Shown in pieces: positions 1 to 64,000 of a stretch of 64,000 bases of DNA; the stretch's first letter is position 1, and each line of letters begins with the position of its first letter. The stretch comes from Bacteriovoracaceae bacterium. Lineage in GTDB: Bacteria; Bdellovibrionota; Bacteriovoracia; Bacteriovoracales; Bacteriovoracaceae. The translations under genes and the position numbers were made by a program. The notes beneath the pieces are model-generated. The model was not told the DNA's origin. It searched no databases and was given only the letters and a program-made list of their open reading frames with translations. The DNA is taken from contig JADHTQ010000022.1 in the NCBI GenBank assembly GCA_016784965.1, forward strand, positions 1 to 64,000, written 5' to 3'.

Positions 1-87
1 ATTGCCATACTAATCCTCTTTCTTGCCATTTTCCCTCCATTTGGAGGGATCTTACATGTCAAAGAGGCCTTAAGTCTAAATCATGAC

Positions 88-133
88 TGGCTGCATTTGG
101 AGTTTATTACGGGTGGCTGCATTAGAGGTTTAT
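88..133. repeat. 20-bp imperfect direct repeat, two copies
   Basis: Copies at 88-107 and 114-133 both begin TGGCTGCATT and end GTTTAT, differing only in the middle; the period is 26 bp. Two copies are too few for a CRISPR array and no cas gene is near. The function is unknown. Confidence 0.5.
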
Positions 134-246
134 CGGTCACTGAAATTTCAGATCTAAGAATTTTATATCATCCCTGTTTCGTCTTGGTGCCAAGATAGGT
201 ACCGGTGCTTTTTTTCCAGTTGCAAGGGTATATTCTGGGAACATCT

Positions 247-432
247 CTAGAACATTTTTACTGGCTGCTTCTTGTCAACTAGGTCACTTGAGCCCGCTTG
301 TTGAGTAGACTCAATCCGTCTCATTATAAACTCAACAACATGATCAAACTCGTCGTCATCAGGCAGTCTTTTACCTTTACCAATTTCATGCCACTTTTGT
401 AGCAGGTAAGAATATCCTGTGAACCCTAGTTT
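247..432 (-). pseudogene. Possible gene fragment without a start codon
   Basis: On the minus strand a frame stays open from a stop at 433-435 to a TAG at 247-249. It would encode about 61 residues with natural-looking composition (for example YLLQKWHEIGKGKRLPDDDE, then EFDHVVEFIMRRIES). No ATG, GTG or TTG with a ribosome binding site precedes it, so it looks like the C-terminal remnant of a larger gene. I do not recognise the family. A chance open frame is the alternative. Confidence 0.3.
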
Positions 433-533
433 TTAAATATATCCCTAATGGCATTTATTGAAACCCCGATAAAGTTAATATATTTAGCATTCATAACACT
501 TGCTCAAGAACTCAGAGTAAAAGGACGGAACCC

Positions 534-1457
534 ATGGCACCACGCATCTTTTTATTGATGTCACTAATCATCTTTCCCTTAAACACCTATGCGTTAGATA
601 AAGTACAAATGAAAAACGGGGATGTTTATCGCGGAGAAATCATAGAGCAAAGGTTTGGTGAGTTTGTACAGATAAGGTTCCAAAATGGTAATGAGAAAAG
701 ATTACCAGAAAAGGATATGGAGTCAATTAAAAAGGAAAAGACAAGAGAAATTGCAAGCGAGGGCCAGGAAGAAGAGGTGGGAGATGCTGCGGAGTTAGCA
801 GAACAGATTAATAATATAGTTGATCAAGAAGAAGAGGTGAGAGATGTATCCGGCAATAGTACTAAGTCAAATACGTTGCTATTTGGGGGGGCATTTCCTT
901 TGGGAGATTTTGGTTCAAATCAAGGAGGGACGGACTCCAAAGATGGCTTTGCGAAACAAGGTTTTTCTCTTATTTATGAAGGTCACTACAATTTTTCCTC
1001 AGGCTTGAGTTGGGTGGTTAGTGGTTCTATTTCAATTAATGAGTTGGATACAGATACAATGGAAAATCTTTCTGACCTAGATGTAGATATCAGTTCTGGC
1101 AGTTATGTGAGTAATTGGACTCTGGCTGGTATCCGCGCAGAAAATAGATTAACACCATCTTTAAGTTTATATGGACAGGTACAAGCAGGGTTATTAATAT
1201 CATTTTTCCCTAACATTGCTCTTTCTTTGAAGACATCCCCCTATACCTCAGTACTCCAAAAAACAGAGACAAGCTTTGCTCTTGGCTATGGTTTGGGTGG
1301 AGGGATTGTAATTAACAAGCTTATTATTGGGATAAGGCTTTATGGTAGTAGTCCTGACTATACACAAACTGCAGAAAGTGGTTCAATTACTGGAACACCT
1401 GTGACAGTGAATCTGCCGATGACCATTTTGCAGCTAATGGTTGGATTTAGTTTTTAA
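534..1457 (+). CDS. Exported outer-membrane beta-barrel-like protein
   Basis: The 307-residue product starts with a signal peptide (hydrophobic residues 4-20, cleavage likely after NTYA). Residues about 22-65 form a charged module (VQMKNGDVYRGEI...) of the kind seen in front of some outer-membrane proteins, followed by an acidic Glu/Gln-rich linker to about residue 105. The C-terminal 200 residues alternate polar and hydrophobic positions, are rich in Gly and aromatics, and end in phenylalanine (MVGFSF), the usual signature for BAM-dependent barrel insertion. No enzyme motif is seen. The exact family is not recognised. It lies left of the possible left boundary of the mobile region, so it may be resident chromosome. 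Confidence 0.75.
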   Translation: MAPRIFLLMSLIIFPLNTYALDKVQMKNGDVYRGEIIEQRFGEFVQIRFQNGNEKRLPEKDMESIKKEKTREIASEGQEEEVGDAAELAEQINNIVDQEEEVRDVSGNSTKSNTLLFGGAFPLGDFGSNQGGTDSKDGFAKQGFSLIYEGHYNFSSGLSWVVSGSISINELDTDTMENLSDLDVDISSGSYVSNWTLAGIRAENRLTPSLSLYGQVQAGLLISFFPNIALSLKTSPYTSVLQKTETSFALGYGLGGGIVINKLIIGIRLYGSSPDYTQTAESGSITGTPVTVNLPMTILQLMVGFSF

Positions 1458-1542
1458 TAAATATTTGCCTTATGCAAAATGTGACTAAGGTATACTGGTC
1501 GTACTTTTCAGATGATAAAGGCGGTTCACTCTTATGGTCTTC

Positions 1543-1577
1543 CCCCTTGAAAACCTATCGAAACATTATGGTGGAGG
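1543..1577 (+). repeat. Imperfect copy of the integrase/tRNA junction sequence
   Basis: These 35 bases align without gaps to 14051-14085, the stretch between integrase and tRNA-Ala, at 26 of 35 positions by hand count. The shared blocks are CCTTGAAA and ATGGTGGAGG at identical spacing; the second covers the last 9 nt of the tRNA 3' end. It may be a decayed attachment site at the left end of a roughly 12.5-kb element, or a chance match. Confidence 0.3.
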
Positions 1578-1700
1578 TGGTGAAGTGAATGTAAGCTATT
1601 TAAATAATAAGGGCATAGTAGTTCAAACACTACAAAAAACTACAACTATCATTTTAGCTTGATAATAGTATATAAAATTGCAAAATAATTGCATATCAAA

Positions 1701-2351
1701 TTAATTATTAACTTTACTACCATTTTTCAAAAGAATCTTATCACCGGTAGATCCTTTTTCTCCAATAGATCCTTTTTTTCCAGCAGGTCCATCAATTCCA
1801 TTAATCTCAACTATAAACTTAGGTAAACTGTCATCCTTGCTCCCACTTGTATAAGAATAAATACCCCCTAGAATAAAACATGCAACAGCAAGCACAGAGG
1901 CTGCACCTTCAACCCATCCTCCAAGACAAATGTGCCGAGAATACTTATGTGACGATGTAGGCTTTACAAAAGTATTCTCTGTTCTTGCTTTATCGAGCCA
2001 GCATTTCAATGCAGCAACATCCAAATACCGCATAAAAAATGATACCGTGATAGCAATAAAGCTAAAAACATAGACTAGCAGAAGTATAGAGCTAGTTGTC
2101 TTAAACATTTTTGAATTCACGAGAGTCCATGTAGCACCAACTAAAACGATTAGGTACGTAAAGTTGTTGGCTCTTATTTTATACTCAAGATTCCAGATCA
2201 TATCTCTAAACTTAATTCGGTCCTCAATTTTTTCCTTAAATGAGCTAAGCTGAGTTAATTTCTCAAATTTTTCTTCAAGCTCAACAATTCTTTCTTTGAA
2301 ATCATTATCTGGGCTTGGTTGTTGAGGTTTTTCACCTTGATTGCCACTCAT
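1701..2351 (-). CDS. Membrane protein with coiled coil and collagen-like tail
   Basis: This 216-residue protein is not a recognised family. Residues 15-45 are heptad-like and highly charged (probable coiled coil). Three hydrophobic segments follow, at about 63-80, 85-107 and 148-168. The C-terminal tail contains a short Gly-X-Y run (GPAGKKGSIGEKGSTGDK, about residues 187-204), a collagen-like pattern that in bacteria can drive trimerisation. A basic AAGGG element lies 6 nt before the ATG. The start is 28 bp downstream of a 51-aa lysine-rich protein (2380-2535), so the two probably share one transcript from a promoter at 2581-2609. Function is unknown; a membrane-anchored oligomer is the most that can be inferred. 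Confidence 0.7.
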   Translation of the reverse strand: MSGNQGEKPQQPSPDNDFKERIVELEEKFEKLTQLSSFKEKIEDRIKFRDMIWNLEYKIRANNFTYLIVLVGATWTLVNSKMFKTTSSILLLVYVFSFIAITVSFFMRYLDVAALKCWLDKARTENTFVKPTSSHKYSRHICLGGWVEGAASVLAVACFILGGIYSYTSGSKDDSLPKFIVEINGIDGPAGKKGSIGEKGSTGDKILLKNGSKVNN

Positions 2352-2379
2352 ATAAAACCCTTATAGCAAGCTGTATTTG

Positions 2380-2535
2380 TTATTTTTTCTTTGCTACTTT
2401 CTTCTTTGCTACTTTCTTCTTTGCTACTTTCCTCTTTATAACTTTTTTTCTTGCAGTAACGGTTCGTCTCCTGACTGACTTTTTATGACCAAGACTATCT
2501 CTACCTTCATCATCATTACTATTGTCATCTGACAT
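2380..2535 (-). CDS. 51-aa histone-H1-like lysine-rich protein
   Basis: A short gene with ATG at 2533-2535 and TAA at 2380-2382. The product has an acidic N-terminus (MSDDNSNDDEGRD) and a strongly basic C-terminal half built from three KKVAK-type repeats, encoded by a 15-bp DNA repeat at 2383-2427. Such KKVAKK tails are typical of histone-H1-like bacterial nucleoid proteins and AlgP-type tails that bind DNA non-specifically. A clear Shine-Dalgarno (AAGGTGGGAGC) precedes the ATG and a good promoter lies at 2581-2609. It is followed 28 bp later by the coiled-coil membrane protein. The frame is supported by the ribosome binding site, the promoter and the repeat period being a multiple of three. 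Confidence 0.7.
   Translation of the reverse strand: MSDDNSNDDEGRDSLGHKKSVRRRTVTARKKVIKRKVAKKKVAKKKVAKKK
2383..2427. repeat. Three tandem 15-bp units coding KKVAK
   Basis: The plus-strand unit TTTCTTCTTTGCTAC occurs exactly at 2398-2412 and 2413-2427, with one mismatch at 2383-2397. Being 15 bp, gain or loss of a unit would change the length of the basic tail without a frameshift. Confidence 0.85.
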
Positions 2536-2580
2536 GCTCCCACCTTTTTTTAATAACTAGTTTTATTACTATCGGAATTC

Positions 2581-2609
2581 AAAATATTTTCTTTACCTGA
2601 TAAAGTCAA
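2581..2609 (-). promoter_or_regulatory. Sigma-70-like promoter for the H1-like gene
   Basis: On the minus strand TTGACT (2609-2604), a 17-nt spacer and TATTTT (2586-2581) stand about 46 nt upstream of the ATG at 2535. Five of six -35 bases and four of six -10 bases fit consensus. Confidence 0.5.
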
Positions 2610-2778
2610 AACTTTCTTGCTGTAGCTTACCTATCATGCTTGACTCTTCGATAAAAGTTTCAAAACAGCTATTTATGATAGATCAAGTGAGTTTGAAAAA
2701 GTGAGGTAGTGCCCAATATTTTGATATAATGTTTTTATCATTTTAACATTTTTTTTGCCAAGACCTCTTCTTAATCAG

Positions 2779-2973
2779 CTAAAGAAGAAGTTTTTGAAGA
2801 CTTAATAACTTAATGTTATTATTAACGACTAAATAAAACACTATTGATACAGACATTGCCAATGACAAATAAAACGCTAGGTCGCTTTTCAACACTCTTC
2901 TTATAAAAATTGCAATAAAAAGAATAAAAGAAGAGCAAATCATCAATTCTCCTGTTGCCGAAATCAAAAGCAT
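2779..2973 (-). CDS. Small two-helix membrane protein
   Basis: A 64-residue protein made of two hydrophobic segments (about residues 10-25 and 33-50) joined by a short basic loop (RRVLKSD). Its ATG shares one base with the stop codon of the upstream gene (TAATG), so translation is probably coupled and the two products made in fixed ratio. No family is recognised. The coupling to a PUA-like protein with its own hydrophobic helix suggests a membrane partner or effector, which is inference. Confidence 0.55.
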   Translation of the reverse strand: MLLISATGELMICSSFILFIAIFIRRVLKSDLAFYLSLAMSVSIVFYLVVNNNIKLLSLQKLLL

Positions 2974-3983
2974 TATATTTTCCTCTCCACCTTATTTACA
3001 GCATCAATAATTCTTACAATATCTTTTGAATTTTTAATATCCATATTCCTTATTTTTAATAATAACTCAGTTTTTATCTCTCTATCCACTGAATTATTCA
3101 TAAAATTATCTACTGTTTTAATAATCCCTGGAACACTTAGCTTCATTTTAGCACCTGCCACTGAGAATTCAAAACCTCCCCCTCCGATAGAGGTCAAAAT
3201 GAGCCCCACAATGAGTAAGGTAGACGCTACTTTGGCTGTAAGGACAAGCTTTCCGGGTGAATTTAAGTTTATCGACAATTCAATATCATTATCAACTTCT
3301 AGAGTTAAGTCTGCAGATATTTTATTTGCTATTTCAAAAATCTGATTAAAAGCAGAGAAAAGCTCTGGAGCCTTAACTCTTTCTGCGTCAATGTCTAACA
3401 CCAAATTATAATCATTTTCATATCTATAAAAGTCAAATAGCAAGCTATTGATATGTGTTGCATATTTCGATGCATCTACAATTGTCTGGTGTGAAAAAAA
3501 CAAATTATACAAAGCAGGATTTATTTTATACTTTGGAACAGTTTTCAACCATTTTACGTCACAACATTTGCTATAATCAGCTACAAGTACATTTTCTCCT
3601 TTTCTATTTTTTTTGAAAACTCTCTCTGATTTGATGCTATCACTAGCTACTCGACCAATTGCCAAACTTGATGTCTGCGCTGAAGGAGAAATTACAAGAT
3701 CACCTTTTTTCATTTCAAGATAGAATCGCTTCATCTGATTAGCAATATACCCAGGAACCTTGTGCTGGGGCAGTTTTTTCTCAATAAAACCCATTAATTT
3801 TTTTTGCTCATTTACAACTTTTGAAAGAGAGGAATGATCCAATTCGGGATAACCGATTGCAACTAATTTTTGATCCAAAAATGATCTAAATAACCTTCCT
3901 CCATTAGTTCTAATCAACCAATATGCCTGATTTGAAATAATTTTATTTTGTTTTGGCAAAAACTGATCTATCGAGAGGGCCAT
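2973..3983 (-). CDS. PUA-like (EVE/Mrr-N type) domain protein with hydrophobic helix
   Basis: This 336-residue protein has an N-terminal half (about 20-190) with a pattern I associate with the PUA-like domain found in COG4127/Mrr-type restriction proteins: AYWLIRTNGG, VAIGYPELD, MKRFYLEMKKGDLVISPS, LAIGRV, then VKWLKTVPK. Related EVE/YTH folds bind modified bases. No nuclease motif is visible. The C-terminal half holds one strongly hydrophobic segment at about 251-270 ending in GGGG, then a charged helical tail. A SD-like AAAAGG lies 7 nt before the ATG. It overlaps the downstream 64-aa membrane protein by one base. Plausibly a sensor plus membrane element of a defence cassette; the fold is a family-level guess and the role inferred. 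Confidence 0.6.
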   Translation of the reverse strand: MALSIDQFLPKQNKIISNQAYWLIRTNGGRLFRSFLDQKLVAIGYPELDHSSLSKVVNEQKKLMGFIEKKLPQHKVPGYIANQMKRFYLEMKKGDLVISPSAQTSSLAIGRVASDSIKSERVFKKNRKGENVLVADYSKCCDVKWLKTVPKYKINPALYNLFFSHQTIVDASKYATHINSLLFDFYRYENDYNLVLDIDAERVKAPELFSAFNQIFEIANKISADLTLEVDNDIELSINLNSPGKLVLTAKVASTLLIVGLILTSIGGGGFEFSVAGAKMKLSVPGIIKTVDNFMNNSVDREIKTELLLKIRNMDIKNSKDIVRIIDAVNKVERKI

Positions 3984-4153
3984 TTATCAACCTTTTGATA
4001 TTGAGAATAAGAAACATCCTTTTTCGCATATTTGAAGGATATTTTCAAGTCATATCACCGAGGTGGTACATCTGCTCTATCTAATTAATATTGTGGTAAC
4101 TTAATTGCGAATAAACTACAACATATGACATACATGGATAGGTTGATATTATT

Positions 4154-4303
4154 TCAAACTGTTACGTGGAGTGAGTAAATTAACAAGAGGCTCCAACCTC
4201 CCATGGCCATAACTTTGATCGGAGGTATTCCCTTACTCAACATCAGCGTTGCCCAAGTTGCTCTAAGGTCGTGGGGCCTAATCTTCGAAAGCCCTAGCCT
4301 TTT
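4154..4303 (-). pseudogene. Tyrosine recombinase remnant, frameshifted and truncated
   Basis: The minus strand reads RLGLSKIRPHDLRATWATL followed by MLSKGIPPIKVMAMGGW. This is the conserved box II of a phage-type integrase: HxLRxT with the GGW of the sixth catalytic position. After GGW the frame runs into unrelated residues and a stop at 4154-4156, so the catalytic Tyr is missing. Upstream, a stop at 4304-4306 interrupts the frame, while another frame continues the homology as TYFIEKARAF (about 4285-4320), showing a frameshift. It differs from the intact integrase at 12917, so it marks an older element. Nothing else is seen between 3984 and 4380. Confidence 0.75.
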
Positions 4304-4380
4304 CTATGAAGTATGTAAGCAAAATAATCAAGTACGCAAAGAGTAAATGTACCAAACTCCACAAAGAACACTAATTAGTA

Positions 4381-4410
4381 TTGGAATAAAATAATCAAAT
4401 CTAGTATTAT
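4381..4410 (+). promoter_or_regulatory. Sigma-70-like promoter for the lipoprotein genes
   Basis: TTGGAA (4381-4386), an 18-nt spacer and TATTAT (4405-4410) stand 76 nt before the preferred start at 4487. Confidence 0.45.
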
Positions 4411-4486
4411 TTAGAAATCAAGATTACCGATGACAGTTTTACTCAAGAGGTCTCTCTTCCCTTTCAAAAAAATAGGAGAAATGAAC

Positions 4487-5074
4487 ATGAATTCTTGCTT
4501 ATACCTCACAAATTTCATATTGGCCTTAATTCTAAGCGTATTAACAGGATGTGCATCGAATTATGTTCTCGTTATAGAAAAAGAGATGCATCAGTGTACA
4601 CAAAAAGAATCCGCTAAACCCAAAGATATTAAACACCCTAAAACATTTAATACTTGGAAAAAGTGCTATGATTCAGCAGAACGCAGGAAGCTGAACAAAT
4701 TAATAGAGGATAGACTTGTAAAAGAATTGGGTCTAAAGAAAAAGACAAATTATCTATCAATATATAGTTTAATAGAGGAAGCACAGAAACAAAGGGCCAG
4801 AATTAAGCGTGGAACAGAGTTGATTTCCAAATACCCAATGTTTAAAAAATTCAAAAAAGATATTAAGAAAGGATATGTTTATATCGGAATGCCTTATCAA
4901 GTGCTTGAGGCAATTACAGGGTACTGCAGAGAGAATCGTACCCAAACAGCGAAAATGATTAGCGTTCAGTATGTTTGTAGAGGTAAATATGGATCAAAAT
5001 ACTATTACGTTGATCAAGTTTATGACCCTAAGATGGATATGTTTACAGGCAATGTAAGGGTAATCCAAGATTAA
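4487..5074 (+). CDS. BamE/SmpA-like small lipoprotein
   Basis: The preferred start is the ATG at 4487, seven nt after AGGAGA; an in-frame ATG at 4430 would add 19 residues but lacks a ribosome binding site. The 195-residue product begins with a lipoprotein signal peptide with lipobox LTGC (Cys at about residue 22). The middle is basic and helical. The C-terminal part (YIGMPYQVLEAITGYC, later VYDPKMDMFTGN) resembles the short alpha/beta domain of SmpA/BamE-like lipoproteins, where GM(P/S)xxxVxxxxG starts the domain. It is followed after 47 bp by another lipoprotein gene, probably in one operon. The molecular role is unknown. Confidence 0.6.
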   Translation: MNSCLYLTNFILALILSVLTGCASNYVLVIEKEMHQCTQKESAKPKDIKHPKTFNTWKKCYDSAERRKLNKLIEDRLVKELGLKKKTNYLSIYSLIEEAQKQRARIKRGTELISKYPMFKKFKKDIKKGYVYIGMPYQVLEAITGYCRENRTQTAKMISVQYVCRGKYGSKYYYVDQVYDPKMDMFTGNVRVIQD

Positions 5075-5121
5075 GTTCCATAGAGCTAATGTGATAAAGT
5101 TTGTTTACAGGCGGAGGTGCT

Positions 5122-6648
5122 ATGTTTTTTAGAGAAGTAATTAAAGTTGCTATATTATTGTGTTTAATATCAAGTTGTTATCCAAATAAAGATAGCCCGG
5201 AAAATTCTCGAAAAGCCTTGGGAGAAATGAATATTCCCTTCAATGAAGACGAGTTTATAAAAGCAGTAAAAAACAATGATTACGTTGTGGTAAAGTATTT
5301 TCTAAACTCTGGAATGAACCCGAATCAACATACAACAATAAAAGGTACGTTCCCTTGGGTGTCTACCTTGCCTATCTTGGCCTTAGCTGTAGATAATAAT
5401 GATATTAAAATGCTCAATTTATTATTAAAGCATGGCGCAGATATAGATTCTACTCCAGATAAAAGTCAGTCTGCATCGGATACAACCACTACAAGTGACA
5501 CCCCAGCTGCCCTTACACTTTCTGGTTTGATGTGGGCCGTTATGACAGACAACCCAAAAATGGTTAGGGCCTTATTGGATAAAGGTGCTAGTGCAGATAT
5601 TAAGTTGAGAGAACTTCTTTCTGCAGGCATCTTAGAAATTGCGTTAACTCCTTTCTTAAAAGGTAAACAAGTTAATCAGTCAATGATAAGAAATTTAATT
5701 TCACATGGTGCAGATGTTAACTATTCAGGCTTTAAGCCTATGACTCTTTTAAGCCAAGTGATTCATAACTCTCCATCTCTAGCATCAGTCAAAACTTTAG
5801 TTAATTGTGGTGCAATTCTTTACCCTGAAGTTCAAAATTCTGCTATTAAACTTGTAAAGGACGAAATAAGAAAGCTGACAATTGAAGGTGGAAACAATTC
5901 AAAAATGACAAATGACAAATTAATTGAACTCAAGACAATATATGACTATCTGAATCCTATAGTTTTGAATTCAGATAGGCCTTTTGTTGAAAATATTGAT
6001 AAAAATTGCCAGAACAAAAAACCCAAAACGGTATCACCTTCTAAATCAGAAGAGTGTGATACATTGCCAATTATTTTGCACAGAGAATTAAAGAATTTCC
6101 CTTGGGAGAATGTATATTATGAGATTGGAAGTGAAAAATCACCTCGCTATGTGATACTGATCTCTTTAGACCGTAAAGGGCCAAAAACTAATGTCAAAGA
6201 TAGAAAAAATATGTACTCAAGTACACCATGGATGGTGCTGAAGCAATCAAACAGTTCTTCTAATAAATACTGTATAATGAATAAGGGAACTCACTCTATG
6301 CAAGAAGAGCTAGATGCAAACTATAGAAAAAAATACCCTATTTTTAAAAAAGAAGGAACATGCTTGAATCCACTTGACAGGAAAAACCGTGTTTTTATAC
6401 CTATGACAATGTCAGAGAAAAAGGAAGACCTCATAAAGAGGGCGCTTAAGAAAAAGCCTGCATTCTATTACTTGTTTGGGTCTAACAAAGAGGTATATCG
6501 GCTATTCTTACTTTCACATGGAGAGGCTTATTTAACAGAACAGAGTAAGGGGAAATTTCCAAGTTCTAGTGAAACTTTGCCTAACACTGGAAATATATGC
6601 ACACTTGTTGATGGAAAGTTGCATTCACGTCATGTGTACTACAGATAA
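5122..6648 (+). CDS. Ankyrin-repeat lipoprotein
   Basis: ATG at 5122 follows GGAGGTGC and is preferred over an upstream ATG-like start at 5101. The 508-residue product has a lipobox (LISSC, Cys about residue 19), so it should be membrane-anchored outside the cytoplasm. Residues about 45-240 contain four to five ankyrin-like units, e.g. LLNLLLKHGADIDS, MVRALLDKGASADI and LISHGADVNYS. The C-terminal 270 residues form a second region of unknown family with several Cys and many Lys. Ankyrin repeats mediate protein-protein contacts. The gene lies between another lipoprotein and an exported nuclease in the accessory region. No catalytic motif is seen. Confidence 0.7.
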   Translation: MFFREVIKVAILLCLISSCYPNKDSPENSRKALGEMNIPFNEDEFIKAVKNNDYVVVKYFLNSGMNPNQHTTIKGTFPWVSTLPILALAVDNNDIKMLNLLLKHGADIDSTPDKSQSASDTTTTSDTPAALTLSGLMWAVMTDNPKMVRALLDKGASADIKLRELLSAGILEIALTPFLKGKQVNQSMIRNLISHGADVNYSGFKPMTLLSQVIHNSPSLASVKTLVNCGAILYPEVQNSAIKLVKDEIRKLTIEGGNNSKMTNDKLIELKTIYDYLNPIVLNSDRPFVENIDKNCQNKKPKTVSPSKSEECDTLPIILHRELKNFPWENVYYEIGSEKSPRYVILISLDRKGPKTNVKDRKNMYSSTPWMVLKQSNSSSNKYCIMNKGTHSMQEELDANYRKKYPIFKKEGTCLNPLDRKNRVFIPMTMSEKKEDLIKRALKKKPAFYYLFGSNKEVYRLFLLSHGEAYLTEQSKGKFPSSSETLPNTGNICTLVDGKLHSRHVYYR

Positions 6649-6806
6649 AATGGATTCTTTCAAACTTAATTATGTGTTGAAACTAAAGCTTTTATAAAGG
6701 CCTTACAAATTTGTATAGAAAGTCCCTTACTTGTAAGAAGAACGACACCATGTCAGATGGAGAGGTGATGATACATAGATACATCAGCAATATAGGAGAA
6801 TTCAAT

Positions 6807-7679
6807 TTGAACTACAGTATAGCAGTATTCGTATTATTTATATGTTTAATGTCAGTCGTTGATAAATCAGCTGCCCATAGCGGACGAACCGCAGCAAGGG
6901 ATGGATGTCACTTTTGCAGAACAAATTGTAAAGCATACGGATATACTGAAAATACAAGGCACTCGCATACACGAGGTAAAAGGTGTCTTGACAGCAACGA
7001 CCCCTTGCACAACCCCAAGAAATCCTTGACGCAGAAAGCGGCTAAAAGAACGAAAGCAGGACAAGGTGTAATGACCAATACTAGTTCCTATAATAAGTTT
7101 ACCTATAACGACTCAACTCGAAACAAGCTGTTACCACTTTACTTAAAGAATCACGGTGCGACATTTTACTGCAGTTGCAAATTTAATAAACATAAAGATG
7201 TTGACCATAAGTCTTGTGGCTTTAGTTATTTTAAAAAAGATAACGGCACAAAATTTATCCAGTGGGAGCATATTGTTCCTCAGTCAGTTATCAAAAGGTA
7301 TTTTGAAAGTAGACCACCCCTAGGAGACATGCATAACATCGTTCCTGCAGTTGGCAAGATCAACAATATACGAAGCAACTATCCTTTTCGAGTAATTGAA
7401 GGTGAAACAAGAAGGTTTGGTAAGTGTGATTTTGAGACAAAGAGTGGTGTTGCTGAAGCTAAAGAGAGCATTCGTGGAAACATTGCCAGAATCTACTTTT
7501 ATATGGAGTCAAAATATAACATCAAGATCGATGATGTCAGTAGGAAACTATTTATCAAGTGGGACAAACTTGATCCACCAGATAAGTGGGAGTGTGACCG
7601 AAATATCTTGATTGAAAAAATTCAGGGTAACAGTAATACATTTGTTACAAATGGATGTTTAGCAAGATGGAGTAGTTAG
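6807..7679 (+). CDS. Exported endonuclease I (EndA/NucM family)
   Basis: I choose the TTG at 6807 because AGGAGA lies 8 nt upstream and the reading begins at once with a signal peptide (NYSIAVFVLFICLMSVVDKSAA); longer starts place a polar stretch in front. The mature protein begins with a His/Cys-rich module (HSGRTAARDGCHFC... RHSHTRG) like the small metal-binding YHYH-type domains of secreted nucleases. The catalytic half shows the endonuclease I signature: WEHIVPQS, then GDMHNIVPAVGKINNIRSN and NYPF, with the His of WEHIVP as expected general base and the Asn as Mg ligand. Such enzymes cleave DNA or RNA non-specifically in periplasm or medium. Confidence 0.85.
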   Translation: MNYSIAVFVLFICLMSVVDKSAAHSGRTAARDGCHFCRTNCKAYGYTENTRHSHTRGKRCLDSNDPLHNPKKSLTQKAAKRTKAGQGVMTNTSSYNKFTYNDSTRNKLLPLYLKNHGATFYCSCKFNKHKDVDHKSCGFSYFKKDNGTKFIQWEHIVPQSVIKRYFESRPPLGDMHNIVPAVGKINNIRSNYPFRVIEGETRRFGKCDFETKSGVAEAKESIRGNIARIYFYMESKYNIKIDDVSRKLFIKWDKLDPPDKWECDRNILIEKIQGNSNTFVTNGCLARWSS

Positions 7680-7701
7680 ACCAAGTGATAAAAGTACTCA
7701 T

Positions 7702-7869
7702 TCACTTTAATTCCAAAATAATCTCCTGACCGTCCCTATGCCTCTGTAAAAACATTTTAAGCTTCCCAATAGGAAATACTAAAACATTTTTAGGAATATC
7801 GATCTCCTCATTAATTAAATCTTCAACAAACTGTTCAATTTCTTCAATTTTCTCTGATGAAATATCCAC
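7702..7869 (-). CDS. 55-aa acidic hypothetical protein, GTG start
   Basis: On the minus strand a GTG at 7867-7869 follows GAGGAGGT by about 6 nt, one of the best ribosome binding sites in the region, and is read for 55 codons to a TGA at 7702-7704. The product (MDISSEKIEEIEQFVEDLIN then EEIDIPKNVLVFPIGKLKMF, ending LELK) has an acidic helical first half and a more basic hydrophobic second half. No family is recognised. It is convergent with the nuclease gene, 22 bp apart. Confidence 0.55.
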   Translation of the reverse strand: MDISSEKIEEIEQFVEDLINEEIDIPKNVLVFPIGKLKMFLQRHRDGQEIILELK

Positions 7870-8259
7870 TGTGACCTCCTCAGTTGATGGTAGATCGCAT
7901 GTATTATTCTCTATGAGAAGTAAATATGCAGGAACTGAAAGATAATTTTCAATAATGAATTAACTGATCGGAATATTTATCAAAACCTAAATTGTTTATG
8001 CTGGGCAATTTAAGTCAGCGACAACATGCCAGTTGTTAAATAGAAGGATTAATTAACCTGAGGTTTTATCAGGTTTTATAAGAAACAAAGAATGGGGTTT
8101 GTTATCGTAAAATTATTCTAGGAGTAAAATCTAAAACTCCTTCTAAAGCATAGATTAGGTGTAAATGGTCGGGCCATTGTTGTTTAACTTAAAACTATAC
8201 TTAAACAATAATCAGATAGAAAAGAAGTCAATACAATATCGAACACTTCTAATTAAAGG
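7870..8259. other. Intergenic stretch with one hairpin
   Basis: No gene is seen. The only structure noticed is a hairpin at 8055-8075 (AACCTGA, 7-nt loop, TCAGGTT) followed on the plus strand by TTTATA, and a short direct repeat of AGGTTTTAT overlapping it. It could be a weak terminator or a binding site. Confidence 0.35.
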
Positions 8260-8685
8260 TTAGGAATCCTTAGCACTCTTTTTAATAATCCTTCTAGCTA
8301 TTTTTAAATATTGCTCCTCACTTAACTTTGATGAGGATGTTTCATTTTTAATTGAAATATCATTTTTTTGTGTAAACATTCCAAGGTATTTACCCTGTAA
8401 CTCAATGGCTCTTAAGGCAACAGATAAGTTGCCACATTTAAGTGCATCAGAGCGTAGTTGTTCTAAACTTCCCAAAATTTTTTCAACTGTCAGATTTGCC
8501 TCTACGGCCCTTTCTTTTGCATAACTTTTGATCATCTTTGCAATTTCTGGTTTCCTCAAGTTCTCTTGACCTATTGAATATGCTGTTTTTTGTGAGTAAC
8601 CAGCGTCCCTTGCAGCCCTTGTCGCATTAAAGTCTTTAAGATATTCATTTACGAAAAAAGCCTGTTTTCTAGTTAGCTGTTTCAT
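8260..8685 (-). CDS. Small terminase subunit-like protein
   Basis: The start at 8685 gives 141 residues beginning MKQLTRKQAFFVNEYLKD followed by FNATRAARDAGYSQKTAY. This LTxKQxxFvxeYlxdxNaTxAaxxAGYS pattern is the N-terminal DNA-binding helix-turn-helix of the Terminase_2 small-subunit family, which recognises pac or cos sites for phage packaging. Residues about 75-115 form a helical oligomerisation region. Family length (140-180) fits. A longer frame to 8766 would overlap the upstream gene and add non-family residues. No large terminase, portal or capsid gene is in the window, as in phage satellites that carry their own TerS to redirect packaging. A promoter is visible at 8692-8719. Confidence 0.8.
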   Translation of the reverse strand: MKQLTRKQAFFVNEYLKDFNATRAARDAGYSQKTAYSIGQENLRKPEIAKMIKSYAKERAVEANLTVEKILGSLEQLRSDALKCGNLSVALRAIELQGKYLGMFTQKNDISIKNETSSSKLSEEQYLKIARRIIKKSAKDS

Positions 8686-8691
8686 AGTTAA

Positions 8692-8719
8692 ATTATAGCA
8701 TGTCGTACTTAAATTGTAA
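8692..8719 (-). promoter_or_regulatory. Strong promoter directly before terminase-like gene (possible leaderless mRNA)
   Basis: Minus strand: TTACAA (8719-8714), a 16-nt spacer, and extended -10 TGCTATAAT with TATAAT at 8697-8692. Only six nt separate TATAAT from the ATG at 8685, so transcription would start about at the ATG. No Shine-Dalgarno lies in between. The element sits in the 38-bp gap after the upstream stop codon. Confidence 0.55.
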
Positions 8720-8723
8720 GATA

Positions 8724-9818
8724 CTAGATATTTAATATAAAGTGATCTGTACCCGGTGGTTTGCAACGCTTAGCTCTCTTAAATTGCGCCAATGTCTTAA
8801 GTTTAGTTTTCACATCTTTATTCTGCCTCTTATAAGCCTTCCACTGCTTCTCCTCTTTCTTGTCCTTAGACATGTTACTGTACGAAAGCAAAGCACGACA
8901 ACTTGCTGAGCCACAGTGCTCTTCACTTTTACCGAATTTACCTGCTAAGAAATATCTTGGACAACAACGACACTGCCTAACAATATAACCGGACTTCGCA
9001 ACACTACCCTTAATTTTCCAAATTGTGTAAAGAAACAGGGTATTTATATTACTCGTGCCGCAAATCTCTTTGTTGCTAAACGAATCTACAGCAGAATTAA
9101 GATTTTCAAATTCCATTGGTCTTAAAATGCGCTCTACTTTTAACATTACAAGGTAGTCAGAGGCTTTGGAGTACGCCATCGCGTCAGCCCAACCACTAAA
9201 ACAATCATTAACTATTTCTCTAAACTCATAACGGTACCTTGCTACTTCAGACATAAGTCCTTGCTTTGAGTGTAACAGGTCATGAACATGGCCAGAAAGA
9301 TAGAATTTCATCATTCTATAATAGTGACTTCGATAATGTTCCTTCATGTTCTCCTTATCTATAAGACCATCTATATCATAACCTCGATATATACAATCGA
9401 TAAATGGACTGTTAGCCCTTACATCGCAACCCTTAGGGAACAAGGATAAGTTTTCAAACCTGTGGTTTCTAAAAGCTATATGCCGGTTACAAATTATAAA
9501 TATAAACATATAAAAAATAAATTTCTCTTCTTCATATTTGACCTTCGCAGAACACATTGAAGATAGAAAAGTTAAAACATAAAAATCAAAATTCTCATTT
9601 TCACAAACTAAAAGTAGACATTCGAAGAGTTCATTAGGCAGTATTTTAAAAAAATCACTAGTATCATCCCCCTTAATGTTATCTCGCTTCATCTGAACTT
9701 TCTTAATTCTTGCAATATATTTTTTTTGTATTTTTGCTTGAAAGGTAGGTGGTAACACCTCTACCAGTGATTGAAATCTTTCAAGTAATGTATTTATAGA
9801 TTCTCTTTGCATAACCAT
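8724..9818 (-). CDS. Uncharacterised protein with C-terminal zinc knuckle
   Basis: A 364-residue protein without recognised family. The first 200 residues are helical, with a hydrophobic aromatic patch at about 98-115 (EKFIFYMFIFIICNRH). The C-terminal third has a Cys cluster (RQCRCCPRYFLAGKF, then EEHCGSASCRA) resembling the CxxC...CxxxC treble-clef finger of CGNR-type DNA-binding proteins, followed by a basic tail (KKEEKQWKAYKRQNKD). It is likely a nucleic-acid-binding protein. It is divergent from the excisionase gene across a 169-bp control region and sits just upstream of the small terminase. In a satellite this position often holds a regulator or packaging-interference gene; that role is inferred. 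ATG at 9812 is an alternative start. Confidence 0.6.
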   Translation of the reverse strand: MVMQRESINTLLERFQSLVEVLPPTFQAKIQKKYIARIKKVQMKRDNIKGDDTSDFFKILPNELFECLLLVCENENFDFYVLTFLSSMCSAKVKYEEEKFIFYMFIFIICNRHIAFRNHRFENLSLFPKGCDVRANSPFIDCIYRGYDIDGLIDKENMKEHYRSHYYRMMKFYLSGHVHDLLHSKQGLMSEVARYRYEFREIVNDCFSGWADAMAYSKASDYLVMLKVERILRPMEFENLNSAVDSFSNKEICGTSNINTLFLYTIWKIKGSVAKSGYIVRQCRCCPRYFLAGKFGKSEEHCGSASCRALLSYSNMSKDKKEEKQWKAYKRQNKDVKTKLKTLAQFKRAKRCKPPGTDHFILNI

Positions 9819-9829
9819 GCTTTAATCTC

Positions 9830-9958
9830 ACACAAATGTTACACGTTTGCAAGAAGACTCGTTAGATCAAAAAACATCAGTGTTATTAGGTAATTACAGC
9901 AGACAACAGTAATTCAATAAAGTAAGTTGTTAATAATGGAGTATGAATTTGTGTAACA
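9830..9958. promoter_or_regulatory. Divergent control region with inverted operator-like words
   Basis: Between the two divergent genes, ACACAAAT (9830-9837) and TGTTACAC (9837-9844) recur as reverse complements ATTTGTGT (9947-9954) and GTGTAACA (9951-9958), one set next to each gene. This looks like a shared regulator-binding layout controlling both directions; the regulator is not identified. Confidence 0.4.
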
Positions 9959-9987
9959 ATATTTAACAATTAATAAGGAGCAGGGCT

Positions 9988-10185
9988 ATGCAAATGAAGG
10001 AAATGAACACACCAGAACTTTTAAATATTGATCAAGCTGCAGCTTTTCTAAATGTTAAGCTTTCATGGTTAAGATCAATTGTCTTCAAAAAGAAAATTCC
10101 CGTTATTCGGCTTGGCCGATTACTTCGCTTCAATAAAAAAGAATTAATTCAATGGCTTGAAAATAATAACCAGAACGCTATATAG
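9988..10185 (+). CDS. Excisionase/AlpA-type helix-turn-helix protein
   Basis: The 65-residue product reads LLNIDQAAAFLNVKLSWLRS then IPVIRLGRLLRFNKKELIQW, the MerR-like winged HTH (HTH_17/excisionase family): a helix-turn-helix recognising the target and a wing carrying the conserved G-R-RF. Such proteins act as recombination directionality factors or as AlpA-like regulators of integrase genes. Ribosome binding site AAGGAGCAGGGCT lies just before the ATG. It is 104 bp upstream of the replication protein gene and in the same direction as the integrase, so it probably belongs to their operon. Confidence 0.8.
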   Translation: MQMKEMNTPELLNIDQAAAFLNVKLSWLRSIVFKKKIPVIRLGRLLRFNKKELIQWLENNNQNAI

Positions 10186-10289
10186 CTTTAAATGCATCGA
10201 GAAAGAAGTTAATGATTTTACATATGATCTATATATATAGCTAATTTCTCACATAACTAAGCATTTTAAATTAACAATCGGAGGGAAAT

Positions 10290-12743
10290 ATGTCTGATAT
10301 AGACTTGTTGGGTCGCATTGCGTCTCATACTCAAGCAAAAAGAACGAAAAACGGATTTATAGGACATTGTCCATGTCACCATGACTCTAATCCATCATTA
10401 TCAATAACAGCTACCAACAATAAAACAAATCCTCTTATCTACTGTCATGCAGGGTGTTCCCAAGAAGACCTCATTTCTTACTTCAGAAGACATAGTCTAT
10501 GGTTAAGCAAGGAAACAAGTTCTGTCAGTTTTGACAGTACAAACAATAGAGACATTAAAAAAAAGGATACTCTAATGATAAGTAAAATCATCAAAGAATG
10601 TAATCAATTATCACAACCAAACCCAGCTACATTGTATATTAAGAACAGAGGACTGTTGCCTGTAGAGAATCCATCTTTATTATATCACCCAAAACTTATT
10701 TATAATGAGTGCGGAAAAACAGCAACACATCCTGCCCTTGTTGCAAAAATAACTGACCTTAAGGGGACTACTCTTGGAATACAACGTATCTACCTAACAA
10801 ATAATGGAGATAAGGCCCTACTTAGTAATCCAAAGAAAGTACTCGGAGACTTGAAGGGCAATGCAATTATGCTAGATGCCCCTAATGATGTTTTACATAT
10901 TGCAGAAGGATTAGAAACGGCATTGGCGGTACGAGAGGCTTTGAAAGAATCAACTTGGTCAGTAGTAAATGCAAATAATATTTTAACTGTAAACTTACCT
11001 GCAAATATTAAAGAGCTTCATATATGGGCCGACAAAGATAAAAGTAAAACCGGAGAGATAAAGGCCCTTGAGGCTGCTAAGACTATAAACAACAGTGGAG
11101 TAATAGTCTATGTCCATGTACCTCCACTGGAAGTGTGTGAAAGCTCCAAAGGGGTTGACTGGCTTGATGTGCTAAACCAACCAAATGGAAAAGCACTAAT
11201 TCTCGAAGGCAGAAATAACGACCCTGTGTACCCATGGGAAAGCCCCACACTAATAACAAAGGTATCCAAAAAAGCTCCGCCTTTGCCCCCTAACATTATC
11301 CCCCCCACTGTAAGAGATTTTGTAATAGATGTTTCTGAGAGGCTTCAGGTTCCTTCAGAATTTGTTGCCATTCCTTTAATCGTATGTAGTTCAATTTTAA
11401 TTGGAAATAAATTGGCCATCTACCCAAAAAAATTCGACTCTTGGAGTGTAACTCCAAACTTATGGGGAGCGATTATTGCTAAGCCTAGCACAAAAAAAAC
11501 TCCTGCTCAAAAAAGCATTATAAGTCTACTTAATAAACTATCTACTCAGGAGAGGCAGAGAGTACAACAACACAACGAGAAGAACAAAGTAAAAATTATA
11601 TCTATAAAAGAACAAATCGAAGGAATCAAAAGCAAACTCAAGGCACGTAAGAACATAGATGAAAATGAAAACGAACTAACTCTACTAATTGCAGAACTTG
11701 AAAAGACCGAAACTTCTGAAAAGAGGTATTATATCAATGATGCAACGGTTGAAATGTTAACAGAATTATTAAAAGTTAACTCCAATGGTTTACTAGTATT
11801 TCGAGACGAGCTAATGGGTTTTTTAAAAAGCTTAGATAAACCTAACCGATGTACAGATCGTGCTTTTTTTTTAGAATCATGGGATGGTAGTTTACCTTTC
11901 CAGACAGGTCGAATCTCCAGAGGTGAAGTATATATAGAATCACTATGCTTATCGATTCTAGGAGGAATTCAGCCTTCAAAATTAAAACCATATATTAATG
12001 ACGCTGTTAATGGACTACTAGGAGACGATGGGTTCATTCAAAGGTTTCAACTGATTGTTTACCCTGAAATTGATCATAAGTATGAATACGTAGATCGTAA
12101 ACCAAACACAAAGGCAAAGGAAGAAGTTCAGAAGTTTCTCAAAGGCCTTGAAGAACTTAACCTTGATCACTTTGATATTGATGGCAATGGACAACACTAT
12201 GTTAAATTTTCAGAAAACGCCCAAAAGGTATTGAGTAAATGGCTAATTGACCATGAAACAAGACTACGGTCTGGAAAAATTGAATGCCATGCCCTTGAAT
12301 TACATCTGGCAAAATATGCATCTTTAATGCCAAGCCTTGCTTTAATTTTTCACCTCATGGACTACGTTGCTCAGAAAACTCGTGATACAAGTGTCTCACA
12401 AGAGGCAACCGCAAAAGCAATATTGTGGTGTCAGTTTCTAGAGGGCCATGCAGACAAGATATATAGCCTTGCTGTAACTCAGGAAACTAACTCCGCAGTG
12501 GCAATAGCTCAAAAAATTAAGAGCAACGAGATTGCTAATGGAACTTCAGCTAGAGAAATCCTTCGACATGGTTGGTCAAAGCTTAAAAGACCAAAAGACA
12601 TTCACGATGGTTTAATTATTTTGGAACTTAATAATTGGATAATGCTTGAAGTAGATAAACCAGTAACTGGCCGACCCAGCAGTCCCACAATCAAGATCAA
12701 CCCTATTCTATTTAAAAACAATGAGTATTTTAAAACATTATAA
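10290..12743 (+). CDS. Primase-like/DUF3987 replication protein
   Basis: An 817-residue protein of mobile elements. Residues about 1-65 form a CHC2-type zinc-binding domain (GHCPCHHDSNPSL ... LIYCHAGCSQ), which in primases contacts template DNA. Residues about 150-290 form a Toprim domain (LHIAEGLETALAVREA with the catalytic Glu, LHIWADKDKS with the metal-binding acidic pair). From about 345 to the end it matches DUF3987 helicase-like proteins (SEFVAIPLIVCSSILIGN, VFRDELMGFLKSLD, ILGGIQPSKLKPYI), including a coiled-coil insertion at about 420-480. A GGAGGG lies 6 nt before the ATG. It probably primes and opens replication of the integrated element after excision. Confidence 0.85.
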   Translation: MSDIDLLGRIASHTQAKRTKNGFIGHCPCHHDSNPSLSITATNNKTNPLIYCHAGCSQEDLISYFRRHSLWLSKETSSVSFDSTNNRDIKKKDTLMISKIIKECNQLSQPNPATLYIKNRGLLPVENPSLLYHPKLIYNECGKTATHPALVAKITDLKGTTLGIQRIYLTNNGDKALLSNPKKVLGDLKGNAIMLDAPNDVLHIAEGLETALAVREALKESTWSVVNANNILTVNLPANIKELHIWADKDKSKTGEIKALEAAKTINNSGVIVYVHVPPLEVCESSKGVDWLDVLNQPNGKALILEGRNNDPVYPWESPTLITKVSKKAPPLPPNIIPPTVRDFVIDVSERLQVPSEFVAIPLIVCSSILIGNKLAIYPKKFDSWSVTPNLWGAIIAKPSTKKTPAQKSIISLLNKLSTQERQRVQQHNEKNKVKIISIKEQIEGIKSKLKARKNIDENENELTLLIAELEKTETSEKRYYINDATVEMLTELLKVNSNGLLVFRDELMGFLKSLDKPNRCTDRAFFLESWDGSLPFQTGRISRGEVYIESLCLSILGGIQPSKLKPYINDAVNGLLGDDGFIQRFQLIVYPEIDHKYEYVDRKPNTKAKEEVQKFLKGLEELNLDHFDIDGNGQHYVKFSENAQKVLSKWLIDHETRLRSGKIECHALELHLAKYASLMPSLALIFHLMDYVAQKTRDTSVSQEATAKAILWCQFLEGHADKIYSLAVTQETNSAVAIAQKIKSNEIANGTSAREILRHGWSKLKRPKDIHDGLIILELNNWIMLEVDKPVTGRPSSPTIKINPILFKNNEYFKTL

Positions 12744-12916
12744 AAAAGTAACTGACAGAACTGACAAAAGTATTGGAATAAGCATGAATAGATTATATCA
12801 AAAAACACTTCACCTTAACAAAACACAACCGTTAGTATATAACCTTTCTAAATCGCTCTTTAACATTAAAATACTGGCAGCAATCATGGTCTTAGGACTT
12901 CTTTACAGGAGATCCT

Positions 12917-14041
12917 ATGGAAACAATTAGACGAGACAATAAAGTAAAATACCGTGAAATGATCCGAGTAGACGGAAGGCCCATTAAGTCACCATGCTTT
13001 GGCCGCAAGACAGATGCGAAGAACTGGAAAAGAAGGATGCTAAATGAAAGAGAGCAGTCCTCTGCTTCAGGCAGTAACTTCAATCCAAACTTAACATTTG
13101 GTACGTTTTCTAGAACATGGCTTGAAGAGGTTGTGAAGATTAGAAACTCACAAAGAACTTATGAGTGTTACAATAGCGACCTTAAAAATCACCTATTGCC
13201 CACATTGGAATTGACTCTTATAACGAGTATTAGCCCAACCAGTGCGCATAAACTGATAAGTGCTCTTAAGGCCAAAAACCTCACTCACCGGACTATAAAC
13301 AAAGTTATTGGCCTTTTAAAAACCATTTTGAACTTTGCGGTTAAATCAGATTACATTCCCAAAAACAGGCTCTTTGCTTTTCCCGAATTGAAAGAGCCAC
13401 CAAAGGCAGATGTATTTTGGGAAAAAACAGAAATATCTCAATTTTTCAGAGCAAACATAAACGACAACCTTTTTCCGATGTATCTCACAGCAATTTATAC
13501 AGGTATGAGGTTAGGGGAAATTTTAGGCCTTTGCTGGGATAGAGTAAATTTCACAACAAAGCAGATTGAGGTAACTAGAATTATGACGCGAAGTGGTCTA
13601 CAAGAAACGACCAAGACTCACAAAAAAAGAGTTATTTCAATGCATCCAGATGTTCAAGCAGCATTCGTAAAGTTAATACAGGCGCAACGTTCAAAAACCT
13701 TTGTTTTTACGAAGGAGAATGGAAGACCCCTAGACTACAACCACGTATCTCAAAGGGAGTTTAAAAAAGCGCAAAAAAGAGCAGGTTTCAGCAAGGTTAT
13801 ACGCTTTCACGACTTGAGGCATACATTTGCATCACAATTTATGATGGAAGTTGGAGACATCTATTCACTTCAAAAGATTCTAGGGCATCGCTCCATTGAT
13901 CAAACTAACCGCTATGCACATTTGAGTACAAAGTTCTTATCGGATGCGATAAACAAGCTATCATTTGACAGTGGCGTGGAAAGTGAACCATATATGAACC
14001 ACGCCTTAAAAATTTCTTCAAATATTGTAAGTATTTCGTAA
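12917..14041 (+). CDS. int: Site-specific tyrosine recombinase (integrase)
   Basis: This 374-residue integrase has an N-terminal arm-binding region (KYREMIRVDGRPIKSPCFGR), a SAM-like core-binding domain (about 55-145) and a catalytic domain. The catalytic residues visible are Arg in YTGMRLGEILGL (about 199), a Lys in the beta hairpin around TKTHKKRV, His-x-x-Arg in HDLRHTFASQF (about 299-302), His in ILGHRSIDQ and the nucleophile Tyr in NRYAHLS. Start ATG at 12917 follows AGGAGATCCT. It ends 35 bp before the tRNA-Ala 3' end, the usual position of an integrase that uses a tRNA gene as attachment site. It is intact. Confidence 0.93.
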   Translation: METIRRDNKVKYREMIRVDGRPIKSPCFGRKTDAKNWKRRMLNEREQSSASGSNFNPNLTFGTFSRTWLEEVVKIRNSQRTYECYNSDLKNHLLPTLELTLITSISPTSAHKLISALKAKNLTHRTINKVIGLLKTILNFAVKSDYIPKNRLFAFPELKEPPKADVFWEKTEISQFFRANINDNLFPMYLTAIYTGMRLGEILGLCWDRVNFTTKQIEVTRIMTRSGLQETTKTHKKRVISMHPDVQAAFVKLIQAQRSKTFVFTKENGRPLDYNHVSQREFKKAQKRAGFSKVIRFHDLRHTFASQFMMEVGDIYSLQKILGHRSIDQTNRYAHLSTKFLSDAINKLSFDSGVESEPYMNHALKISSNIVSIS

Positions 14042-14050
14042 GGATATTAG

Positions 14051-14085
14051 TACCTTGAAACCCCATTAAAAATTAATGGTGGAGG
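14051..14085 (+). repeat. Candidate attachment-site junction overlapping the tRNA-Ala 3' end
   Basis: This 35-bp stretch links integrase and tRNA. It contains a perfect 7-bp inverted repeat (CCATTAA, loop AAA, TTAATGG at 14063-14079) that runs into the tRNA CCA end, and resembles 1543-1577. The exact crossover sequence cannot be fixed without an empty site for comparison. Confidence 0.4.
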
Positions 14086-14152
14086 ATACAAGGATCGAAC
14101 TTGCGACCTCTACCGTGCCACGGTAGCGCTCTCCCAACTGAGCTAATCCCCC
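14077..14152 (-). tRNA. tRNA-Ala, anticodon GGC
   Basis: The minus strand folds into a full cloverleaf of 76 nt: acceptor GGGGGAT paired with ATCCTCC (one G-U), D-arm GCTC...GAGC, anticodon stem CTACC/GGTAG with loop GTGGCAC (anticodon GGC, codon GCC), T-arm GCAAG-TTCGATC-CTTGT, discriminator A and encoded CCA. The 3' end faces the integrase. It remains intact after integration, as expected when the element restores the tRNA tail. Confidence 0.95.
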
Positions 14153-14354
14153 ATACGGGTTTGAAATTGAATTTAACATAATTTAGTTCATACAAAGAAA
14201 TTTAGCAAGTAAAAAGTCATGCTGCTTCATACCATCTGCTGTTTCCAATTGCTCATTTGACTTTCGATGATTCGATTTGATAGGCTCCCAAGACAACTTA
14301 CAAAAGAACCCTGATAGTTGGGTCAGAATAAATGCTTAGGGAAGGAGGAGCTTA

Positions 14355-15557
14355 ATGATTTCGGTATTAGAGGCCTTTAACATTATTGACCAGTATCCTT
14401 TAAAACAGGCCACAACTTATTGTCATATTGACAAGTTAGTAGGGGAGGTTTTGGCCGAAGATATTTTGGCCGAGAGAATGATGCCTCCTTTTAACCGGGT
14501 ATTAATGGATGGCATTGCCATTAAGTTAGCTGCTTCTAGAAACCTTGTTGGGCCATTTGAGATTGCGGGGATGGCAAAAGCTGGGGAGCCACTAAAATCG
14601 TTGAATGATCCAAGTAGCTGTCTAGAAGTAATGACCGGTGCGATGTTGCCAAAAAATTGTGATTGTGTTGTGCCATACGAGCAAGTGAGTATTAGTGAGG
14701 GGAGAGCGATAATAAGTCCAAATGCTGTGTTAACAAAGATGCATTATGTGGCAATTCAAGGCAGCGACGTGGGGCTTTTGGAAACTCTAATTAACTCTGG
14801 TACAATTATGCAGTCTCACCATGTTGGAATTATTGCAGGACAGGGAATAGAGCAGGTAAGTGTTTTTGTTAAACCAAAGGTTGCAATTATCAGTACTGGC
14901 GATGAAATAGTTGCAGTTGGTGCAAAAGTACTACCCCACCAAATTCGAGATATTAATACCCATGCGCTAAGGGCCAACTTACACTCATATGGAATCGACA
15001 AGGTCAATACTTTTCACTTTATAGACGATCAGGATGAGCTGTATAATGGACTTTCAAGTATTTTAGAGGAATACCAAGTAATCATTTTAAGTGGTGGCGT
15101 TTCTATGGGTAAGTTTGACTTTGTTCCAAAAGTGCTCACTGACTTAAAGGTAGAGAGCAAGTTTCACAAAGTGGCCCAAAAACCAGGTAAACCACTGTGG
15201 TTTGGAGTCGGTTTAGACAAACAGCTAGTTTTTGGATTGCCGGGTAATCCAATTTCAGCACTAGTTTCGTTGAGAAAATTTATTATGCCCAGTATCTTCA
15301 AATCTTTTGGGGTGAAAATGGGTCAGCAAGTGGCAAAATTAGACCAACCATTTTCTTTTTCTCCACAACTAACATATTACTTGCCAGTAAAAATTCACCA
15401 TAGTGACAAGGGCGAACTGTTGGCCATCCCCTTACCACCAAAAACTTCGGGTGACTTTGCTCGCTTGGGCCATAGTGACGGATTTATTCAGTTACCGGCC
15501 AAGCAAAATGAATTTAGTGTTGGTGAAGCATTTACTCTGTATGGCTGGGATGGTTAG
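14355..15557 (+). CDS. moeA: Molybdopterin molybdenumtransferase MoeA
   Basis: MoeA inserts molybdenum into adenylylated molybdopterin in the last step of molybdenum cofactor synthesis, in the cytoplasm. The 400 residues match the family length. Visible motifs are PPFNRVLMDG (residues 44-53; most homologues have PPFDNSAMDG), VMTGAMLPKNCDCVVPYEQ, IISTGDEIV of the MPT-binding domain, ILSGGVSMGKFDFVP and GLPGNPISALVS, with a C-terminal beta domain. ATG follows GGAAGGAGGAGCTTA. It is the first resident gene right of the tRNA boundary. No other cofactor gene is in the window. The stop overlaps the convergent glycosyltransferase by 4 nt. Confidence 0.93.
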   Translation: MISVLEAFNIIDQYPLKQATTYCHIDKLVGEVLAEDILAERMMPPFNRVLMDGIAIKLAASRNLVGPFEIAGMAKAGEPLKSLNDPSSCLEVMTGAMLPKNCDCVVPYEQVSISEGRAIISPNAVLTKMHYVAIQGSDVGLLETLINSGTIMQSHHVGIIAGQGIEQVSVFVKPKVAIISTGDEIVAVGAKVLPHQIRDINTHALRANLHSYGIDKVNTFHFIDDQDELYNGLSSILEEYQVIILSGGVSMGKFDFVPKVLTDLKVESKFHKVAQKPGKPLWFGVGLDKQLVFGLPGNPISALVSLRKFIMPSIFKSFGVKMGQQVAKLDQPFSFSPQLTYYLPVKIHHSDKGELLAIPLPPKTSGDFARLGHSDGFIQLPAKQNEFSVGEAFTLYGWDG

Positions 15558-16537
15558 TACTTAAGTAACCTCTTAATTTCTAAACCCACCATTTCTGGAG
15601 TTAAGTCGATCATGCACAATTGATATATATCTTGGTGACAATGCCCTCTACCATCTTTAGTACAGGGCCTACAGTTTAAATCAACCTCTAAAGTTTTCAC
15701 TTGCTTGTTGGTAGGAAAGCCAAAGGCCGTGGGTCCAATTAGGGCCAGTGCCTTCACTCCCAGAATATCTGCAACATGCAAAAGGCCGGTATCGGCAGAG
15801 ATCACTAGATTTGCTTGTGAAATTACAGCGCAACTTTGTATTAGTGATAACTTACCTGCCATATTGGTGACACATGTTGGATTAATTGCTGCCAATTCTT
15901 GGCAAAATGTATCGTTTGGCCCACCAAGAATAGTAATTTGCTGGTCTTTTAAAAGCTCAATCAGTTTTTTCCAATAATCAAGGGGCCATTTTTTCATATC
16001 CCAGGCGGCGGAAGGAATTATAGCAATATTGTGTTTGGTCTTGATGTCTTGTGGAGTCCAGTCTAGCTTGAATTCTGTCAAAGTTTCTATGTTCCACTTT
16101 TTAAGAGGTTCCTGGTAGGAAATCATCCCTTTAAATGGTTTATTAAAGAGATTTATTTTAAATTTGAAGAGTAAAATTCGCTTAATCCGCTGCTTTTTTC
16201 TCATGGCAAAACGATTTAAGTTGAACAGTTTTGCCATTGGGCACAAAATTATCCCTAAAATGTGAGAGCGTATATTGCTGTGGGCATCATAGATGAGATC
16301 AAAGTTTTGCTGTCTCAAAGTATTGGCGAGATGCAACAACTCCCAAAAAGATGAATTTTGTTCAATGGTCCAAACTTTGAATATGTCATCGGACATGGAC
16401 AGAACTTCACTTAAGTCACTGCGGGCGCACCAATGTATCTCGGAGTTTGGGTATTTATTTTTGATTGCAAGTACTGACGACATACACTGCACAATATCGC
16501 CGAAACTAGAAAATCGTATGATTAATATTTTACTCAC
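15554..16537 (-). CDS. Glycosyltransferase family 9 (heptosyltransferase-like)
   Basis: A 327-residue GT9 protein, related to WaaC/WaaF heptosyltransferases that build the lipopolysaccharide inner core at the cytoplasmic face of the membrane. N-terminal nucleotide-fold start ILIIRFSSFGDIVQ (residues 4-17) and the second-domain donor-binding signature SADTGLLHVADILGVKALAL (about 243-262), followed by GPT, are clear. A Cys/His-rich stretch near the end (NCRPCTKDGRGHCHQ) is a common feature of this family. The exact acceptor and sugar cannot be told. The stop overlaps moeA by 4 nt (convergent), and pilT starts divergently 80 bp upstream. Confidence 0.88.
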   Translation of the reverse strand: MSKILIIRFSSFGDIVQCMSSVLAIKNKYPNSEIHWCARSDLSEVLSMSDDIFKVWTIEQNSSFWELLHLANTLRQQNFDLIYDAHSNIRSHILGIILCPMAKLFNLNRFAMRKKQRIKRILLFKFKINLFNKPFKGMISYQEPLKKWNIETLTEFKLDWTPQDIKTKHNIAIIPSAAWDMKKWPLDYWKKLIELLKDQQITILGGPNDTFCQELAAINPTCVTNMAGKLSLIQSCAVISQANLVISADTGLLHVADILGVKALALIGPTAFGFPTNKQVKTLEVDLNCRPCTKDGRGHCHQDIYQLCMIDLTPEMVGLEIKRLLKY

Positions 16538-16617
16538 TTTTAATGATCCACATATCTGCCAAAATAACTATTTATGCTAATATATATTAATATCAATTAA
16601 CCGTGAAGGAGTTTTAA

Positions 16618-17706
16618 ATGGCCTTTAATCTTAATAACCTTTGTGATCTACTCAAAGTGGCAATAGAGCATAAGGCATCTGATGTACACTTAAGAACTAA
16701 TGAGCCGCCGACACTGAGAATCCGCGGAGATTTAGTTCTAGTTAAGGCCCCGCCCCTAACCCAAGAAGATATCATTGATATTTGCAAAATAGTTTTTCAT
16801 GACAAAAAACATATCACCAATATTGATAATATCAATGAACTAGATGGCAGTTTTAATCCACCAAATATTTGTAGGCTACGCTATAATTTTTTTAGATATA
16901 AGCAACAGATTGGAATAATTTTTCGGATTATAAAAAATAAAATACCTTCCATTACTGAGTTGGGCCTGGCACCTGTTACTGGCAAAATTGCACAGAGGAA
17001 CAGGGGATTAATTTTACTTACGGGTGCAACTGGCTCAGGTAAAAGTACTACTTTGGCTTCTATGATTGATCATATAAATAAAACTAGACCAGTACACGTT
17101 ATAACCATTGAAGACCCTATTGAATTTACCTATGATCAGGCAAAGGCCCGCATCAGCCAACGGGAGGTGGGCCTTGATACTGAGAATTTTAAAGTAGCAC
17201 TGCGAGGTGCTCTCAGGCAAGATCCAGACGTAATTTCCATTGGGGAGTTAAGAGATTATGAAACTATCTCAACTGCCCTGAAAGCTTCAGAAACGGGACA
17301 TGCAGTTTTTGCAACTGTGCACACAACTGATGCTGTTAGTACAATTAGCCGAATTATTGCTATGTTTCCACAGGAACAGCAAGATGAGGTAAAAAAACGA
17401 CTTTCAGAAAACTTATATGCAACGATTAGCCAAAGGCTTCTAAAGCGCAGTGACTCAAAAGGGATGCTCGTAGCTCAAGAGATTATGATAACAGGGCCTG
17501 GTGTTAAAGAGTGCATATTGGGAACTGAGCCTTTAGGAAATATTAATGGCATAATAAAGCGGGGCAAAGGCAAAGGCGGCAATGGTTCCCAAAGCTTTGA
17601 TCAACACATCTTAGATCTTTTTAATAATAAGAAAATCTCTAAAGAGACTGCTCTTTCTGCTGTGGCATCAGAGGCTGATTTCATGCAACAGTTGATTGTC
17701 AATTAA
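16618..17706 (+). CDS. pilT: Type IV pilus retraction ATPase, PilT/PilU family
   Basis: A hexameric AAA-like ATPase that powers retraction of type IV pili, needed for twitching and, in Bdellovibrio-like predators, prey entry. The 362 residues contain a PAS-like N-domain (SDVHLRTNEPPTLRIRGDL), Walker A GATGSGKS (about 136-143), the Asp box with ITIEDPIEF, Walker B region DPDVISIGELRDYET, and the His box ATVHTTDAVSTI. A Gly/Lys-rich insertion (KRGKGKGGNGSQSF, about 320-334) differs from E. coli-type PilT and is closer to PilU. SD AAGGAG precedes the ATG. No other pilus genes are adjacent. It overlaps the convergent downstream gene by 4 nt. Confidence 0.9.
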   Translation: MAFNLNNLCDLLKVAIEHKASDVHLRTNEPPTLRIRGDLVLVKAPPLTQEDIIDICKIVFHDKKHITNIDNINELDGSFNPPNICRLRYNFFRYKQQIGIIFRIIKNKIPSITELGLAPVTGKIAQRNRGLILLTGATGSGKSTTLASMIDHINKTRPVHVITIEDPIEFTYDQAKARISQREVGLDTENFKVALRGALRQDPDVISIGELRDYETISTALKASETGHAVFATVHTTDAVSTISRIIAMFPQEQQDEVKKRLSENLYATISQRLLKRSDSKGMLVAQEIMITGPGVKECILGTEPLGNINGIIKRGKGKGGNGSQSFDQHILDLFNNKKISKETALSAVASEADFMQQLIVN

Positions 17707-18056
17707 CCTTTTACAATAAAGTGAAAATAGGCAGTAGCTCCTGCAATGGCCAGCAGTATAACAGATAAAATATAAAGTATCTTGGATGATCCATCAGTTT
17801 GTTCATCATCGTCTGCATCATTTGGATCTTGATACATACTCATCTCAGATCGAAATTTTTCTTTCCGCTTTCTCTTTTTTTGGAAGTTTTCAAAGTTTAG
17901 TTCTAATTTTGATACTGGCCTTCTCGACAGCGAGGGTTTCCCCGCCTTTTTTTTGAGGAGGTTGCTTTTTTCTTTTTTGGGATCATCAGAACCCTCAGAT
18001 TCTACTACAAACGTCCAAGAACTTGTCTGCTTTTCTTTTTTTTCATTATCTGCCAT
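17703..18056 (-). CDS. Tail-anchored hypothetical membrane protein
   Basis: A 117-residue protein with a very charged, Lys-rich cytoplasmic part (KKEKSNLLKKKAGKPSLSRR, KKRKRKEKF) and one C-terminal transmembrane segment (about 93-112) followed by only a few residues, i.e. a tail-anchored layout. No domain is recognised. It overlaps the upstream prc gene by 11 bases and is therefore probably translated from the same mRNA; it may help place or regulate the protease, but that is inference. It has a 4-nt convergent overlap with pilT. Confidence 0.65.
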   Translation of the reverse strand: MADNEKKEKQTSSWTFVVESEGSDDPKKEKSNLLKKKAGKPSLSRRPVSKLELNFENFQKKRKRKEKFRSEMSMYQDPNDADDDEQTDGSSKILYILSVILLAIAGATAYFHFIVKG

Positions 18057-20337
18057 TTATTAAACCTATCAATTTTTTACCGTTTGCCAGGTGTATCATA
18101 TCACCTATAATATGCATGGTCTCCTCTAATCCTACATCCTTTTGGAGAGACTCAACCCACTCCTTTTTTCTTTCTTTAAACTCCTGCTTCCATTTGGCCC
18201 GATCGCTCTTTCTAATTTTATCAGCTGACATTAAGGATTTCTCATAATTTGTTACTAGTAAATCTTTACTTAAATCGTCCAGTTTAAGTTTTTTGATCAT
18301 CTCTTTATTCTCTTTATTTTCTTTTTGCATCTTTGTGAGATTAAGTGTTACCATAGTCTCATCTCTACGTTTTTTGAGGTACGCCACACTTTCAATGGTT
18401 TTGGCAAAGCGCTTATTTTGTTTAATCCTGGCCAAACTTCTTTTCTTTAACAGACCGAGATCAAATTTACTTTTTGTCCAAGTAGAGTAATCTAAACTAT
18501 TTATTTTATCCCACGGCAGAGAAAAATCTAAGTCCTTCTCTCTATTTTTTGCATAAGAAAATGGGTCGGGTAGGACTAGCTGTGGTGTAACACCTGTGTA
18601 TTGAGTAGAGTCTCCAGTTACTCGATAGAATTTTTGGATAGTAATTTTTAAGGCCCCCATTGTAGGGCCAAACAAACTAAGTAGTGGTCCTTGATTGAGG
18701 CTGACTACGGCCTGAACAGTTCCTTTGCCGTGAGAAAATTCTCCTCCAACAATAATTGCCCGGCCATAATCTTGCAGGGCCCCGGCCAAAATCTCAGATG
18801 CTGAAGCACTAAAGCGATTGATCATGACAACCAAGGGCCCATCATAAGCAATTGTTTCATCGGTGTCTTTTAAAATTTCAGTTTTACCAGAAAAATCTCT
18901 TACCTGTACGATTGGTCCCTTTTTAATAAAGAGTCCGGACATCTTTCTAGCATCCTCTAATGCTCCACCACCATTGTTGCGTAGATCTAAAATAATCCCT
19001 TTAACTTTTTTCTTTTGTAATGAGGCCAGCTCTTTGGCAACATCATCGGAGCAGTTTCTTTCTTGTCCATTGCCAAAATCTCGGTAAAATTTGGGAACAA
19101 GTATATAACCAATTTTTTCCTTAGAACCTTTTATTTGCAAAATTGAAGATTTGGTAAAGGATGCACCAATTTGCACAACATCGCGAATAATAGAAATGGT
19201 TTTTACTGTTTTATCTACTTTTTTAATTCTAAGGCGTACTTCGGTGCCTTTTTTGCCACGTATATACCTTACGGCATCGTCGACCCGCATATCTTCGAGG
19301 TCAACCAGCTCACCGTCACCCTGGGATACTCCTAGAATAAGGTCATCAACCTCAAGTTCTTTTTTCCTCCAAGCAGCACCTCCAGGTACAATTTTAACCA
19401 CTTTAATAAATGCACCATCTTCAGTTAAAACAGCACCAATACCTTCTAGGCTGCCAGAAATGTCGATGTCAAAATCCTCTTTTTTCTTTGGAGGTAGGTA
19501 AGTTGTGTGAGGATCAAAAACTGTTGTAATGGAGTTTATAAACTTTTCTAAATAGTCGTCATATTCATCTTTTAACAACCTTTCAAAAAAACGGTGATAT
19601 TTTTTTGCAATGGCTTCATGGGCCTTATCCCGCATTTGTTGGTCTGTTAGTTTTTTCTTTTTCTTTTCCTTTTTCTTTTTCTTTTTCTTTTTCTTTTTCT
19701 TTTTCTTTTTTTTGTCTTTATCCTCTTCATTCTGCTCGTCTACTAACGATAGATACCTATTTACCACTGAATGTTTAAACGATTTTCTCCAGTGGTCCTT
19801 TAACTCCTTGGGGTTAGTAAGAAATTTCCTTTTGTCAGAATCGAGCTCTAACGACTCATCTTTTGTAAAATCAAATGGTTTTTTGAACAGCTCAGTTTGA
19901 AATTTCTCAATTTGCGTTATGCGCTTTCTAAGCAGTTTAATGGTGAGATTTAAAAGTTTTGGATCTCCTGAATTTAGCTGGTCATCCATTTGTAATTCAA
20001 ATTGTTTTAATTGGTCGATATCACTTTGCAGCAAAAACTGCTTTCCATAATCCACCCGCTCTAAAAATTTGGTGAATGCATGTTTGGAAACTTTGTCATC
20101 AACTTCTGCGTGTTTGTAGTGATAAATTTCTAAATGTTTTTTGATGAGGGTGCCAACAATTTTATTCTTTCTTAAATCTTTGGGCGAAATTTTGGGTAGC
20201 TTTTTGGAGATTAGATCAACATTTTCATGGCCGCCTTTTTCCAAACCGTCTATAACACCACGAGAGATCTTTGGACCTGCTGCACATGCATTAAAACCAA
20301 AGAGGGCGGTCAACAACACTAAAATCAATTTGTTCAT
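18046..20337 (-). CDS. prc: C-terminal processing (tail-specific) protease Prc
   Basis: Periplasmic S41 protease that degrades proteins with nonpolar C-termini. The ATG at 20337 lies 7 nt after GGAGA and is preferred to the one at 20343, giving 763 residues with a signal peptide (NKLILVLLTALFGFNA). An N-terminal helical domain, a PDZ domain (about 290-375, GSLEGIGAVLTEDGAFIKVV), and the catalytic domain follow. Catalytic Ser sits in RFSASASEILAGALQDYG (about 510) and Lys in HGKGTVQ (about 536). Length is near that of E. coli Prc (682) plus an insertion: a run of roughly 20 Lys residues broken by one Glu at about 210-231, encoded by a CTTTTT repeat. Confidence 0.9.
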   Translation of the reverse strand: MNKLILVLLTALFGFNACAAGPKISRGVIDGLEKGGHENVDLISKKLPKISPKDLRKNKIVGTLIKKHLEIYHYKHAEVDDKVSKHAFTKFLERVDYGKQFLLQSDIDQLKQFELQMDDQLNSGDPKLLNLTIKLLRKRITQIEKFQTELFKKPFDFTKDESLELDSDKRKFLTNPKELKDHWRKSFKHSVVNRYLSLVDEQNEEDKDKKKKKKKKKKKKKKKEKKKKKLTDQQMRDKAHEAIAKKYHRFFERLLKDEYDDYLEKFINSITTVFDPHTTYLPPKKKEDFDIDISGSLEGIGAVLTEDGAFIKVVKIVPGGAAWRKKELEVDDLILGVSQGDGELVDLEDMRVDDAVRYIRGKKGTEVRLRIKKVDKTVKTISIIRDVVQIGASFTKSSILQIKGSKEKIGYILVPKFYRDFGNGQERNCSDDVAKELASLQKKKVKGIILDLRNNGGGALEDARKMSGLFIKKGPIVQVRDFSGKTEILKDTDETIAYDGPLVVMINRFSASASEILAGALQDYGRAIIVGGEFSHGKGTVQAVVSLNQGPLLSLFGPTMGALKITIQKFYRVTGDSTQYTGVTPQLVLPDPFSYAKNREKDLDFSLPWDKINSLDYSTWTKSKFDLGLLKKRSLARIKQNKRFAKTIESVAYLKKRRDETMVTLNLTKMQKENKENKEMIKKLKLDDLSKDLLVTNYEKSLMSADKIRKSDRAKWKQEFKERKKEWVESLQKDVGLEETMHIIGDMIHLANGKKLIGLINGR
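19651..19713. repeat. CTTTTT simple-sequence tract encoding polylysine
   Basis: A nearly pure run of CTTTTT hexamers, about seven exact units from 19669 with imperfect units before, codes for Lys-Lys pairs on the minus strand within prc. Hexamer gain or loss adds or removes two lysines without shifting the frame. Confidence 0.85.
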
Positions 20338-20407
20338 AAACATTCTCCGCGAAACTTATCTTCATCTTATTTTAATGCTCAATTGCAAAACGAGAAAGAA
20401 GAAAATG

Positions 20408-21622
20408 CTATCTTAAACTTTTTATTTCACCGGTTGGCAATATCTCAACTACTGTCGCCTGCTTAAAATATTCAGCTATTTCAATAGATGAATCAAGATC
20501 TGTACAGACACTTTTTACATACTCCACATTTGGTTTAATGATCGGATGTTTAGGGGCAAACATAGAGCAGGCGTCGTCATGGGGCAACACAGAGATGTCA
20601 TGAGTACAAATTGTTTTTGCTAGGTTGATTATTTCTACTTTGTTAAGGCCAATTAGGGGCCTTAAAATTGGCCTTTTACTCAAAAGATCCATCATTGAAA
20701 TATTGCCAATAGTCTGACTAGATACTTGACCTAAAGCGTCTCCTGTCAGTATGGCATCGGCCGCAATTTGATCTGCCAGAAAATTTGCGCAATCGAGCAT
20801 GTATTTTCTAAACAAAATAGTCTTATATTCAGGTCTACAATTTTTGGCAATTATTTTTTGAATTTCTCCAAATGGAAAAATGTATAGATTCATGCCATTT
20901 TGATATCTACCCAGCACTTGTGAGAGTTGTAAGATTTTCTCTTTAACCTCGTCTGATACGTATGGATAGGCATAAAAGAAAATAAAACTTTGCTTGCAAC
21001 CGCGTTTGCTCATTAAATAGCTAGAAACGGGAGAGTCGAAGCCACCAGAAAGCATGGTGAGCAGGTGGCCGCTGGTACCAACTGGAAGTCCTCCAATACC
21101 TAGCAGTTTTTGGCCTGATATAAAGGTACTTCTATCTAAAATTTTTATATCAATAAATACATCCGGGGAGATTACATCAACTTTAATTTTCTCCCCAAAC
21201 TTACACAGTAGCCTGTGCCCAATCTCTCTACTAAGCTCCATGCTATTCATACAAAAGGTCTTATTTGCTCTTTTAGATCTCACTTTAAAGGTTAGAAGTG
21301 ATTTTTGGTTTTTAGCGATTAAACTACTCATCTCCTCTATGGCAACCTCTGAAATCATCTCTAAATCAGAGTCAGAAGATTTGGCAGGATTGATGGAGTG
21401 GATACCCGGTACTTTTAATAAGGCATTTATAACATCATCTAAAAAATGTGAATCTGATTTTACAAGTAACCTTTGGGCCTCCTTGTAACAGTAGAATTTA
21501 TCTGCGTGATAGTATTTAACTACCGTTTTAATATGATTTGTCAGCGCCTTAAAGTAAGTTGGTCGGTTTTTGCCCTTAAGCCACAGCTCATCAACATTAA
21601 CTACTAACGTGTTATAATGCAT
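20408..21622 (-). CDS. thiI: tRNA 4-thiouridine synthetase ThiI
   Basis: ThiI adenylates and thiolates U8 of tRNA and, in many bacteria, passes sulfur to thiamine synthesis. The 404 residues contain the N-terminal ferredoxin-like start (VDELWLKGKNRPTYF), the RNA-binding THUMP domain (about 60-165) and the ATP PP-loop motif LSGGFDSPVSSYLM (about 190-203). The C-terminus ends after the PP-loop domain, so the rhodanese domain present in E. coli ThiI is absent; such short versions take sulfur directly from a dedicated cysteine desulfurase. That partner lies 23 bp upstream in the same direction. Confidence 0.93.
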   Translation of the reverse strand: MHYNTLVVNVDELWLKGKNRPTYFKALTNHIKTVVKYYHADKFYCYKEAQRLLVKSDSHFLDDVINALLKVPGIHSINPAKSSDSDLEMISEVAIEEMSSLIAKNQKSLLTFKVRSKRANKTFCMNSMELSREIGHRLLCKFGEKIKVDVISPDVFIDIKILDRSTFISGQKLLGIGGLPVGTSGHLLTMLSGGFDSPVSSYLMSKRGCKQSFIFFYAYPYVSDEVKEKILQLSQVLGRYQNGMNLYIFPFGEIQKIIAKNCRPEYKTILFRKYMLDCANFLADQIAADAILTGDALGQVSSQTIGNISMMDLLSKRPILRPLIGLNKVEIINLAKTICTHDISVLPHDDACSMFAPKHPIIKPNVEYVKSVCTDLDSSIEIAEYFKQATVVEILPTGEIKSLR

Positions 21623-21645
21623 AACATTCCCTCTTTAATGGTCGA

Positions 21646-22791
21646 TTATCTCTTCATTAGATATTGTAGTTCACTGTAGATATCACAGAGGTTATCTATC
21701 AAACAATCGATTTCTTTTTTTGAAGTCATGGTTCCCAGTGAGATACGCAGTACCTCTTTATGGTTCTTGGTGGGAATTTTAAGTGCACTAAAAACAGAGT
21801 TTTGCCCCTTTACTCTGGAAGAACATGCAGAAGTACTAGAGATAAAAATCTCAATTTGTTCCAAGTGGCGCAGTATAATGTCGCTTGAGACACCTGGTAA
21901 TATAAAAGTTAATATATAAGCAGAGGTGGTTTCTAGGCCAAAGAGAAATTTAATAGATGGGATTTTTTGTTGTAGACCGCTGCGAGCTATGCTGTTTAAA
22001 TGAGAAGCGAGCTCGAGGTTGGTCGACTGGTCTTTGATGCATACTTGGCAGGCCTTGGTAAATGCCTTGATAAGTGGAGCTGCTTGAGTGGAGGAGCGCA
22101 GCATGAATTCTTGACCACCTCCATCTAATAGCGGTTTAATTGTTGCGTCTTTTTTTAAGTACAGCCCGGCAATACCTTTTGGCCCATAAACTTTGTGAGA
22201 TGAAACTGACAGACTATCAAAGATTTGAGCATTCATATTTAAAGGGTGCTTGGTAAATCCTTGGGCATCATCTATATGGAGATGTATTTTTGGGAACTTT
22301 TGCTTAATTGCCTTGCCGATAATTTCAACGGGGTGAATGTGCCCACTTTGGTTATTTACCCGGGTTAGCACTACTAACTTTACCTGAGGGTTTACAGCTT
22401 TCAATAGCCCTTTACAGTCGATGGTTCCATCGTTGTTGGTCGGAATTTCTTCAACTGTAACGCCGCTGCTACCTAGCACACTTGCCGGGGCAGTTACGCT
22501 GGGGTGATCAGCTGATGAGATGAAAATTGTGTCACCTGGCAAAAGCTTTAGCCCTTTTATAATAGTATTGTTTGATTCAGTAGCAGAAGAGGTAAAAATA
22601 AAGTTATAGTCATCTGCTGTAGAGGTCAGTTGTAAAAAATATTGGCGACACTGCTCAATGTCATCTGCCAATTTCTTACCAAATTTATGGGCAGAAGATG
22701 GGTTGGCAAAGTCATCTTGGTGAGATTTAACCAATACTTCATATGCTTGAGGGCATATGGGGGTAGATGCAGCGTAGTCCAAATAAATCAT
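21646..22791 (-). CDS. Cysteine desulfurase (NifS/IscS family)
   Basis: PLP enzyme releasing sulfur from cysteine as a persulfide. The 381 residues show the N-terminal signature MIYLDYAASTPICPQA, the substrate-site TSSATESNNTIIKG, the PLP His/Asp region (ADHPSV, HIDDAQGF), the PLP-binding Lys in SVSSHKVYGPKG (about 199) and the catalytic Cys in STSACSSR (about 322). The short loop around the Cys places it nearer the NifS-like enzymes that pair with ThiI. Its stop is 23 bp before thiI, so it probably supplies sulfur for s4U8 in tRNA. cmoA starts divergently 57 bp away. Confidence 0.92.
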   Translation of the reverse strand: MIYLDYAASTPICPQAYEVLVKSHQDDFANPSSAHKFGKKLADDIEQCRQYFLQLTSTADDYNFIFTSSATESNNTIIKGLKLLPGDTIFISSADHPSVTAPASVLGSSGVTVEEIPTNNDGTIDCKGLLKAVNPQVKLVVLTRVNNQSGHIHPVEIIGKAIKQKFPKIHLHIDDAQGFTKHPLNMNAQIFDSLSVSSHKVYGPKGIAGLYLKKDATIKPLLDGGGQEFMLRSSTQAAPLIKAFTKACQVCIKDQSTNLELASHLNSIARSGLQQKIPSIKFLFGLETTSAYILTFILPGVSSDIILRHLEQIEIFISSTSACSSRVKGQNSVFSALKIPTKNHKEVLRISLGTMTSKKEIDCLIDNLCDIYSELQYLMKR

Positions 22792-22848
22792 GTGACGATT
22801 CCAGTAAAATTAGCTAAACAGTCTTATAACAAAATAGGGATATTTACA

Positions 22849-23589
22849 ATGACGATCACACCACTTCATGATCAAATATTTAAGACCAAGAAAGCCTTGA
22901 TTAAGCCATTTGAGTTTAATGATGAAGTGGCAGCTGTCTTTGATGACATGCTGAGTCGTTCGATTCCGTTCTACCACGATATCCATAAAGTTATTCTCGA
23001 CATTTTAGACAAATCATACCAAAAAACTGGTGTTATCTATGATCTTGGTTGCTCTACGGGCACTACACTTAGGTTAATCCACAAGCATTTGATGTGCCAA
23101 AACCTAAATGCAAAACTGATCGGTATTGATAATTCTTCCAGTATGATTAATAAGTGTCGCCAAGGCCTAATAGAGGATTTGGTGGTAGGAATTGATCTAA
23201 TATGCGACGATATAGAAAATGTTGAGCTTTTGGCCGCCCAAATGGTGATCATGAACTACACATTGCAGTTTATACCAAGGGATCGGCGCCTTGGGCTTGT
23301 GAAAAAAATTTATGACAGCTTAAATACTGGTGGTGTGTTTATCTTTTCAGAAAAGATTGTAAGCAGCAATACTTCAGTTAATGATCTTTTAACTGACTTG
23401 TATTACGACTTCAAAAGAAGAAATGGTTACTCAGAGCTTGAAATTTCTCAAAAAAGAGAGGCCTTGGAAAACGTGTTAATCCCCTTGACGGCCGAAGAAC
23501 AAATGGAACTGTTACAAAAAGCTGGCTTTGTTAAATGTGAAGTTTTGTTTAGATGGTATAACTTTGCCTGTTTTATAGGAATAAAGTGA
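22849..23589 (+). CDS. cmoA: Carboxy-SAM synthase CmoA
   Basis: CmoA converts SAM and prephenate to carboxy-SAM, the donor for cmo5U34 in the tRNA wobble position. The ATG at 22849 gives 246 residues, matching the family (about 247) and starting MTITPLHDQIF; a longer frame upstream overlaps the desulfurase and is not family sequence. Motifs: FDDMLSRSIPFYHDI, SAM motif I VIYDLGCSTGTTLRL, IGIDNSSSMINKC and MNYTLQFIP. The stop overlaps the next start (TGATG), so cmoA and cmoB are translationally coupled. Confidence 0.93.
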   Translation: MTITPLHDQIFKTKKALIKPFEFNDEVAAVFDDMLSRSIPFYHDIHKVILDILDKSYQKTGVIYDLGCSTGTTLRLIHKHLMCQNLNAKLIGIDNSSSMINKCRQGLIEDLVVGIDLICDDIENVELLAAQMVIMNYTLQFIPRDRRLGLVKKIYDSLNTGGVFIFSEKIVSSNTSVNDLLTDLYYDFKRRNGYSELEISQKREALENVLIPLTAEEQMELLQKAGFVKCEVLFRWYNFACFIGIK

Positions 23590-24563
23590 TGCCCCTAGAC
23601 TATTTAAAAAGCTATAGTCAGTTTTGTGACCTCGATATACTTAGAGATTTACAAGCGACTTTATACCAAAAAAAACTGGCCATAAAGCAGGGCCAGCAAT
23701 TTTTAAGCTACCTTGAAGATCTTCCAAGTATTCCCTCTTCTACTTATTTAGACCTATCTTCAGATGAAGTTATTATCGGTTTAGAGGATGAGCTTGATAC
23801 CCAGCAAAAGATGCAGCTAAAAAAGTGTTGCGAAAACCTTATACCCTGGAGAAAAGGGCCATTTGCTCTGTTTGGAATGGATTTAGATGCTGAGTGGAGA
23901 TCAGATTTTAAGTGGCGGCGCCTTGAGAGTTACCTCATGCCCCTAAAAGACAAGGTAGTTTTAGATATTGGCTGTAATAATGGTTACTTTATGTTCAAAA
24001 TGATGGCGCAAAACCCTAAGTTAATTATGGGGTTTGATCCTACAATTCGCTACTATGTCCAATTTAAGCTACTACAACATTTAGCTCAAATTCCTTCCAT
24101 GCACTTTGAATTATTTGGTATTGAACACTTAAGTCATTTTAGGACATTTTATGATGTGATTTTCTCGATGGGAATTATCTATCATCATCGCCACCCCATC
24201 CAGCAGTTACTCGATATGCACAATGCTTTAAGGCCTGGCGGGCAATTAATCCTAGAGACAATGGGTATACCCGGTAGTGATTCAATTGCACTTTGTCCTG
24301 CAGACCGGTATGCCAAAATGCCCAATACTTGGTTTATTCCCACACTTCCTTGTTTGATTAATTGGGTAAAGCGAACTTACTTTGTCGATATTGAAGTCAT
24401 TTCTGATACACAGCTAACAAGTAGTGAACAGCGTTTGACCAAGTGGTGTCCGGCTCCCTATCAATCGCTGAATGATTTTTTAGATCCAAGTGATCAAAAT
24501 CTCACACTAGAGGGGTACCCTGCACCTCGTAGGTTTTGTATAGCTGCAAGAAAACGTGGGTAG
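23589..24563 (+). CDS. cmoB: tRNA U34 carboxymethyltransferase CmoB
   Basis: CmoB transfers the carboxymethyl group from carboxy-SAM to 5-hydroxyuridine-34 of tRNA. The 325 residues (family about 323) show PWRKGPFALFGMDLDAEWRS, the SAM-binding VVLDIGCNNGYFMFKM (about 120-135), GFDPTIRYYVQF, SMGIIYHHRHP and the CmoB-specific KWCPAPYQSLNDF near the end. The start is the ATG inside TGATG shared with cmoA; a GTG one codon earlier is possible. Synthesis of the two enzymes in one operon is the usual arrangement. Confidence 0.94.
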   Translation: MPLDYLKSYSQFCDLDILRDLQATLYQKKLAIKQGQQFLSYLEDLPSIPSSTYLDLSSDEVIIGLEDELDTQQKMQLKKCCENLIPWRKGPFALFGMDLDAEWRSDFKWRRLESYLMPLKDKVVLDIGCNNGYFMFKMMAQNPKLIMGFDPTIRYYVQFKLLQHLAQIPSMHFELFGIEHLSHFRTFYDVIFSMGIIYHHRHPIQQLLDMHNALRPGGQLILETMGIPGSDSIALCPADRYAKMPNTWFIPTLPCLINWVKRTYFVDIEVISDTQLTSSEQRLTKWCPAPYQSLNDFLDPSDQNLTLEGYPAPRRFCIAARKRG

Positions 24564-24572
24564 CACTAATTT

Positions 24573-25586
24573 TTACAGTGCAGGAGCATAGGTATCTAAG
24601 CTAAATCGATGTAAGGCATCTTGGTAAGACTCCTTGGTACCCATGGAAATTAAGCAGTCTCCTTCTTGAAAGACGTACTCTTTTTTGGGAAAAAAGACAA
24701 ACTGTTCGTCTGGTTTTCGCACTCCTACTATAATGAGTTCCGGCATTTCAGGACCTTTGGTCTCTAAGTCTTGACCAATAAGGCTCGATCCCTTTAAAAC
24801 CAGCAGGTCTGCCAGTTGAATTCTTTTACCTTTAACACTTGCGCCGGTAATGTCTAAAAAATCTTCTACTGCTGGATTAATAATCGATTCAGCAATCTTT
24901 TTTCCAGACATAATAATCGGTAAAATAACCTTGTCAGCGCCGGCCCTTAAAATTCGTTTTTTTGCTGCCTCATCTTCTGCTCTGACAACTATATGGAGTT
25001 TTGGATTAATCGATCTAGATGCCAGGGCAATATAAAGTCCATCAGCATCACTATCAATCATCGATGCAATAACTTTTGCCTTCTTAACTCCTGCTAGAAA
25101 TAAATTATCATCATTGGCAGCATCGCCTTCGATCCAAAAGTAGTTAGTTTTTTTCAGTAGTGCTATGTGATCAGCTTTTTTTTCGATTACAACAAATTTG
25201 GCCTTTTGACTTGCCAGCTCTCTGCAAATCACCTGCCCAATTCGTCCAAATCCACAAATAATGGTATGGTTTTTAAGTTCTGCAATCTTTTTATTCATCT
25301 TCTCCCTTCTCCTTTTTTCAAAATCTTTACCGACAATGAGTGCCATCAAAGCAGTGGCAAAGTATGCAAACATAGCAATACCCAAAACCATCAGACCCAT
25401 TGTAAAATACTTCCCATAAGGGGAGAGTTCTCTTACTTCTTTAAAACCAGTCGTAGTGATAGTAATCATGGTCATATAAAGAGAGTCGGTAAAATTCCAG
25501 TTTTCTAATACCATGTAGCCTGTGATCCCAACAAAAATTAAAGAAAAGATAATTATCAAAATATGTGAAAGCTTTAAATTGTTCAT
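24573..25586 (-). CDS. Kch-type potassium channel with RCK/TrkA domain
   Basis: A 337-residue two-helix channel: TM1 about 8-27, pore helix and filter around residues 36-50, TM2 about 58-82, then a cytoplasmic RCK_N domain with dinucleotide-binding start IICGFGRIGQVICREL (about 110) and an RCK_C domain (about 250-325). It should gate K+ flow in response to a ligand. The filter reads TITTTGFKEV instead of canonical TVGYGD; GF-type filters occur in related TrkA-N channels, but the Lys after GF is unusual and could change selectivity. It stands alone, convergent with cmoB at 9 bp. Confidence 0.87.
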   Translation of the reverse strand: MNNLKLSHILIIIFSLIFVGITGYMVLENWNFTDSLYMTMITITTTGFKEVRELSPYGKYFTMGLMVLGIAMFAYFATALMALIVGKDFEKRRREKMNKKIAELKNHTIICGFGRIGQVICRELASQKAKFVVIEKKADHIALLKKTNYFWIEGDAANDDNLFLAGVKKAKVIASMIDSDADGLYIALASRSINPKLHIVVRAEDEAAKKRILRAGADKVILPIIMSGKKIAESIINPAVEDFLDITGASVKGKRIQLADLLVLKGSSLIGQDLETKGPEMPELIIVGVRKPDEQFVFFPKKEYVFQEGDCLISMGTKESYQDALHRFSLDTYAPAL

Positions 25587-25793
25587 AGTACTTATTCTGC
25601 GCGTTTTCCAAATTTAATGCAACTGCTATTCGGAGTTGAATGTTGTGTAAAAATTTCAATTTGAGTAAAAAATTCCATATAGGGTTATTGTTATATACAA
25701 TTTGCGGATTCTTAGATATGGTGTGACAGAAATCACAATGATAATTAATTCACGTTGTAAGGCTTTATTTTTACAAGTGAAATAGGAAAAGCG

Positions 25794-26267
25794 ATGAAAT
25801 TTCAACTATCTATGATAACGTCTATTTTAATATTTTTATTGTTCACCACCCCTAATGCTCAATCAGCGTCACTTACTCCAGAAAAACTGCAACAGATCAA
25901 AGCTCTTGCTATTGAAGGAGATGGCTCGGGATGGCAGTTTGATAGGGGAAGAGTTCGAGATGTTGCTATAAAAGTTACCTCTGCCTTTGAGTGGAAAAAG
26001 TACTTTACAGCGATATGCCCAGGTAGAAAGCTAAGCACAATTGACATCACTATTACCGATGAAAATGACCAATTACACACCTTTAAAAAATGCTTGTTAG
26101 ATGATAGCTTTAGTATGGGCGCGGCAGAAATCAATTGCCGGGGAGTAAAATCAAATACAGGTAAAAACTTTACTTACTTTACAGCTTCCCCTCATAATGT
26201 TCTTAAAATTAGATATGATGAAGAGCAGTTTATGCAGTTTAAAGAGGAAAGAGAAAACTCACTATAA
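25794..26267 (+). CDS. Secreted hypothetical protein
   Basis: The 157-residue product has a signal peptide (MKFQLSMITSILIFLLFTTP, cleavage near AQSA). The mature 130 residues include three Cys (ICPGRKL, KKCLLDD, INCRGV), likely forming disulfides outside the cytoplasm, and a basic/acidic mixed surface. No family or catalytic motif is recognised. It has its own 5' region of 207 bp divergent from the channel gene and ends 11 bp before the convergent birA-queA gene. Confidence 0.65.
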   Translation: MKFQLSMITSILIFLLFTTPNAQSASLTPEKLQQIKALAIEGDGSGWQFDRGRVRDVAIKVTSAFEWKKYFTAICPGRKLSTIDITITDENDQLHTFKKCLLDDSFSMGAAEINCRGVKSNTGKNFTYFTASPHNVLKIRYDEEQFMQFKEERENSL

Positions 26268-26278
26268 TTTTATAATTT

Positions 26279-28048
26279 CTATAACAAGATCAACATAGCA
26301 TCACCGTAAGAAAAAAAGCGATACTTGTTTTCTATGGCCTTCTGGTATAGTTGCAGTGTCTTTTTACGACCAATCAAAGTGCTCACTAGCATTAAAAGGG
26401 TAGATTTTGGCAGGTGAAAGTTTGTCAAAAGCCCCTTAATTGAGCCAATATCTTTACCTGGGTGGAGAAAAATATCGGTATTATATAGCTGATTTGGAGT
26501 AAGATTGTAGGTGCTGTCAATTGCTAAGGCAGACTCAAGCACCCTCAAAGAAGTCGTACCTACCGCAATAATATCCTTCTTGCTTTTAATTTTTAATAAA
26601 TTATCAAATGTAATAAAAAAGCTCTCTGAGTGCATTTTATGATTTAAAATATTTTCATTTTTGACTGGGGCAAAGGTACCTTGACCAACGTGTAAAGTTA
26701 CATACGCTTTCTCAATTCCTTTTTGCTCAAGGTTGACAAACAGCTCACTTGAAAAATGTAATCCGGCAGTGGGGGCGGCAACTGAGCCAACATCTTTGGC
26801 ATAAATTGTCTGATAATCCCTGCGGTCTAAGTCATCTGATTCACCACCTCTAATGTAGGGAGGAATGGGAATTTTTCCAAATTGGTCTAGGTAGATCTTC
26901 AGTTGATCAGCGCTAACATTAAATGATACACCAAAGCTGCCATTTTCTTCCACACACTCTAGTGTGGCCATCAACTCATTATTAAATAAAAACTGATCCC
27001 CAATTTGCTTTTTTCGAGTTGTTTTTACTAAGGCGTTGTAAACACCATCTCGATCATCCAAGCTCAAAAGAAATAGTTCACATTTGCCACCTGTTGTTTT
27101 TTTTCCCAGTAGCCTGCAAGGATATACTTTGCTCTGGTTTAAGACCAAAAGGTTTTGTTTGGTTAAAAACTCAGTAAGCTTTAAAAAAGTGGTGTGGACC
27201 ATCCGGTCCTCTTTTGCATAATAAACAAGTAGCTTAGAGTTATGCCTTTTACTTGATACTGGGCGATCGGCAATGAGTTCTTTGGGAAGCTCATAATCGT
27301 AAGAGGTTAGCTTTAAATCTTGATCTGGGCCAAGAATATTGAGGTGCCCAGATAAAAAAGATTTAGTTTCACTGCTATCTCTAAGCAAAATTAAGGCCTC
27401 TCCATGCTTTCCGATGCCTTTAAATTCTCCTTGGTAGCAGACATTATTTGAGTCGATTTCAACATCTGCATTGAGGTGTATACAGTGCTCTTGCCAGTTA
27501 TGGATAAGCTTTTTTAGTTTTGTTAACCTGTGAGCTTTGATGTAGTTATAGATATCAAAGGCCAACGCTTTAGGGTCTTTTGGGATTTGCTCATCTGTGT
27601 TAAAGACACTACCAACTGGGGTTTTATATTTTAATGTGTCAAACTCTGCCCTTTTATTTTCCACAAAATTTATGCCAATTCCTACGACTAGCTGCTGTTT
27701 ATTGATGTAATTACAGATGATTCCGCCACATTTTTTTCCATCAACCGTTAAGATATCATTTGGCCACTTAAGTAATAGGTCCACCTGAAAGTTCTTTTTA
27801 AAGTACATGGTAAGCAAAACACCTAACTCCAGTGAGGTAAAAGTCACTTCAAAAAAGGGGCTTAAAGTAAATGAAAAGGCCAGGGCATCTTCGAAATGAT
27901 CCCATTTGTTGCCAGATCTGCCTTTTCCATCAGTTTGGAGGTCAGTAGTAACTAGAATGTCAGTATGTTGCTTGGTCAACGAAGATAAATTATCTAGCAA
28001 AAAGGTCTGGGTAGATTCGCATATTGGTAGGTGAATTTGTTTGATCAT
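26279..28048 (-). CDS. birA-queA: Fusion of biotin ligase BirA and QueA
   Basis: One uninterrupted 589-residue frame joins two enzymes. Residues 1 to about 240 are a biotin protein ligase: STQTFLLDN, DGKGRSGNKW (biotin/ATP loop), LLLKWPNDILTVDGKKCGGI and VVGIGINF, plus the small C-terminal domain; there is no N-terminal repressor HTH. From about 246 to the end is a complete QueA (YDYELPKELIADRPV, LVLNQSKVYPCRLLG, TVYAKDVGSVAAPTAGLHF-like region, HVGQGTFAPVK, GTTSLRVLE, FHLPKSTLLMLVS), the SAM:tRNA ribosyltransferase-isomerase that makes epoxyqueuosine. Both halves look functional. No internal start with a clear ribosome binding site was noticed between them. Confidence 0.9.
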   Translation of the reverse strand: MIKQIHLPICESTQTFLLDNLSSLTKQHTDILVTTDLQTDGKGRSGNKWDHFEDALAFSFTLSPFFEVTFTSLELGVLLTMYFKKNFQVDLLLKWPNDILTVDGKKCGGIICNYINKQQLVVGIGINFVENKRAEFDTLKYKTPVGSVFNTDEQIPKDPKALAFDIYNYIKAHRLTKLKKLIHNWQEHCIHLNADVEIDSNNVCYQGEFKGIGKHGEALILLRDSSETKSFLSGHLNILGPDQDLKLTSYDYELPKELIADRPVSSKRHNSKLLVYYAKEDRMVHTTFLKLTEFLTKQNLLVLNQSKVYPCRLLGKKTTGGKCELFLLSLDDRDGVYNALVKTTRKKQIGDQFLFNNELMATLECVEENGSFGVSFNVSADQLKIYLDQFGKIPIPPYIRGGESDDLDRRDYQTIYAKDVGSVAAPTAGLHFSSELFVNLEQKGIEKAYVTLHVGQGTFAPVKNENILNHKMHSESFFITFDNLLKIKSKKDIIAVGTTSLRVLESALAIDSTYNLTPNQLYNTDIFLHPGKDIGSIKGLLTNFHLPKSTLLMLVSTLIGRKKTLQLYQKAIENKYRFFSYGDAMLILL

Positions 28049-28175
28049 CTAAAAATATGTAGGTCATCATTTATTACCTGTCAAAGCAAATCTCTTAGGT
28101 AGGCCAAACTGTGCAAAAATGTGAATCTCATAACGAAAGATTGAAATAATTAAAAAAAAAATGTAAGTTACCCCG

Positions 28176-29111
28176 ATGAAGATGCTCAAACACATTTATG
28201 AACTTAAGAATACTGCCGAAACACTTGGTATTACCTTTGGCAACTTCGATGGAGTTCACAAAGGACACCGGGATATTATAGGCAATATCACCTCAGACTG
28301 CCGAGCAAAAAAGCAGAAATTGCTAGTTGTGACCTTTACGCCTCATCCCAATCAAGTATTAGGTGGTAGAGAGAACTTTTTGATATTTTCTCATCAAAAG
28401 CGCAAGCAGATACTAGCATCAATGGGGGTGGATTACCTTTTAGAGCTTCAATTTGATCTGGAGTTAGCAAAACTTAGCGCTGAAGACTTTTTAAATCAAT
28501 ACATCTTTATAACTTCTGTGAGTGATAACATTAAAACCCTTTATTTAGGGCACGATTTTGCCTTAGGGTGCAATAAGGCCGGTGATATAGATTTTATAAA
28601 CCACTATTGTAAAAATAAACACGCCGAACTTATTACTCATAAACCATTCTACTTTGATAATGAACTAGTCTCCTCCACACTTGTGCGCAAACACATCCAA
28701 ATGGGGAACTTTTGTAAAGTTAGAGAGTTGCTAGAGCAAGACTTTTATCTATCTGGATCTGTAATTAAGGGCAAAATGCGAGGACGTCAGTTGGGTTTTC
28801 CGACTGCAAATCTAAAACTTTCCAAGTCTTTAGTCTGTCCTGGTATGGGGGTTTATGCTACTAGAGTTGTAATAGGCAACCAATCATTTGGCGCCATCAC
28901 CAACGTGGGTTACAATCCTACCTTTGAAAGTCTGAAGGTAAAAAGTGTTGAAACCTATATTTTCAACTTCGATGAAGAGATCTACGACCAAAAAATACAG
29001 CTGCAATTTATCAAAAAGATCAGAGATGAGAAAAAATTTGTTGATGGCCAAAAACTTGCCCAACAAATTAAAATGGATATAAAAGTTGCTCATGAGGTTC
29101 TTGGAATATGA
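28176..29111 (+). CDS. ribF: Riboflavin kinase/FAD synthetase RibF
   Basis: Bifunctional enzyme making FMN and FAD. Of 311 residues, about 1-185 are the nucleotidyltransferase with TFGNFDGVHKGHRDII (HxGH-type site, residues 20-35), TFTPHPNQVL and STLVRKHIQMGN; about 190-305 are the flavokinase with KMRGRQLGFPTANLKL, GVYATRV, NVGYNPTF and the catalytic Glu in VETYIFNFDEEIY. No Shine-Dalgarno is evident before ATG 28176; the ATG two codons later is an alternative. Its stop overlaps the following aroE start by 4 nt. Confidence 0.93.
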   Translation: MKMLKHIYELKNTAETLGITFGNFDGVHKGHRDIIGNITSDCRAKKQKLLVVTFTPHPNQVLGGRENFLIFSHQKRKQILASMGVDYLLELQFDLELAKLSAEDFLNQYIFITSVSDNIKTLYLGHDFALGCNKAGDIDFINHYCKNKHAELITHKPFYFDNELVSSTLVRKHIQMGNFCKVRELLEQDFYLSGSVIKGKMRGRQLGFPTANLKLSKSLVCPGMGVYATRVVIGNQSFGAITNVGYNPTFESLKVKSVETYIFNFDEEIYDQKIQLQFIKKIRDEKKFVDGQKLAQQIKMDIKVAHEVLGI

Positions 29112-29800
29112 TGAACCTGGCCTTAATTGGAAAGAATATTCAGCACTCAAAGTCCCAACAAATGTATGAAGATATTTTGGGCAAAAAGGTTAACTACACT
29201 CTCATTGATTGCCAAAATGCGGGGCAGATACCGACAGTAGATGAATTGTTTAACAAATTTGATGGAGTAAGTATAACTTCTCCTTATAAAAAGCATTTTT
29301 TAAAACAAGTCCATGTTGCAGATGAATTTAAGGCCTTAAATGCCATAAATTGCCTCAAATATCATGATGGGAGATATGAAGGCATTAACACTGACTTTCT
29401 GGCAATTGATGAAATTATCCAAAATTTTCTAAAGAAGTATAAAAGTTTGAGCGTTGCCGTTTTAGGTGATGGGGTGATGTCGACTATCACCACTGTCATT
29501 TTGCAAAAGTACCAGATTCCCTATCAGGTTTTTTCTAGAAAAATAAATACCGACTTTTATAATCTGAATTTGAATCAATATTTTGAAAATATTGACTCTA
29601 CCGCCTTAGTTATTAACTGTTGTTCCAGAGATTATGTGTTTAAAGGGCATTTAAACAAAAAAATGATTTTTTGGGATTATAACTATAACTTCTCTGCTCA
29701 TGCCTTACAAATACCTGAGCATGTTAGATCCTACATAGATGGCCTGGAAATGCTAAATTTGCAAGCCAGATATGCTTTGAGGTTCTGGTCATTTTTATAA
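29108..29800 (+). CDS. aroE: Short shikimate dehydrogenase-like protein
   Basis: AroE reduces 3-dehydroshikimate in the shikimate pathway. This 230-residue protein retains LIGKNIQHSKSQQMY (substrate Ser pair), GVSITSPYKKHF (the catalytic Lys of NVTxPxK), ALNAINCL and YEGINTDFLA, and a degenerate C-terminal half with VLGDGVMSTITTVIL in place of the usual GAGGAxRA and a GLEMLNLQARYALRFW end matching GxxML..Qa. It is about 40 residues shorter than typical AroE, and the weak NADP loop makes activity less sure. It overlaps ribF by 4 nt. aroC and aroB lie 24 kb away in this window. Confidence 0.78.
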   Translation: MMNLALIGKNIQHSKSQQMYEDILGKKVNYTLIDCQNAGQIPTVDELFNKFDGVSITSPYKKHFLKQVHVADEFKALNAINCLKYHDGRYEGINTDFLAIDEIIQNFLKKYKSLSVAVLGDGVMSTITTVILQKYQIPYQVFSRKINTDFYNLNLNQYFENIDSTALVINCCSRDYVFKGHLNKKMIFWDYNYNFSAHALQIPEHVRSYIDGLEMLNLQARYALRFWSFL

Positions 29801-29848
29801 GTTGAGCTTATAATAATTGTAACAAATTCACGATAGCAATAATTAGTT

Positions 29849-29876
29849 TCCACAAAATTAGTTTTGTCATTATACT
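29849..29876 (+). promoter_or_regulatory. Possible sigma-70 promoter of pckA
   Basis: TCCACA (29849-29854), 16-nt spacer, TATACT (29871-29876), 33 nt before the pckA start. The spacer contains a hairpin (ACAAAA, TTAG, TTTTGT). Confidence 0.35.
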
Positions 29877-29909
29877 GGCACGATTTTTAAAAAACAGGAG
29901 AAAGGTCAT

Positions 29910-31511
29910 ATGAAAGATTTACTAGCAGAGCTTGGGATAGAGTTTGAAAGAACACCTCACGCGGTAAACATAAATCCACCAAATAGTTTTCTAATCGAAA
30001 AAAGTATAGCTTCAGGGCAAGGGCGCTTGAGTGAAAATGGTGCTTTAGTTATTAAAACGGGAAAATATACAGGCAGAGCTGCCAAGGACAAGTATGTTGT
30101 CAAAGCACCTTCAACAGAAGATACAATTTGGTGGGAAAACAACATTTTACCCATGTCTCCTGAAGTTTTTGAAAAATTGAAAAAAACAGTTATTCAACAT
30201 TTTAATGAGAACACAGACCTATTTGTTACAGATAAGTCCATTGGAACTCAAAATCAGTACAGTCTGGGATTGAGGTTAATTTCAACCAGCCCATCTCATG
30301 CAATTTTTTCAAACCACTTGTTTAGAGATGCCATCACCAGTCCAAGAGACAGCAACTTCACAATATTGCACGCACCTACATTGATCGTTGATCCCAAAGA
30401 GTTTGGTACCAGATCTGAGACAATAATAACCACTTGCTTTGACTGCAATACCATCATAATAGTTGGAACCAAGTATGCGGGAGAAATTAAAAAATCAGCT
30501 TTTTCCATTATGAACTATCTGCTGCCCAAAAAGAAAATTCTACCAATGCATGCTGGGGCCAATAAAAATAAATCTAACAACAATGTTTCGGTCTTTTTTG
30601 GCCTTTCAGGAACTGGTAAAACAACTCTTTCCACAGATGATGGGCGTCTTCTCATTGGGGATGATGAGCATGGTCTACACAATACGGGGATATTTAACTT
30701 CGAGGGTGGGTGTTACGCCAAGACCTACAAATTGTCTGCAACGGTGGAGCCTGGTATCTACAATGCCTCTACACAATACGGTTCAATACTTGAAAATGTA
30801 ATCTTAAACCCAGAAAATAGAAGGCCTGATTTTAATGATTGCACTATAACAGAAAATGGCAGATCAAGTTATCCGCTAACATATATTGAAGATGTGGATC
30901 AATCAGCACAAGGTGGAATTCCGAGTCATATCTTTTTTCTAACTGCTGATGCTTTTGGAGTGTTGCCACCTGTTTCTAAACTGACTAAAATTCAGGCAAA
31001 ATACTATTTTATCTTGGGATATACTTCAAAACTTGCTGGCACTGAAGATGGAATCAAGGAACCTCAAGCGACATTTTCATCTTGTTTTGGTGCCCCGTTT
31101 ATGTTGAGGCATCCCATTGAATATGCAACATTACTTGGTGAGTATCTCTCCAAATTTAAAATGAATGTGTGGTTGATCAATACTGGTTGGACCGGTGGCC
31201 CATACGGAGTTGGAAATCGCTATCCAATTCAAGCTACCAGACAGATTATTAGGTCAATTCAAGCAGATGCTCTAAACGATGTTACCATGAAAAAAGATCC
31301 AATATTTGGACTAAACATTCCCAAAAAGGTAGATGGAGTCTCTTCTCCACTTTTAAATCCTGCTCAAACTTGGAAAAAACATGAAAATTATTTAATCAAG
31401 GCCCAAGAATTGGCACTTTCATTTCACAAACAGATGGCCCAGTTTGAAGCCTTTGATCATGATTTAACAGCAGGTAGTCCAACCTATGGCAATAACGGCC
31501 ATAGTGACTGA
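29910..31511 (+). CDS. pckA: Phosphoenolpyruvate carboxykinase (ATP)
   Basis: Converts oxaloacetate and ATP to PEP and CO2, the entry to gluconeogenesis, suited to an organism feeding on amino acids. The 533 residues match the ATP-type family. Signatures are GRAAKDKYVV near residue 55, HAGANKNK, the kinase P-loop FFGLSGTGKTTLSTD (about 229-243), GDDEHGL, NFEGGCYAKTY, and the C-terminal NTGWTGGPYGVGNRYPI. SD AGGAGAAAGG lies 6 nt before the ATG. It is a single-gene unit with a candidate promoter upstream. Confidence 0.95.
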   Translation: MKDLLAELGIEFERTPHAVNINPPNSFLIEKSIASGQGRLSENGALVIKTGKYTGRAAKDKYVVKAPSTEDTIWWENNILPMSPEVFEKLKKTVIQHFNENTDLFVTDKSIGTQNQYSLGLRLISTSPSHAIFSNHLFRDAITSPRDSNFTILHAPTLIVDPKEFGTRSETIITTCFDCNTIIIVGTKYAGEIKKSAFSIMNYLLPKKKILPMHAGANKNKSNNNVSVFFGLSGTGKTTLSTDDGRLLIGDDEHGLHNTGIFNFEGGCYAKTYKLSATVEPGIYNASTQYGSILENVILNPENRRPDFNDCTITENGRSSYPLTYIEDVDQSAQGGIPSHIFFLTADAFGVLPPVSKLTKIQAKYYFILGYTSKLAGTEDGIKEPQATFSSCFGAPFMLRHPIEYATLLGEYLSKFKMNVWLINTGWTGGPYGVGNRYPIQATRQIIRSIQADALNDVTMKKDPIFGLNIPKKVDGVSSPLLNPAQTWKKHENYLIKAQELALSFHKQMAQFEAFDHDLTAGSPTYGNNGHSD

Positions 31512-31683
31512 TTAATCACAATAAATACCTCCATATCCTAAATATTTGTACATATTACCTCAAGTTTTTGGGATTTTTGCCGAAAAACTTAACAGTTGAG
31601 CTGTCTATAATTTGACTGTAGACAACAAAACAGTGGAAAAACTGCATAAAAAGGTTACAAAACCTGCGATATTGGAGAATACC

Positions 31684-33255
31684 ATGATTAACTGGAAAGA
31701 AGTAAGTGATCTGCATGTCATTTCAAAACTAGAAGAGATTTTGGGTAAGTGGTTTGGTGTAGAGGTATTTTACACTGACAACCATTACAAGATAAGAAGC
31801 CACCACACTGACAAAGACTATAAGTCTAAAAATCACTTTATGAATGTTCAAATGCACATGAACTATGGTCATGAATATATAGGTCAAGATATTGAAAAAA
31901 TCACTGATCAATTGGTCAACTCCAAGGAAGACACAGTAACCTTTAGCACCTTTTTTCCCCATGTGCAGGGGATTGCATCAAAAATTGTCATTGATGGAGA
32001 GATGCTAGGTACCGTCATTTCATATCCGTTTGTTCATGACTCCATTACTCAAGATGAACAAACTGAGATTACTGCAAAGCTAATTGAGTGTGGTGCAGAT
32101 AAAAACGATGCTAAATCTGCAGTAGAGCATCTTAGAAAAATGAACTCATACGAGATGGATTACCTGGAAGAGCTAAATGACTTAGTGGCGTGTGAAATTG
32201 AGACCTTTCATGAAGAGATTTCAAAGCGCGAAGAGAGGATTCAAGACCTAAACTCAGAACTTGGAAATAAGTACCGCTATCATACCATGATTGGAAAATC
32301 TAAAAAAATGCAACACATCTACAATCTACTAGATAAAATATCGAACTCGGAGTCCAGTGTTTTTATTCAGGGATCCAACGGAACAGGTAAAGAGTTGATT
32401 GCTAAGGCAGTTCACTTTTACTCACCTAGAAAAGATAATATGTTTTTAGCATTAAACTGCTCGGCGTTTAATGATAACCTGTTAGACTCTGAACTTTTTG
32501 GACATATCAAAGGTGCATTTACTGGAGCGGTAAAAGATAAAAAAGGACTTTTTGAGATGGCCGATGGAGGAACACTATTTCTCGATGAAATTGGAGACAC
32601 ATCCTTAAGTATGCAGGTAAAACTGCTGCGAGTGTTGCAAGAGGGAACCTATCTGCCAGTGGGGGCAACATCTCAGAAAAAAGCAGATGTTAGAATCATT
32701 GCTGCCACCAATAAAAATATTAAAGAGATGATGGTCAGAGGAGAGTTCAGAGAGGACCTGTTTTACAGGATCAATGTTATAAATGTAAAAATTCCTGCTC
32801 TGCGCGAGAGAGAAGGCGATATTCATTTGCTGATGGATCACTTCCTGCAAAAAAGGTGTGCAGAATCTGGTATAGCAGTTAAGACTGTTTCGCGCAAAGT
32901 CACAGAGATGATGCTAAATTACCCCTGGCCTGGAAATGTAAGAGAGCTAGAAAATGAGATCGAAAGACTTGTGGTGCTCTCAGGAGACAGTAAGTCGATA
33001 CTTCCAGAGCACGTGAGCCCCAGAATTGTCGATTTTGGGCAGAGCTCAGTTGTGGCAAATAGGGGAATTAACACTAGTGGAAACTTGAAAAAGGCACTGG
33101 AAGAGCTTGAAATTATTATGATTCGTGAAGGCTTGAGAAGGTGTGATTTCAATAAATCCAAACTTGCCAAAGAGCTGGGGATTAGTCGAGCGAGCCTTAT
33201 TATGAAGGTTGAAAAGTATGGGCTTGATAAAAGAAAAAAGGCAGTTGGCGAATAA
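31684..33255 (+). CDS. Sigma-54-dependent transcriptional activator
   Basis: I place the start at ATG 31684 behind GGAGAATACC; a TTG at 31612 directly follows TATAAT and would have no leader. The 523-residue protein has an N-terminal GAF-like sensory region (about 1-185), a short coiled coil, then a AAA+ domain with Walker A GSNGTGKEL (about 230), the sigma-54 contact loop GAFTGA (about 277) and Walker B GGTLFLDEIGD, and a Fis-type C-terminal helix-turn-helix (NKSKLAKELGISRASLIMKV). It should remodel sigma-54 RNA polymerase at enhancer-controlled promoters in response to a small ligand. The target genes and signal are unknown; hflK follows 97 bp later. Confidence 0.88.
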   Translation: MINWKEVSDLHVISKLEEILGKWFGVEVFYTDNHYKIRSHHTDKDYKSKNHFMNVQMHMNYGHEYIGQDIEKITDQLVNSKEDTVTFSTFFPHVQGIASKIVIDGEMLGTVISYPFVHDSITQDEQTEITAKLIECGADKNDAKSAVEHLRKMNSYEMDYLEELNDLVACEIETFHEEISKREERIQDLNSELGNKYRYHTMIGKSKKMQHIYNLLDKISNSESSVFIQGSNGTGKELIAKAVHFYSPRKDNMFLALNCSAFNDNLLDSELFGHIKGAFTGAVKDKKGLFEMADGGTLFLDEIGDTSLSMQVKLLRVLQEGTYLPVGATSQKKADVRIIAATNKNIKEMMVRGEFREDLFYRINVINVKIPALREREGDIHLLMDHFLQKRCAESGIAVKTVSRKVTEMMLNYPWPGNVRELENEIERLVVLSGDSKSILPEHVSPRIVDFGQSSVVANRGINTSGNLKKALEELEIIMIREGLRRCDFNKSKLAKELGISRASLIMKVEKYGLDKRKKAVGE

Positions 33256-33352
33256 ATACCTGGTAAATTCGATCAAATAAAAGTAACCTCCCTAAAAGAA
33301 AAAATACTTTAATTTTAGATTCTTAAGTAAGAGTAACAACGGAGCAATTGTT

Positions 33353-34339
33353 ATGAATCAGTTCAACAATCAACCAGATTTTTCCCACGAACTCAATAAG
33401 TTTCTTGATGAGTTCAAGAGTAAGTTCAAAATATTTGGCCCTTTGTCTGTTGTTTTGCTAATTCTTATTGCAGGATTTACCAGCTACTACACGGTTGGTC
33501 CTGATGAAGAAGCAGTGGCAATTCGCCTTGGAAAGTATATTGGTACTTATCCTCCAGGTTTACATTTTAAAATACCTTTTGGGGTGGATAAAGTTATCAA
33601 AGTTAAAACGACTGTTATTCACACTTTGGAGTTTGGCTTTCGCCCAGCAGGCACCGCCAGGTATCCCATAAACTACGACAATGAGTCACTGATGCTCACT
33701 GGTGACCTCAACGTTGCAGATGTAGAATGGGTTGTTTTTTATAAGATCTCTGATGCTTTCAAGTTTTTGTTTAAAACCAGTACACCAGTTAGAAACATCC
33801 GCGACATCTCTGAGTCAATCATGAGAAGAGTGGTTGGAGATCGCTATGTGGCAGAGGTATTAACTACCGGAAGAAGTGAGATCGCTCATCGTGCAAAAGT
33901 TTTAATGCAGGAAGTGTTGGACAAGTATGATATGGGGATTTTAGTTGATGCTGTTAAGCTGCAAAATGTTAATCCCCCTGATGCAGTTAAGCCCTCTTTT
34001 AACGAAGTAAATGAGGCCAAGCAGGAGCAGGAGAAGGTAATCAATCAAGCCGAAGAGTCTTATAATAAAGTTATTCCAGAAGCAAAAGGTAAAGCAGAAA
34101 AGCTTATTGCCGAAGCTACCGCACACGGTAAGGCCCTAATAAACAGGTCACACGGAGATGCAGATAAATTTTTATCGGTATTAAAAGAATATGAAAAAGC
34201 ACCAGCTGTTACCAAGAAAAGAATTTATATTGAGACTATGGAAGAAATCTACTCAAAGTTTGAAAATGTAACGATTGTTGATCCACAAGTTAAGGGATTG
34301 CTACCTATTTTTCAAAATAACAAGGTTCTGACACAGTAA
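33353..34339 (+). CDS. hflK: HflK-like band-7 membrane protein
   Basis: Membrane-anchored SPFH/prohibitin-family protein; HflK and HflC form a cage around the FtsH protease. The 328 residues show one N-terminal transmembrane segment (about 36-54), then a band-7 domain (VGPDEEAVAIRLGKY, PPGLHFKIPFGVDKV, DLNVADVEWVVFYKI) and a coiled-coil Ala/Glu-rich region (QEKVINQAEESYNKVIPEAK). The N-terminal tail is shorter and less Gly-rich than E. coli HflK. It is followed 18 bp later by hflC, an invariant pairing. Confidence 0.9.
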   Translation: MNQFNNQPDFSHELNKFLDEFKSKFKIFGPLSVVLLILIAGFTSYYTVGPDEEAVAIRLGKYIGTYPPGLHFKIPFGVDKVIKVKTTVIHTLEFGFRPAGTARYPINYDNESLMLTGDLNVADVEWVVFYKISDAFKFLFKTSTPVRNIRDISESIMRRVVGDRYVAEVLTTGRSEIAHRAKVLMQEVLDKYDMGILVDAVKLQNVNPPDAVKPSFNEVNEAKQEQEKVINQAEESYNKVIPEAKGKAEKLIAEATAHGKALINRSHGDADKFLSVLKEYEKAPAVTKKRIYIETMEEIYSKFENVTIVDPQVKGLLPIFQNNKVLTQ

Positions 34340-34357
34340 AAGTAATAGAGGTTTATA

Positions 34358-35338
34358 ATGAAACAAAAAAGTTTTATAGTTATAGTAATTGTTGGTGTAG
34401 CAGCACTTGTTACCCTTAAGAGTTCACTTTATATTTTGACCGAGGGAAGACAAGCTGTTATTACCCAGTTTGGACGGCCTGTCGGTAGGCCAATCACCAA
34501 GGCGGGTCTTCACTTTAAGACGCCTTTTATCCAAGAAGTGCGAAAGATCGATAAGAGAATTTTATCTTGGGATGGAGATCCAAAAGAGATTCCCACCAAG
34601 GACAAAAAGTATATCAAGGTTGATACGACAGCTAGGTGGAGAATTATTGATGCTTTGAAATTCATTCAGACTACGCAAAATGAAAGACGGGCACAAAATA
34701 GATTAAATGCCATCATTGAAGAGGCGACTAGAAATGAAATTTCTAATCACAATTTAGTTGAAGCCGTAAGAAATACCAACTCTATTATTGAGAAAGTAAA
34801 TGCGCGCAAGCTACAAGTACAGCAGATGAAAGATAAAGGTGAGCGCTTTGTAGATGAGGATGTCAGTGGTGAAATTGAAACCATTGTCGTTGGCCGTGAA
34901 GAGCTTAGTAGAAAAATTGTAGAGTACGCTGACGCTGGATTAACTAAATATGGAATTAAGCTCATAGATGTACAAATAAGGCGTATTTCATACAAAGAGA
35001 CCGTTGAGCGCAAAGTTTATGAGCGTATGATCTCAGAAAGACAAAAAATTGCCCAAAAAATTAGATCAATTGGCCAAGGTGAGAAGGCCAAAATTGAAGG
35101 TAGATTAACTAAAGACCTAAAAGAAATTGAATCCAAGGCCTACCGCGTGGCCCAAACCATTAGAGGTAAAGCTGAAGGTGAGGCGATTGCTATTTATGCT
35201 CGCTCATTTTCAAAAAACCCCAAATTCTTTGAATTTCAACGCTCTATGCAGGCTTATAAAAAGTCGTTTTCAAAGCAAGTGAAGTTTATATTTTCTGCTA
35301 ATTCTGAGTATTTGAAATATCTTAAGCAGGGACAGTAG
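34358..35338 (+). CDS. hflC: HflC-like band-7 membrane protein
   Basis: Partner of HflK. The 326 residues have an N-terminal hydrophobic anchor (VIVIVGVAALVTLKSSLYIL, residues 8-27), the band-7 start TEGRQAVITQFGRPVG, the GLHFKTPFIQEVRKIDKRIL block, the typical HflC region YGIKLIDVQIRRISYKETV and coiled-coil tail with RGKAEGEAIAIYARSF, which is diagnostic for HflC. SD AGAGG precedes the ATG. Confidence 0.92.
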   Translation: MKQKSFIVIVIVGVAALVTLKSSLYILTEGRQAVITQFGRPVGRPITKAGLHFKTPFIQEVRKIDKRILSWDGDPKEIPTKDKKYIKVDTTARWRIIDALKFIQTTQNERRAQNRLNAIIEEATRNEISNHNLVEAVRNTNSIIEKVNARKLQVQQMKDKGERFVDEDVSGEIETIVVGREELSRKIVEYADAGLTKYGIKLIDVQIRRISYKETVERKVYERMISERQKIAQKIRSIGQGEKAKIEGRLTKDLKEIESKAYRVAQTIRGKAEGEAIAIYARSFSKNPKFFEFQRSMQAYKKSFSKQVKFIFSANSEYLKYLKQGQ

Positions 35339-35420
35339 CCTGGACCTTTCATAGTTACATAGTTTGACCCTTACATTTTTACATAGATCGATGTCATTTT
35401 GACGCATACAGCGTTACTTC

Positions 35421-35449
35421 TTGATTCGATGCGCAATCTGTTGTATACT
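35421..35449 (+). promoter_or_regulatory. Sigma-70 promoter of the exported EEP protein
   Basis: TTGATT (35421-35426), exact 17-nt spacer, TATACT (35444-35449), 57 nt before the ATG at 35507. One of the better promoter matches in the window. Confidence 0.55.
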
Positions 35450-35506
35450 GTTTCTGTTTATCTATGTAATTTTTTATTAATTTCATTTAATTATGAAGGA
35501 GCAGAC

Positions 35507-36400
35507 ATGTTTAATAAAATACTAATAATTGTGCTTTTGATGGTCGGCTTACCGATTTCAAATTCTTATGCTGAACTCAAGCTAGTTGATCTTATTCAAA
35601 CACTAGGGCAACTAAAACCTATTGAGTTTCATCTTCCAGCAGAAGGTCTTGAAATTACATCTCTTGGTAGCTATGAAGAAAGTCCTAGTGCCGGATTGGA
35701 CCCCAATAGTCTAAAAGTTCTAGTTTGGAATTTGTATAAAGGAAAAAAAGAAAGTTGGAAAAAAGATTTTTCTGATCTGATGGCAAATAGAGATATCGCA
35801 ATACTGCAAGAAGCTGTTTTAGACGACAATATGGGCGGCGTTTTTAAGCAGAAGTTTGAAATGGGCATTGAAATGGCCACTTCTTTTATCAATGATGAAA
35901 CCGATGTCGCCACCGGTGTGGCCACAGCTTCAAAGCTTGGACCTATTTCGAGCTTTTTTCAAAGAAGTAATGCCAGAGAAAGTGTAGTTAAAACTCCTAA
36001 GGTAGTTTTGTTTAACACTTACTCCATTTCGGGCAGTCAAAATGACTTGTTGGTAATCAATATTCATGCCATCAATGCAGTTTCTAAAAAAGATTTCATG
36101 GATCAGGTTCAAAATGTTGCCTCAGTTATTCGTGAACATGTTGGTCCTTGTATTTGGGCCGGAGACTTCAATACTTGGTCAAAGGGAAGAACTAGGGCAC
36201 TTAGCAAGCTAACCAGAAGACTGGGATTTGTGGAAGTAACGTTTGAAGATGACCAAAGAACGACTCCTCCAGGAGCGCGCTTTAAAGAGAAGTTAGATCA
36301 TATCTTTGTAAAAGGTTTAAAGATTAAAAGTTCAAAAGTGTATGGAGATATTGAAGGGTCTGACCATAAGGCAATGAGTGTTGAGCTGTCTGTAGAGTAA
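35507..36400 (+). CDS. Exported endonuclease/exonuclease/phosphatase-family protein
   Basis: ATG at 35507 follows GAAGGAGCAGAC; an upstream frame to 35399 would cover the promoter. The 297 residues carry a signal peptide (MFNKILIIVLLMVGLPISNS) and an EEP metal-dependent phosphoesterase fold: VLVWNLYKGKK (Asn metal ligand), AILQEAVLDD (catalytic Glu), VINIHAINA, WAGDFNTWSKGR (Asp/Asn) and the C-terminal GSDHKAMSVEL with the catalytic Asp-His. The substrate may be nucleic acid or phospholipid; sequence alone does not tell. Export suggests action on external or prey material. Confidence 0.82.
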   Translation: MFNKILIIVLLMVGLPISNSYAELKLVDLIQTLGQLKPIEFHLPAEGLEITSLGSYEESPSAGLDPNSLKVLVWNLYKGKKESWKKDFSDLMANRDIAILQEAVLDDNMGGVFKQKFEMGIEMATSFINDETDVATGVATASKLGPISSFFQRSNARESVVKTPKVVLFNTYSISGSQNDLLVINIHAINAVSKKDFMDQVQNVASVIREHVGPCIWAGDFNTWSKGRTRALSKLTRRLGFVEVTFEDDQRTTPPGARFKEKLDHIFVKGLKIKSSKVYGDIEGSDHKAMSVELSVE

Positions 36401-36411
36401 GTTTAAAGCGA

Positions 36412-37764
36412 TTAATCTGCTTGAGGATCACTGCGCTCATTTTCGGTGCCTACACTTGCATAGAATTTAGAGCGAGTAATCCCCAAACCTTCAATGGTTT
36501 GTCTGACAACACCATTGTTGTGCTCTAGGGCCCTAAGAATTATGTCTTTTTCAAGCTCCTTAAAAAAAGTTTTAAGGCCATTTTTTAAAGCATAGCTAAA
36601 TTGAGCATTAGTTGCCCTATAGTCGGCAAGCTTAGATTGATCTTCGCAGATGTACGGAGGCAGATCTGTGGTTTTAATCACTCCCTTATCTTGCAAAACA
36701 AGAAGCTGGAGCACCTTAACTAGCTCTCTGACATTTCCTGGCCACTTATAATTGGACAAGTATTTCATGGCATCTTCTTTTATTACTATTCTTCTGTGCC
36801 CTTTTAAATAATGTTTAACTAGCAGGGGAATGTCAGCTGCTCTTTTTGAAAGTGGCTTTAGGTGAATATTAATGCCGCTTATTCTATAAAAAAGGTCTTG
36901 CCTAAATTCTCCACTTTCAATTTTATCAAAAATATTGGTTTGCGAAGCACAGATCAGCCGAAAATTTGATTGGATGGGGTGATCGCTTCCTACCGGGTAA
37001 AATGTTTTTTCTTCTATTACCTTCAATAATTTTGTCTGTACATTTGTGGGCATCGAACAAATTTCATCAATAAATAGAGTCCCGTTATGAGCGGCCCTAA
37101 ACCTTCCCTCTTTGTCTGAGGTGGCCCCTGTGAATGATCCTTTTAGGTGTCCGAATAATTCAGATTCAATTAAGTTGGAATTAATTTCAGAACAGTTAAT
37201 GGAAATAAACCTACCCTTTTTTTGCGAGTTTTTATGAATTAGTTCTGCCAAAATTGTTTTTCCTACCCCTGTGGGACCTGTAAAAAACATTGAGATGTTG
37301 CTGGTACTATTTTTAAAAGCAAACTCTAGGTCTTCGATAGTGGATGCATCTTGGGTGATGAAGTCGTTTTTAATAAAGGAGTCAAACTGAAATTTATTTT
37401 TTTGTATTAAAAATTTATTGATGACTTTTACTATACTTTGATTTTCATTTCCCTTTTCAAAGTAATCTTGGCAGCCAGCTTCATAGGCCCTTTCAACAAT
37501 GTCATCATCATCATGCCCACTAAGCACCACTGTATATATCCCAGACTCTGCATAGCTAGAAACGATACTCAGTCCATCTAGATGTTGTTCTAGGTTTAGA
37601 TCAATAAAGGCAATATCAAATTGATTGCTATCAAGTAGCTCCAAGGCATCATGTTTGGTTGCCGCTTCGACAATCACTCCAAATGGCATCAATTGTTCTT
37701 TAAGCAAGGTTCGAAAAATTGCCTCATCGTCTAAGACCAGGATGGTTAGCGTATTACTTGTCAT
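36412..37764 (-). CDS. NtrC-type response regulator
   Basis: A 450-residue three-domain regulator: receiver (1-120; acidic pair in VLDDEAIF, phospho-acceptor Asp in FDIAFIDLNLE, about 55), AAA+ domain (about 135-370) with Walker A GPTGVGKT and Walker B GTLFIDEIC, and a Fis-type HTH (GVVRQTIEGLGITRSKFYAS). The sigma-54 contact loop reads GSFTGA instead of GAFTGA, a variant that is seen in working activators. No sensor kinase is adjacent, so the partner is elsewhere. It ends 11 bp from the convergent exported EEP gene. Confidence 0.88.
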   Translation of the reverse strand: MTSNTLTILVLDDEAIFRTLLKEQLMPFGVIVEAATKHDALELLDSNQFDIAFIDLNLEQHLDGLSIVSSYAESGIYTVVLSGHDDDDIVERAYEAGCQDYFEKGNENQSIVKVINKFLIQKNKFQFDSFIKNDFITQDASTIEDLEFAFKNSTSNISMFFTGPTGVGKTILAELIHKNSQKKGRFISINCSEINSNLIESELFGHLKGSFTGATSDKEGRFRAAHNGTLFIDEICSMPTNVQTKLLKVIEEKTFYPVGSDHPIQSNFRLICASQTNIFDKIESGEFRQDLFYRISGINIHLKPLSKRAADIPLLVKHYLKGHRRIVIKEDAMKYLSNYKWPGNVRELVKVLQLLVLQDKGVIKTTDLPPYICEDQSKLADYRATNAQFSYALKNGLKTFFKELEKDIILRALEHNNGVVRQTIEGLGITRSKFYASVGTENERSDPQAD

Positions 37765-37821
37765 CTTGCGCCTCCATAGCGCTGACCATTGCTAAAACAT
37801 CATTATTCTAACAGTAATCAT

Positions 37822-38721
37822 CTAACTATCAAATGTAGCATAATTTTCGTTTTCAATCTCTAAAAAATTTGCATCCATAAATTTTCGAACATAGATCCGT
37901 CCTACATAACATTCAGGGTCTGTTAGGTCCCACCGGTCTTCTTCTTCAAGAAAAACACAACCGTCACTATCTTCATAGATTGCGTCAGCGTGGATGGTTG
38001 CACTATACGCTATGATTTGTCCATTGTAGTAATGAACTTTTGCTCTACTCCACTCAACATCACCAACTTGGTAGTAAGGTCCCTCTAAAATAGTATCACC
38101 CCAGAGATTTTCTTCATCTTCTGCAAATATTTGCATATTTTTATTTATGTGGTCTCTTTGTCTTGTGGGTATCGTTTCTGTAGGAATCGTATCTAATTTA
38201 TAGGTAACAATATTTGACTCTTCTGCCTCCAAAAATGTAATTTTTGCAGTATCACCAAAGCAAGCAAATACATCCATGGGAACCACTTTGCCATAGAAAT
38301 TAAATTGCACAATTTGAGACCTAATAACTTGCAAATCTTCGATCAGTGTTGGGTCTGCCCCGTAGGTGGTGGGGTTGAGTGAATTTATATTTTCTATGAC
38401 CGCATCAACACGCCTTAGAGTTTGGGCGAGTTCTTCTGGAGCAAAGTATAAATATGAAACCTGTCTCTGTTCATTTTGCCAAGTATATGGACTGGCCCCT
38501 AGGGCATAAAAGAGGGTACTAATGGCGCTGTAGGTTTTTGACACAAGCTCAGCTTCAGCATGAGGTAGTGAGCGGTAAGAGTTGTAATATAGCTCTTCTA
38601 TAGATTCCATCGACTTATTGAGTAGTGGGAAATTGCTCGGACATTGTGCGGCATGACCGGTGCTGAGTGTAATAACAGCGGTATAAATTAGTAGCAAAGT
38701 TAGCAAATTTTTGATTTTCAT
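37822..38721 (-). CDS. Secreted hypothetical protein
   Basis: A 299-residue protein with signal peptide (MKIKNLLTLLLIYTAVITLS, cleavage after GHA). The mature part has a helical N-terminal half (LNKSMESIEELYYNSYRSLP) and a beta-rich C-terminal half with Cys pairs (DSDGCVFLEEEDRWD, DPECYVGRIYV). No known family. It starts 130 bp from asnB on the same strand but probably has its own promoter, as the gap contains AT-rich sequence and a good ribosome binding site precedes the ATG (AGGAGAGAAG). Confidence 0.65.
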   Translation of the reverse strand: MKIKNLLTLLLIYTAVITLSTGHAAQCPSNFPLLNKSMESIEELYYNSYRSLPHAEAELVSKTYSAISTLFYALGASPYTWQNEQRQVSYLYFAPEELAQTLRRVDAVIENINSLNPTTYGADPTLIEDLQVIRSQIVQFNFYGKVVPMDVFACFGDTAKITFLEAEESNIVTYKLDTIPTETIPTRQRDHINKNMQIFAEDEENLWGDTILEGPYYQVGDVEWSRAKVHYYNGQIIAYSATIHADAIYEDSDGCVFLEEEDRWDLTDPECYVGRIYVRKFMDANFLEIENENYATFDS

Positions 38722-38850
38722 AGCTTCTCTCCTTGGTAGAATTAATAACGCGAAGAAGCTATGATGTACAGTATAGAAAGTATATAGGTTCTATCTAAAT
38801 TTTATCAATTATATTCATTTAATTCATTTGTGCAATTTATTGCAAGTAAT

Positions 38851-40452
38851 TTACATGCCACTGGCCCCATAGTTTGGTAAGTAGCGAGCACTAGGATCTG
38901 CAATATCACAATTTTGCCACTGCCTATTTGGCATCCAGTAACCTTTGATTAGATCCCCTCTCATTGGAAAGAGTGATTCAAAAATATCCCGATACATTAG
39001 TGACTCTTTGGTAAATGGAGTAACGATAGGATACTTTCTTCTGGCTTGGACTAAATCAGTTGTGGTGTAGGAAGCTTCGGCATATTCTTTTAGGTAATCC
39101 ACCAAGGTGTGTCCGACTGCATCTGAAAAGGCCGCTTTTTCGCGATAGAGAATATGTTGTGGTAAAAAGTTTTCAGTAGTATCAAAGGCCTTTCTTAGAA
39201 GATATTTTCCCATCCCATAATGATTCATTTTGAGTTCTGGTGGTATACTCATCACGTATTTTACAAAATCCAGATCCCCAAAAGGCACTCTGGCCTCTAA
39301 AGAGTTGGCACTGATGCAGCGGTCTGCCCTCAACACGTCATACATATAGAGTTCCTCAACTCTTTTTTGAGACTCTTGTAAAAATGCAAGTGGAGATGGC
39401 GCAAAGTCGGTATACTTGTATCCAAATAACTCATCACTGATCTCACCAGTTAACAAGACTTTTATATCGGTATTTTTGCGTATGTATTTGCATATTAAAT
39501 ACATTCCAATGGATGCTCGAATGGTGGTTATATCCCAAGTTTCGGTGTAATAGATTACCTCGCGAAGTGCCTCTAAAACATCTTCTTTAGAGATGATTAT
39601 TTCGTGATGGTTGGAGCCTATAAAGTTGGCCACATCTTTTGCGTACTTTAGGTCAATTGGGTCACGGTCCATCCCAATAGCAAAGGTCTCAATTGGACCA
39701 CTTGTGAGTTTACTGGCGATTGAGCATACTAAGCTGGAGTCGAGACCTCCACTGAGTAAAAATCCAATTGGAGCGTCGGCCACTAACCTTTTTTTAACTC
39801 CTCCAACTAGCAACTCTTTTATATTGGTTAAAGTAGTATCAAAGCTGTGGTCTTTGAAACTTGTGACCTTAGTAATGTCCTGGTAACAAATAAAGTTGCC
39901 AAACCCATCATAGTAGTGCCCAGGAGGAAAAGCTTGTACCTCTTTACAAATATTGGTCAAACTCTTGGCCTCTGATGCAAACACAATGCTTTGATCAAAA
40001 ACTGAGTATCCATAAAAAAGTGGTCTGATTCCGATAGGATCTCTTGCTACTAAGTAGCGATTATGTGCTTCATCATGGATGACAAATGCAAATTCAGCAT
40101 CGAGCATCAGAGCTGTTTTTTCTATACCAAATTGGGCGTACAGAGGCAGGATAACCTCACAATCTGAACCCGATTGAAAGCTGTATGGAGCAGGCAAGTT
40201 TTGTTTAAGTTGTTTGTAATTATAAACTTCACCGTTGCATACCAAAGTGTTTTTCGTCTTTTTATCAACTAAAGGCCCATTTGCTCTGCTAGATAGATCC
40301 ATGATACTCAAGCGGTGAAAGCCTATGACTCCACCACCTGTCACCTGCTTTATTTGGGTGTTATCAGGACCCCGGTGAGACAATTTTTTAAACTCTGCCT
40401 TGAATTGATCAATCGACAATTTGGCCCCAGTATACACCATAAATCCACACAT
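38851..40452 (-). CDS. asnB: Asparagine synthase (glutamine-hydrolysing)
   Basis: Makes asparagine from aspartate, glutamine and ATP. The 533 residues begin MCGF, so Cys2 is the glutaminase nucleophile; the N-domain shows LSHRGPDNTQ, GFHRLSIMDL and CNGEVYNYKQ. The C-domain has the ATP pyrophosphatase loop FLLSGGLDSSLVCSIAS (about 230-246), LLTGEISDELFGYKY, and LEARVPFGDLDF. GGAGGAATT precedes the ATG. The divergent gene is an Lrp/AsnC-type regulator, a common partner that may control asnB. Confidence 0.94.
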   Translation of the reverse strand: MCGFMVYTGAKLSIDQFKAEFKKLSHRGPDNTQIKQVTGGGVIGFHRLSIMDLSSRANGPLVDKKTKNTLVCNGEVYNYKQLKQNLPAPYSFQSGSDCEVILPLYAQFGIEKTALMLDAEFAFVIHDEAHNRYLVARDPIGIRPLFYGYSVFDQSIVFASEAKSLTNICKEVQAFPPGHYYDGFGNFICYQDITKVTSFKDHSFDTTLTNIKELLVGGVKKRLVADAPIGFLLSGGLDSSLVCSIASKLTSGPIETFAIGMDRDPIDLKYAKDVANFIGSNHHEIIISKEDVLEALREVIYYTETWDITTIRASIGMYLICKYIRKNTDIKVLLTGEISDELFGYKYTDFAPSPLAFLQESQKRVEELYMYDVLRADRCISANSLEARVPFGDLDFVKYVMSIPPELKMNHYGMGKYLLRKAFDTTENFLPQHILYREKAAFSDAVGHTLVDYLKEYAEASYTTTDLVQARRKYPIVTPFTKESLMYRDIFESLFPMRGDLIKGYWMPNRQWQNCDIADPSARYLPNYGASGM

Positions 40453-40485
40453 AATTCCTCCAATCTAGTTTTTGCGATAAACTAA

Positions 40486-40571
40486 TTGCTATTTAATACC
40501 ATATATCGGAATTTATTGAAGAAGTAATAGCAAAAATGTGATATTATTGTGAAATTGATTGCAAAAAGCAA
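40486..40571. promoter_or_regulatory. Operator-like dyads between asnB and the Lrp-type gene
   Basis: An 8-bp inverted pair TTGCTATT (40486-40493) / AATAGCAA (40526-40533) and a short palindrome TTGC-AAAAA-GCAA (40559-40571) lie in the 155-bp divergent gap. Lrp-family proteins bind AT-rich dyads of this sort. Binding is not shown. Confidence 0.35.
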
Positions 40572-40607
40572 CTACTGATAACAAATCGGTATATTTGGGT
40601 GGCTGAA

Positions 40608-41072
40608 ATGGATGAAAAATACGAAATTGATACTCTGGATCGCAAAATTATTAACTACCTTCTAAAAGATGCGCGTATGCCCTTTTTAGAAATTGCCAGA
40701 AAGCTCATTGTCTCTGGGGGAACAATTCATCAAAGAGTAGAGCGTTTAAAAAAAATGGGAGTAATTACAGGAAGTCAAATTACTCTAGATATGCAAAAGC
40801 TGGGTCTTGATGTAACGGTTTTGCTTGGTATCCATTTAAAGAGCACAAAAACATTAAATAGTGTACTGGCCAATTTAAAGTTATTTAAAGAGATTACTGA
40901 TGCCTATTACACAACTGGTACCTATGCTTTGATCATAAAGGTGCAAACCAAAAGCATTGAAGACTTTCACAAGTTTTTAATTGAAAAACTTCAGGCAATT
41001 GATGAGATTCAAGCTACAGAGTCGTTTATATGTTTAGATCGACCAATTGAAAATACGATCAATTTCATTTAG
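40608..41072 (+). CDS. Lrp/AsnC-family regulator
   Basis: A 154-residue regulator (start ATG 40608; GTG 40599 possible). An N-terminal HTH (TLDRKIINYLLKDARMPFLE, IARKLIVSGGTIHQRVERLK) binds DNA and a C-terminal RAM domain (VTVLLGIHLKSTKTLN to the end) binds amino acids and oligomerises. Proteins of this type respond to asparagine, leucine or other amino acids. Its divergent position to asnB suggests control of asparagine synthesis and autoregulation. The resident chromosome seems to stop here; the next 3.6 kb are different in composition. Confidence 0.88.
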   Translation: MDEKYEIDTLDRKIINYLLKDARMPFLEIARKLIVSGGTIHQRVERLKKMGVITGSQITLDMQKLGLDVTVLLGIHLKSTKTLNSVLANLKLFKEITDAYYTTGTYALIIKVQTKSIEDFHKFLIEKLQAIDEIQATESFICLDRPIENTINFI

Positions 41073-41241
41073 GAAATTGTTTATAAAGCTACTAATCTAC
41101 CATTGTTCTGATTATTTTCGCAATACATTACATCTGAAAAGTAAGTTAATTGAATAACAATGAAATCGAATTTTCAGTTCTTAAAAAAATACTTGAATCG
41201 TTATAGGGAGATATTGATACATTATGAAATGAGGTTGTAAT

Positions 41242-41433
41242 ATGGACAAAAAACAAGTAAAGGATAAAGTCAAAATCAATTGGCAAATCCCCAAATCAAT
41301 AGTAAGAGAAAAATTAAAAAATCAATACGCAAAAATCAAGAAGTCACTTTACATAATTTATGATTTGGTCTACCACTATGAAATAGTAATTTTCTCTTTG
41401 ACTCCTAGTACACAAACTGTAACATATGTTTAA
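41242..41433 (+). CDS. Small basic hypothetical protein
   Basis: A 63-residue frame with a basic N-terminal half (MDKKQVKDKVKINWQIPKSI, NQYAKIKK) and an aromatic hydrophobic segment (SLYIIYDLVYHYEIVIFS). No cysteine and no family. The Shine-Dalgarno is weak (GAGGTTG). It lies 63 bp upstream of the CxCxxC protein and could be a leader, an immunity-type peptide, or not expressed at all. Confidence 0.35.
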   Translation: MDKKQVKDKVKINWQIPKSIVREKLKNQYAKIKKSLYIIYDLVYHYEIVIFSLTPSTQTVTYV

Positions 41434-41496
41434 CAATACTATTCTAATAAATATTTTTACAATGTTGGTAGATAATTTCAACTTGGAGGAACAACA

Positions 41497-41913
41497 ATGA
41501 CAGACCTGTTAAAAGAGTTAAAGCAAGAGTATTCTATAGACAGTTTTAAAAAATACGCCAAGAACAATAAGCACACCATAAAGTTAATGGGAAAGATTAG
41601 AATAGTGACAGAACGTAGTGATTGTATAGCTTTAATACCTAATCTGAGTGAAAAAGTATGCTTTGAAATAGATGTTGTGGACATTGAAGGTTATGAAAAA
41701 ATTACTAACACCGAAGACCCAACTTATATAGTGAAATTAAAGGATAATTCCAAAATTCTAAAAATGGAAATAATTTCTTTTGGAAGCGAAAATCAACAAT
41801 ACCGAAATAATAAATACGATTTTGGTAGAATGCAATTTACTCCTTTTTATCGCTTTCCACATTCGGATGGTGCAGAACCGATCTGTATTTGTGTTGATTG
41901 TAACGAAACTTAA
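41497..41913 (+). CDS. Candidate precursor protein with CxCxxC tail
   Basis: A 138-residue protein with an excellent ribosome binding site (TTGGAGGAACAACA before ATG). No family is recognised. The N-terminal 100 residues are a charged, possibly folded part (KLMGKIRIVTERSDCIALIP, KVCFEIDVVDIEGYEKI). The last 30 residues change character: FGRMQFTPFYRFPHSDGAEP followed by ICICVDCNET, rich in aromatics, Gly, Ser and Cys. This leader-plus-distinct-tail layout, directly upstream of a radical SAM/SPASM enzyme, is what peptide precursors of sactipeptide- or ranthipeptide-like pathways look like. Precursor status is inferred; a stand-alone metal-binding protein is the alternative. Confidence 0.5.
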   Translation: MTDLLKELKQEYSIDSFKKYAKNNKHTIKLMGKIRIVTERSDCIALIPNLSEKVCFEIDVVDIEGYEKITNTEDPTYIVKLKDNSKILKMEIISFGSENQQYRNNKYDFGRMQFTPFYRFPHSDGAEPICICVDCNET

Positions 41914-41994
41914 TTTTGAAATGTAACACAATAAGCGAGGTCTAATCTATTGCCATTTAATAGCTTTTACATGTAGATTTCATTTTTACTAGAA

Positions 41995-42014
41995 ATAGAT
42001 GCCTCCCCATCTAT
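41995..42014 (+). other. Hairpin upstream of the radical SAM gene
   Basis: Perfect stem ATAGATG / CATCTAT with loop CCTCCC at 41995-42014, in the 169-bp gap between the CxCxxC protein and the radical SAM gene. No T-run follows, so it is not a classical terminator; it might attenuate or process the transcript. Confidence 0.45.
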
Positions 42015-42082
42015 ACCAGGAAGTGAAGTTTGGCAAGTAATGTAGATTTGGAAAACGCTACAAATGACTAGTCGGAGGTTGT

Positions 42083-43393
42083 GTGTACAATGTTAATATC
42101 CCATTTGGAGTTCAGTTTGAAATAACTGATCGTTGTAACTATAAGTGCCCTCATTGTTTTAATTTTTCTCAGTGTGACTTTTACAAGGGATTCAGTAATG
42201 ATCTGAACAAAAAAGAAGTCCTTGAGGTTGCAAAAAAAATTGTTGAAGAGGGTTTTTTTGCAGTTAATATAACCGGTGGTGAACCTTTTTGTCGACCTGA
42301 TGTACTAGATGAATTAATTGCCTATTTTCTAATGAACAAAATCTTCGTTTCGCTTAATACAAACCTATCTATTCTTAACGAGGAAATAGTTAACAAGTTC
42401 AAAAAAAACAAATTGAGTGGACTTTTAGTATCGTGTCCATCTCTTGAACCTTTGTTGTATAAACAAATGACTGGAGGAGGCGATCTATGCAATTTTAAAA
42501 ATAATTTGTGTTTGCTTATTAAGAGTCATATTGGATTTTCAGTTAATATGGTAGTAAACAAGAGCAATATAGGTAAGATCAGAGAAACGGCTGAAGGATT
42601 AAATGAGCTTGGAGTTACTTCTTTCGGTGCGACTCCAATGGCATATACGTGCAAGAGCAACTTTAAAAATAAAAGCATTAATAGAGATGACGTAAGATTT
42701 GTGATTGAGGAATTGACATGGATTCATAAAAAATACGGGATGAAGGTTGATATATTTATGTCACTTCCAAAATGCATTTTTCCTGAAGAAATACGTCGTA
42801 GTGATTTAGGATTTTTAAAAAGAAGTTGCCAAGCTGGCCGGGCAGCAATGACTATTTCTTGTAATGGCGATGTGAGGCCATGTTCACATAGTGAGCAAAC
42901 ATATGGTAACATATTACACGAACCTGCAAGTGAAATATATTTAAAGATGGCTGCCTGGAGAGAAGGAGCGTTTATACCTAAAGACTGTGATGGATGTGCT
43001 GTTGTATATAAGTGTTTTGGAGGTTGTAGAGAGTCTTCATTGGCCATTAATGGCAAAATTAACAGCAACGATAGTTGGATGATATCACCTATAAAAGTTG
43101 ATACGTTTGCAAAAAATAGTCATAAAACTCAATTCTTTGAAAATAATGTAATTGATCTTACAGGTGAAATAAGATATAGAATTGAAGGTGATTATTTTGC
43201 TGTTTGTACAAAAGCGAAAAATATTTCCTTAATTAATAAAGAGCTCTTTTTATTTCTTAAAGAGTTAGAAGATTTATGCCCAATAACTATCAAGTCCTTA
43301 TCGACGAAACTAAACGTATTAGTCGATGATGTATGTTTCAGAAACATAATCAGAGGGTTAATAGAGCGAAACCTTGTAAGTATTGACGAATGA
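42083..43393 (+). CDS. Radical SAM/SPASM peptide-modifying enzyme
   Basis: A 436-residue radical SAM protein. GTG 42083 follows GGAGG by 4 nt and no in-frame ATG lies nearby. The [4Fe-4S]/SAM motif is CNYKCPHC (Cys 18, 22, 25), with GGEP at about 65-68. A SPASM auxiliary-cluster domain follows: KRSCQAGRAAMTISCNGDVR, PCSH, then CDGCAVVYKCFGGC (about 300-318). Residues about 365-436 (NKELFLFLKELEDLCPITIK, LIERNLVSI) look like a small winged-helix/PqqD-type recognition domain used to grip leader peptides. Such enzymes form thioether or C-C crosslinks in ribosomal peptides, or activate partner enzymes. The CxCxxC protein upstream is the best substrate candidate. Confidence 0.82.
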   Translation: MYNVNIPFGVQFEITDRCNYKCPHCFNFSQCDFYKGFSNDLNKKEVLEVAKKIVEEGFFAVNITGGEPFCRPDVLDELIAYFLMNKIFVSLNTNLSILNEEIVNKFKKNKLSGLLVSCPSLEPLLYKQMTGGGDLCNFKNNLCLLIKSHIGFSVNMVVNKSNIGKIRETAEGLNELGVTSFGATPMAYTCKSNFKNKSINRDDVRFVIEELTWIHKKYGMKVDIFMSLPKCIFPEEIRRSDLGFLKRSCQAGRAAMTISCNGDVRPCSHSEQTYGNILHEPASEIYLKMAAWREGAFIPKDCDGCAVVYKCFGGCRESSLAINGKINSNDSWMISPIKVDTFAKNSHKTQFFENNVIDLTGEIRYRIEGDYFAVCTKAKNISLINKELFLFLKELEDLCPITIKSLSTKLNVLVDDVCFRNIIRGLIERNLVSIDE

Positions 43394-43405
43394 GTTGTTG
43401 TAAAA

Positions 43406-44299
43406 TTATTCATGTAACTTTTTTTCATATGTCAAAAGAGTTTTTCGGCCATATAAAGTGAAGTCATTTCTTTTATTTATTTTACTAATAAAATCATCTG
43501 ATTTTGTCATTATCATTAATTCTTTAATTTTTTCTTTTCCATACTTATTTTCTATGTAACCTACAAATAGTCCGCATAATGCGTATCTATCACGCTCATT
43601 CCATAAATAACCAAATGTACTTACTTCAATATCCTTGCGAGCAATGCTTTTTAACAAATTCTTTTTTTTATACTTGTATTGTCCAGCAATTAGGACCGCT
43701 AAGCCTTCTGCAAAACAAATAATACTAGGATCTCTTATTTTAATCAAAGGAGTTAATGAGTGATTTAGGCGAAGCTGGTTTTGATATAAATGTACCATTT
43801 CATGAGTAATAAGCATTTGAATACTGTCTCTAGAGTAAGGGTAATGCATGGGAGCGTCTTTTTCCCATGAATTTGGGGATAGAATATGGATTTTATCACT
43901 GTTGGGTGTTGACCCTACTAGCCATTGAGGAGACTTATAATTTTGTTTTCTTTTTAATTTCTGTAATACTCTGTTAAATTTCTTTCTATCAGAATAAAGA
44001 TACAATGAGAAATCAGCTATTTTGGTTTGAGGAAAATATGTACTTATTTGCTTGATAGCAACAGATGAGTACATTGAAAAAGTATCAACAATATTGGTAT
44101 CACCAGTATCAAAATAAATTGTAAAATATCCATAGCTCTTTTTTGACCAGTTTAAATTCTGTAATATGGTATAAGTGCTAAATAATATTATTATAAGAAA
44201 TATACCTCCAAGTATTAAGATTTTGTTTTTTTTTGATTTCCTTGTGGGTACAAACAATATCACCAAAAGAACTCCCAAAACTGATAGAATTTGTAGCAA
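43406..44299 (-). CDS. Membrane-anchored HExxH peptidase
   Basis: A 297-residue protein with two N-terminal hydrophobic segments (about 2-16 and 27-46) and an outward domain carrying the zincin motif ITHEMVHLYQNQ (about 164-175) with a downstream Glu in CFAEGLAVLIAGQ, the gluzincin arrangement of M1-like/peptidase_MA families. It would be a zinc metallopeptidase facing the periplasm. It converges on the radical SAM gene (12-bp gap) and shares its AT-rich composition. It could remove a leader from the modified peptide, but convergent orientation means co-regulation is not shown. Confidence 0.7.
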   Translation of the reverse strand: MLQILSVLGVLLVILFVPTRKSKKNKILILGGIFLIIILFSTYTILQNLNWSKKSYGYFTIYFDTGDTNIVDTFSMYSSVAIKQISTYFPQTKIADFSLYLYSDRKKFNRVLQKLKRKQNYKSPQWLVGSTPNSDKIHILSPNSWEKDAPMHYPYSRDSIQMLITHEMVHLYQNQLRLNHSLTPLIKIRDPSIICFAEGLAVLIAGQYKYKKKNLLKSIARKDIEVSTFGYLWNERDRYALCGLFVGYIENKYGKEKIKELMIMTKSDDFISKINKRNDFTLYGRKTLLTYEKKLHE

Positions 44300-44678
44300 C
44301 TGCGAGAAGACAAAGTCATAGATTAATCAATATGATACGATTTGATTTTTTAACTGTCATGACACACTGTGGACTGGACCCAAAGACATGTCGATATGAA
44401 ATTCATAATTTATGAAAACATGAGTTTTGAGAGGGCCTTTGACTTGAAGTGTAAGCAGGGGAACTGTGGACTGCTAGGTGGGGATAATCATCTAAAAGCT
44501 ATAGAACATTGGGAAATGGTTGTGATGTGGACAGAATCACGTTGTGCGCCATGATGGAGACGACATTTAAAGGTTTCTATAAATATTAACCATCCTGGTG
44601 TCTGAGAGCATAGCGTGTAGTTAAAGCAAACATAGGAACTTCGGATAGAAAGAGACAAAGCCGCTTAATAGTTACTAT
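44300..44678. other. Intergenic stretch without recognisable gene
   Basis: About 380 bases without convincing coding signal. Two short frames (44233-44415, 44369-44554) lack ribosome binding sites and family resemblance. An 11-bp direct repeat containing CTGTGGACTG occurs near 44366 and 44463. The stretch may be a degraded insertion at the right edge of the AT-rich block. Confidence 0.3.
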
Positions 44679-46742
44679 TTAGTCTCCCCAATTACCGGCA
44701 AATTTTTTGCGGCCGCCCGGACTCATAACAACATAACTGTACTTGCCGTAATGAGATAGTTTTTTAGTAGCAGTTAGTAGTGTTTGTTCGTTAAAGGAGA
44801 TGTTTAAAACAATGGGGCGCTTTTTATATTGGATTGATAGTGCAACAAATGAGTCTAATAAATCGACGGACTTATCTTGCTCTACAAATATAAGGGTATC
44901 ACCAACATGTTTGATTCGCTTTTGTTGTTTTAGGATATCTTGGAAGAAGCTACTTTTTAGATCTTGTGCAGTTAAAAACAAAGAGAGTGGTCCCTTGAGG
45001 GTTTCTAAATCTATGTCCGTGGGACTTACAAACTGCACTTGCCCCACATCTTCTTGATTATCGTAGCCACCTACAATGTTTGAAAGGGCCGTTTGTAGTT
45101 GCTCTGTCTTGGGTAGAGTGCTTAAGTAGCGCTTGTTTTGACTTCCCCAAAACTTATTGAGTGTGGCGGGGTTTTCAAAATCAAAGGGCCTGCGCATGAG
45201 ATCTAACATGGGGTCAAGCTCCACTAATTTAATCTGTTGGTCGTGATCTAAAGTGAATACTTCACTTATTTGGGTAACTCGCTGATTGATAAATTGAGTC
45301 GACCCATCGAGGTATGTGATTCTAAGTGGTACTAAAGCGTTGTAGGGGGTGGCAGTATTTTGAGAAATGGTGATTACTGCTTGGTTATCTCGATAGGTGC
45401 TTTCAAGCTTTAGGTCTAATACATCTTTGCGCTTTATCCATTGATTGAAAAAGCTCTCAAGATTTTTTCCAGATAACAGTTCATATACATCCTGAAAGTC
45501 TTGCCAGGAAAGATATTTATAGAGTTGCTCGTTATAGAGTTTTGTTAGTCCTTCATCAAAAATTTGTGCTCCCAGCTCCAGTTTTAACATATGAAAAATC
45601 ATCATCACCTTTCCATAACCGATCGCTTGTGATGCTGAATTAAAGCGACTTCTAAAGTCGGCAACTGAAAAGACGTTACTTGTATGGACGAAATTTTCAT
45701 ATTTTCTTAAGACATTGCGCCTGTAAATCATTGCTTCTTGTTTGCTAATTTGTTCTTTATATAAGTAGTCGGCTTGATAAACTGTTAGTCCCTCACACCA
45801 ATTTCCAGTGTTAAAATCTACATATATTGAATTTCCCCAGTAATTATGAAGTAGCTCGTGTCCCAGCGAGGTGTCGACAATAAAAGAATAGGGGATAATA
45901 TTTTTATCTAAGAGAGTATAGGACGCCATTCCGTAACCGGTTGAAAAAAAGTTGCTAACTACAGCGAACTTATCAAACGGATAGCTGCCAAAAAAATCTA
46001 GGTAGAGGTCGAGGTAATTTTTTAACTTTTCGATATAGGTTTGTGAGTGTCCTTGAAGCTCTGGATGAAAATAGGTTTGTAGTTTTACCCCTCTGTGCAT
46101 CTGCTCTTTTATATCAAACTTGTTGGCAATAAGGTGGATCATTTCAGAGTTGTAATCAATGCTCCATTGTTCCATCTTTCGATCATCACTCAAAACAGTA
46201 TCTTCAAGTGTTCCCGAAGTCATGGTGCTCCACTGCTTGGGCGAGCTTACTCGAATGGCAAATTGCTCGTGTGTAGTTTTGATATATGGGTACCAATAAC
46301 TAGATGGCGCCAAATACACACCCTTATCTAGGATGACAGCATTGACCTCATTTGAAATTTGGTCGTGACCCATTCCTCCATCTTGGTAATCTTCAAGCTT
46401 AGGGATAAACTTATAGCTGATAGAAAGCCTAGGCCCACATGGTTTGTCACTCCAATATGAGGGTAAGATTTCTTGCCACAACTTATCTGCATTACCATCT
46501 AAGCGATATGAGATTGTTTTATGCCCTAGCTTAACTTCTAGGTCTTCAATTTGAGTTGGTATGATAAGCCGCTTGGGCAAGTTTCCCGGTTCAAATGTAT
46601 CTTTTAGCAGCAAATATCCTTGGTTTGGATATAATTCAATTTCTAAGTTATGTTTAACAACTTCCGTTTGCGAATTTGCATAAAGATTGCTCGTTTGAAA
46701 AAGTACCAGTGCCAGCAAAATTGTGTTTAAGACTCGACTCAT
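44679..46742 (-). CDS. Exported M1-family metallopeptidase
   Basis: The ATG at 46742 follows GGAGCGGGGG and starts a signal peptide (SRVLNTILLALVLFQTSNLY); a frame reaching 46802 adds a charged non-signal stretch. The 687-residue product resembles M1 aminopeptidases: an N-terminal beta domain, then the exopeptidase-site-like GYGMASYTLLD in place of GAMEN, the zinc motif GHELLHNYWGNSIY (about 290-303) and the third ligand Glu in GNWCEGLTVYQADYLY. It should cleave peptides in the periplasm or outside, fitting a predatory or protein-eating life style. It is divergent from the papain-like gene across 188 bp. Confidence 0.85.
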   Translation of the reverse strand: MSRVLNTILLALVLFQTSNLYANSQTEVVKHNLEIELYPNQGYLLLKDTFEPGNLPKRLIIPTQIEDLEVKLGHKTISYRLDGNADKLWQEILPSYWSDKPCGPRLSISYKFIPKLEDYQDGGMGHDQISNEVNAVILDKGVYLAPSSYWYPYIKTTHEQFAIRVSSPKQWSTMTSGTLEDTVLSDDRKMEQWSIDYNSEMIHLIANKFDIKEQMHRGVKLQTYFHPELQGHSQTYIEKLKNYLDLYLDFFGSYPFDKFAVVSNFFSTGYGMASYTLLDKNIIPYSFIVDTSLGHELLHNYWGNSIYVDFNTGNWCEGLTVYQADYLYKEQISKQEAMIYRRNVLRKYENFVHTSNVFSVADFRSRFNSASQAIGYGKVMMIFHMLKLELGAQIFDEGLTKLYNEQLYKYLSWQDFQDVYELLSGKNLESFFNQWIKRKDVLDLKLESTYRDNQAVITISQNTATPYNALVPLRITYLDGSTQFINQRVTQISEVFTLDHDQQIKLVELDPMLDLMRRPFDFENPATLNKFWGSQNKRYLSTLPKTEQLQTALSNIVGGYDNQEDVGQVQFVSPTDIDLETLKGPLSLFLTAQDLKSSFFQDILKQQKRIKHVGDTLIFVEQDKSVDLLDSFVALSIQYKKRPIVLNISFNEQTLLTATKKLSHYGKYSYVVMSPGGRKKFAGNWGD

Positions 46743-46930
46743 CCCCCGCTCCTTTTTTTTAATCTTGGTAAGTGCTGTATTCAAGCAGAGATCTACCATC
46801 ATGACAACCTCTTTTTGATAGCAGTGACGGGGCGCAACATGGGTTTCTAACTATCTGTTATTTATCTTGCTTTAAAATATCTAAACTGTGTAAAATCTCT
46901 AGGAGGAAAAAACAATTTTAGGAGAAAACC

Positions 46931-48016
46931 ATGGTTAACTTTACAGTTTTAAAAGCAGCAATTTTAGCAATTTCTTTGACTTTAGTAATGGGAAGCGCAA
47001 GTGCCAGTGAGTGCAGTGATATCAGACTCGATCGCGATGATCTATCGATGTCTAAGGTTCCAGTAACAAGTCAGGGGGCCTTAGGGATTTGTTACTCCCA
47101 CGCTGCTGCCCAAATTGTAGATTCATATCGCTTTGATAGCGGCATCGATGGACATAATTCTTCGGCCTTGGCCCTGGCGGTTACTTACAAAGACTCGTGG
47201 TTTAGAAGGATTATAGGTGGTGGTGATGTGGATAATGGTTACACCTGTAGTGCTATAAAAAAATTATTAAAGTATGGCTCCTGTGATAGAGACCAGATTG
47301 AAAAATTCATTGGCAATATCTATAAATTGAGAAGATTTTCCAGTCAAAGAAGGACTAAAGAGTACTTAGCAATTATCGATAGTGTTTACAATGGGTCCGA
47401 TCGCGCTTTGGTAATTGAACAAGTAGAAAACAAAATCATTAAAGATAAGCTAATCCCCCCCACCAAGGAACAAATTTTAAGAGACCTCTTATGGGCCAAG
47501 CTACCAGGTACTAGAAAAATTAGGATAAGACCACTTGTCTTTGAGGCCCTTTGTACGGGACATAAGCAGTCACTTAGAGACCTCGACGTAATTTGTACAA
47601 ATGGGGCAAATTATCCCGGCAACTCTTTGTCGTGTGTTGGGTATGAATGTGTTAGAAGGCAGCAGTGGGAAGAAGACAATGAATTTAAAACTGATATAGA
47701 AAGAATCCATGAACTTCTTGATAGTTCACAGGCAGTGAAGCCTATTGGTATTGAATATTGTTCTGCCATTTTAAAAAATAAAAATTACACAAGTGGGAAG
47801 TGGATTAGAAGAAGAAAAAAAGATTGTGGCTACCATGCATCACTTGTTATCGGCAGAAGAAAACATACAAATGGAAAGTGTCAGCTTCTAGTTAGAAACT
47901 CCTGGGGAGAGCGCTGCAATCACGGTTATGACTGGGAATGCGACAAGGGAAATATTTGGGTTGACGACGATGCTCTTGGTCGAAATTTATTTAACCTAGC
48001 ATTTCTGCAAAACTAG
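46931..48016 (+). CDS. Exported papain-like (C1A) cysteine protease
   Basis: The 361-residue product has a signal peptide (VLKAAILAISLTLVMGSASA) and papain-family active site: VPVTSQGALGICYSHAAAQ with oxyanion Gln48 and nucleophile Cys54, His in CGYHASLVIG (about 304) and Asn in VRNSWGERC (about 323). A central insertion of about 150 residues separates the lobes. There is no long propeptide, unlike classical papains. SD AGGAGAAAACC precedes the ATG. It is followed 10 bp later by a DUF4062 protein in the same direction, so the two are probably co-transcribed. Confidence 0.85.
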   Translation: MVNFTVLKAAILAISLTLVMGSASASECSDIRLDRDDLSMSKVPVTSQGALGICYSHAAAQIVDSYRFDSGIDGHNSSALALAVTYKDSWFRRIIGGGDVDNGYTCSAIKKLLKYGSCDRDQIEKFIGNIYKLRRFSSQRRTKEYLAIIDSVYNGSDRALVIEQVENKIIKDKLIPPTKEQILRDLLWAKLPGTRKIRIRPLVFEALCTGHKQSLRDLDVICTNGANYPGNSLSCVGYECVRRQQWEEDNEFKTDIERIHELLDSSQAVKPIGIEYCSAILKNKNYTSGKWIRRRKKDCGYHASLVIGRRKHTNGKCQLLVRNSWGERCNHGYDWECDKGNIWVDDDALGRNLFNLAFLQN

Positions 48017-48026
48017 GACCTTTGCT

Positions 48027-49145
48027 ATGAATGCAACAAACCATACAAGGCCAAAATATCAAGTTTTTATAGGCCCAACTTATATGGGGGTACATGAAAT
48101 TTTAAAATCAGTTGCGTGGTCTTTAATGGGGCCTAGGTTTATACCCTGTGGCATCTACCCCCAACAGACTCCAGATACTCAACAATGGAAAATAATCACT
48201 AATCAAATTGCTCAATCGGACTATTATATTTTGCTTCTCAATGAACAAAGCGACTATTTAGATGATAGTGAGAAGCTAAAGTGGCATGAAAAAGAATATG
48301 ATCAGGCCCAAGCTTTAAATATCCCCGTATTGGTTTTTATGAAAGATCCCTCGGGTAGCCCCCCAGTAGTGAATGAAAACCCTGAGCACAAGAAGCAACT
48401 TAAGGCCTTTATCCAGAAGGTTCAAAGCAAGCAGTCTATCCAAATTTGGACAACTCCTGAAGATCTTTGCCAGAAAGTTTTTAACGCCATAAAACAACAA
48501 ATAGAACGAGACGAGGATTCCGGGGGACAGCGGCCAGGGTGGTTTCGAGGTGATAAAGTTCCCGATATGGCAGTCATGGACGAACTTGCTAGGCTATCTC
48601 GTGAAAATGCCACTTTAAAAGTCGATTTGTGCAATTGTAGCACCAATCAAGAAGTCATTTTTACTGAAGCTGAAAATAAAGATTTTAACTATATGTTTGA
48701 ACAACTCAATCGTCAGATGACCATTGTTGTAAAGATAAAAGATTCCCAAAAAGAAGAACCTACATCTGTTGATTTTATTCTATCAAAAGTTTATGAAACC
48801 AAAGAAACCTCAGTTAACCTTTTTACACTGCTTAGGCAATATGTTGATGCCGTCTCACCTCATCAATTTAATGCAGATACATTTTTATACAATTCAAAAA
48901 GGTTGCTAGAGGATCAATACCCGCTACACAAGAGGTACCGCTATTTTTTAACCGGTAGTCACTCCATTGAGCAGGAGTTAAAAACCTATGGATTATTAAA
49001 GCTTGAAGAGTGTACAAACTTGGGGGCCCATGCTCCACAAAAAAACCTTTATTCTGAAAAGTTTCATCGCTTTATTTATTGGTTGGAATATAATAACCAT
49101 GAAGGAGGCGAGGTGATCTTCAGCGCTTTAGAGGATCATAACTAG
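48027..49145 (+). CDS. DUF4062-domain protein
   Basis: A 372-residue cytoplasmic protein. The first 115 residues match DUF4062, a TIR/nucleoside-deoxyribosyltransferase-like fold: KYQVFIGPTYMGVHEILKSV, FIPCGIYPQQTPDTQQW, SDYYILLLNEQ, EKEYDQAQALNIPVLVFMKD. In other bacteria DUF4062 often heads NTPase or effector modules linked with signalling and defence. The central part has a short coiled coil (MDELARLSRENATLKV), and the C-terminal 170 residues are not recognised. Its stop/start spacing of 10 bp from the exported papain-like protease is unexpected, since one product is exported and one is not. Confidence 0.75.
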   Translation: MNATNHTRPKYQVFIGPTYMGVHEILKSVAWSLMGPRFIPCGIYPQQTPDTQQWKIITNQIAQSDYYILLLNEQSDYLDDSEKLKWHEKEYDQAQALNIPVLVFMKDPSGSPPVVNENPEHKKQLKAFIQKVQSKQSIQIWTTPEDLCQKVFNAIKQQIERDEDSGGQRPGWFRGDKVPDMAVMDELARLSRENATLKVDLCNCSTNQEVIFTEAENKDFNYMFEQLNRQMTIVVKIKDSQKEEPTSVDFILSKVYETKETSVNLFTLLRQYVDAVSPHQFNADTFLYNSKRLLEDQYPLHKRYRYFLTGSHSIEQELKTYGLLKLEECTNLGAHAPQKNLYSEKFHRFIYWLEYNNHEGGEVIFSALEDHN

Positions 49146-49170
49146 GATTTACTAGACAATAAAAGACTCC

Positions 49171-50178
49171 TTAATTGATCCCAAGGCCTATGATCTTATT
49201 TAATAATTCAGGGTAAGAGATATTAATTTCCTGTGCAGCAAAGGCAAACTCCTCTCCTTTTGCCACTTCGGGATTGGGGTTGGCCTCAATAAAGTAAATT
49301 TGTCCGTCCTTTTTTAGCCTAAGGTCAAGCCTAGCATAACCTCCCAGCCCTAAGATTTTATATATTCTCTTGGAAAGCTTTACAACTTTTTCTAAACTAG
49401 TATTGGGCAAGTTAGTGGCAACTTTGATGTCAATTTCATATTTTTTTCTATACTCTGGACTCCACTTAACTCGGCCAGTGGCAATTTGATGTAAGGTTTT
49501 TGGCGCATTTTTAAACTCTAACTCCAAAATTGGAAATGTTTTAACTCGCTTATTGCCCATTAGGCTTACATAAAGATCTCTGCCTTCAATAAAGGTTTCA
49601 ACAATGGCATCTGATAAAATGTGTTCATGGATGAAAGTAATTCTTTCTTGCAGTTTTTTGTCATTAGTAACGATGGAATTTTGGGAGATACCGGCAGATC
49701 CCTCTTCCACCAGTGACTTAACAATAAGAGGAAACTCCAATTTTTTGCTGCGCTTGAAGTTTTTTCCCATTTTGGCAACTGCAAAGTGTGGAGTTTTAAT
49801 ATGATGGTAGTGAAGAATCTTTTTTGAAAGTGCTTTATCTCTTGCTAGCAACAAGCCCCTGGGATTACAACCCGTGTATGGCAACTTCAATAACTCTAGA
49901 TAGGACACAACACTGTGATCAAAAACGCTTTCGCCGTCAAATTCTTCTAAGAGGTTAAAGGCAATGTTGGGTTTAAATTCATCTTTTGCAAGTCTTATGG
50001 CCATTAGATCATTGCTGACACCTAGGACTAATACATCGTGCCCAAAAAATTCGAGAGTGTTTTGGACGTAATACTCCGTTCTCCATGGTAGAGTTTCTAA
50101 TTCAATTTGCTGGGGGTGAACATTTGGTGGAGGAATTAGTGAGGGGTGTACCAGAAGTAAAATTCTTTTTTTTCTCAT
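49171..50178 (-). CDS. ATP-grasp ligase, D-Ala-D-Ala ligase-like
   Basis: A 335-residue ATP-grasp enzyme: N-terminal domain with FNLLEEFDGESVFDHSVVSY, YTGCNPRGLLLARDKALSKK, the central lid FPLIVKSLVEEGSAGISQNS (ATP Lys), VETFIEGRDLYVSLMGN, and the metal site YARLDLRLKKDGQIYFIEAN with PNPEVAKGEEF. Resemblance is to D-alanine-D-alanine ligases and related amino-acid ligases, but it is not the standard Ddl of cell-wall operons; substrate is unknown. The ATG overlaps the stop of the upstream zincin gene by 4 nt, so both are translated together. Confidence 0.83.
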   Translation of the reverse strand: MRKKRILLLVHPSLIPPPNVHPQQIELETLPWRTEYYVQNTLEFFGHDVLVLGVSNDLMAIRLAKDEFKPNIAFNLLEEFDGESVFDHSVVSYLELLKLPYTGCNPRGLLLARDKALSKKILHYHHIKTPHFAVAKMGKNFKRSKKLEFPLIVKSLVEEGSAGISQNSIVTNDKKLQERITFIHEHILSDAIVETFIEGRDLYVSLMGNKRVKTFPILELEFKNAPKTLHQIATGRVKWSPEYRKKYEIDIKVATNLPNTSLEKVVKLSKRIYKILGLGGYARLDLRLKKDGQIYFIEANPNPEVAKGEEFAFAAQEINISYPELLNKIIGLGIN

Positions 50179-51212
50179 AAACTAGTAAGATCGCGCCCCG
50201 TTGATTTATATTCATAAGCTTTGTTAGTTAAATAGTAACTGAGATAGCTCTTTAGTTCTACTTGTTTTTTTGGCAGAACTAGTTGGAGTGTATTCACTCG
50301 CTCAATTACTTCTTCTATCATTTGTTTAACAATATATTGGTAGTTACCAGTTGTTTGGGATACGGTTTTGCATAGCTCTTTATCAATGCTATGTAGGTAC
50401 GTAGATGCATCAGGCTGTGCGTTTGATTCTTTCTTTTTTGCAAAGATCTTTATTAGGTCACAATCCCAAAATTGATCTTCTGTTTGATTTGTACTAAATC
50501 TGATTTTTTTTCTTTTATAAAATTCTTTTAGGGTAATATCTAAAGTGGAAATTGGGTCAATGGCAGCTCGTTTTGTATTTGGAGGCCTTACGTTTTTGCA
50601 CTTTCTCATAAGTACATCCATGCATTCAAGTTTGTGCTTTGCTTGCCAGTCGCTGTAGCGTTTCTTCCAGTTAGATGTAGCATCAAGCCAGACTGCAAAG
50701 GTTTCCGCAAAATCTTCAGCTGGATGAGATTGAGCGTAACCATAATCTAAGTTTTTTACAAATTGTCTGCTAAATGGTTTAAAGCGATAGCTTGTTGGGT
50801 ATTTGATAGATGACTTGCCAAACACTGTTTGTCTCATGCGATTTCTGCGCAAATTGTATGCATTATCAATAACATGGCCCAACTCGTGACGGAGCAATTT
50901 CATTAGATAGGTATGGTTGTCACCCTCTACATAACCCATAACACTTCTTTCTAAATCCACTAGGCGAGGATGGATGAGGTGAAATGGCACCGCGATGCCA
51001 TTAATTCCATCTGGGCAAAACCACTCATCTGAGATCCAAAAATTAGGTTTGACTAACAGTCCTGCCCTAATTAATTCTTTTTGTACTTGCCCAATTGCTT
51101 GCTTGATAGATGAGTGTTTCAAATGGAGGTTTAGCTTACTCAATTTAAGATCATAGAGATCAGCTTTGGAGATATTATCTAAAAAATGTTTCTTAGAGTA
51201 ATGGATTTTCAT
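50175..51212 (-). CDS. Zinc-binding metallopeptidase-like protein
   Basis: ATG at 51212 follows GAGG and is preferred to 51227. The 345-residue protein has no signal peptide. It carries the zincin motif LLRHELGHVIDNAYNLRR (about 106-123) and a conserved downstream AEDFAETFAVWLD (about 166-178) that may give the third ligand, as in the putative zinc-binding metallopeptidases of proteobacteria. The C-terminal part has a Cys/Lys-rich zone and helical end. It is coupled by a 4-nt overlap with the ATP-grasp ligase, suggesting a joint pathway where one bond is formed and another cut. No substrate can be named. Confidence 0.75.
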   Translation of the reverse strand: MKIHYSKKHFLDNISKADLYDLKLSKLNLHLKHSSIKQAIGQVQKELIRAGLLVKPNFWISDEWFCPDGINGIAVPFHLIHPRLVDLERSVMGYVEGDNHTYLMKLLRHELGHVIDNAYNLRRNRMRQTVFGKSSIKYPTSYRFKPFSRQFVKNLDYGYAQSHPAEDFAETFAVWLDATSNWKKRYSDWQAKHKLECMDVLMRKCKNVRPPNTKRAAIDPISTLDITLKEFYKRKKIRFSTNQTEDQFWDCDLIKIFAKKKESNAQPDASTYLHSIDKELCKTVSQTTGNYQYIVKQMIEEVIERVNTLQLVLPKKQVELKSYLSYYLTNKAYEYKSTGRDLTSL

Positions 51213-51291
51213 AAACCTCAGGTCCAATTAATTGTAAAAAAATCAATATATCAGAACCTGGAACGCAATGCAACAAAAACTGTCGAAATGA

Positions 51292-52236
51292 CTAATATTC
51301 TAGGTGAATTGTTGCCAAAAGACCCTGAGTTATCATTTTTAAAAATTGGTAGTTAATAGTAGATTCCACGTCAGATGACTTGTGATAATGTGGATTTCTA
51401 AAATTTGCCGTATCTGTCAACATGATTCCCTTTAATCCACTCTCCCAATAGGGTCTATGGTCAGATCTTGCACTATCTTTTAAAAATCCCCCCAAAACAT
51501 TTAGGTCAAAATAGGGTAGGTTGGGTACAAACTTTTTGATCGCATCTTCAAAATCGGCACCAATGCCACTGGATTTGTAGTTACCGATGATGGCAATAAA
51601 ATTTCCAGTAGTTGGAGGGTCAACAATGAATGGAATGCGAATTGGAGTGCTTTGAGAATTTTTTGCATTTGTGGCAAAACCTAGCATCTCTAAGGAAATC
51701 ATTCCCACTAGTGTTTCAGACTTATTTTTTAGGATATTTTTAACATGGGCATAGCTTCCCAAAAGACCACTTTCTTCTCCTGTGAAAAAACACAAGCGAA
51801 TTGTGCTGCCAAAGGATTTATTAGCTAATATGCGAGATACTTCTAAAAGAGCAGCTACTCCACTGGCATTGTCGTCTGCTCCGGGACCAAAGGGAACACT
51901 ATCGTAGTGGGCGCCAATTTCAAAAACTTGGTTTGGGAGAGTTTTTCCCTTAATTGTCACCAATAAATTTTTTCGTCTTCCAAATTCTGTCTCAAATGAC
52001 TCGTGGAAAACCGAGTATCCAAATTTGATTAATTGGCCACCAATATATTGGGTAGATTTCTCCATTGCCACTGCATTTTTAATGGGTCTAGGTCCAATGG
52101 CAGTCAAGTTTACAATGTGATTTTTTAGGTTAGGTATTGAGACACTACTTAAAGCTATTTTTAACTCCAAGGTTTTCCCGTAGGTGTGACAAATACATAA
52201 AATCAGTGACAAAAAAAGAGTGCAAAGTTTAAACAT
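51292..52236 (-). CDS. Secreted M28-family aminopeptidase
   Basis: The 314-residue product has a signal peptide (MFKLCTLFLSLILCICHTYG) and a complete M28 metallopeptidase domain: zinc ligands in IGAHYDSVPFGPGADDNASG (His, Asp), catalytic Glu in FFTGEESGLLGS (about 150), then MISLEMLGFA, and the final ligands in ARSDHRPYWESG and FRNPHYHKSSD. It probably trims amino acids from peptides outside the cytoplasm. It lies 18 bp from the start of the upstream phosphodiesterase gene on the same strand. Confidence 0.9.
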   Translation of the reverse strand: MFKLCTLFLSLILCICHTYGKTLELKIALSSVSIPNLKNHIVNLTAIGPRPIKNAVAMEKSTQYIGGQLIKFGYSVFHESFETEFGRRKNLLVTIKGKTLPNQVFEIGAHYDSVPFGPGADDNASGVAALLEVSRILANKSFGSTIRLCFFTGEESGLLGSYAHVKNILKNKSETLVGMISLEMLGFATNAKNSQSTPIRIPFIVDPPTTGNFIAIIGNYKSSGIGADFEDAIKKFVPNLPYFDLNVLGGFLKDSARSDHRPYWESGLKGIMLTDTANFRNPHYHKSSDVESTINYQFLKMITQGLLATIHLEY

Positions 52237-52254
52237 TTGTTTTTGTATCCTTGT

Positions 52255-53178
52255 TTAGGCCTTATGAAATTGATTAAAGTAATCAGTTAAAATACCATCA
52301 ACTTCTAGGTCTTTAATTTTATCCAAATCGGCTTGTGTATTTAGGGTATAACAATAAACCAAAAGGTTATTATTATGTGCGTTTTTGACAACCTCTTTTG
52401 TAATGTTGTGCTTGCTGATGCTGATACCTTTTGCCCCCAATTGTTTGGCAGTTTCTAGGAATTGTTCTCCATAACAGTTTCCAAGAATGTTATCTTCCAG
52501 GGTTTTTAGTAGATACTGCCTTTGAGTGGCATCTGTAATATGCTCTTGTGCCAGTGATTCATATGGGGACATGTTAAAATATTTTATAGCAGTGTACTCC
52601 TCTTTGAAATAATCAAAAAATAGGTGATACTTGCCATCAAGCTGGGGTACATTTTGCTGTAATGCTGACCTAAAGATGCATCCACCAAGCAAAACAATAT
52701 CGATAGAAGGATCAACATGTTGTACGACCTCTAACTCTTTAGTCGAAAACGAAATTACACAAAAGTCCTCATAAGATAGTTTTTGGTACTCGATATATTT
52801 TTTGATCGAGGTTGCGACCACATCTGCTGTATTATCTCCTTTAAGCTCCACTTGCGTGCGCGGGCGAATGCCCTTTGGCAAACTTGCCAAGTAATCTAAG
52901 TATTCATAAAAGGTAGGGATGGGATCTGGGTCACTTCCTTTTGTTTGGACAAAAACCTCTTGTAGCTCTTTAGTAGTTTTACAGTCGAGCCTTCCGGTAC
53001 TATTTGTCAGCCCATCGAGGCGGAGGTTGTGAAATATCATTGGATCGCCATCTTTGGACAAATTAATATCAATTTCAATGCCTGTGGCCCCTTCAGTGAC
53101 AACTTTTTTAAAAACTCGCATGGTATTTTGGTTATATCCATCATAATTTGCGCCACGATGGCAGATAAACTTGCTCAT
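52255..53178 (-). CDS. Glycerophosphodiester phosphodiesterase
   Basis: A 307-residue GDPD TIM barrel that cleaves deacylated phospholipids to glycerol-3-phosphate and an alcohol. Active site: ICHRGANYDGYNQNT (His7, Arg8), IEIDINLSKDGDPMIFHNLR (Glu, Asp and second His) and the C-terminal GILTDYF. No signal peptide is seen, so it should work in the cytoplasm. A GGAGG lies before the ATG. It is divergent from aroC (88 bp) and upstream of the M28 gene, with which it may form an operon. Confidence 0.9.
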   Translation of the reverse strand: MSKFICHRGANYDGYNQNTMRVFKKVVTEGATGIEIDINLSKDGDPMIFHNLRLDGLTNSTGRLDCKTTKELQEVFVQTKGSDPDPIPTFYEYLDYLASLPKGIRPRTQVELKGDNTADVVATSIKKYIEYQKLSYEDFCVISFSTKELEVVQHVDPSIDIVLLGGCIFRSALQQNVPQLDGKYHLFFDYFKEEYTAIKYFNMSPYESLAQEHITDATQRQYLLKTLEDNILGNCYGEQFLETAKQLGAKGISISKHNITKEVVKNAHNNNLLVYCYTLNTQADLDKIKDLEVDGILTDYFNQFHKA

Positions 53179-53266
53179 TAATTGACCTCCAATTAGATAA
53201 TTGATAGTTTTTAGTTTACAATAAAATGACTTGTAAGACTACCACGGTTATCAGGAGATAAATTAG

Positions 53267-54271
53267 ATGAGAGGAAATAGTTTTGGTAAAATGCTATCCA
53301 TTACTTCTTTTGGTGAGTCACATGGACCCGCTATGGGTGTTGTAATTGATGGGGTGCCAGCAGGCCTTAAGTTTTGTGAAAAAGAGCTAGTCAAACAATT
53401 ACAAAAAAGGGCCCCGGGTTTTGTTGCAGGAGTAACATCTAGAAAGGAGCCCGACTCGCCCAAAATACTATCAGGTATATTTGAAAATCTAACATTGGGA
53501 ACACCAATTGCAGTAATAATCGAAAATACTAATCAGTTGAGTGGGGATTATGAGAAACTAAAAGACAGCTATCGCCCAGGTCATGCTGACCTTACTACTA
53601 TACAAAAATATGGGATTAGGGATCACAGAGGTGGTGGCAGAAGCAGTGGCCGAGAAACAGTAGCTAGAGTAATTGGTGGTTATTTTGCTTCACTGATTAT
53701 GCCGACATTAAAAGTTAGAGCATTCACGTCAACTATAGGCAAGTTTAAAAGTACACAAGAGTTGCCTGCAAACTTTTTTGAGATGGACCTTGGGCCCTAT
53801 TCTTATCTAGAAAATAACAAGTGGGATGAAATTAAGCAATACCTTCTGGATCTTAAAAAAAATGGAGAATCAGTGGGAGGAAGAGTTGGCATTGTCATAG
53901 ATAATTGTCCTGCTGGTCTTGGAGAGCCTGCATTTGATAAATTAAAGGCCGATTTGGCCAAAGCATTTATGTCTATCGGTGGTTGCACCGCCTTTTCATA
54001 TGGCTTGGGTGAAAAATTTGCAGACTTAACAGGTAGTGAGGTGTCTTCTAGTGTGGATAGTTTTGGTGGAATAGAGGGTGGAATTTCAAATTCTTTGCGG
54101 ATCACGATGAGCATAACATTTAAGCCCACTTCTACAATCGGTGAGAAAGCAAAACAGGGGCGGCATGATCCATGCATCGTACCCCGCGCCATACCGGTAG
54201 TTGAGGCCATGGCACAGTTAGTTCTTGCTGACCATTACTTAAGACAAAATGCTTATAATCAGCGGGGGTAG
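53267..54271 (+). CDS. aroC: Chorismate synthase
   Basis: FMN-dependent last step of the shikimate pathway. The 334 residues are slightly shorter than usual (about 360), yet all signatures are there: SFGESHGPAMGVVIDGVPAG (residues 14-33), YRPGHADLTTIQKYG, HRGGGRSSGRETVARVIGG (about 121-139), GRVGIVIDNCPAGLGEP and RHDPCIVPRAIPVVEAM near the end, where the Arg-His-Asp triad lies. It is followed 3 bp later by aroB, an arrangement that makes a small shikimate operon. Confidence 0.94.
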   Translation: MRGNSFGKMLSITSFGESHGPAMGVVIDGVPAGLKFCEKELVKQLQKRAPGFVAGVTSRKEPDSPKILSGIFENLTLGTPIAVIIENTNQLSGDYEKLKDSYRPGHADLTTIQKYGIRDHRGGGRSSGRETVARVIGGYFASLIMPTLKVRAFTSTIGKFKSTQELPANFFEMDLGPYSYLENNKWDEIKQYLLDLKKNGESVGGRVGIVIDNCPAGLGEPAFDKLKADLAKAFMSIGGCTAFSYGLGEKFADLTGSEVSSSVDSFGGIEGGISNSLRITMSITFKPTSTIGEKAKQGRHDPCIVPRAIPVVEAMAQLVLADHYLRQNAYNQRG

Positions 54272-54274
54272 CAA

Positions 54275-55297
54275 GTGAGTTCACAGATTCAATCGAAACT
54301 CAGTTTCTTACCATTAAAAGAGATAAAAAAGAGTCTCCAAGCAATTGACAGTGATACGATTATTTTTATTACAGATTCAAATCTTTGGGATTTGTATCGA
54401 GATAAAATCAATTTAGAACTGATAGAAACTGATAAAAAAGTAATAAGGTGGATTGCTCCTGCTGGAGAGTTGTGTAAAACTTTTGGAGAATATGAAAAAT
54501 GCATAGAGTATATTATTGGGCAAGGAGTGCATCGAAATGCCCATCTTGTCGCTATGGGTGGTGGAGCGCTCAGCGATTTTGCAGGCCTTATTGCAGCTAC
54601 ACTTCTTCGAGGAATTAACTGGAGTATTATTTCAACCTCTCTTCTTGCAATGGTTGATGCCAGTATTGGTGGCAAAGTGGCAATCAATTCAAAGTTTGGC
54701 AAAAACCTCATTGGCAACTTCCATCTGCCACAAAATGTTTGGATTGATTCACAAATGCTCTCTACCCTCCCGAAAGTGGAGGTCACCTCTGGCTTGGGTG
54801 AAATTGTAAAGTATGCGTTTTTATCTAAGGAAGTATATTCATTTATAGAAAATAAAGTTGACTTGGGCCTTGTGATTAAAGAGTGTGCCAGCTTTAAACA
54901 ACTTGTGGTAGAAGAAGATTTGTTAGAATCTAAAAAGAGAAAAATCCTAAATTTTGGCCATACTTTCGGTCATGCTTTTGAGCGAATATATGACTTATCA
55001 CATGGAGTGGCCGTCGCTTGGGGGATATATTATATGTTTAAACTCTTTGATGAAGATCAGCTTCTTGAAACTTTTGCAAAAGTTACAAAGCTTTTAAAAG
55101 TGAATGAACAATTGCAATCTCCACCTTGGGAACACAAGGGGCTAGATGTCGACCTGGCACTGGACTATGTGGGCAAAGATAAAAAAGTTTCAGATAACAA
55201 GTCGATAGATTTAGTCTTAATCGATACAATAGGTGTGCCAAGAATTACTAAAATGGCAATTGATGATCTAAAATGTAAAATGATTAATTTGACATAA
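54275..55297 (+). CDS. aroB: 3-Dehydroquinate synthase
   Basis: Zinc- and NAD-dependent second step of the shikimate pathway. GTG start at 54275 three bases after the aroC stop. The 340 residues show VAMGGGALSDFAGLIAATLL (NAD site), RGINWSIISTSLLAMVDASI and GGKVAINSKFGKNLIGNFH, the zinc ligands Glu in SGLGEIVKYAFL and His in LNFGHTFGHAFE, then SHGVAVAWGI and GKDKK near the end. Its last 14 bases overlap the convergent hypothetical gene. Confidence 0.93.
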   Translation: MSSQIQSKLSFLPLKEIKKSLQAIDSDTIIFITDSNLWDLYRDKINLELIETDKKVIRWIAPAGELCKTFGEYEKCIEYIIGQGVHRNAHLVAMGGGALSDFAGLIAATLLRGINWSIISTSLLAMVDASIGGKVAINSKFGKNLIGNFHLPQNVWIDSQMLSTLPKVEVTSGLGEIVKYAFLSKEVYSFIENKVDLGLVIKECASFKQLVVEEDLLESKKRKILNFGHTFGHAFERIYDLSHGVAVAWGIYYMFKLFDEDQLLETFAKVTKLLKVNEQLQSPPWEHKGLDVDLALDYVGKDKKVSDNKSIDLVLIDTIGVPRITKMAIDDLKCKMINLT

Positions 55298-56099
55298 AAG
55301 AATTATAGACTTTGTGAAGCTTGATAATAACTTCAGACTTAAGGTGTTGACTGGGAACAGCTTGCGCCCATTGTTTATGTCTTTGCATAGAAGTCTCTTT
55401 TCTGATTTTGCTTTTCCAGACATGAGAGTATCTGTCTGCTAACTCACCTGCAAAGACTGCATACCAACGATATAGGTGATCAGGTTTTTTTGACAGCACA
55501 TCAATTAACTCCAGAGTTCTCTCCACTGTTTCGCGCTTTAGAGTATAAATATTAACCTCTTGGAGGAGTTCTACTTTGATGGACTGTCCAAGAAATTGGC
55601 CCATATAATAAACCGTAAACTCGATTGCTGTCTCTGATGGGGTATTTGTATAGTTTTCAAGACCTCCATAAAAGTTATCCAGCACTAAGGCCCTATAAAC
55701 ACCCTCACGTGTGGCCCCTTGTCCCATTACATTCATCCACTTATTTACATCGCTTTTTGATGGCTTAGAGTTTCTAGTTGCAAAAAACAATTCATTAATA
55801 AAGCGGTAATTGAAGTTTGCTTGCTCTTCTTCTGTCAGCTGCTTTTTATTTTTTTCTAGGTCATCGTTATTGTTTTCATAAACTTCCAAAGAGGTGGCAT
55901 TGCGCTCAACCTTAGGAATAGGGGGAAGTGTGATTTCATTTTTGACTGCGCTGGGACCTAATATCTTATCGGTCCACTCTTTACTTAGAAATTTACTCAA
56001 AAAAGGTCTAAGTTTACTTTTAGTATCATCTATAAAAGAAGCTGAAGCACAAAAGGATAAGCTAAACAGACAAAGTATCAATATAGTTTTTTTAGCCAA
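55284..56099 (-). CDS. Exported hypothetical protein
   Basis: A 271-residue protein with a signal peptide (KKTILILCLFSLSFCASAS). The mature part is helical and charged, with MGQGATREGVYRALVLDNFY and MGQFLGQSIKVELLQEVNIY as its most conserved-looking stretches; no catalytic motif or family is recognised. It overlaps the end of aroB by 14 bases in convergent orientation, so the C-terminal codons of both genes share DNA. It starts 57 bp downstream of rimO on the same strand. Confidence 0.65.
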   Translation of the reverse strand: MAKKTILILCLFSLSFCASASFIDDTKSKLRPFLSKFLSKEWTDKILGPSAVKNEITLPPIPKVERNATSLEVYENNNDDLEKNKKQLTEEEQANFNYRFINELFFATRNSKPSKSDVNKWMNVMGQGATREGVYRALVLDNFYGGLENYTNTPSETAIEFTVYYMGQFLGQSIKVELLQEVNIYTLKRETVERTLELIDVLSKKPDHLYRWYAVFAGELADRYSHVWKSKIRKETSMQRHKQWAQAVPSQHLKSEVIIKLHKVYNSFMSN

Positions 56100-56155
56100 A
56101 CTTGTTCTCCTTAATATTTAGAATGTATTTTAAAGAAATGTATATGTGCATTATA

Positions 56156-57520
56156 TCAAGAAATAACTTGTCCTACTAGATCATAATCGTAAACTTCAGT
56201 TATTTTTACTTGAACCAGGTCACCGGCCTTGATGGATTGATTTGAAACGTCGTTTATGATGACTTGACCATCAGTATCGGGTGCCTGTCCGATATGTCTG
56301 CCCTTAATTAGCAGGTTGGTTTCTTCGTGTACACCTTCGACGAGAACCGGCAGGGTAGTTCCAAGGTACTTTTGATTTAACTGCTGCAAAATCTCCTGTT
56401 GGAGTGCATACACGGTTTCAAAACGATCATCGATTATGCTTGGATTAATTTTGCCCGGCAATTTAGCAGCAGGAGTATTTTCTTCATCAGAGTATTTAAA
56501 TACACCAAGGTGATCTAACTTCACCTCTTTAATACCATTTAATAGTGCCCCAAAATCATCTTCGGTTTCTCCGGGAAAACCTACTATAATGGATGTTCGC
56601 AAAACGATCTGGGGCACTTTTTCTCGCAACAAATGTACTTTTTTGATAATTTCGGCTTCGCTTATTTTGCGATTCATTTTTTTTAAGATATTGTCGCTAA
56701 AGTGCTGGATGGGCATATCGAGGTATTTGCAAATTTTTTTAGAGGTAGCAATTTTATCAATAACTTTATCTGTCAGATCGTCTGGATAAAAATACAGAAG
56801 GCGGATCCAGTCCAGTCCTTCTATTTTCTCTAAAGCATCAAGTAGGGTGTAGAGGTCGTTTGGTCTTTCCAGGTCACTACCGTAGCTAGATAGGTCCTGG
56901 GAAATTAGGTTTAACTCTCTTACCCCTTGAGCAACAAGATTTTGAGCTTCTTTTACAAGAGAGCCAACTGTTCTAGAGCGAAGAGTTCCTCTAATGCTAG
57001 GAATGACACAAAAAGTACAGTTTCTGTTGCAACCTTCTGAAACTTTAAGCCAAGCCGTATAAAAAGGGGAGGTGTTAATTCTTGGGTCAAGCTCTGTATG
57101 AATATACTTTGATTCGGCCACAAAAGACTTCTTATCTAGAGATTTATCATCTAAAGCTGCTAAAAAAGTTACAATCTTATGATACTCACCGGTACCAATA
57201 ATTAAATCCACTTCTGGTAGCTCTTTTTCAATTTCTCCAGAGTATCTTTGGGCCATACAACCAGCTACAACCAATACTTGGCACTTTCCAAGGTCTGGCA
57301 TTTTATAATCGGCAAGCTCAAGAATAACTTCGATAGATTCTTGTTTGGCAGCTTCTACAAAAGAGCAGGTATTAACGATAATAACATCGGCCTTTTGAGG
57401 TTCATGGCAGATACAAAATCCATCGCGATCCAAGTACCCCAACATAACTTCAGAATCAACCAGGTTTTTAGAGCAACCAAGTGAAGTAAAATAGACATTT
57501 TTTTTAGAAGAATTTTGCAT
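56156..57520 (-). CDS. rimO: Ribosomal protein S12 methylthiotransferase RimO
   Basis: Adds a methylthio group to Asp88 of ribosomal protein S12. The 454 residues have the N-terminal UPF0004 cluster (SLGCSKNLVDSE, NTCSFVEAAKQES, AGCMAQRYSGE), the radical SAM motif SEGCNRNCTFCVIPSIRGTL (about 160-179), QDLSSYGSD, PIQHFSDNILKKMNRK, and a C-terminal TRAM domain (TLPVLVEGVHEETNLLIKGR). The SLGCSKN and GRHIGQAPDTDG stretches distinguish RimO from the tRNA enzyme MiaB. Confidence 0.94.
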   Translation of the reverse strand: MQNSSKKNVYFTSLGCSKNLVDSEVMLGYLDRDGFCICHEPQKADVIIVNTCSFVEAAKQESIEVILELADYKMPDLGKCQVLVVAGCMAQRYSGEIEKELPEVDLIIGTGEYHKIVTFLAALDDKSLDKKSFVAESKYIHTELDPRINTSPFYTAWLKVSEGCNRNCTFCVIPSIRGTLRSRTVGSLVKEAQNLVAQGVRELNLISQDLSSYGSDLERPNDLYTLLDALEKIEGLDWIRLLYFYPDDLTDKVIDKIATSKKICKYLDMPIQHFSDNILKKMNRKISEAEIIKKVHLLREKVPQIVLRTSIIVGFPGETEDDFGALLNGIKEVKLDHLGVFKYSDEENTPAAKLPGKINPSIIDDRFETVYALQQEILQQLNQKYLGTTLPVLVEGVHEETNLLIKGRHIGQAPDTDGQVIINDVSNQSIKAGDLVQVKITEVYDYDLVGQVIS

Positions 57521-57571
57521 ACGATCCTAGATAGTACAATTTGAAGGATTTTGCAAAAAGATTAGTAGGTA

Positions 57572-58375
57572 CTATAAAGAATACCCACACGAGATGTAGA
57601 CAGTAGATCGATCTGGGTCAAAAAGAGCAATATCTAAATCGACACCATTATATTTATACAAATCACCTCCAAGCATATGGCCCATTGCTAGGCCTAACTT
57701 TGGGGTTAGCTGATAAGAGATCTCTTCACCTAAGGAAAAATTATTGGCATTTGAGTGGTCGTTATAGCTCCAACTTTGCTGGGCACCTGCTGAGATACTA
57801 AAGTTGAGCTTTTTAGAAAAAGCATACTGGATTGCCAAAGACTCAGACAGACTCTGTTGTGTGTTGATGGTCCCTGACTTTTTATATCTGTGGCCATGAA
57901 AATTTCTCATATAGGCCATAGAGAAGTTTAAACTAAGTTCTGGAAGCCCCAAGTACTTGAAATTATGTGACAGTGATGGAGAGACAAGGACCGCTGTGAC
58001 TAGTTCGTCACCAACCCTTGAGTCTTTATTTAAAGGAAGGACCAACCCCACTGCTAGCGTACCATTTGTGTAGCTCAGTATTTCTTTTAAGTTTCTATTT
58101 AGCACTATGCTGCCGTTTCCTAGTGAGGATTCGCGGTAATAGTTTAACTGTTGGTTTAATTGGAATTGTGATGTCAGTTTGTATTTATCTGAGAATGCAT
58201 AACCTACATTTAACTTTAGGGTGGAGCTGATTGTGTTATTTTGGGCCAAATCCGTAGCAAGTGTTAGTTGTGTACTGCCAAAAAATTTGCTTTGGGCCCA
58301 AGAGGTCTGGCTTATAAGGAGTATAGGGAGGGTCCAAATATACAATATAATGAGAGTTCTTTGGGTCATAGACAC
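57572..58375 (-). CDS. Outer-membrane beta-barrel-like protein
   Basis: The 267-residue frame starts at a GTG preceded by AAAGGATAAATT; the ATG two codons later (58369) is equally possible. A signal peptide (TLIILYIWTLPILLISQTSW, cleavage after WAQ) is followed by alternating amphipathic strands with many Tyr, Ser and Gly (QLTLATDLAQNNTISSTLKL, LNVGYAFSDKYKLTSQFQLN), ending in CGYSL. The pattern fits a small beta barrel in the outer membrane, perhaps 8-12 strands. No family or substrate is recognised. Confidence 0.7.
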   Translation of the reverse strand: MSMTQRTLIILYIWTLPILLISQTSWAQSKFFGSTQLTLATDLAQNNTISSTLKLNVGYAFSDKYKLTSQFQLNQQLNYYRESSLGNGSIVLNRNLKEILSYTNGTLAVGLVLPLNKDSRVGDELVTAVLVSPSLSHNFKYLGLPELSLNFSMAYMRNFHGHRYKKSGTINTQQSLSESLAIQYAFSKKLNFSISAGAQQSWSYNDHSNANNFSLGEEISYQLTPKLGLAMGHMLGGDLYKYNGVDLDIALFDPDRSTVYISCGYSL

Positions 58376-58582
58376 AATTTATCCTTTTTCTTTTGCACTA
58401 AAGCGCTCAACAAATGACACAATACAGCAATTTCAAGAGAATGTAAATTCTTTTTCGCACATATATAAAAATTAAGAAACTGTGTAAATTGTACCCTGTG
58501 CGTCAAAAGCGGTTGTGGCTGTCGCTGTGATGCGTTAGGGTGGAAGATATTTTTATCATAGAATACAACAAAAGAAGTAGTT

Positions 58583-61500
58583 ATGATCAAAAACCTCTCC
58601 AGTATCACGGTTTCTATCTTGTTTTTATTTACATTTATTGGATGCGCAAAACCCAGACCTGAGTCTTTTTACCAAGGTCAAGGTAAGGATTTGCTACAAA
58701 TTAGTCGGTATCAATCAAAAACATTTGAAATTAAAACTGGTGAGGTTAAACATAAGGTGCGTTCATTTTCAAGGGCCGAAGAGGTATTTGTGGATGAAGA
58801 GGTAAGTGGTATTAATAATTTTGATATTGTAGAGCTAAAAAGCCAAGTGCCACTGCTTGATGGAGTAGAGTTTAAAGGTAGAAAAAATCACACCTACAAG
58901 ATTCGGTATGAGTTAACTAATAATTACTTAAACATCTTTAAATTAGGAAAAAAAGAGGATATTTCTTATCATGAACTACCATATGCCACAAAACTGGCTA
59001 ATAATTATTTCTCAGTACCCCTTATTCGCTACCCTATATCCTTAATAAAAGTTGAAAAAGGCCTAGACTCCAATGAAGAAAAGACCAATAAACTAAAAGA
59101 GATTCCCGTCTCTAAGATAGGTGATGCTGATCACTTTAAGTTTGATAAATCTAAAGGCAAGCTTTTTAAAAATGCAAAAAAGTCTGATGTCTATCCGTTT
59201 CAATTTTTAGGTGGTGATGATTACTTTGCAGGGGAGTGGTATTATGCTCCGACTGTAGTTTCAAGTCATGTAACACAAGGGGATTTAAATGGCTTTGTTT
59301 TAGATATCGACTTTGATTATCAAACTACATCGCGCGTGAAATTTCTACCCAAGCAAGATTCATTAAAAGTGGTAAACTTGAATGTTGATTCAACTCTTGA
59401 TACTAATGATGCCCAAAATTTAGTAGAGGCCTTGGAAATTCCAGTTAAGTGGTTGGATTATCAAAAAGATACACGAGATAACAAATTTAGTGAAAGAAAG
59501 CTAGGTGAGGGTGTCAGTGCATCTAGGCCGTGGAATGAGAGGCAATTTGTAGACATTGAGTTTATTAAAACCAAATCACCCATTTTTAAAAAATCAAATG
59601 GATTGTTAAAAAATTTAAAAATATATAATGACTACTTTAGTTTTACGCTGTTTTATCCCGACTATAAAGTGGCTGTAAAGTATGCTTTTAAAAGAGTTTC
59701 CAAGCAAGAAATTGATTCTCCACGTACAGGAAAGATCTATCCAGCAGAAGACCAGAAAGTTTTTGGATTTTTTAAATCAAAAAAACGCAAAATTAAAAAT
59801 TACAAAATGCGCAGAAAAGAAGATCAAGATAAAACAAATGTATTGAACCGCTTTTATCCCAGTGATGGCAATATTATTTTTCACTTTAGCTCATCTAGTC
59901 CCAAACGATATAGACCAGCAGGAGTTAGAGCAGTCAAATCTTGGGGTAAAGTATTTAAAGATGTCTTTAAAAACCAACCAAATAAAATAATTATCGATAC
60001 AAATGAAACTAAGAGCGTAGAGCTCGGAGACTTACGTTACAACATTATCAATATTGTCGATACAAAGGTAGCATCTGGCCTTTGGGGTTATGGGCCATCA
60101 ATTGCCGACCCTAGTTCGGGTGAAATCATCTCTGCCACTACTAACGTATATGTTGCGCCCATGAGAGAGAGTTTAATAGAGGCGATTAGAAACTATATTT
60201 TAAGCAAGCTTGGAAAGTTTGACGAAAAACACCTTAAGTTTGTTGCATCAGTGCCAAGTGCAACAGCTGGCACTCATAATTATTTAATTCCTTTTGCAAA
60301 CGCCTTAAAACAAAATTCGATTGGTGATGATGGAGTATTATCTACCTCAGTTAACAATGTTTTTAAAAATGATGGTTTTCTAAATTATATAGAGAAAATG
60401 TCTACAAATAAAATTGGTAACAACCGTTTGCCTCCATTTTTTACAATGAGCAAGCAAGTAGCAGATGACAGTGGAGATAAACCTAATTTACACATGCATG
60501 ATAAAAATTATGGAAGCAAATGTGGATATCAAACCGCCAACAAAGATATTATTGCTAGGATTCAAAAGCACTGTAAATCAGAGCTAGATACCTATATCAA
60601 CAAGATACCTTCTGGAAAATATCACGCCGAGGGTGAGTTGCAGGTGCTAGAGGCATGCAGTGAAAAGATGATCGAAGATGAACTTGTTGCTACTTTAGTA
60701 CATGAGTTGGGCCATAACTTAGGGCTTCGACACAATTTTGCAGCGTCTAGTGATCCTAACAATTTTTATTATGATGAACATAAAAAAGCAAAGGTGAAAA
60801 GCTCATCAGTTATGGACTATAGCGCGATGTATACCGATGAGTTATTAAAAGCCGGCAAGTATGATATTGCTGCAATTAGGTTTGGTTATACCAATTCAAT
60901 ATTACTTGATGATGGAAAAAGTGTAGAGCCTCTTTGTGCTAACAAAAGTATTAAAGATTGTATGAAAGACAAGCAGCTTAAGGCCTTAGAGTTTAGATTT
61001 TGTACGGATCAAGATGTATATGACTACGACCCTTTATGTGAAAGGCAAGATCATGGAGCAAATCCGTTAGAGGTTGTCCAGCATATAATTGATAGATTTC
61101 ATTCATTCTATGCAATTTATGGTCACCGCTATGATCGACATAAGGGGCCAAGCAGATGGAGGTTTGTCAATTCTGTAATTGCGACAACTCTAATCCCCTT
61201 AAAGAGGATTCATGATCGTTGGAGATATCTATTTACAAAGTTTACAGGTAGTGATGAAAAGTATTTAGATAGTATAAAAGCTCAGAGATATAAGGCATTA
61301 CTTACTGAGATGAAAAACAACGAAGGGGAACATGGTGTAAATTATCGGCTGTATCATGATGCCGCAGTTAAAGCATATAGCTTTTTAAAAAGCTTAATCT
61401 CAACGCCTCCAAAATTTTGTATAACTCAACCATTTGATGAAAATGGGGCAACAGCTTGGAACTTTGAGCAGTTGAAAAAGCGTATTTATTATGATTTTCA

Positions 61501-62656
61501 ATTAGAGATAAGTAGCTGTTTTGATCCTATTGCAATGAATTATTTTTTGCCCAAAGACCAGGAGGTAGTTGATGAGATAGGTGGTTTTTACAACAGGCAA
61601 AAAGCAAGCTTGAATGAAGCCCAGGATGATTATAAGCAGAATTTGGCAGTTGGCTTAAAAGATGTAAGGATGTTGGCAATGGCGACATTATCGATTAGGA
61701 TGCCGCTATTTATGCAACATTGTAAAGAGAGATTTAAGCCAAATTTTTTAGATGATTTGACTTATAAAAAGGAAGTAGAGTCATTTTTAATGGACAGAAT
61801 TTTAAAAGGTATAGATCCAGTAAGCAATGATTTACTACAATATGGTATTTTTGATAAGATTGAGCACTACCGCCAAGAAAAATATCTTCTGATGAATTAC
61901 TACGTAATGTTTCTTCAAGGCCTGTCCATACCCGGTGACCTTGAGGCCACTCTTGAGAGATGGACACCCTTTTTCCCCAAGTCAAGTGTTGAAGGAGGAT
62001 CAACAGAGGGGGCTATCGCTCATACTTCCATGGCGGGAGTTACTTTTAGTGCTAAAGAAGAAAACTATATGGTTGCCAAGTTTATTAAACTTAGAAATCA
62101 ACTAAAAAGAGAAAAAGAGATGGCGGACAAAGGGTTGGCGTTTGCACAGTTTAAAGAGTTGGCTGCATTTTTTAAAAAGATGCCCGCTATTTCTAGAGAT
62201 ACTATGAAAGAGATGACTTTTAAGGAGCTAATTGCACAATTAGAGTTATTAAAAACAAAGGGGACAGAGGTAATTGGTTCATTAGAAGCAAATCAAAAAA
62301 AAGCTCAGTATATATTTGATCAATTTTACAAGCAAGAGTTTGAAATATTAGACAACCTTGGCGACATGATGGACAGACTAAAAGAGTCTTCAGGCATAGA
62401 GATTGTGAATGAAGAGGATGTGTTTGTGAATGTAAGAAAGGAAGCTGACTTTATGGGCTCGAAGGCATCATCAGTATTATCTTCTGTGTTTGATTTTGAG
62501 GAGAAAAATTTTATCCTTTTACAAAAGGAATCAAAAGGCTTCAGAGTTAAGCTTTTCTATGACTCGCTTTACGCACCAGCACTTAGTTTTGAGGAAAATT
62601 ACACCGATTTTAAGGCCCAGTTTGATTTGATGGATAAAATGATCATGTTGCTTTAA
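58583..62656 (+). CDS. Very large zinc metalloprotease lipoprotein (metzincin-like)
   Basis: A 1357-residue lipoprotein (signal peptide with LFTFIGCAK, Cys about 21). Residues 30-650 are a Lys-rich beta-like region without recognised domain. The catalytic motif LVATLVHELGHNLGLRHNF (about 701-719) is a metzincin HExxHxxGxxH, followed by VMDYSAM, the Met-turn equivalent. This resembles the DUF5117/DUF4953 zinc-dependent metalloproteases of Gram-negative bacteria. The last 550 residues are helical and unknown. Anchored at the cell surface or periplasm, it may digest large protein substrates. It is a single gene with a 207-bp 5' region shared with the barrel protein. Confidence 0.82.
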   Translation: MIKNLSSITVSILFLFTFIGCAKPRPESFYQGQGKDLLQISRYQSKTFEIKTGEVKHKVRSFSRAEEVFVDEEVSGINNFDIVELKSQVPLLDGVEFKGRKNHTYKIRYELTNNYLNIFKLGKKEDISYHELPYATKLANNYFSVPLIRYPISLIKVEKGLDSNEEKTNKLKEIPVSKIGDADHFKFDKSKGKLFKNAKKSDVYPFQFLGGDDYFAGEWYYAPTVVSSHVTQGDLNGFVLDIDFDYQTTSRVKFLPKQDSLKVVNLNVDSTLDTNDAQNLVEALEIPVKWLDYQKDTRDNKFSERKLGEGVSASRPWNERQFVDIEFIKTKSPIFKKSNGLLKNLKIYNDYFSFTLFYPDYKVAVKYAFKRVSKQEIDSPRTGKIYPAEDQKVFGFFKSKKRKIKNYKMRRKEDQDKTNVLNRFYPSDGNIIFHFSSSSPKRYRPAGVRAVKSWGKVFKDVFKNQPNKIIIDTNETKSVELGDLRYNIINIVDTKVASGLWGYGPSIADPSSGEIISATTNVYVAPMRESLIEAIRNYILSKLGKFDEKHLKFVASVPSATAGTHNYLIPFANALKQNSIGDDGVLSTSVNNVFKNDGFLNYIEKMSTNKIGNNRLPPFFTMSKQVADDSGDKPNLHMHDKNYGSKCGYQTANKDIIARIQKHCKSELDTYINKIPSGKYHAEGELQVLEACSEKMIEDELVATLVHELGHNLGLRHNFAASSDPNNFYYDEHKKAKVKSSSVMDYSAMYTDELLKAGKYDIAAIRFGYTNSILLDDGKSVEPLCANKSIKDCMKDKQLKALEFRFCTDQDVYDYDPLCERQDHGANPLEVVQHIIDRFHSFYAIYGHRYDRHKGPSRWRFVNSVIATTLIPLKRIHDRWRYLFTKFTGSDEKYLDSIKAQRYKALLTEMKNNEGEHGVNYRLYHDAAVKAYSFLKSLISTPPKFCITQPFDENGATAWNFEQLKKRIYYDFQLEISSCFDPIAMNYFLPKDQEVVDEIGGFYNRQKASLNEAQDDYKQNLAVGLKDVRMLAMATLSIRMPLFMQHCKERFKPNFLDDLTYKKEVESFLMDRILKGIDPVSNDLLQYGIFDKIEHYRQEKYLLMNYYVMFLQGLSIPGDLEATLERWTPFFPKSSVEGGSTEGAIAHTSMAGVTFSAKEENYMVAKFIKLRNQLKREKEMADKGLAFAQFKELAAFFKKMPAISRDTMKEMTFKELIAQLELLKTKGTEVIGSLEANQKKAQYIFDQFYKQEFEILDNLGDMMDRLKESSGIEIVNEEDVFVNVRKEADFMGSKASSVLSSVFDFEEKNFILLQKESKGFRVKLFYDSLYAPALSFEENYTDFKAQFDLMDKMIMLL

Positions 62657-62785
62657 TGCGGCGAGCTGTACAGGGTGAGCTTGTTTATCTATACCGATAA
62701 TTATTAAATAAAAAATTTTTGCATTGCTGGAAAGATATCTACTTTTACGGTACTCTCTTATGTATAAATAACACGGAGATAGTTT

Positions 62786-63271
62786 ATGAATGATAAAACA
62801 GCTAAAAGGAAAGAGGTCCTAATTAATCGCAAGTTGCAATTTACTATTGTTACATTTTTTTACTCTATTTTCTTTTTAACATCTTTGATCTTCTTTTTGA
62901 TTTTTTCTTATATATTTAACAAGATAATCTATGCATCAGATAGCATTGGCCTGCAACTGACAAGAGAGGCCAGAAACTATATTTTAAATTTGCACGGCGA
63001 TATGGAAATGATCTTCTTTATAACTTTTATCGTTTTCACGATAGCCATTATTACCATAGGATTTTTGTTGACCCATAAAATTGCTGGTCCAATTTATTGT
63101 ATGTGCAGACATTTACAACAGATTTGTGAGGGAAAAACGACTGCGGATGTTCATTTTCGAAAAGGTGACTTTTTTATGGAGCTAGAGGAAAACTTTAACC
63201 GACATATGGCCATATACCGGCAGAAGTTAGGAATAAAACCTCCAGAAGATCCACCTAGTGAATCGACATAA
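62786..63271 (+). CDS. Membrane protein with HAMP-like linker
   Basis: A 161-residue protein with two transmembrane helices (about 20-45 and 72-96) flanking a short periplasmic loop, then THKIAGPIYCMCRHLQQICE, a HAMP-type start (kIagPl..l...l..i..G), and a tail with RKGDFFMELEENFNRHM. It lacks a kinase or methyl-accepting domain, so it is either a stand-alone HAMP adaptor or a sensor fragment. The cytoplasmic end is Pro-rich. It lies 160 bp upstream of a cheY and probably belongs to a signalling cluster. Confidence 0.75.
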   Translation: MNDKTAKRKEVLINRKLQFTIVTFFYSIFFLTSLIFFLIFSYIFNKIIYASDSIGLQLTREARNYILNLHGDMEMIFFITFIVFTIAIITIGFLLTHKIAGPIYCMCRHLQQICEGKTTADVHFRKGDFFMELEENFNRHMAIYRQKLGIKPPEDPPSEST

Positions 63272-63431
63272 CAATATAAGAGGTTGATGCTTTTAACCAG
63301 AGCACAAAACTCGGACTTAGCTCATAGATTCGAGTAATATAGCTTGCAAATAGATTTAAGGATAAAATATAATATAAATACGAATTTGGTGTTGCCTACA
63401 AAAACAGAAGAAGTTTATGAGGAGTATAAAG

Positions 63432-63827
63432 ATGGCGTCTAGAACAGACATGAAAATTCTTGTTGTTGATGATGTCGCAACTATGCGCAAAATTATTAAA
63501 ACGATGTTGACTAAAATTGGCTACACTAATCTAAGCGATGCAAATGATGGTATTGCTGCATGGACAAAGTTAGAGCAGGCACACCTTGAAAAACAACCTT
63601 ATGAATTTGTAATCGCAGACTGGAATATGCCTAATTTGAGCGGGTTAGATTTTTTAAAAAAACTGCGAGCAGATAGTAACTATAAATCCCTTCCCTTTTT
63701 AATGATCACAGCTTCAGCAGAACAGGATAACATTGTGGCAGCAGTACGGGCCGGAGTTAGCAATTTTGTTGTAAAACCTTTTTCTGCACAAGTTCTGCAG
63801 GAGAAAATTGATAAAATTTTTAAATAG
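63432..63827 (+). CDS. cheY: CheY-like single-domain response regulator
   Basis: ATG 63432 follows GAGGAGTATAAAG and is preferred to 63417. The 131 residues are a pure receiver domain with acidic pocket Asp13/Asp14 (ILVVDDVATMRKIIK), phosphorylation site Asp63 (FVIADWNMPNLSGLDF), Thr93 (LMITASAEQ) and Lys115 (FVVKPF). The IADWNMP variant is typical for true CheY proteins that bind the flagellar switch. The adjacent downstream gene starts with a PAS-like segment, so this is the beginning of a chemotaxis locus running out of the window. Confidence 0.9.
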   Translation: MASRTDMKILVVDDVATMRKIIKTMLTKIGYTNLSDANDGIAAWTKLEQAHLEKQPYEFVIADWNMPNLSGLDFLKKLRADSNYKSLPFLMITASAEQDNIVAAVRAGVSNFVVKPFSAQVLQEKIDKIFK

Positions 63828-63848
63828 CTAGGAGCTTTAAAAACGGTC

Positions 63849-64000
63849 ATGAACGAACTAAAAGTCCGTGAAAATAATCTAGAGCATCTTTTAAATAGTA
63901 TCAATGAAGGATTTATGTTCTTTGATAGATCTGGTGTTATTGAAATTGGATGTACTAATGCTACTGAGGTGTTATTTGGTATGGCGCCTGAAGGAAAGCA
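63849..64000 (+). CDS. Start of a PAS-like signalling protein (cut by window end)
   Basis: Only the first 50 codons are present. ATG 63849 lies 21 bp after the cheY stop, and an upstream AGGAG is 14 nt away. The N-terminus reads NNLEHLLNSINEGFMFFDRS then GVIEIGCTNATEVLFG, a PAS-like start (LLNSI.EGfmffD..G.I.......). In Bdellovibrio relatives such a gene after cheY is often a CheA-like or hybrid histidine kinase; the visible part is too short to decide. Confidence 0.55.
   Translation, partial: MNELKVRENNLEHLLNSINEGFMFFDRSGVIEIGCTNATEVLFGMAPEGK

Follow-up and report, generated by a model that had tools for sequence, protein, structure and literature searches.

Phage-inducible chromosomal minimalist islands (PICMIs) are found in Vibrionaceae and are searched for with a model that combines an integrase (PF00589), an AlpA protein (PF05930 or PF12728) and a DUF3987 or DUF5906 primase (PMC10803314). 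They depend on a virulent helper phage, and their DNA is packaged as a concatemer. Experiments with PICMI115 showed that AlpA is the switch for excision and that the primase acts in replication (PMC10803314). In SaPIs, it is established that packaging is directed by TerS, the small terminase subunit (PMC6092414).

We analyzed a window of 64,000 nucleotides (positions 1 to 64,000 of contig JADHTQ010000022.1, assembly GCA_016784965.1) from a Bacteriovoracaceae bacterium of the phylum Bdellovibrionota. At 8260-14041 it holds an island of five genes, confirmed to be real and intact, beside a tRNA-Ala gene. We conclude, with a probability of roughly three in four, that the island is a phage satellite integrated at tRNA-Ala; from its gene content, excision, packaging and dependence on a helper phage are predicted. 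We favor this reading because the island's TerS scores far over the family threshold, neither phrog_2 nor phrog_38 finds a large terminase (TerL) in the element, and the genome's one phrog_2 TerL is on another contig, beside a different TerS.

Genes of the island

Three genes of the island are on the plus strand and run toward the tRNA. The outermost, at 12917-14041, encodes a tyrosine integrase (PF00589, E 5e-29) in which all catalytic motifs are present: R (TGMRLGE), HxxR (HDLRH), H (LGHRS) and Y (NRYAH). It ends 36 bp from the 3' end of tRNA-Ala(GGC), which ARAGORN places at 14077-14152 on the minus strand and which would be the integration site; the neighbors of the island are this tRNA and moeA. 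At 9988-10185 is an excisionase/AlpA-type HTH_17 protein (PF12728, E 1.4e-10; TIGR01764 over cut-off). An earlier, sequence-only reading of this DNA had described an intact recombinase at the tRNA 3' end and an excisionase-type HTH protein, and both descriptions hold. Between these two genes lies the gene for a primase-helicase replication protein (Rep, 10290-12743), which had been called a CHC2/Toprim/DUF3987 protein. The DUF3987 (E 2.5e-75) and Toprim_3 parts stand, together with a match to DUF7146, but the CHC2 match scores 21.3 bits, short of the 24.9 that Pfam requires, and this part is best termed CHC2-like.

The other two genes are divergent from these three, on the minus strand. TerS, at 8260-8685, matches PF03592 (Terminase_2) with 83.1 bits (E 3.9e-23) against a curated cut-off of 26.1 bits, so the small terminase predicted from the sequence passes the proposed profile check by a wide margin. 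It also matches phrog_51, 'terminase small subunit', with E 1e-26, and a profile of its family matches the PDB entry 3zqp, also a 'terminase small subunit', with E 2e-31 over residues 24-153. Its nearest relatives on IMG/VR phage contigs have up to about 45-54% identity in their best segments.

The minus-strand gene that precedes terS (8724-9818) encodes a 364-amino acid orphan with zinc-finger-like cysteines in its C-terminal part. The description of this protein as a zinc-knuckle protein in a divergent block is right in that the gene is intact and its C-terminal part is cysteine-rich, but none of its family matches reaches the cut-off, DUF6076 (E 0.014) included. No relative was found among 59 genomes, phages, plasmids and IMG/VR at the sensitivities used, and a single-sequence fold prediction was uninformative. 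From its co-directional position with terS, we can only guess that it is a regulator or a packaging partner. The two blocks are separated by an intergenic region, 9819-9987, that the gene coordinates mark as a divergent control region; it contains short inverted repeats only. Scans for promoters and terminators gave no higher yield than shuffled sequence.

The sequence-only reading had seen no capsid, portal or large terminase; in line with this, PHROG recognized no structural gene among the scanned genes of the element, and phrog_2 and phrog_38 detected no TerL there. Among those between 1701 and 14041, PHROG matches to head, tail and lysis families were absent, the exceptions being TerS itself and a sub-threshold-like match of an ankyrin protein to phrog_1064 (E 0.005).

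Ends and possible cargo

An element that targets a tRNA gene leaves a duplicate of the tRNA 3' end on its far side. Exact-seed scans and ungapped scans of 18-76 bp found no such copy, and a candidate attL emerged only from a mismatch-tolerant search across the tRNA end. This candidate, at 1545-1577, agrees in 26 of 33 bases with the candidate attR (14053-14085, which runs into the 3' end of tRNA-Ala), and the final 9 nt of the tRNA, TGGTGGAGG, are part of the match. The second-best place in the window reaches 20/33, and a further 1.98 Mb of sequence from other loci holds no place that reaches 23/33, counts that apply to a 33-mer picked after the alignment had been seen. Of 1000 dinucleotide shuffles of positions 1-8260, 6 attained the score of the match when it was anchored at the tRNA end (p about 0.006); without the anchor, 100 attained it somewhere. 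The candidate attL is intergenic, just beyond an outer-membrane-like gene (534-1457), and the contig extends only a short way to its left.

The ends had been placed at 8055 and 14085. The right end fits, but the left end is probably near 1568: we consider it likely that the candidate attL, an imperfect repeat, is the left end of the element. If so, the element is 12.5 kb and includes cargo genes; without the candidate attL, the core is 5.8 kb. Neither codon usage nor GC3 separates the element from its host or marks the ends, and GC drops left of about 14 kb, not sharply.

The proposed mapping of boundaries against related genomes was carried out on 20 fetched tRNA loci of relatives. No empty site appeared among them, and none contained homologues of the left flanking genes. 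A moeA homologue occurs close to tRNA-Ala in only one of the 20, L209 (6349-7950). There it is beside tRNA-Ala(GGC) as well, but the arrangement differs, the tRNA being in the opposite orientation relative to moeA from that in the window. Two other genomes of the family have integrase-like ORFs near tRNA-Ala(GGC) (L207 6330-7592 and L196 2759-3208), which may mark this tRNA as a hotspot for insertions.

Five genes between 1701 and 7679 are possible cargo. On the minus strand are a 216-amino acid protein with no Pfam family over cut-off and no PHROG match (1701-2351) and a 336-amino acid protein (2973-3983) that is associated with phages and satellites (phrog_10226, E 1.4e-53). The latter is a candidate defense gene: its N-terminal part matches PADLOC PDC-S02 (E 1e-14), and its relatives, at about 23-27% identity, are in Streptococcus satellite phages Javan325, 339 and 462 and also in prophages. 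On the plus strand, sequence scans indicate a lipoprotein-like protein (4430-5074), an ankyrin-repeat, lipoprotein-like protein (5101-6648; Ank E 2e-13) and an endonuclease I homologue whose N-terminus resembles a signal peptide (6711-7679; PF04231, E 3e-32). IMG/VR contained no relatives of the candidate defense protein, of Rep alone, of the zinc-finger-like protein or of the TerS from locus L039 (below).

Stand-alone TerS genes in Bdellovibrionota

We surveyed 291 Bdellovibrionota genomes for strong Terminase_2 genes (E <= 5e-11) and found them in 12. One of these, G019, has a prophage (contig C53; L193 9703-14015) with TerS, a phrog_38 TerL and a portal. The remaining 11 have stand-alone TerS genes, and in 10 of them terS and a tyrosine integrase gene are no more than 5 kb apart (the exception is G202). 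Because a query with phrog_2 missed the TerL of G019, phrog_38 was run as a second query on the TerS genomes. With these two queries, which may miss other types of TerL, 10 of the 11 stand-alone genomes have no TerL anywhere in the genome; the exception is the window genome, where TerL is on another contig. Weaker Terminase_2 matches (E 1e-8 to 1e-3), nearly all of them confined to N-terminal profile positions, were left out of these counts; they are probably HTH proteins of other kinds.

Four of the stand-alone loci are bounded by tRNA repeats and span 5.9-10.3 kb: L042 (tRNA-Met repeats, 48/49 matching; 5.9 kb), L041 (tRNA-Pro, 19/19; 6.9 kb), L039 (tRNA-Pro, 24/25; 8.3 kb) and L040 (tRNA-Glu, 54/54; 10.3 kb). 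The genes scanned in these elements (some small ones were left out) encode a replication initiator, nucleases and regulators, and in L039 also an ATPase close to defense families; there are no capsid, portal or tail genes among them. In L041, terS is transcribed divergently from the side with HTH_17 and the integrase, as it is in the window. In another genome (G159), one contig (C72) carries two int/AlpA elements, one with TerS and a dCMP-deaminase-like gene (L191 6960-12473) and the other with a DUF3987 Rep (L028 4624-8446).

The window genome has two Terminase_2 matches, and both are inside clusters of integrase, HTH_17 and DUF3987 genes; the presence of TerS in such a cluster is more than chance. 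The second cluster is on the 7.5-kb contig C124 (L026), where genes for an integrase, HTH_17 and DUF3987 are joined by one for a TerS-like protein. This protein resembles the window TerS weakly, straddles the Pfam cut-off of 26.1 bits (25.5 in the genome scan, 26.5 as a whole ORF) and matches phrog_51 with E 9e-10. Near the start of the contig (L026 46-131) is a perfect 25-bp inverted repeat, GGGGTCAGGTCTAACATTCTTACAT, of REP-like appearance.

A search for a helper phage in the genome, also proposed from the sequence, led to C60 (L067 1-16092), a phage contig of about 16 kb that has the genome's one phrog_2 TerL, a portal (phrog_156) and a TerS of another family (phrog_1482). It also encodes a repeat-rich protein of 266 amino acids. 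A phrog_38 TerL and a PF04860 portal were not found in the window genome. The TerL of C60 is of the type that matches the island's TerS, as shown by 53 free-phage contigs that have a homologous TerS with a large gene just downstream. In 40 of the 53, the large gene belongs to one family, which matches the C60 TerL (E 6e-56), and in four it belongs to a family that matches the TerL of G019; thus, in at least 44 of the 53 it is a member of a TerL family. None of the satellite loci has a member of either family. Going by this pairing in free phages, this type of TerS normally works with a C60-type TerL; the island keeps it without one.

It is possible that C60 is the helper phage of the island, and also possible that it is a co-binned phage. 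The element and C60 have no DNA in common above background, and therefore nothing shows that C60 is the helper. The ends of the window contig, C60 and C124 have no overlap of 12 or more bases. A prophage that continues past the end of the window contig is possible, but one that joins the island with C60 would require two unrelated TerS genes.

Alternative readings and known satellites

The island might be the remains of a prophage that lost its structural block, with TerS as a relic. The resemblance of its TerS to those of genuine phages would fit such an origin, as would its Rep, since DUF3987 proteins are common to many kinds of element. But all five genes are full length, and ten Bdellovibrionota genomes share the pairing of an integrase with a lone TerS, four of them in compact elements between tRNA repeats, a pattern that random decay would not produce. 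We consider a decayed prophage improbable, and slightly less credit is due to an integrative element, plasmid-like or a defense island, that moves without phage particles and uses the TerS-like protein as a DNA-binding regulator or replication factor. Such an element would account for possible cargo that resembles defense proteins and secreted enzymes. It would also agree with the fact that none of 80 GTDB loci with relatives of Rep has a TerS of the window type in the fetched flanks; because relatives of the two proteins do not co-occur in these loci, Rep alone is not a marker. What speaks against particle-free movement is that TerS matches the packaging family along its length, beyond the HTH (phrog_51 positions 86-238, and the structure 3zqp), and that no relaxase family is over cut-off in the scanned element genes, where TraI appears only below cut-off, in the primase-like part of Rep.

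It is very improbable that the locus is two unrelated things, an element of integrase, HTH_17 and Rep at the tRNA next to an older chromosomal pair of terS and zinc-finger genes with other genes. One could point to the imperfect repeat at 1545, to the orphan status of the zinc-finger-like protein and to the fact that no att copy was found near 8 kb. Yet C124 repeats the gene combination within the same genome, and terS is divergent in the tRNA-bounded L041 as well. A satellite that carries its own TerS is the best reading of the island and is largely supported.

If the island is such a satellite, its gene content suggests the following cycle. A helper phage would switch the element on, and the HTH_17 protein and integrase would cut it out at its att site in tRNA-Ala. 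Replication of the excised element would then be the task of the Toprim-DUF3987 protein. The element's TerS would bind satellite DNA and pass it to the TerL of the helper, whose particles would carry it into a new cell, where the integrase would re-insert it at tRNA-Ala. Every step, like the identity of the helper, is inferred from the genes.

Bdellovibrionota is a phylum that holds many predatory bacteria, and from its membership in the phylum only, we presume that the host is predatory. A literature search of limited scope found no paper that describes phage satellites in Bdellovibrionota. The island is not alone: about ten more Bdellovibrionota genomes hold similar lone-TerS loci, and this recurrence suggests a type of parasite that has drawn little notice and that uses the particles of other phages. 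We tentatively speculate, and give it less than even odds, that Bdellovibrionota are home to a varied set of small satellites of their own, which are integrated at tRNA genes, are built on a lone TerS and an integrase, and may move defense genes and secreted nucleases from host to host. These satellites might live off virulent phages of bacteria that are often predators, because the carrier genomes are mostly without a recognized prophage terminase. If true, the range of satellites would widen to take in a phylum noted for its predators, and compact tRNA elements that combine an integrase with a lone TerS would be a gene signature that current models of PICI, P4, PLE and PICMI may miss. It could then be tested which phages package the island, and whether satellites affect the control of a predator by phages.

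The island was at first labeled PICI-like. The satellite part of this label is retained, but likeness to PICI or SaPI is not the best description, as no repressor is recognized and the triple of core families matches PICMI. As in PICIs and SaPIs, there are an integrase, genes for excision and replication, an own TerS and no structural genes seen (PMC6092414), as well as a divergent control region. PICIs are about 12-15 kb; with the candidate attL as its true end, the island would be within this range (12.5 kb), whereas the core alone is 5.8 kb. PICIs also have att sites of their own that prophages never use, and in L207 the ORF that adjoins tRNA-Ala is integrase-like. Of the PICI modules, integrase and Rep are present and the regulator only as HTH_17. 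In contrast to PICIs, where the integrase is beside a divergent Stl/Rpr repressor, the integrase of the island is downstream of Rep in the same direction, and no Stl/Rpr-type repressor, helper-interference gene or capsid-size (capsid-morphogenesis) gene was recognized among the element genes. The one gene compared with the Javan series of Streptococcus satellite phages, the candidate cargo gene 2973-3983, has relatives at 24-27% identity in Javan325, 339 and 462; the host phyla are unrelated.

By gene families, the PICMI core is closer to the island than SaPI is. The island has few genes, no structural genes were found in it, and it matches the PICMI core-family model with PF00589, PF12728 and PF13148 (PMC10803314). 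However, integration next to fis is the stated hallmark of PICMIs, whereas the island is at tRNA-Ala. Complete PICMIs are reported only in Vibrio genomes, and never two in one genome (PMC10803314), whereas the island is in Bdellovibrionota and a second set of genes is on C124. The island also has a TerS, and the word 'terminase' is absent from the main text of the PICMI paper (PMC10803314). With its tRNA site and its TerS, the island is not a PICMI by definition. Because it fits neither PICMI, by its site, nor PICI, by its gene order and repressor, we propose that the island is probably a new variant of phage satellite.
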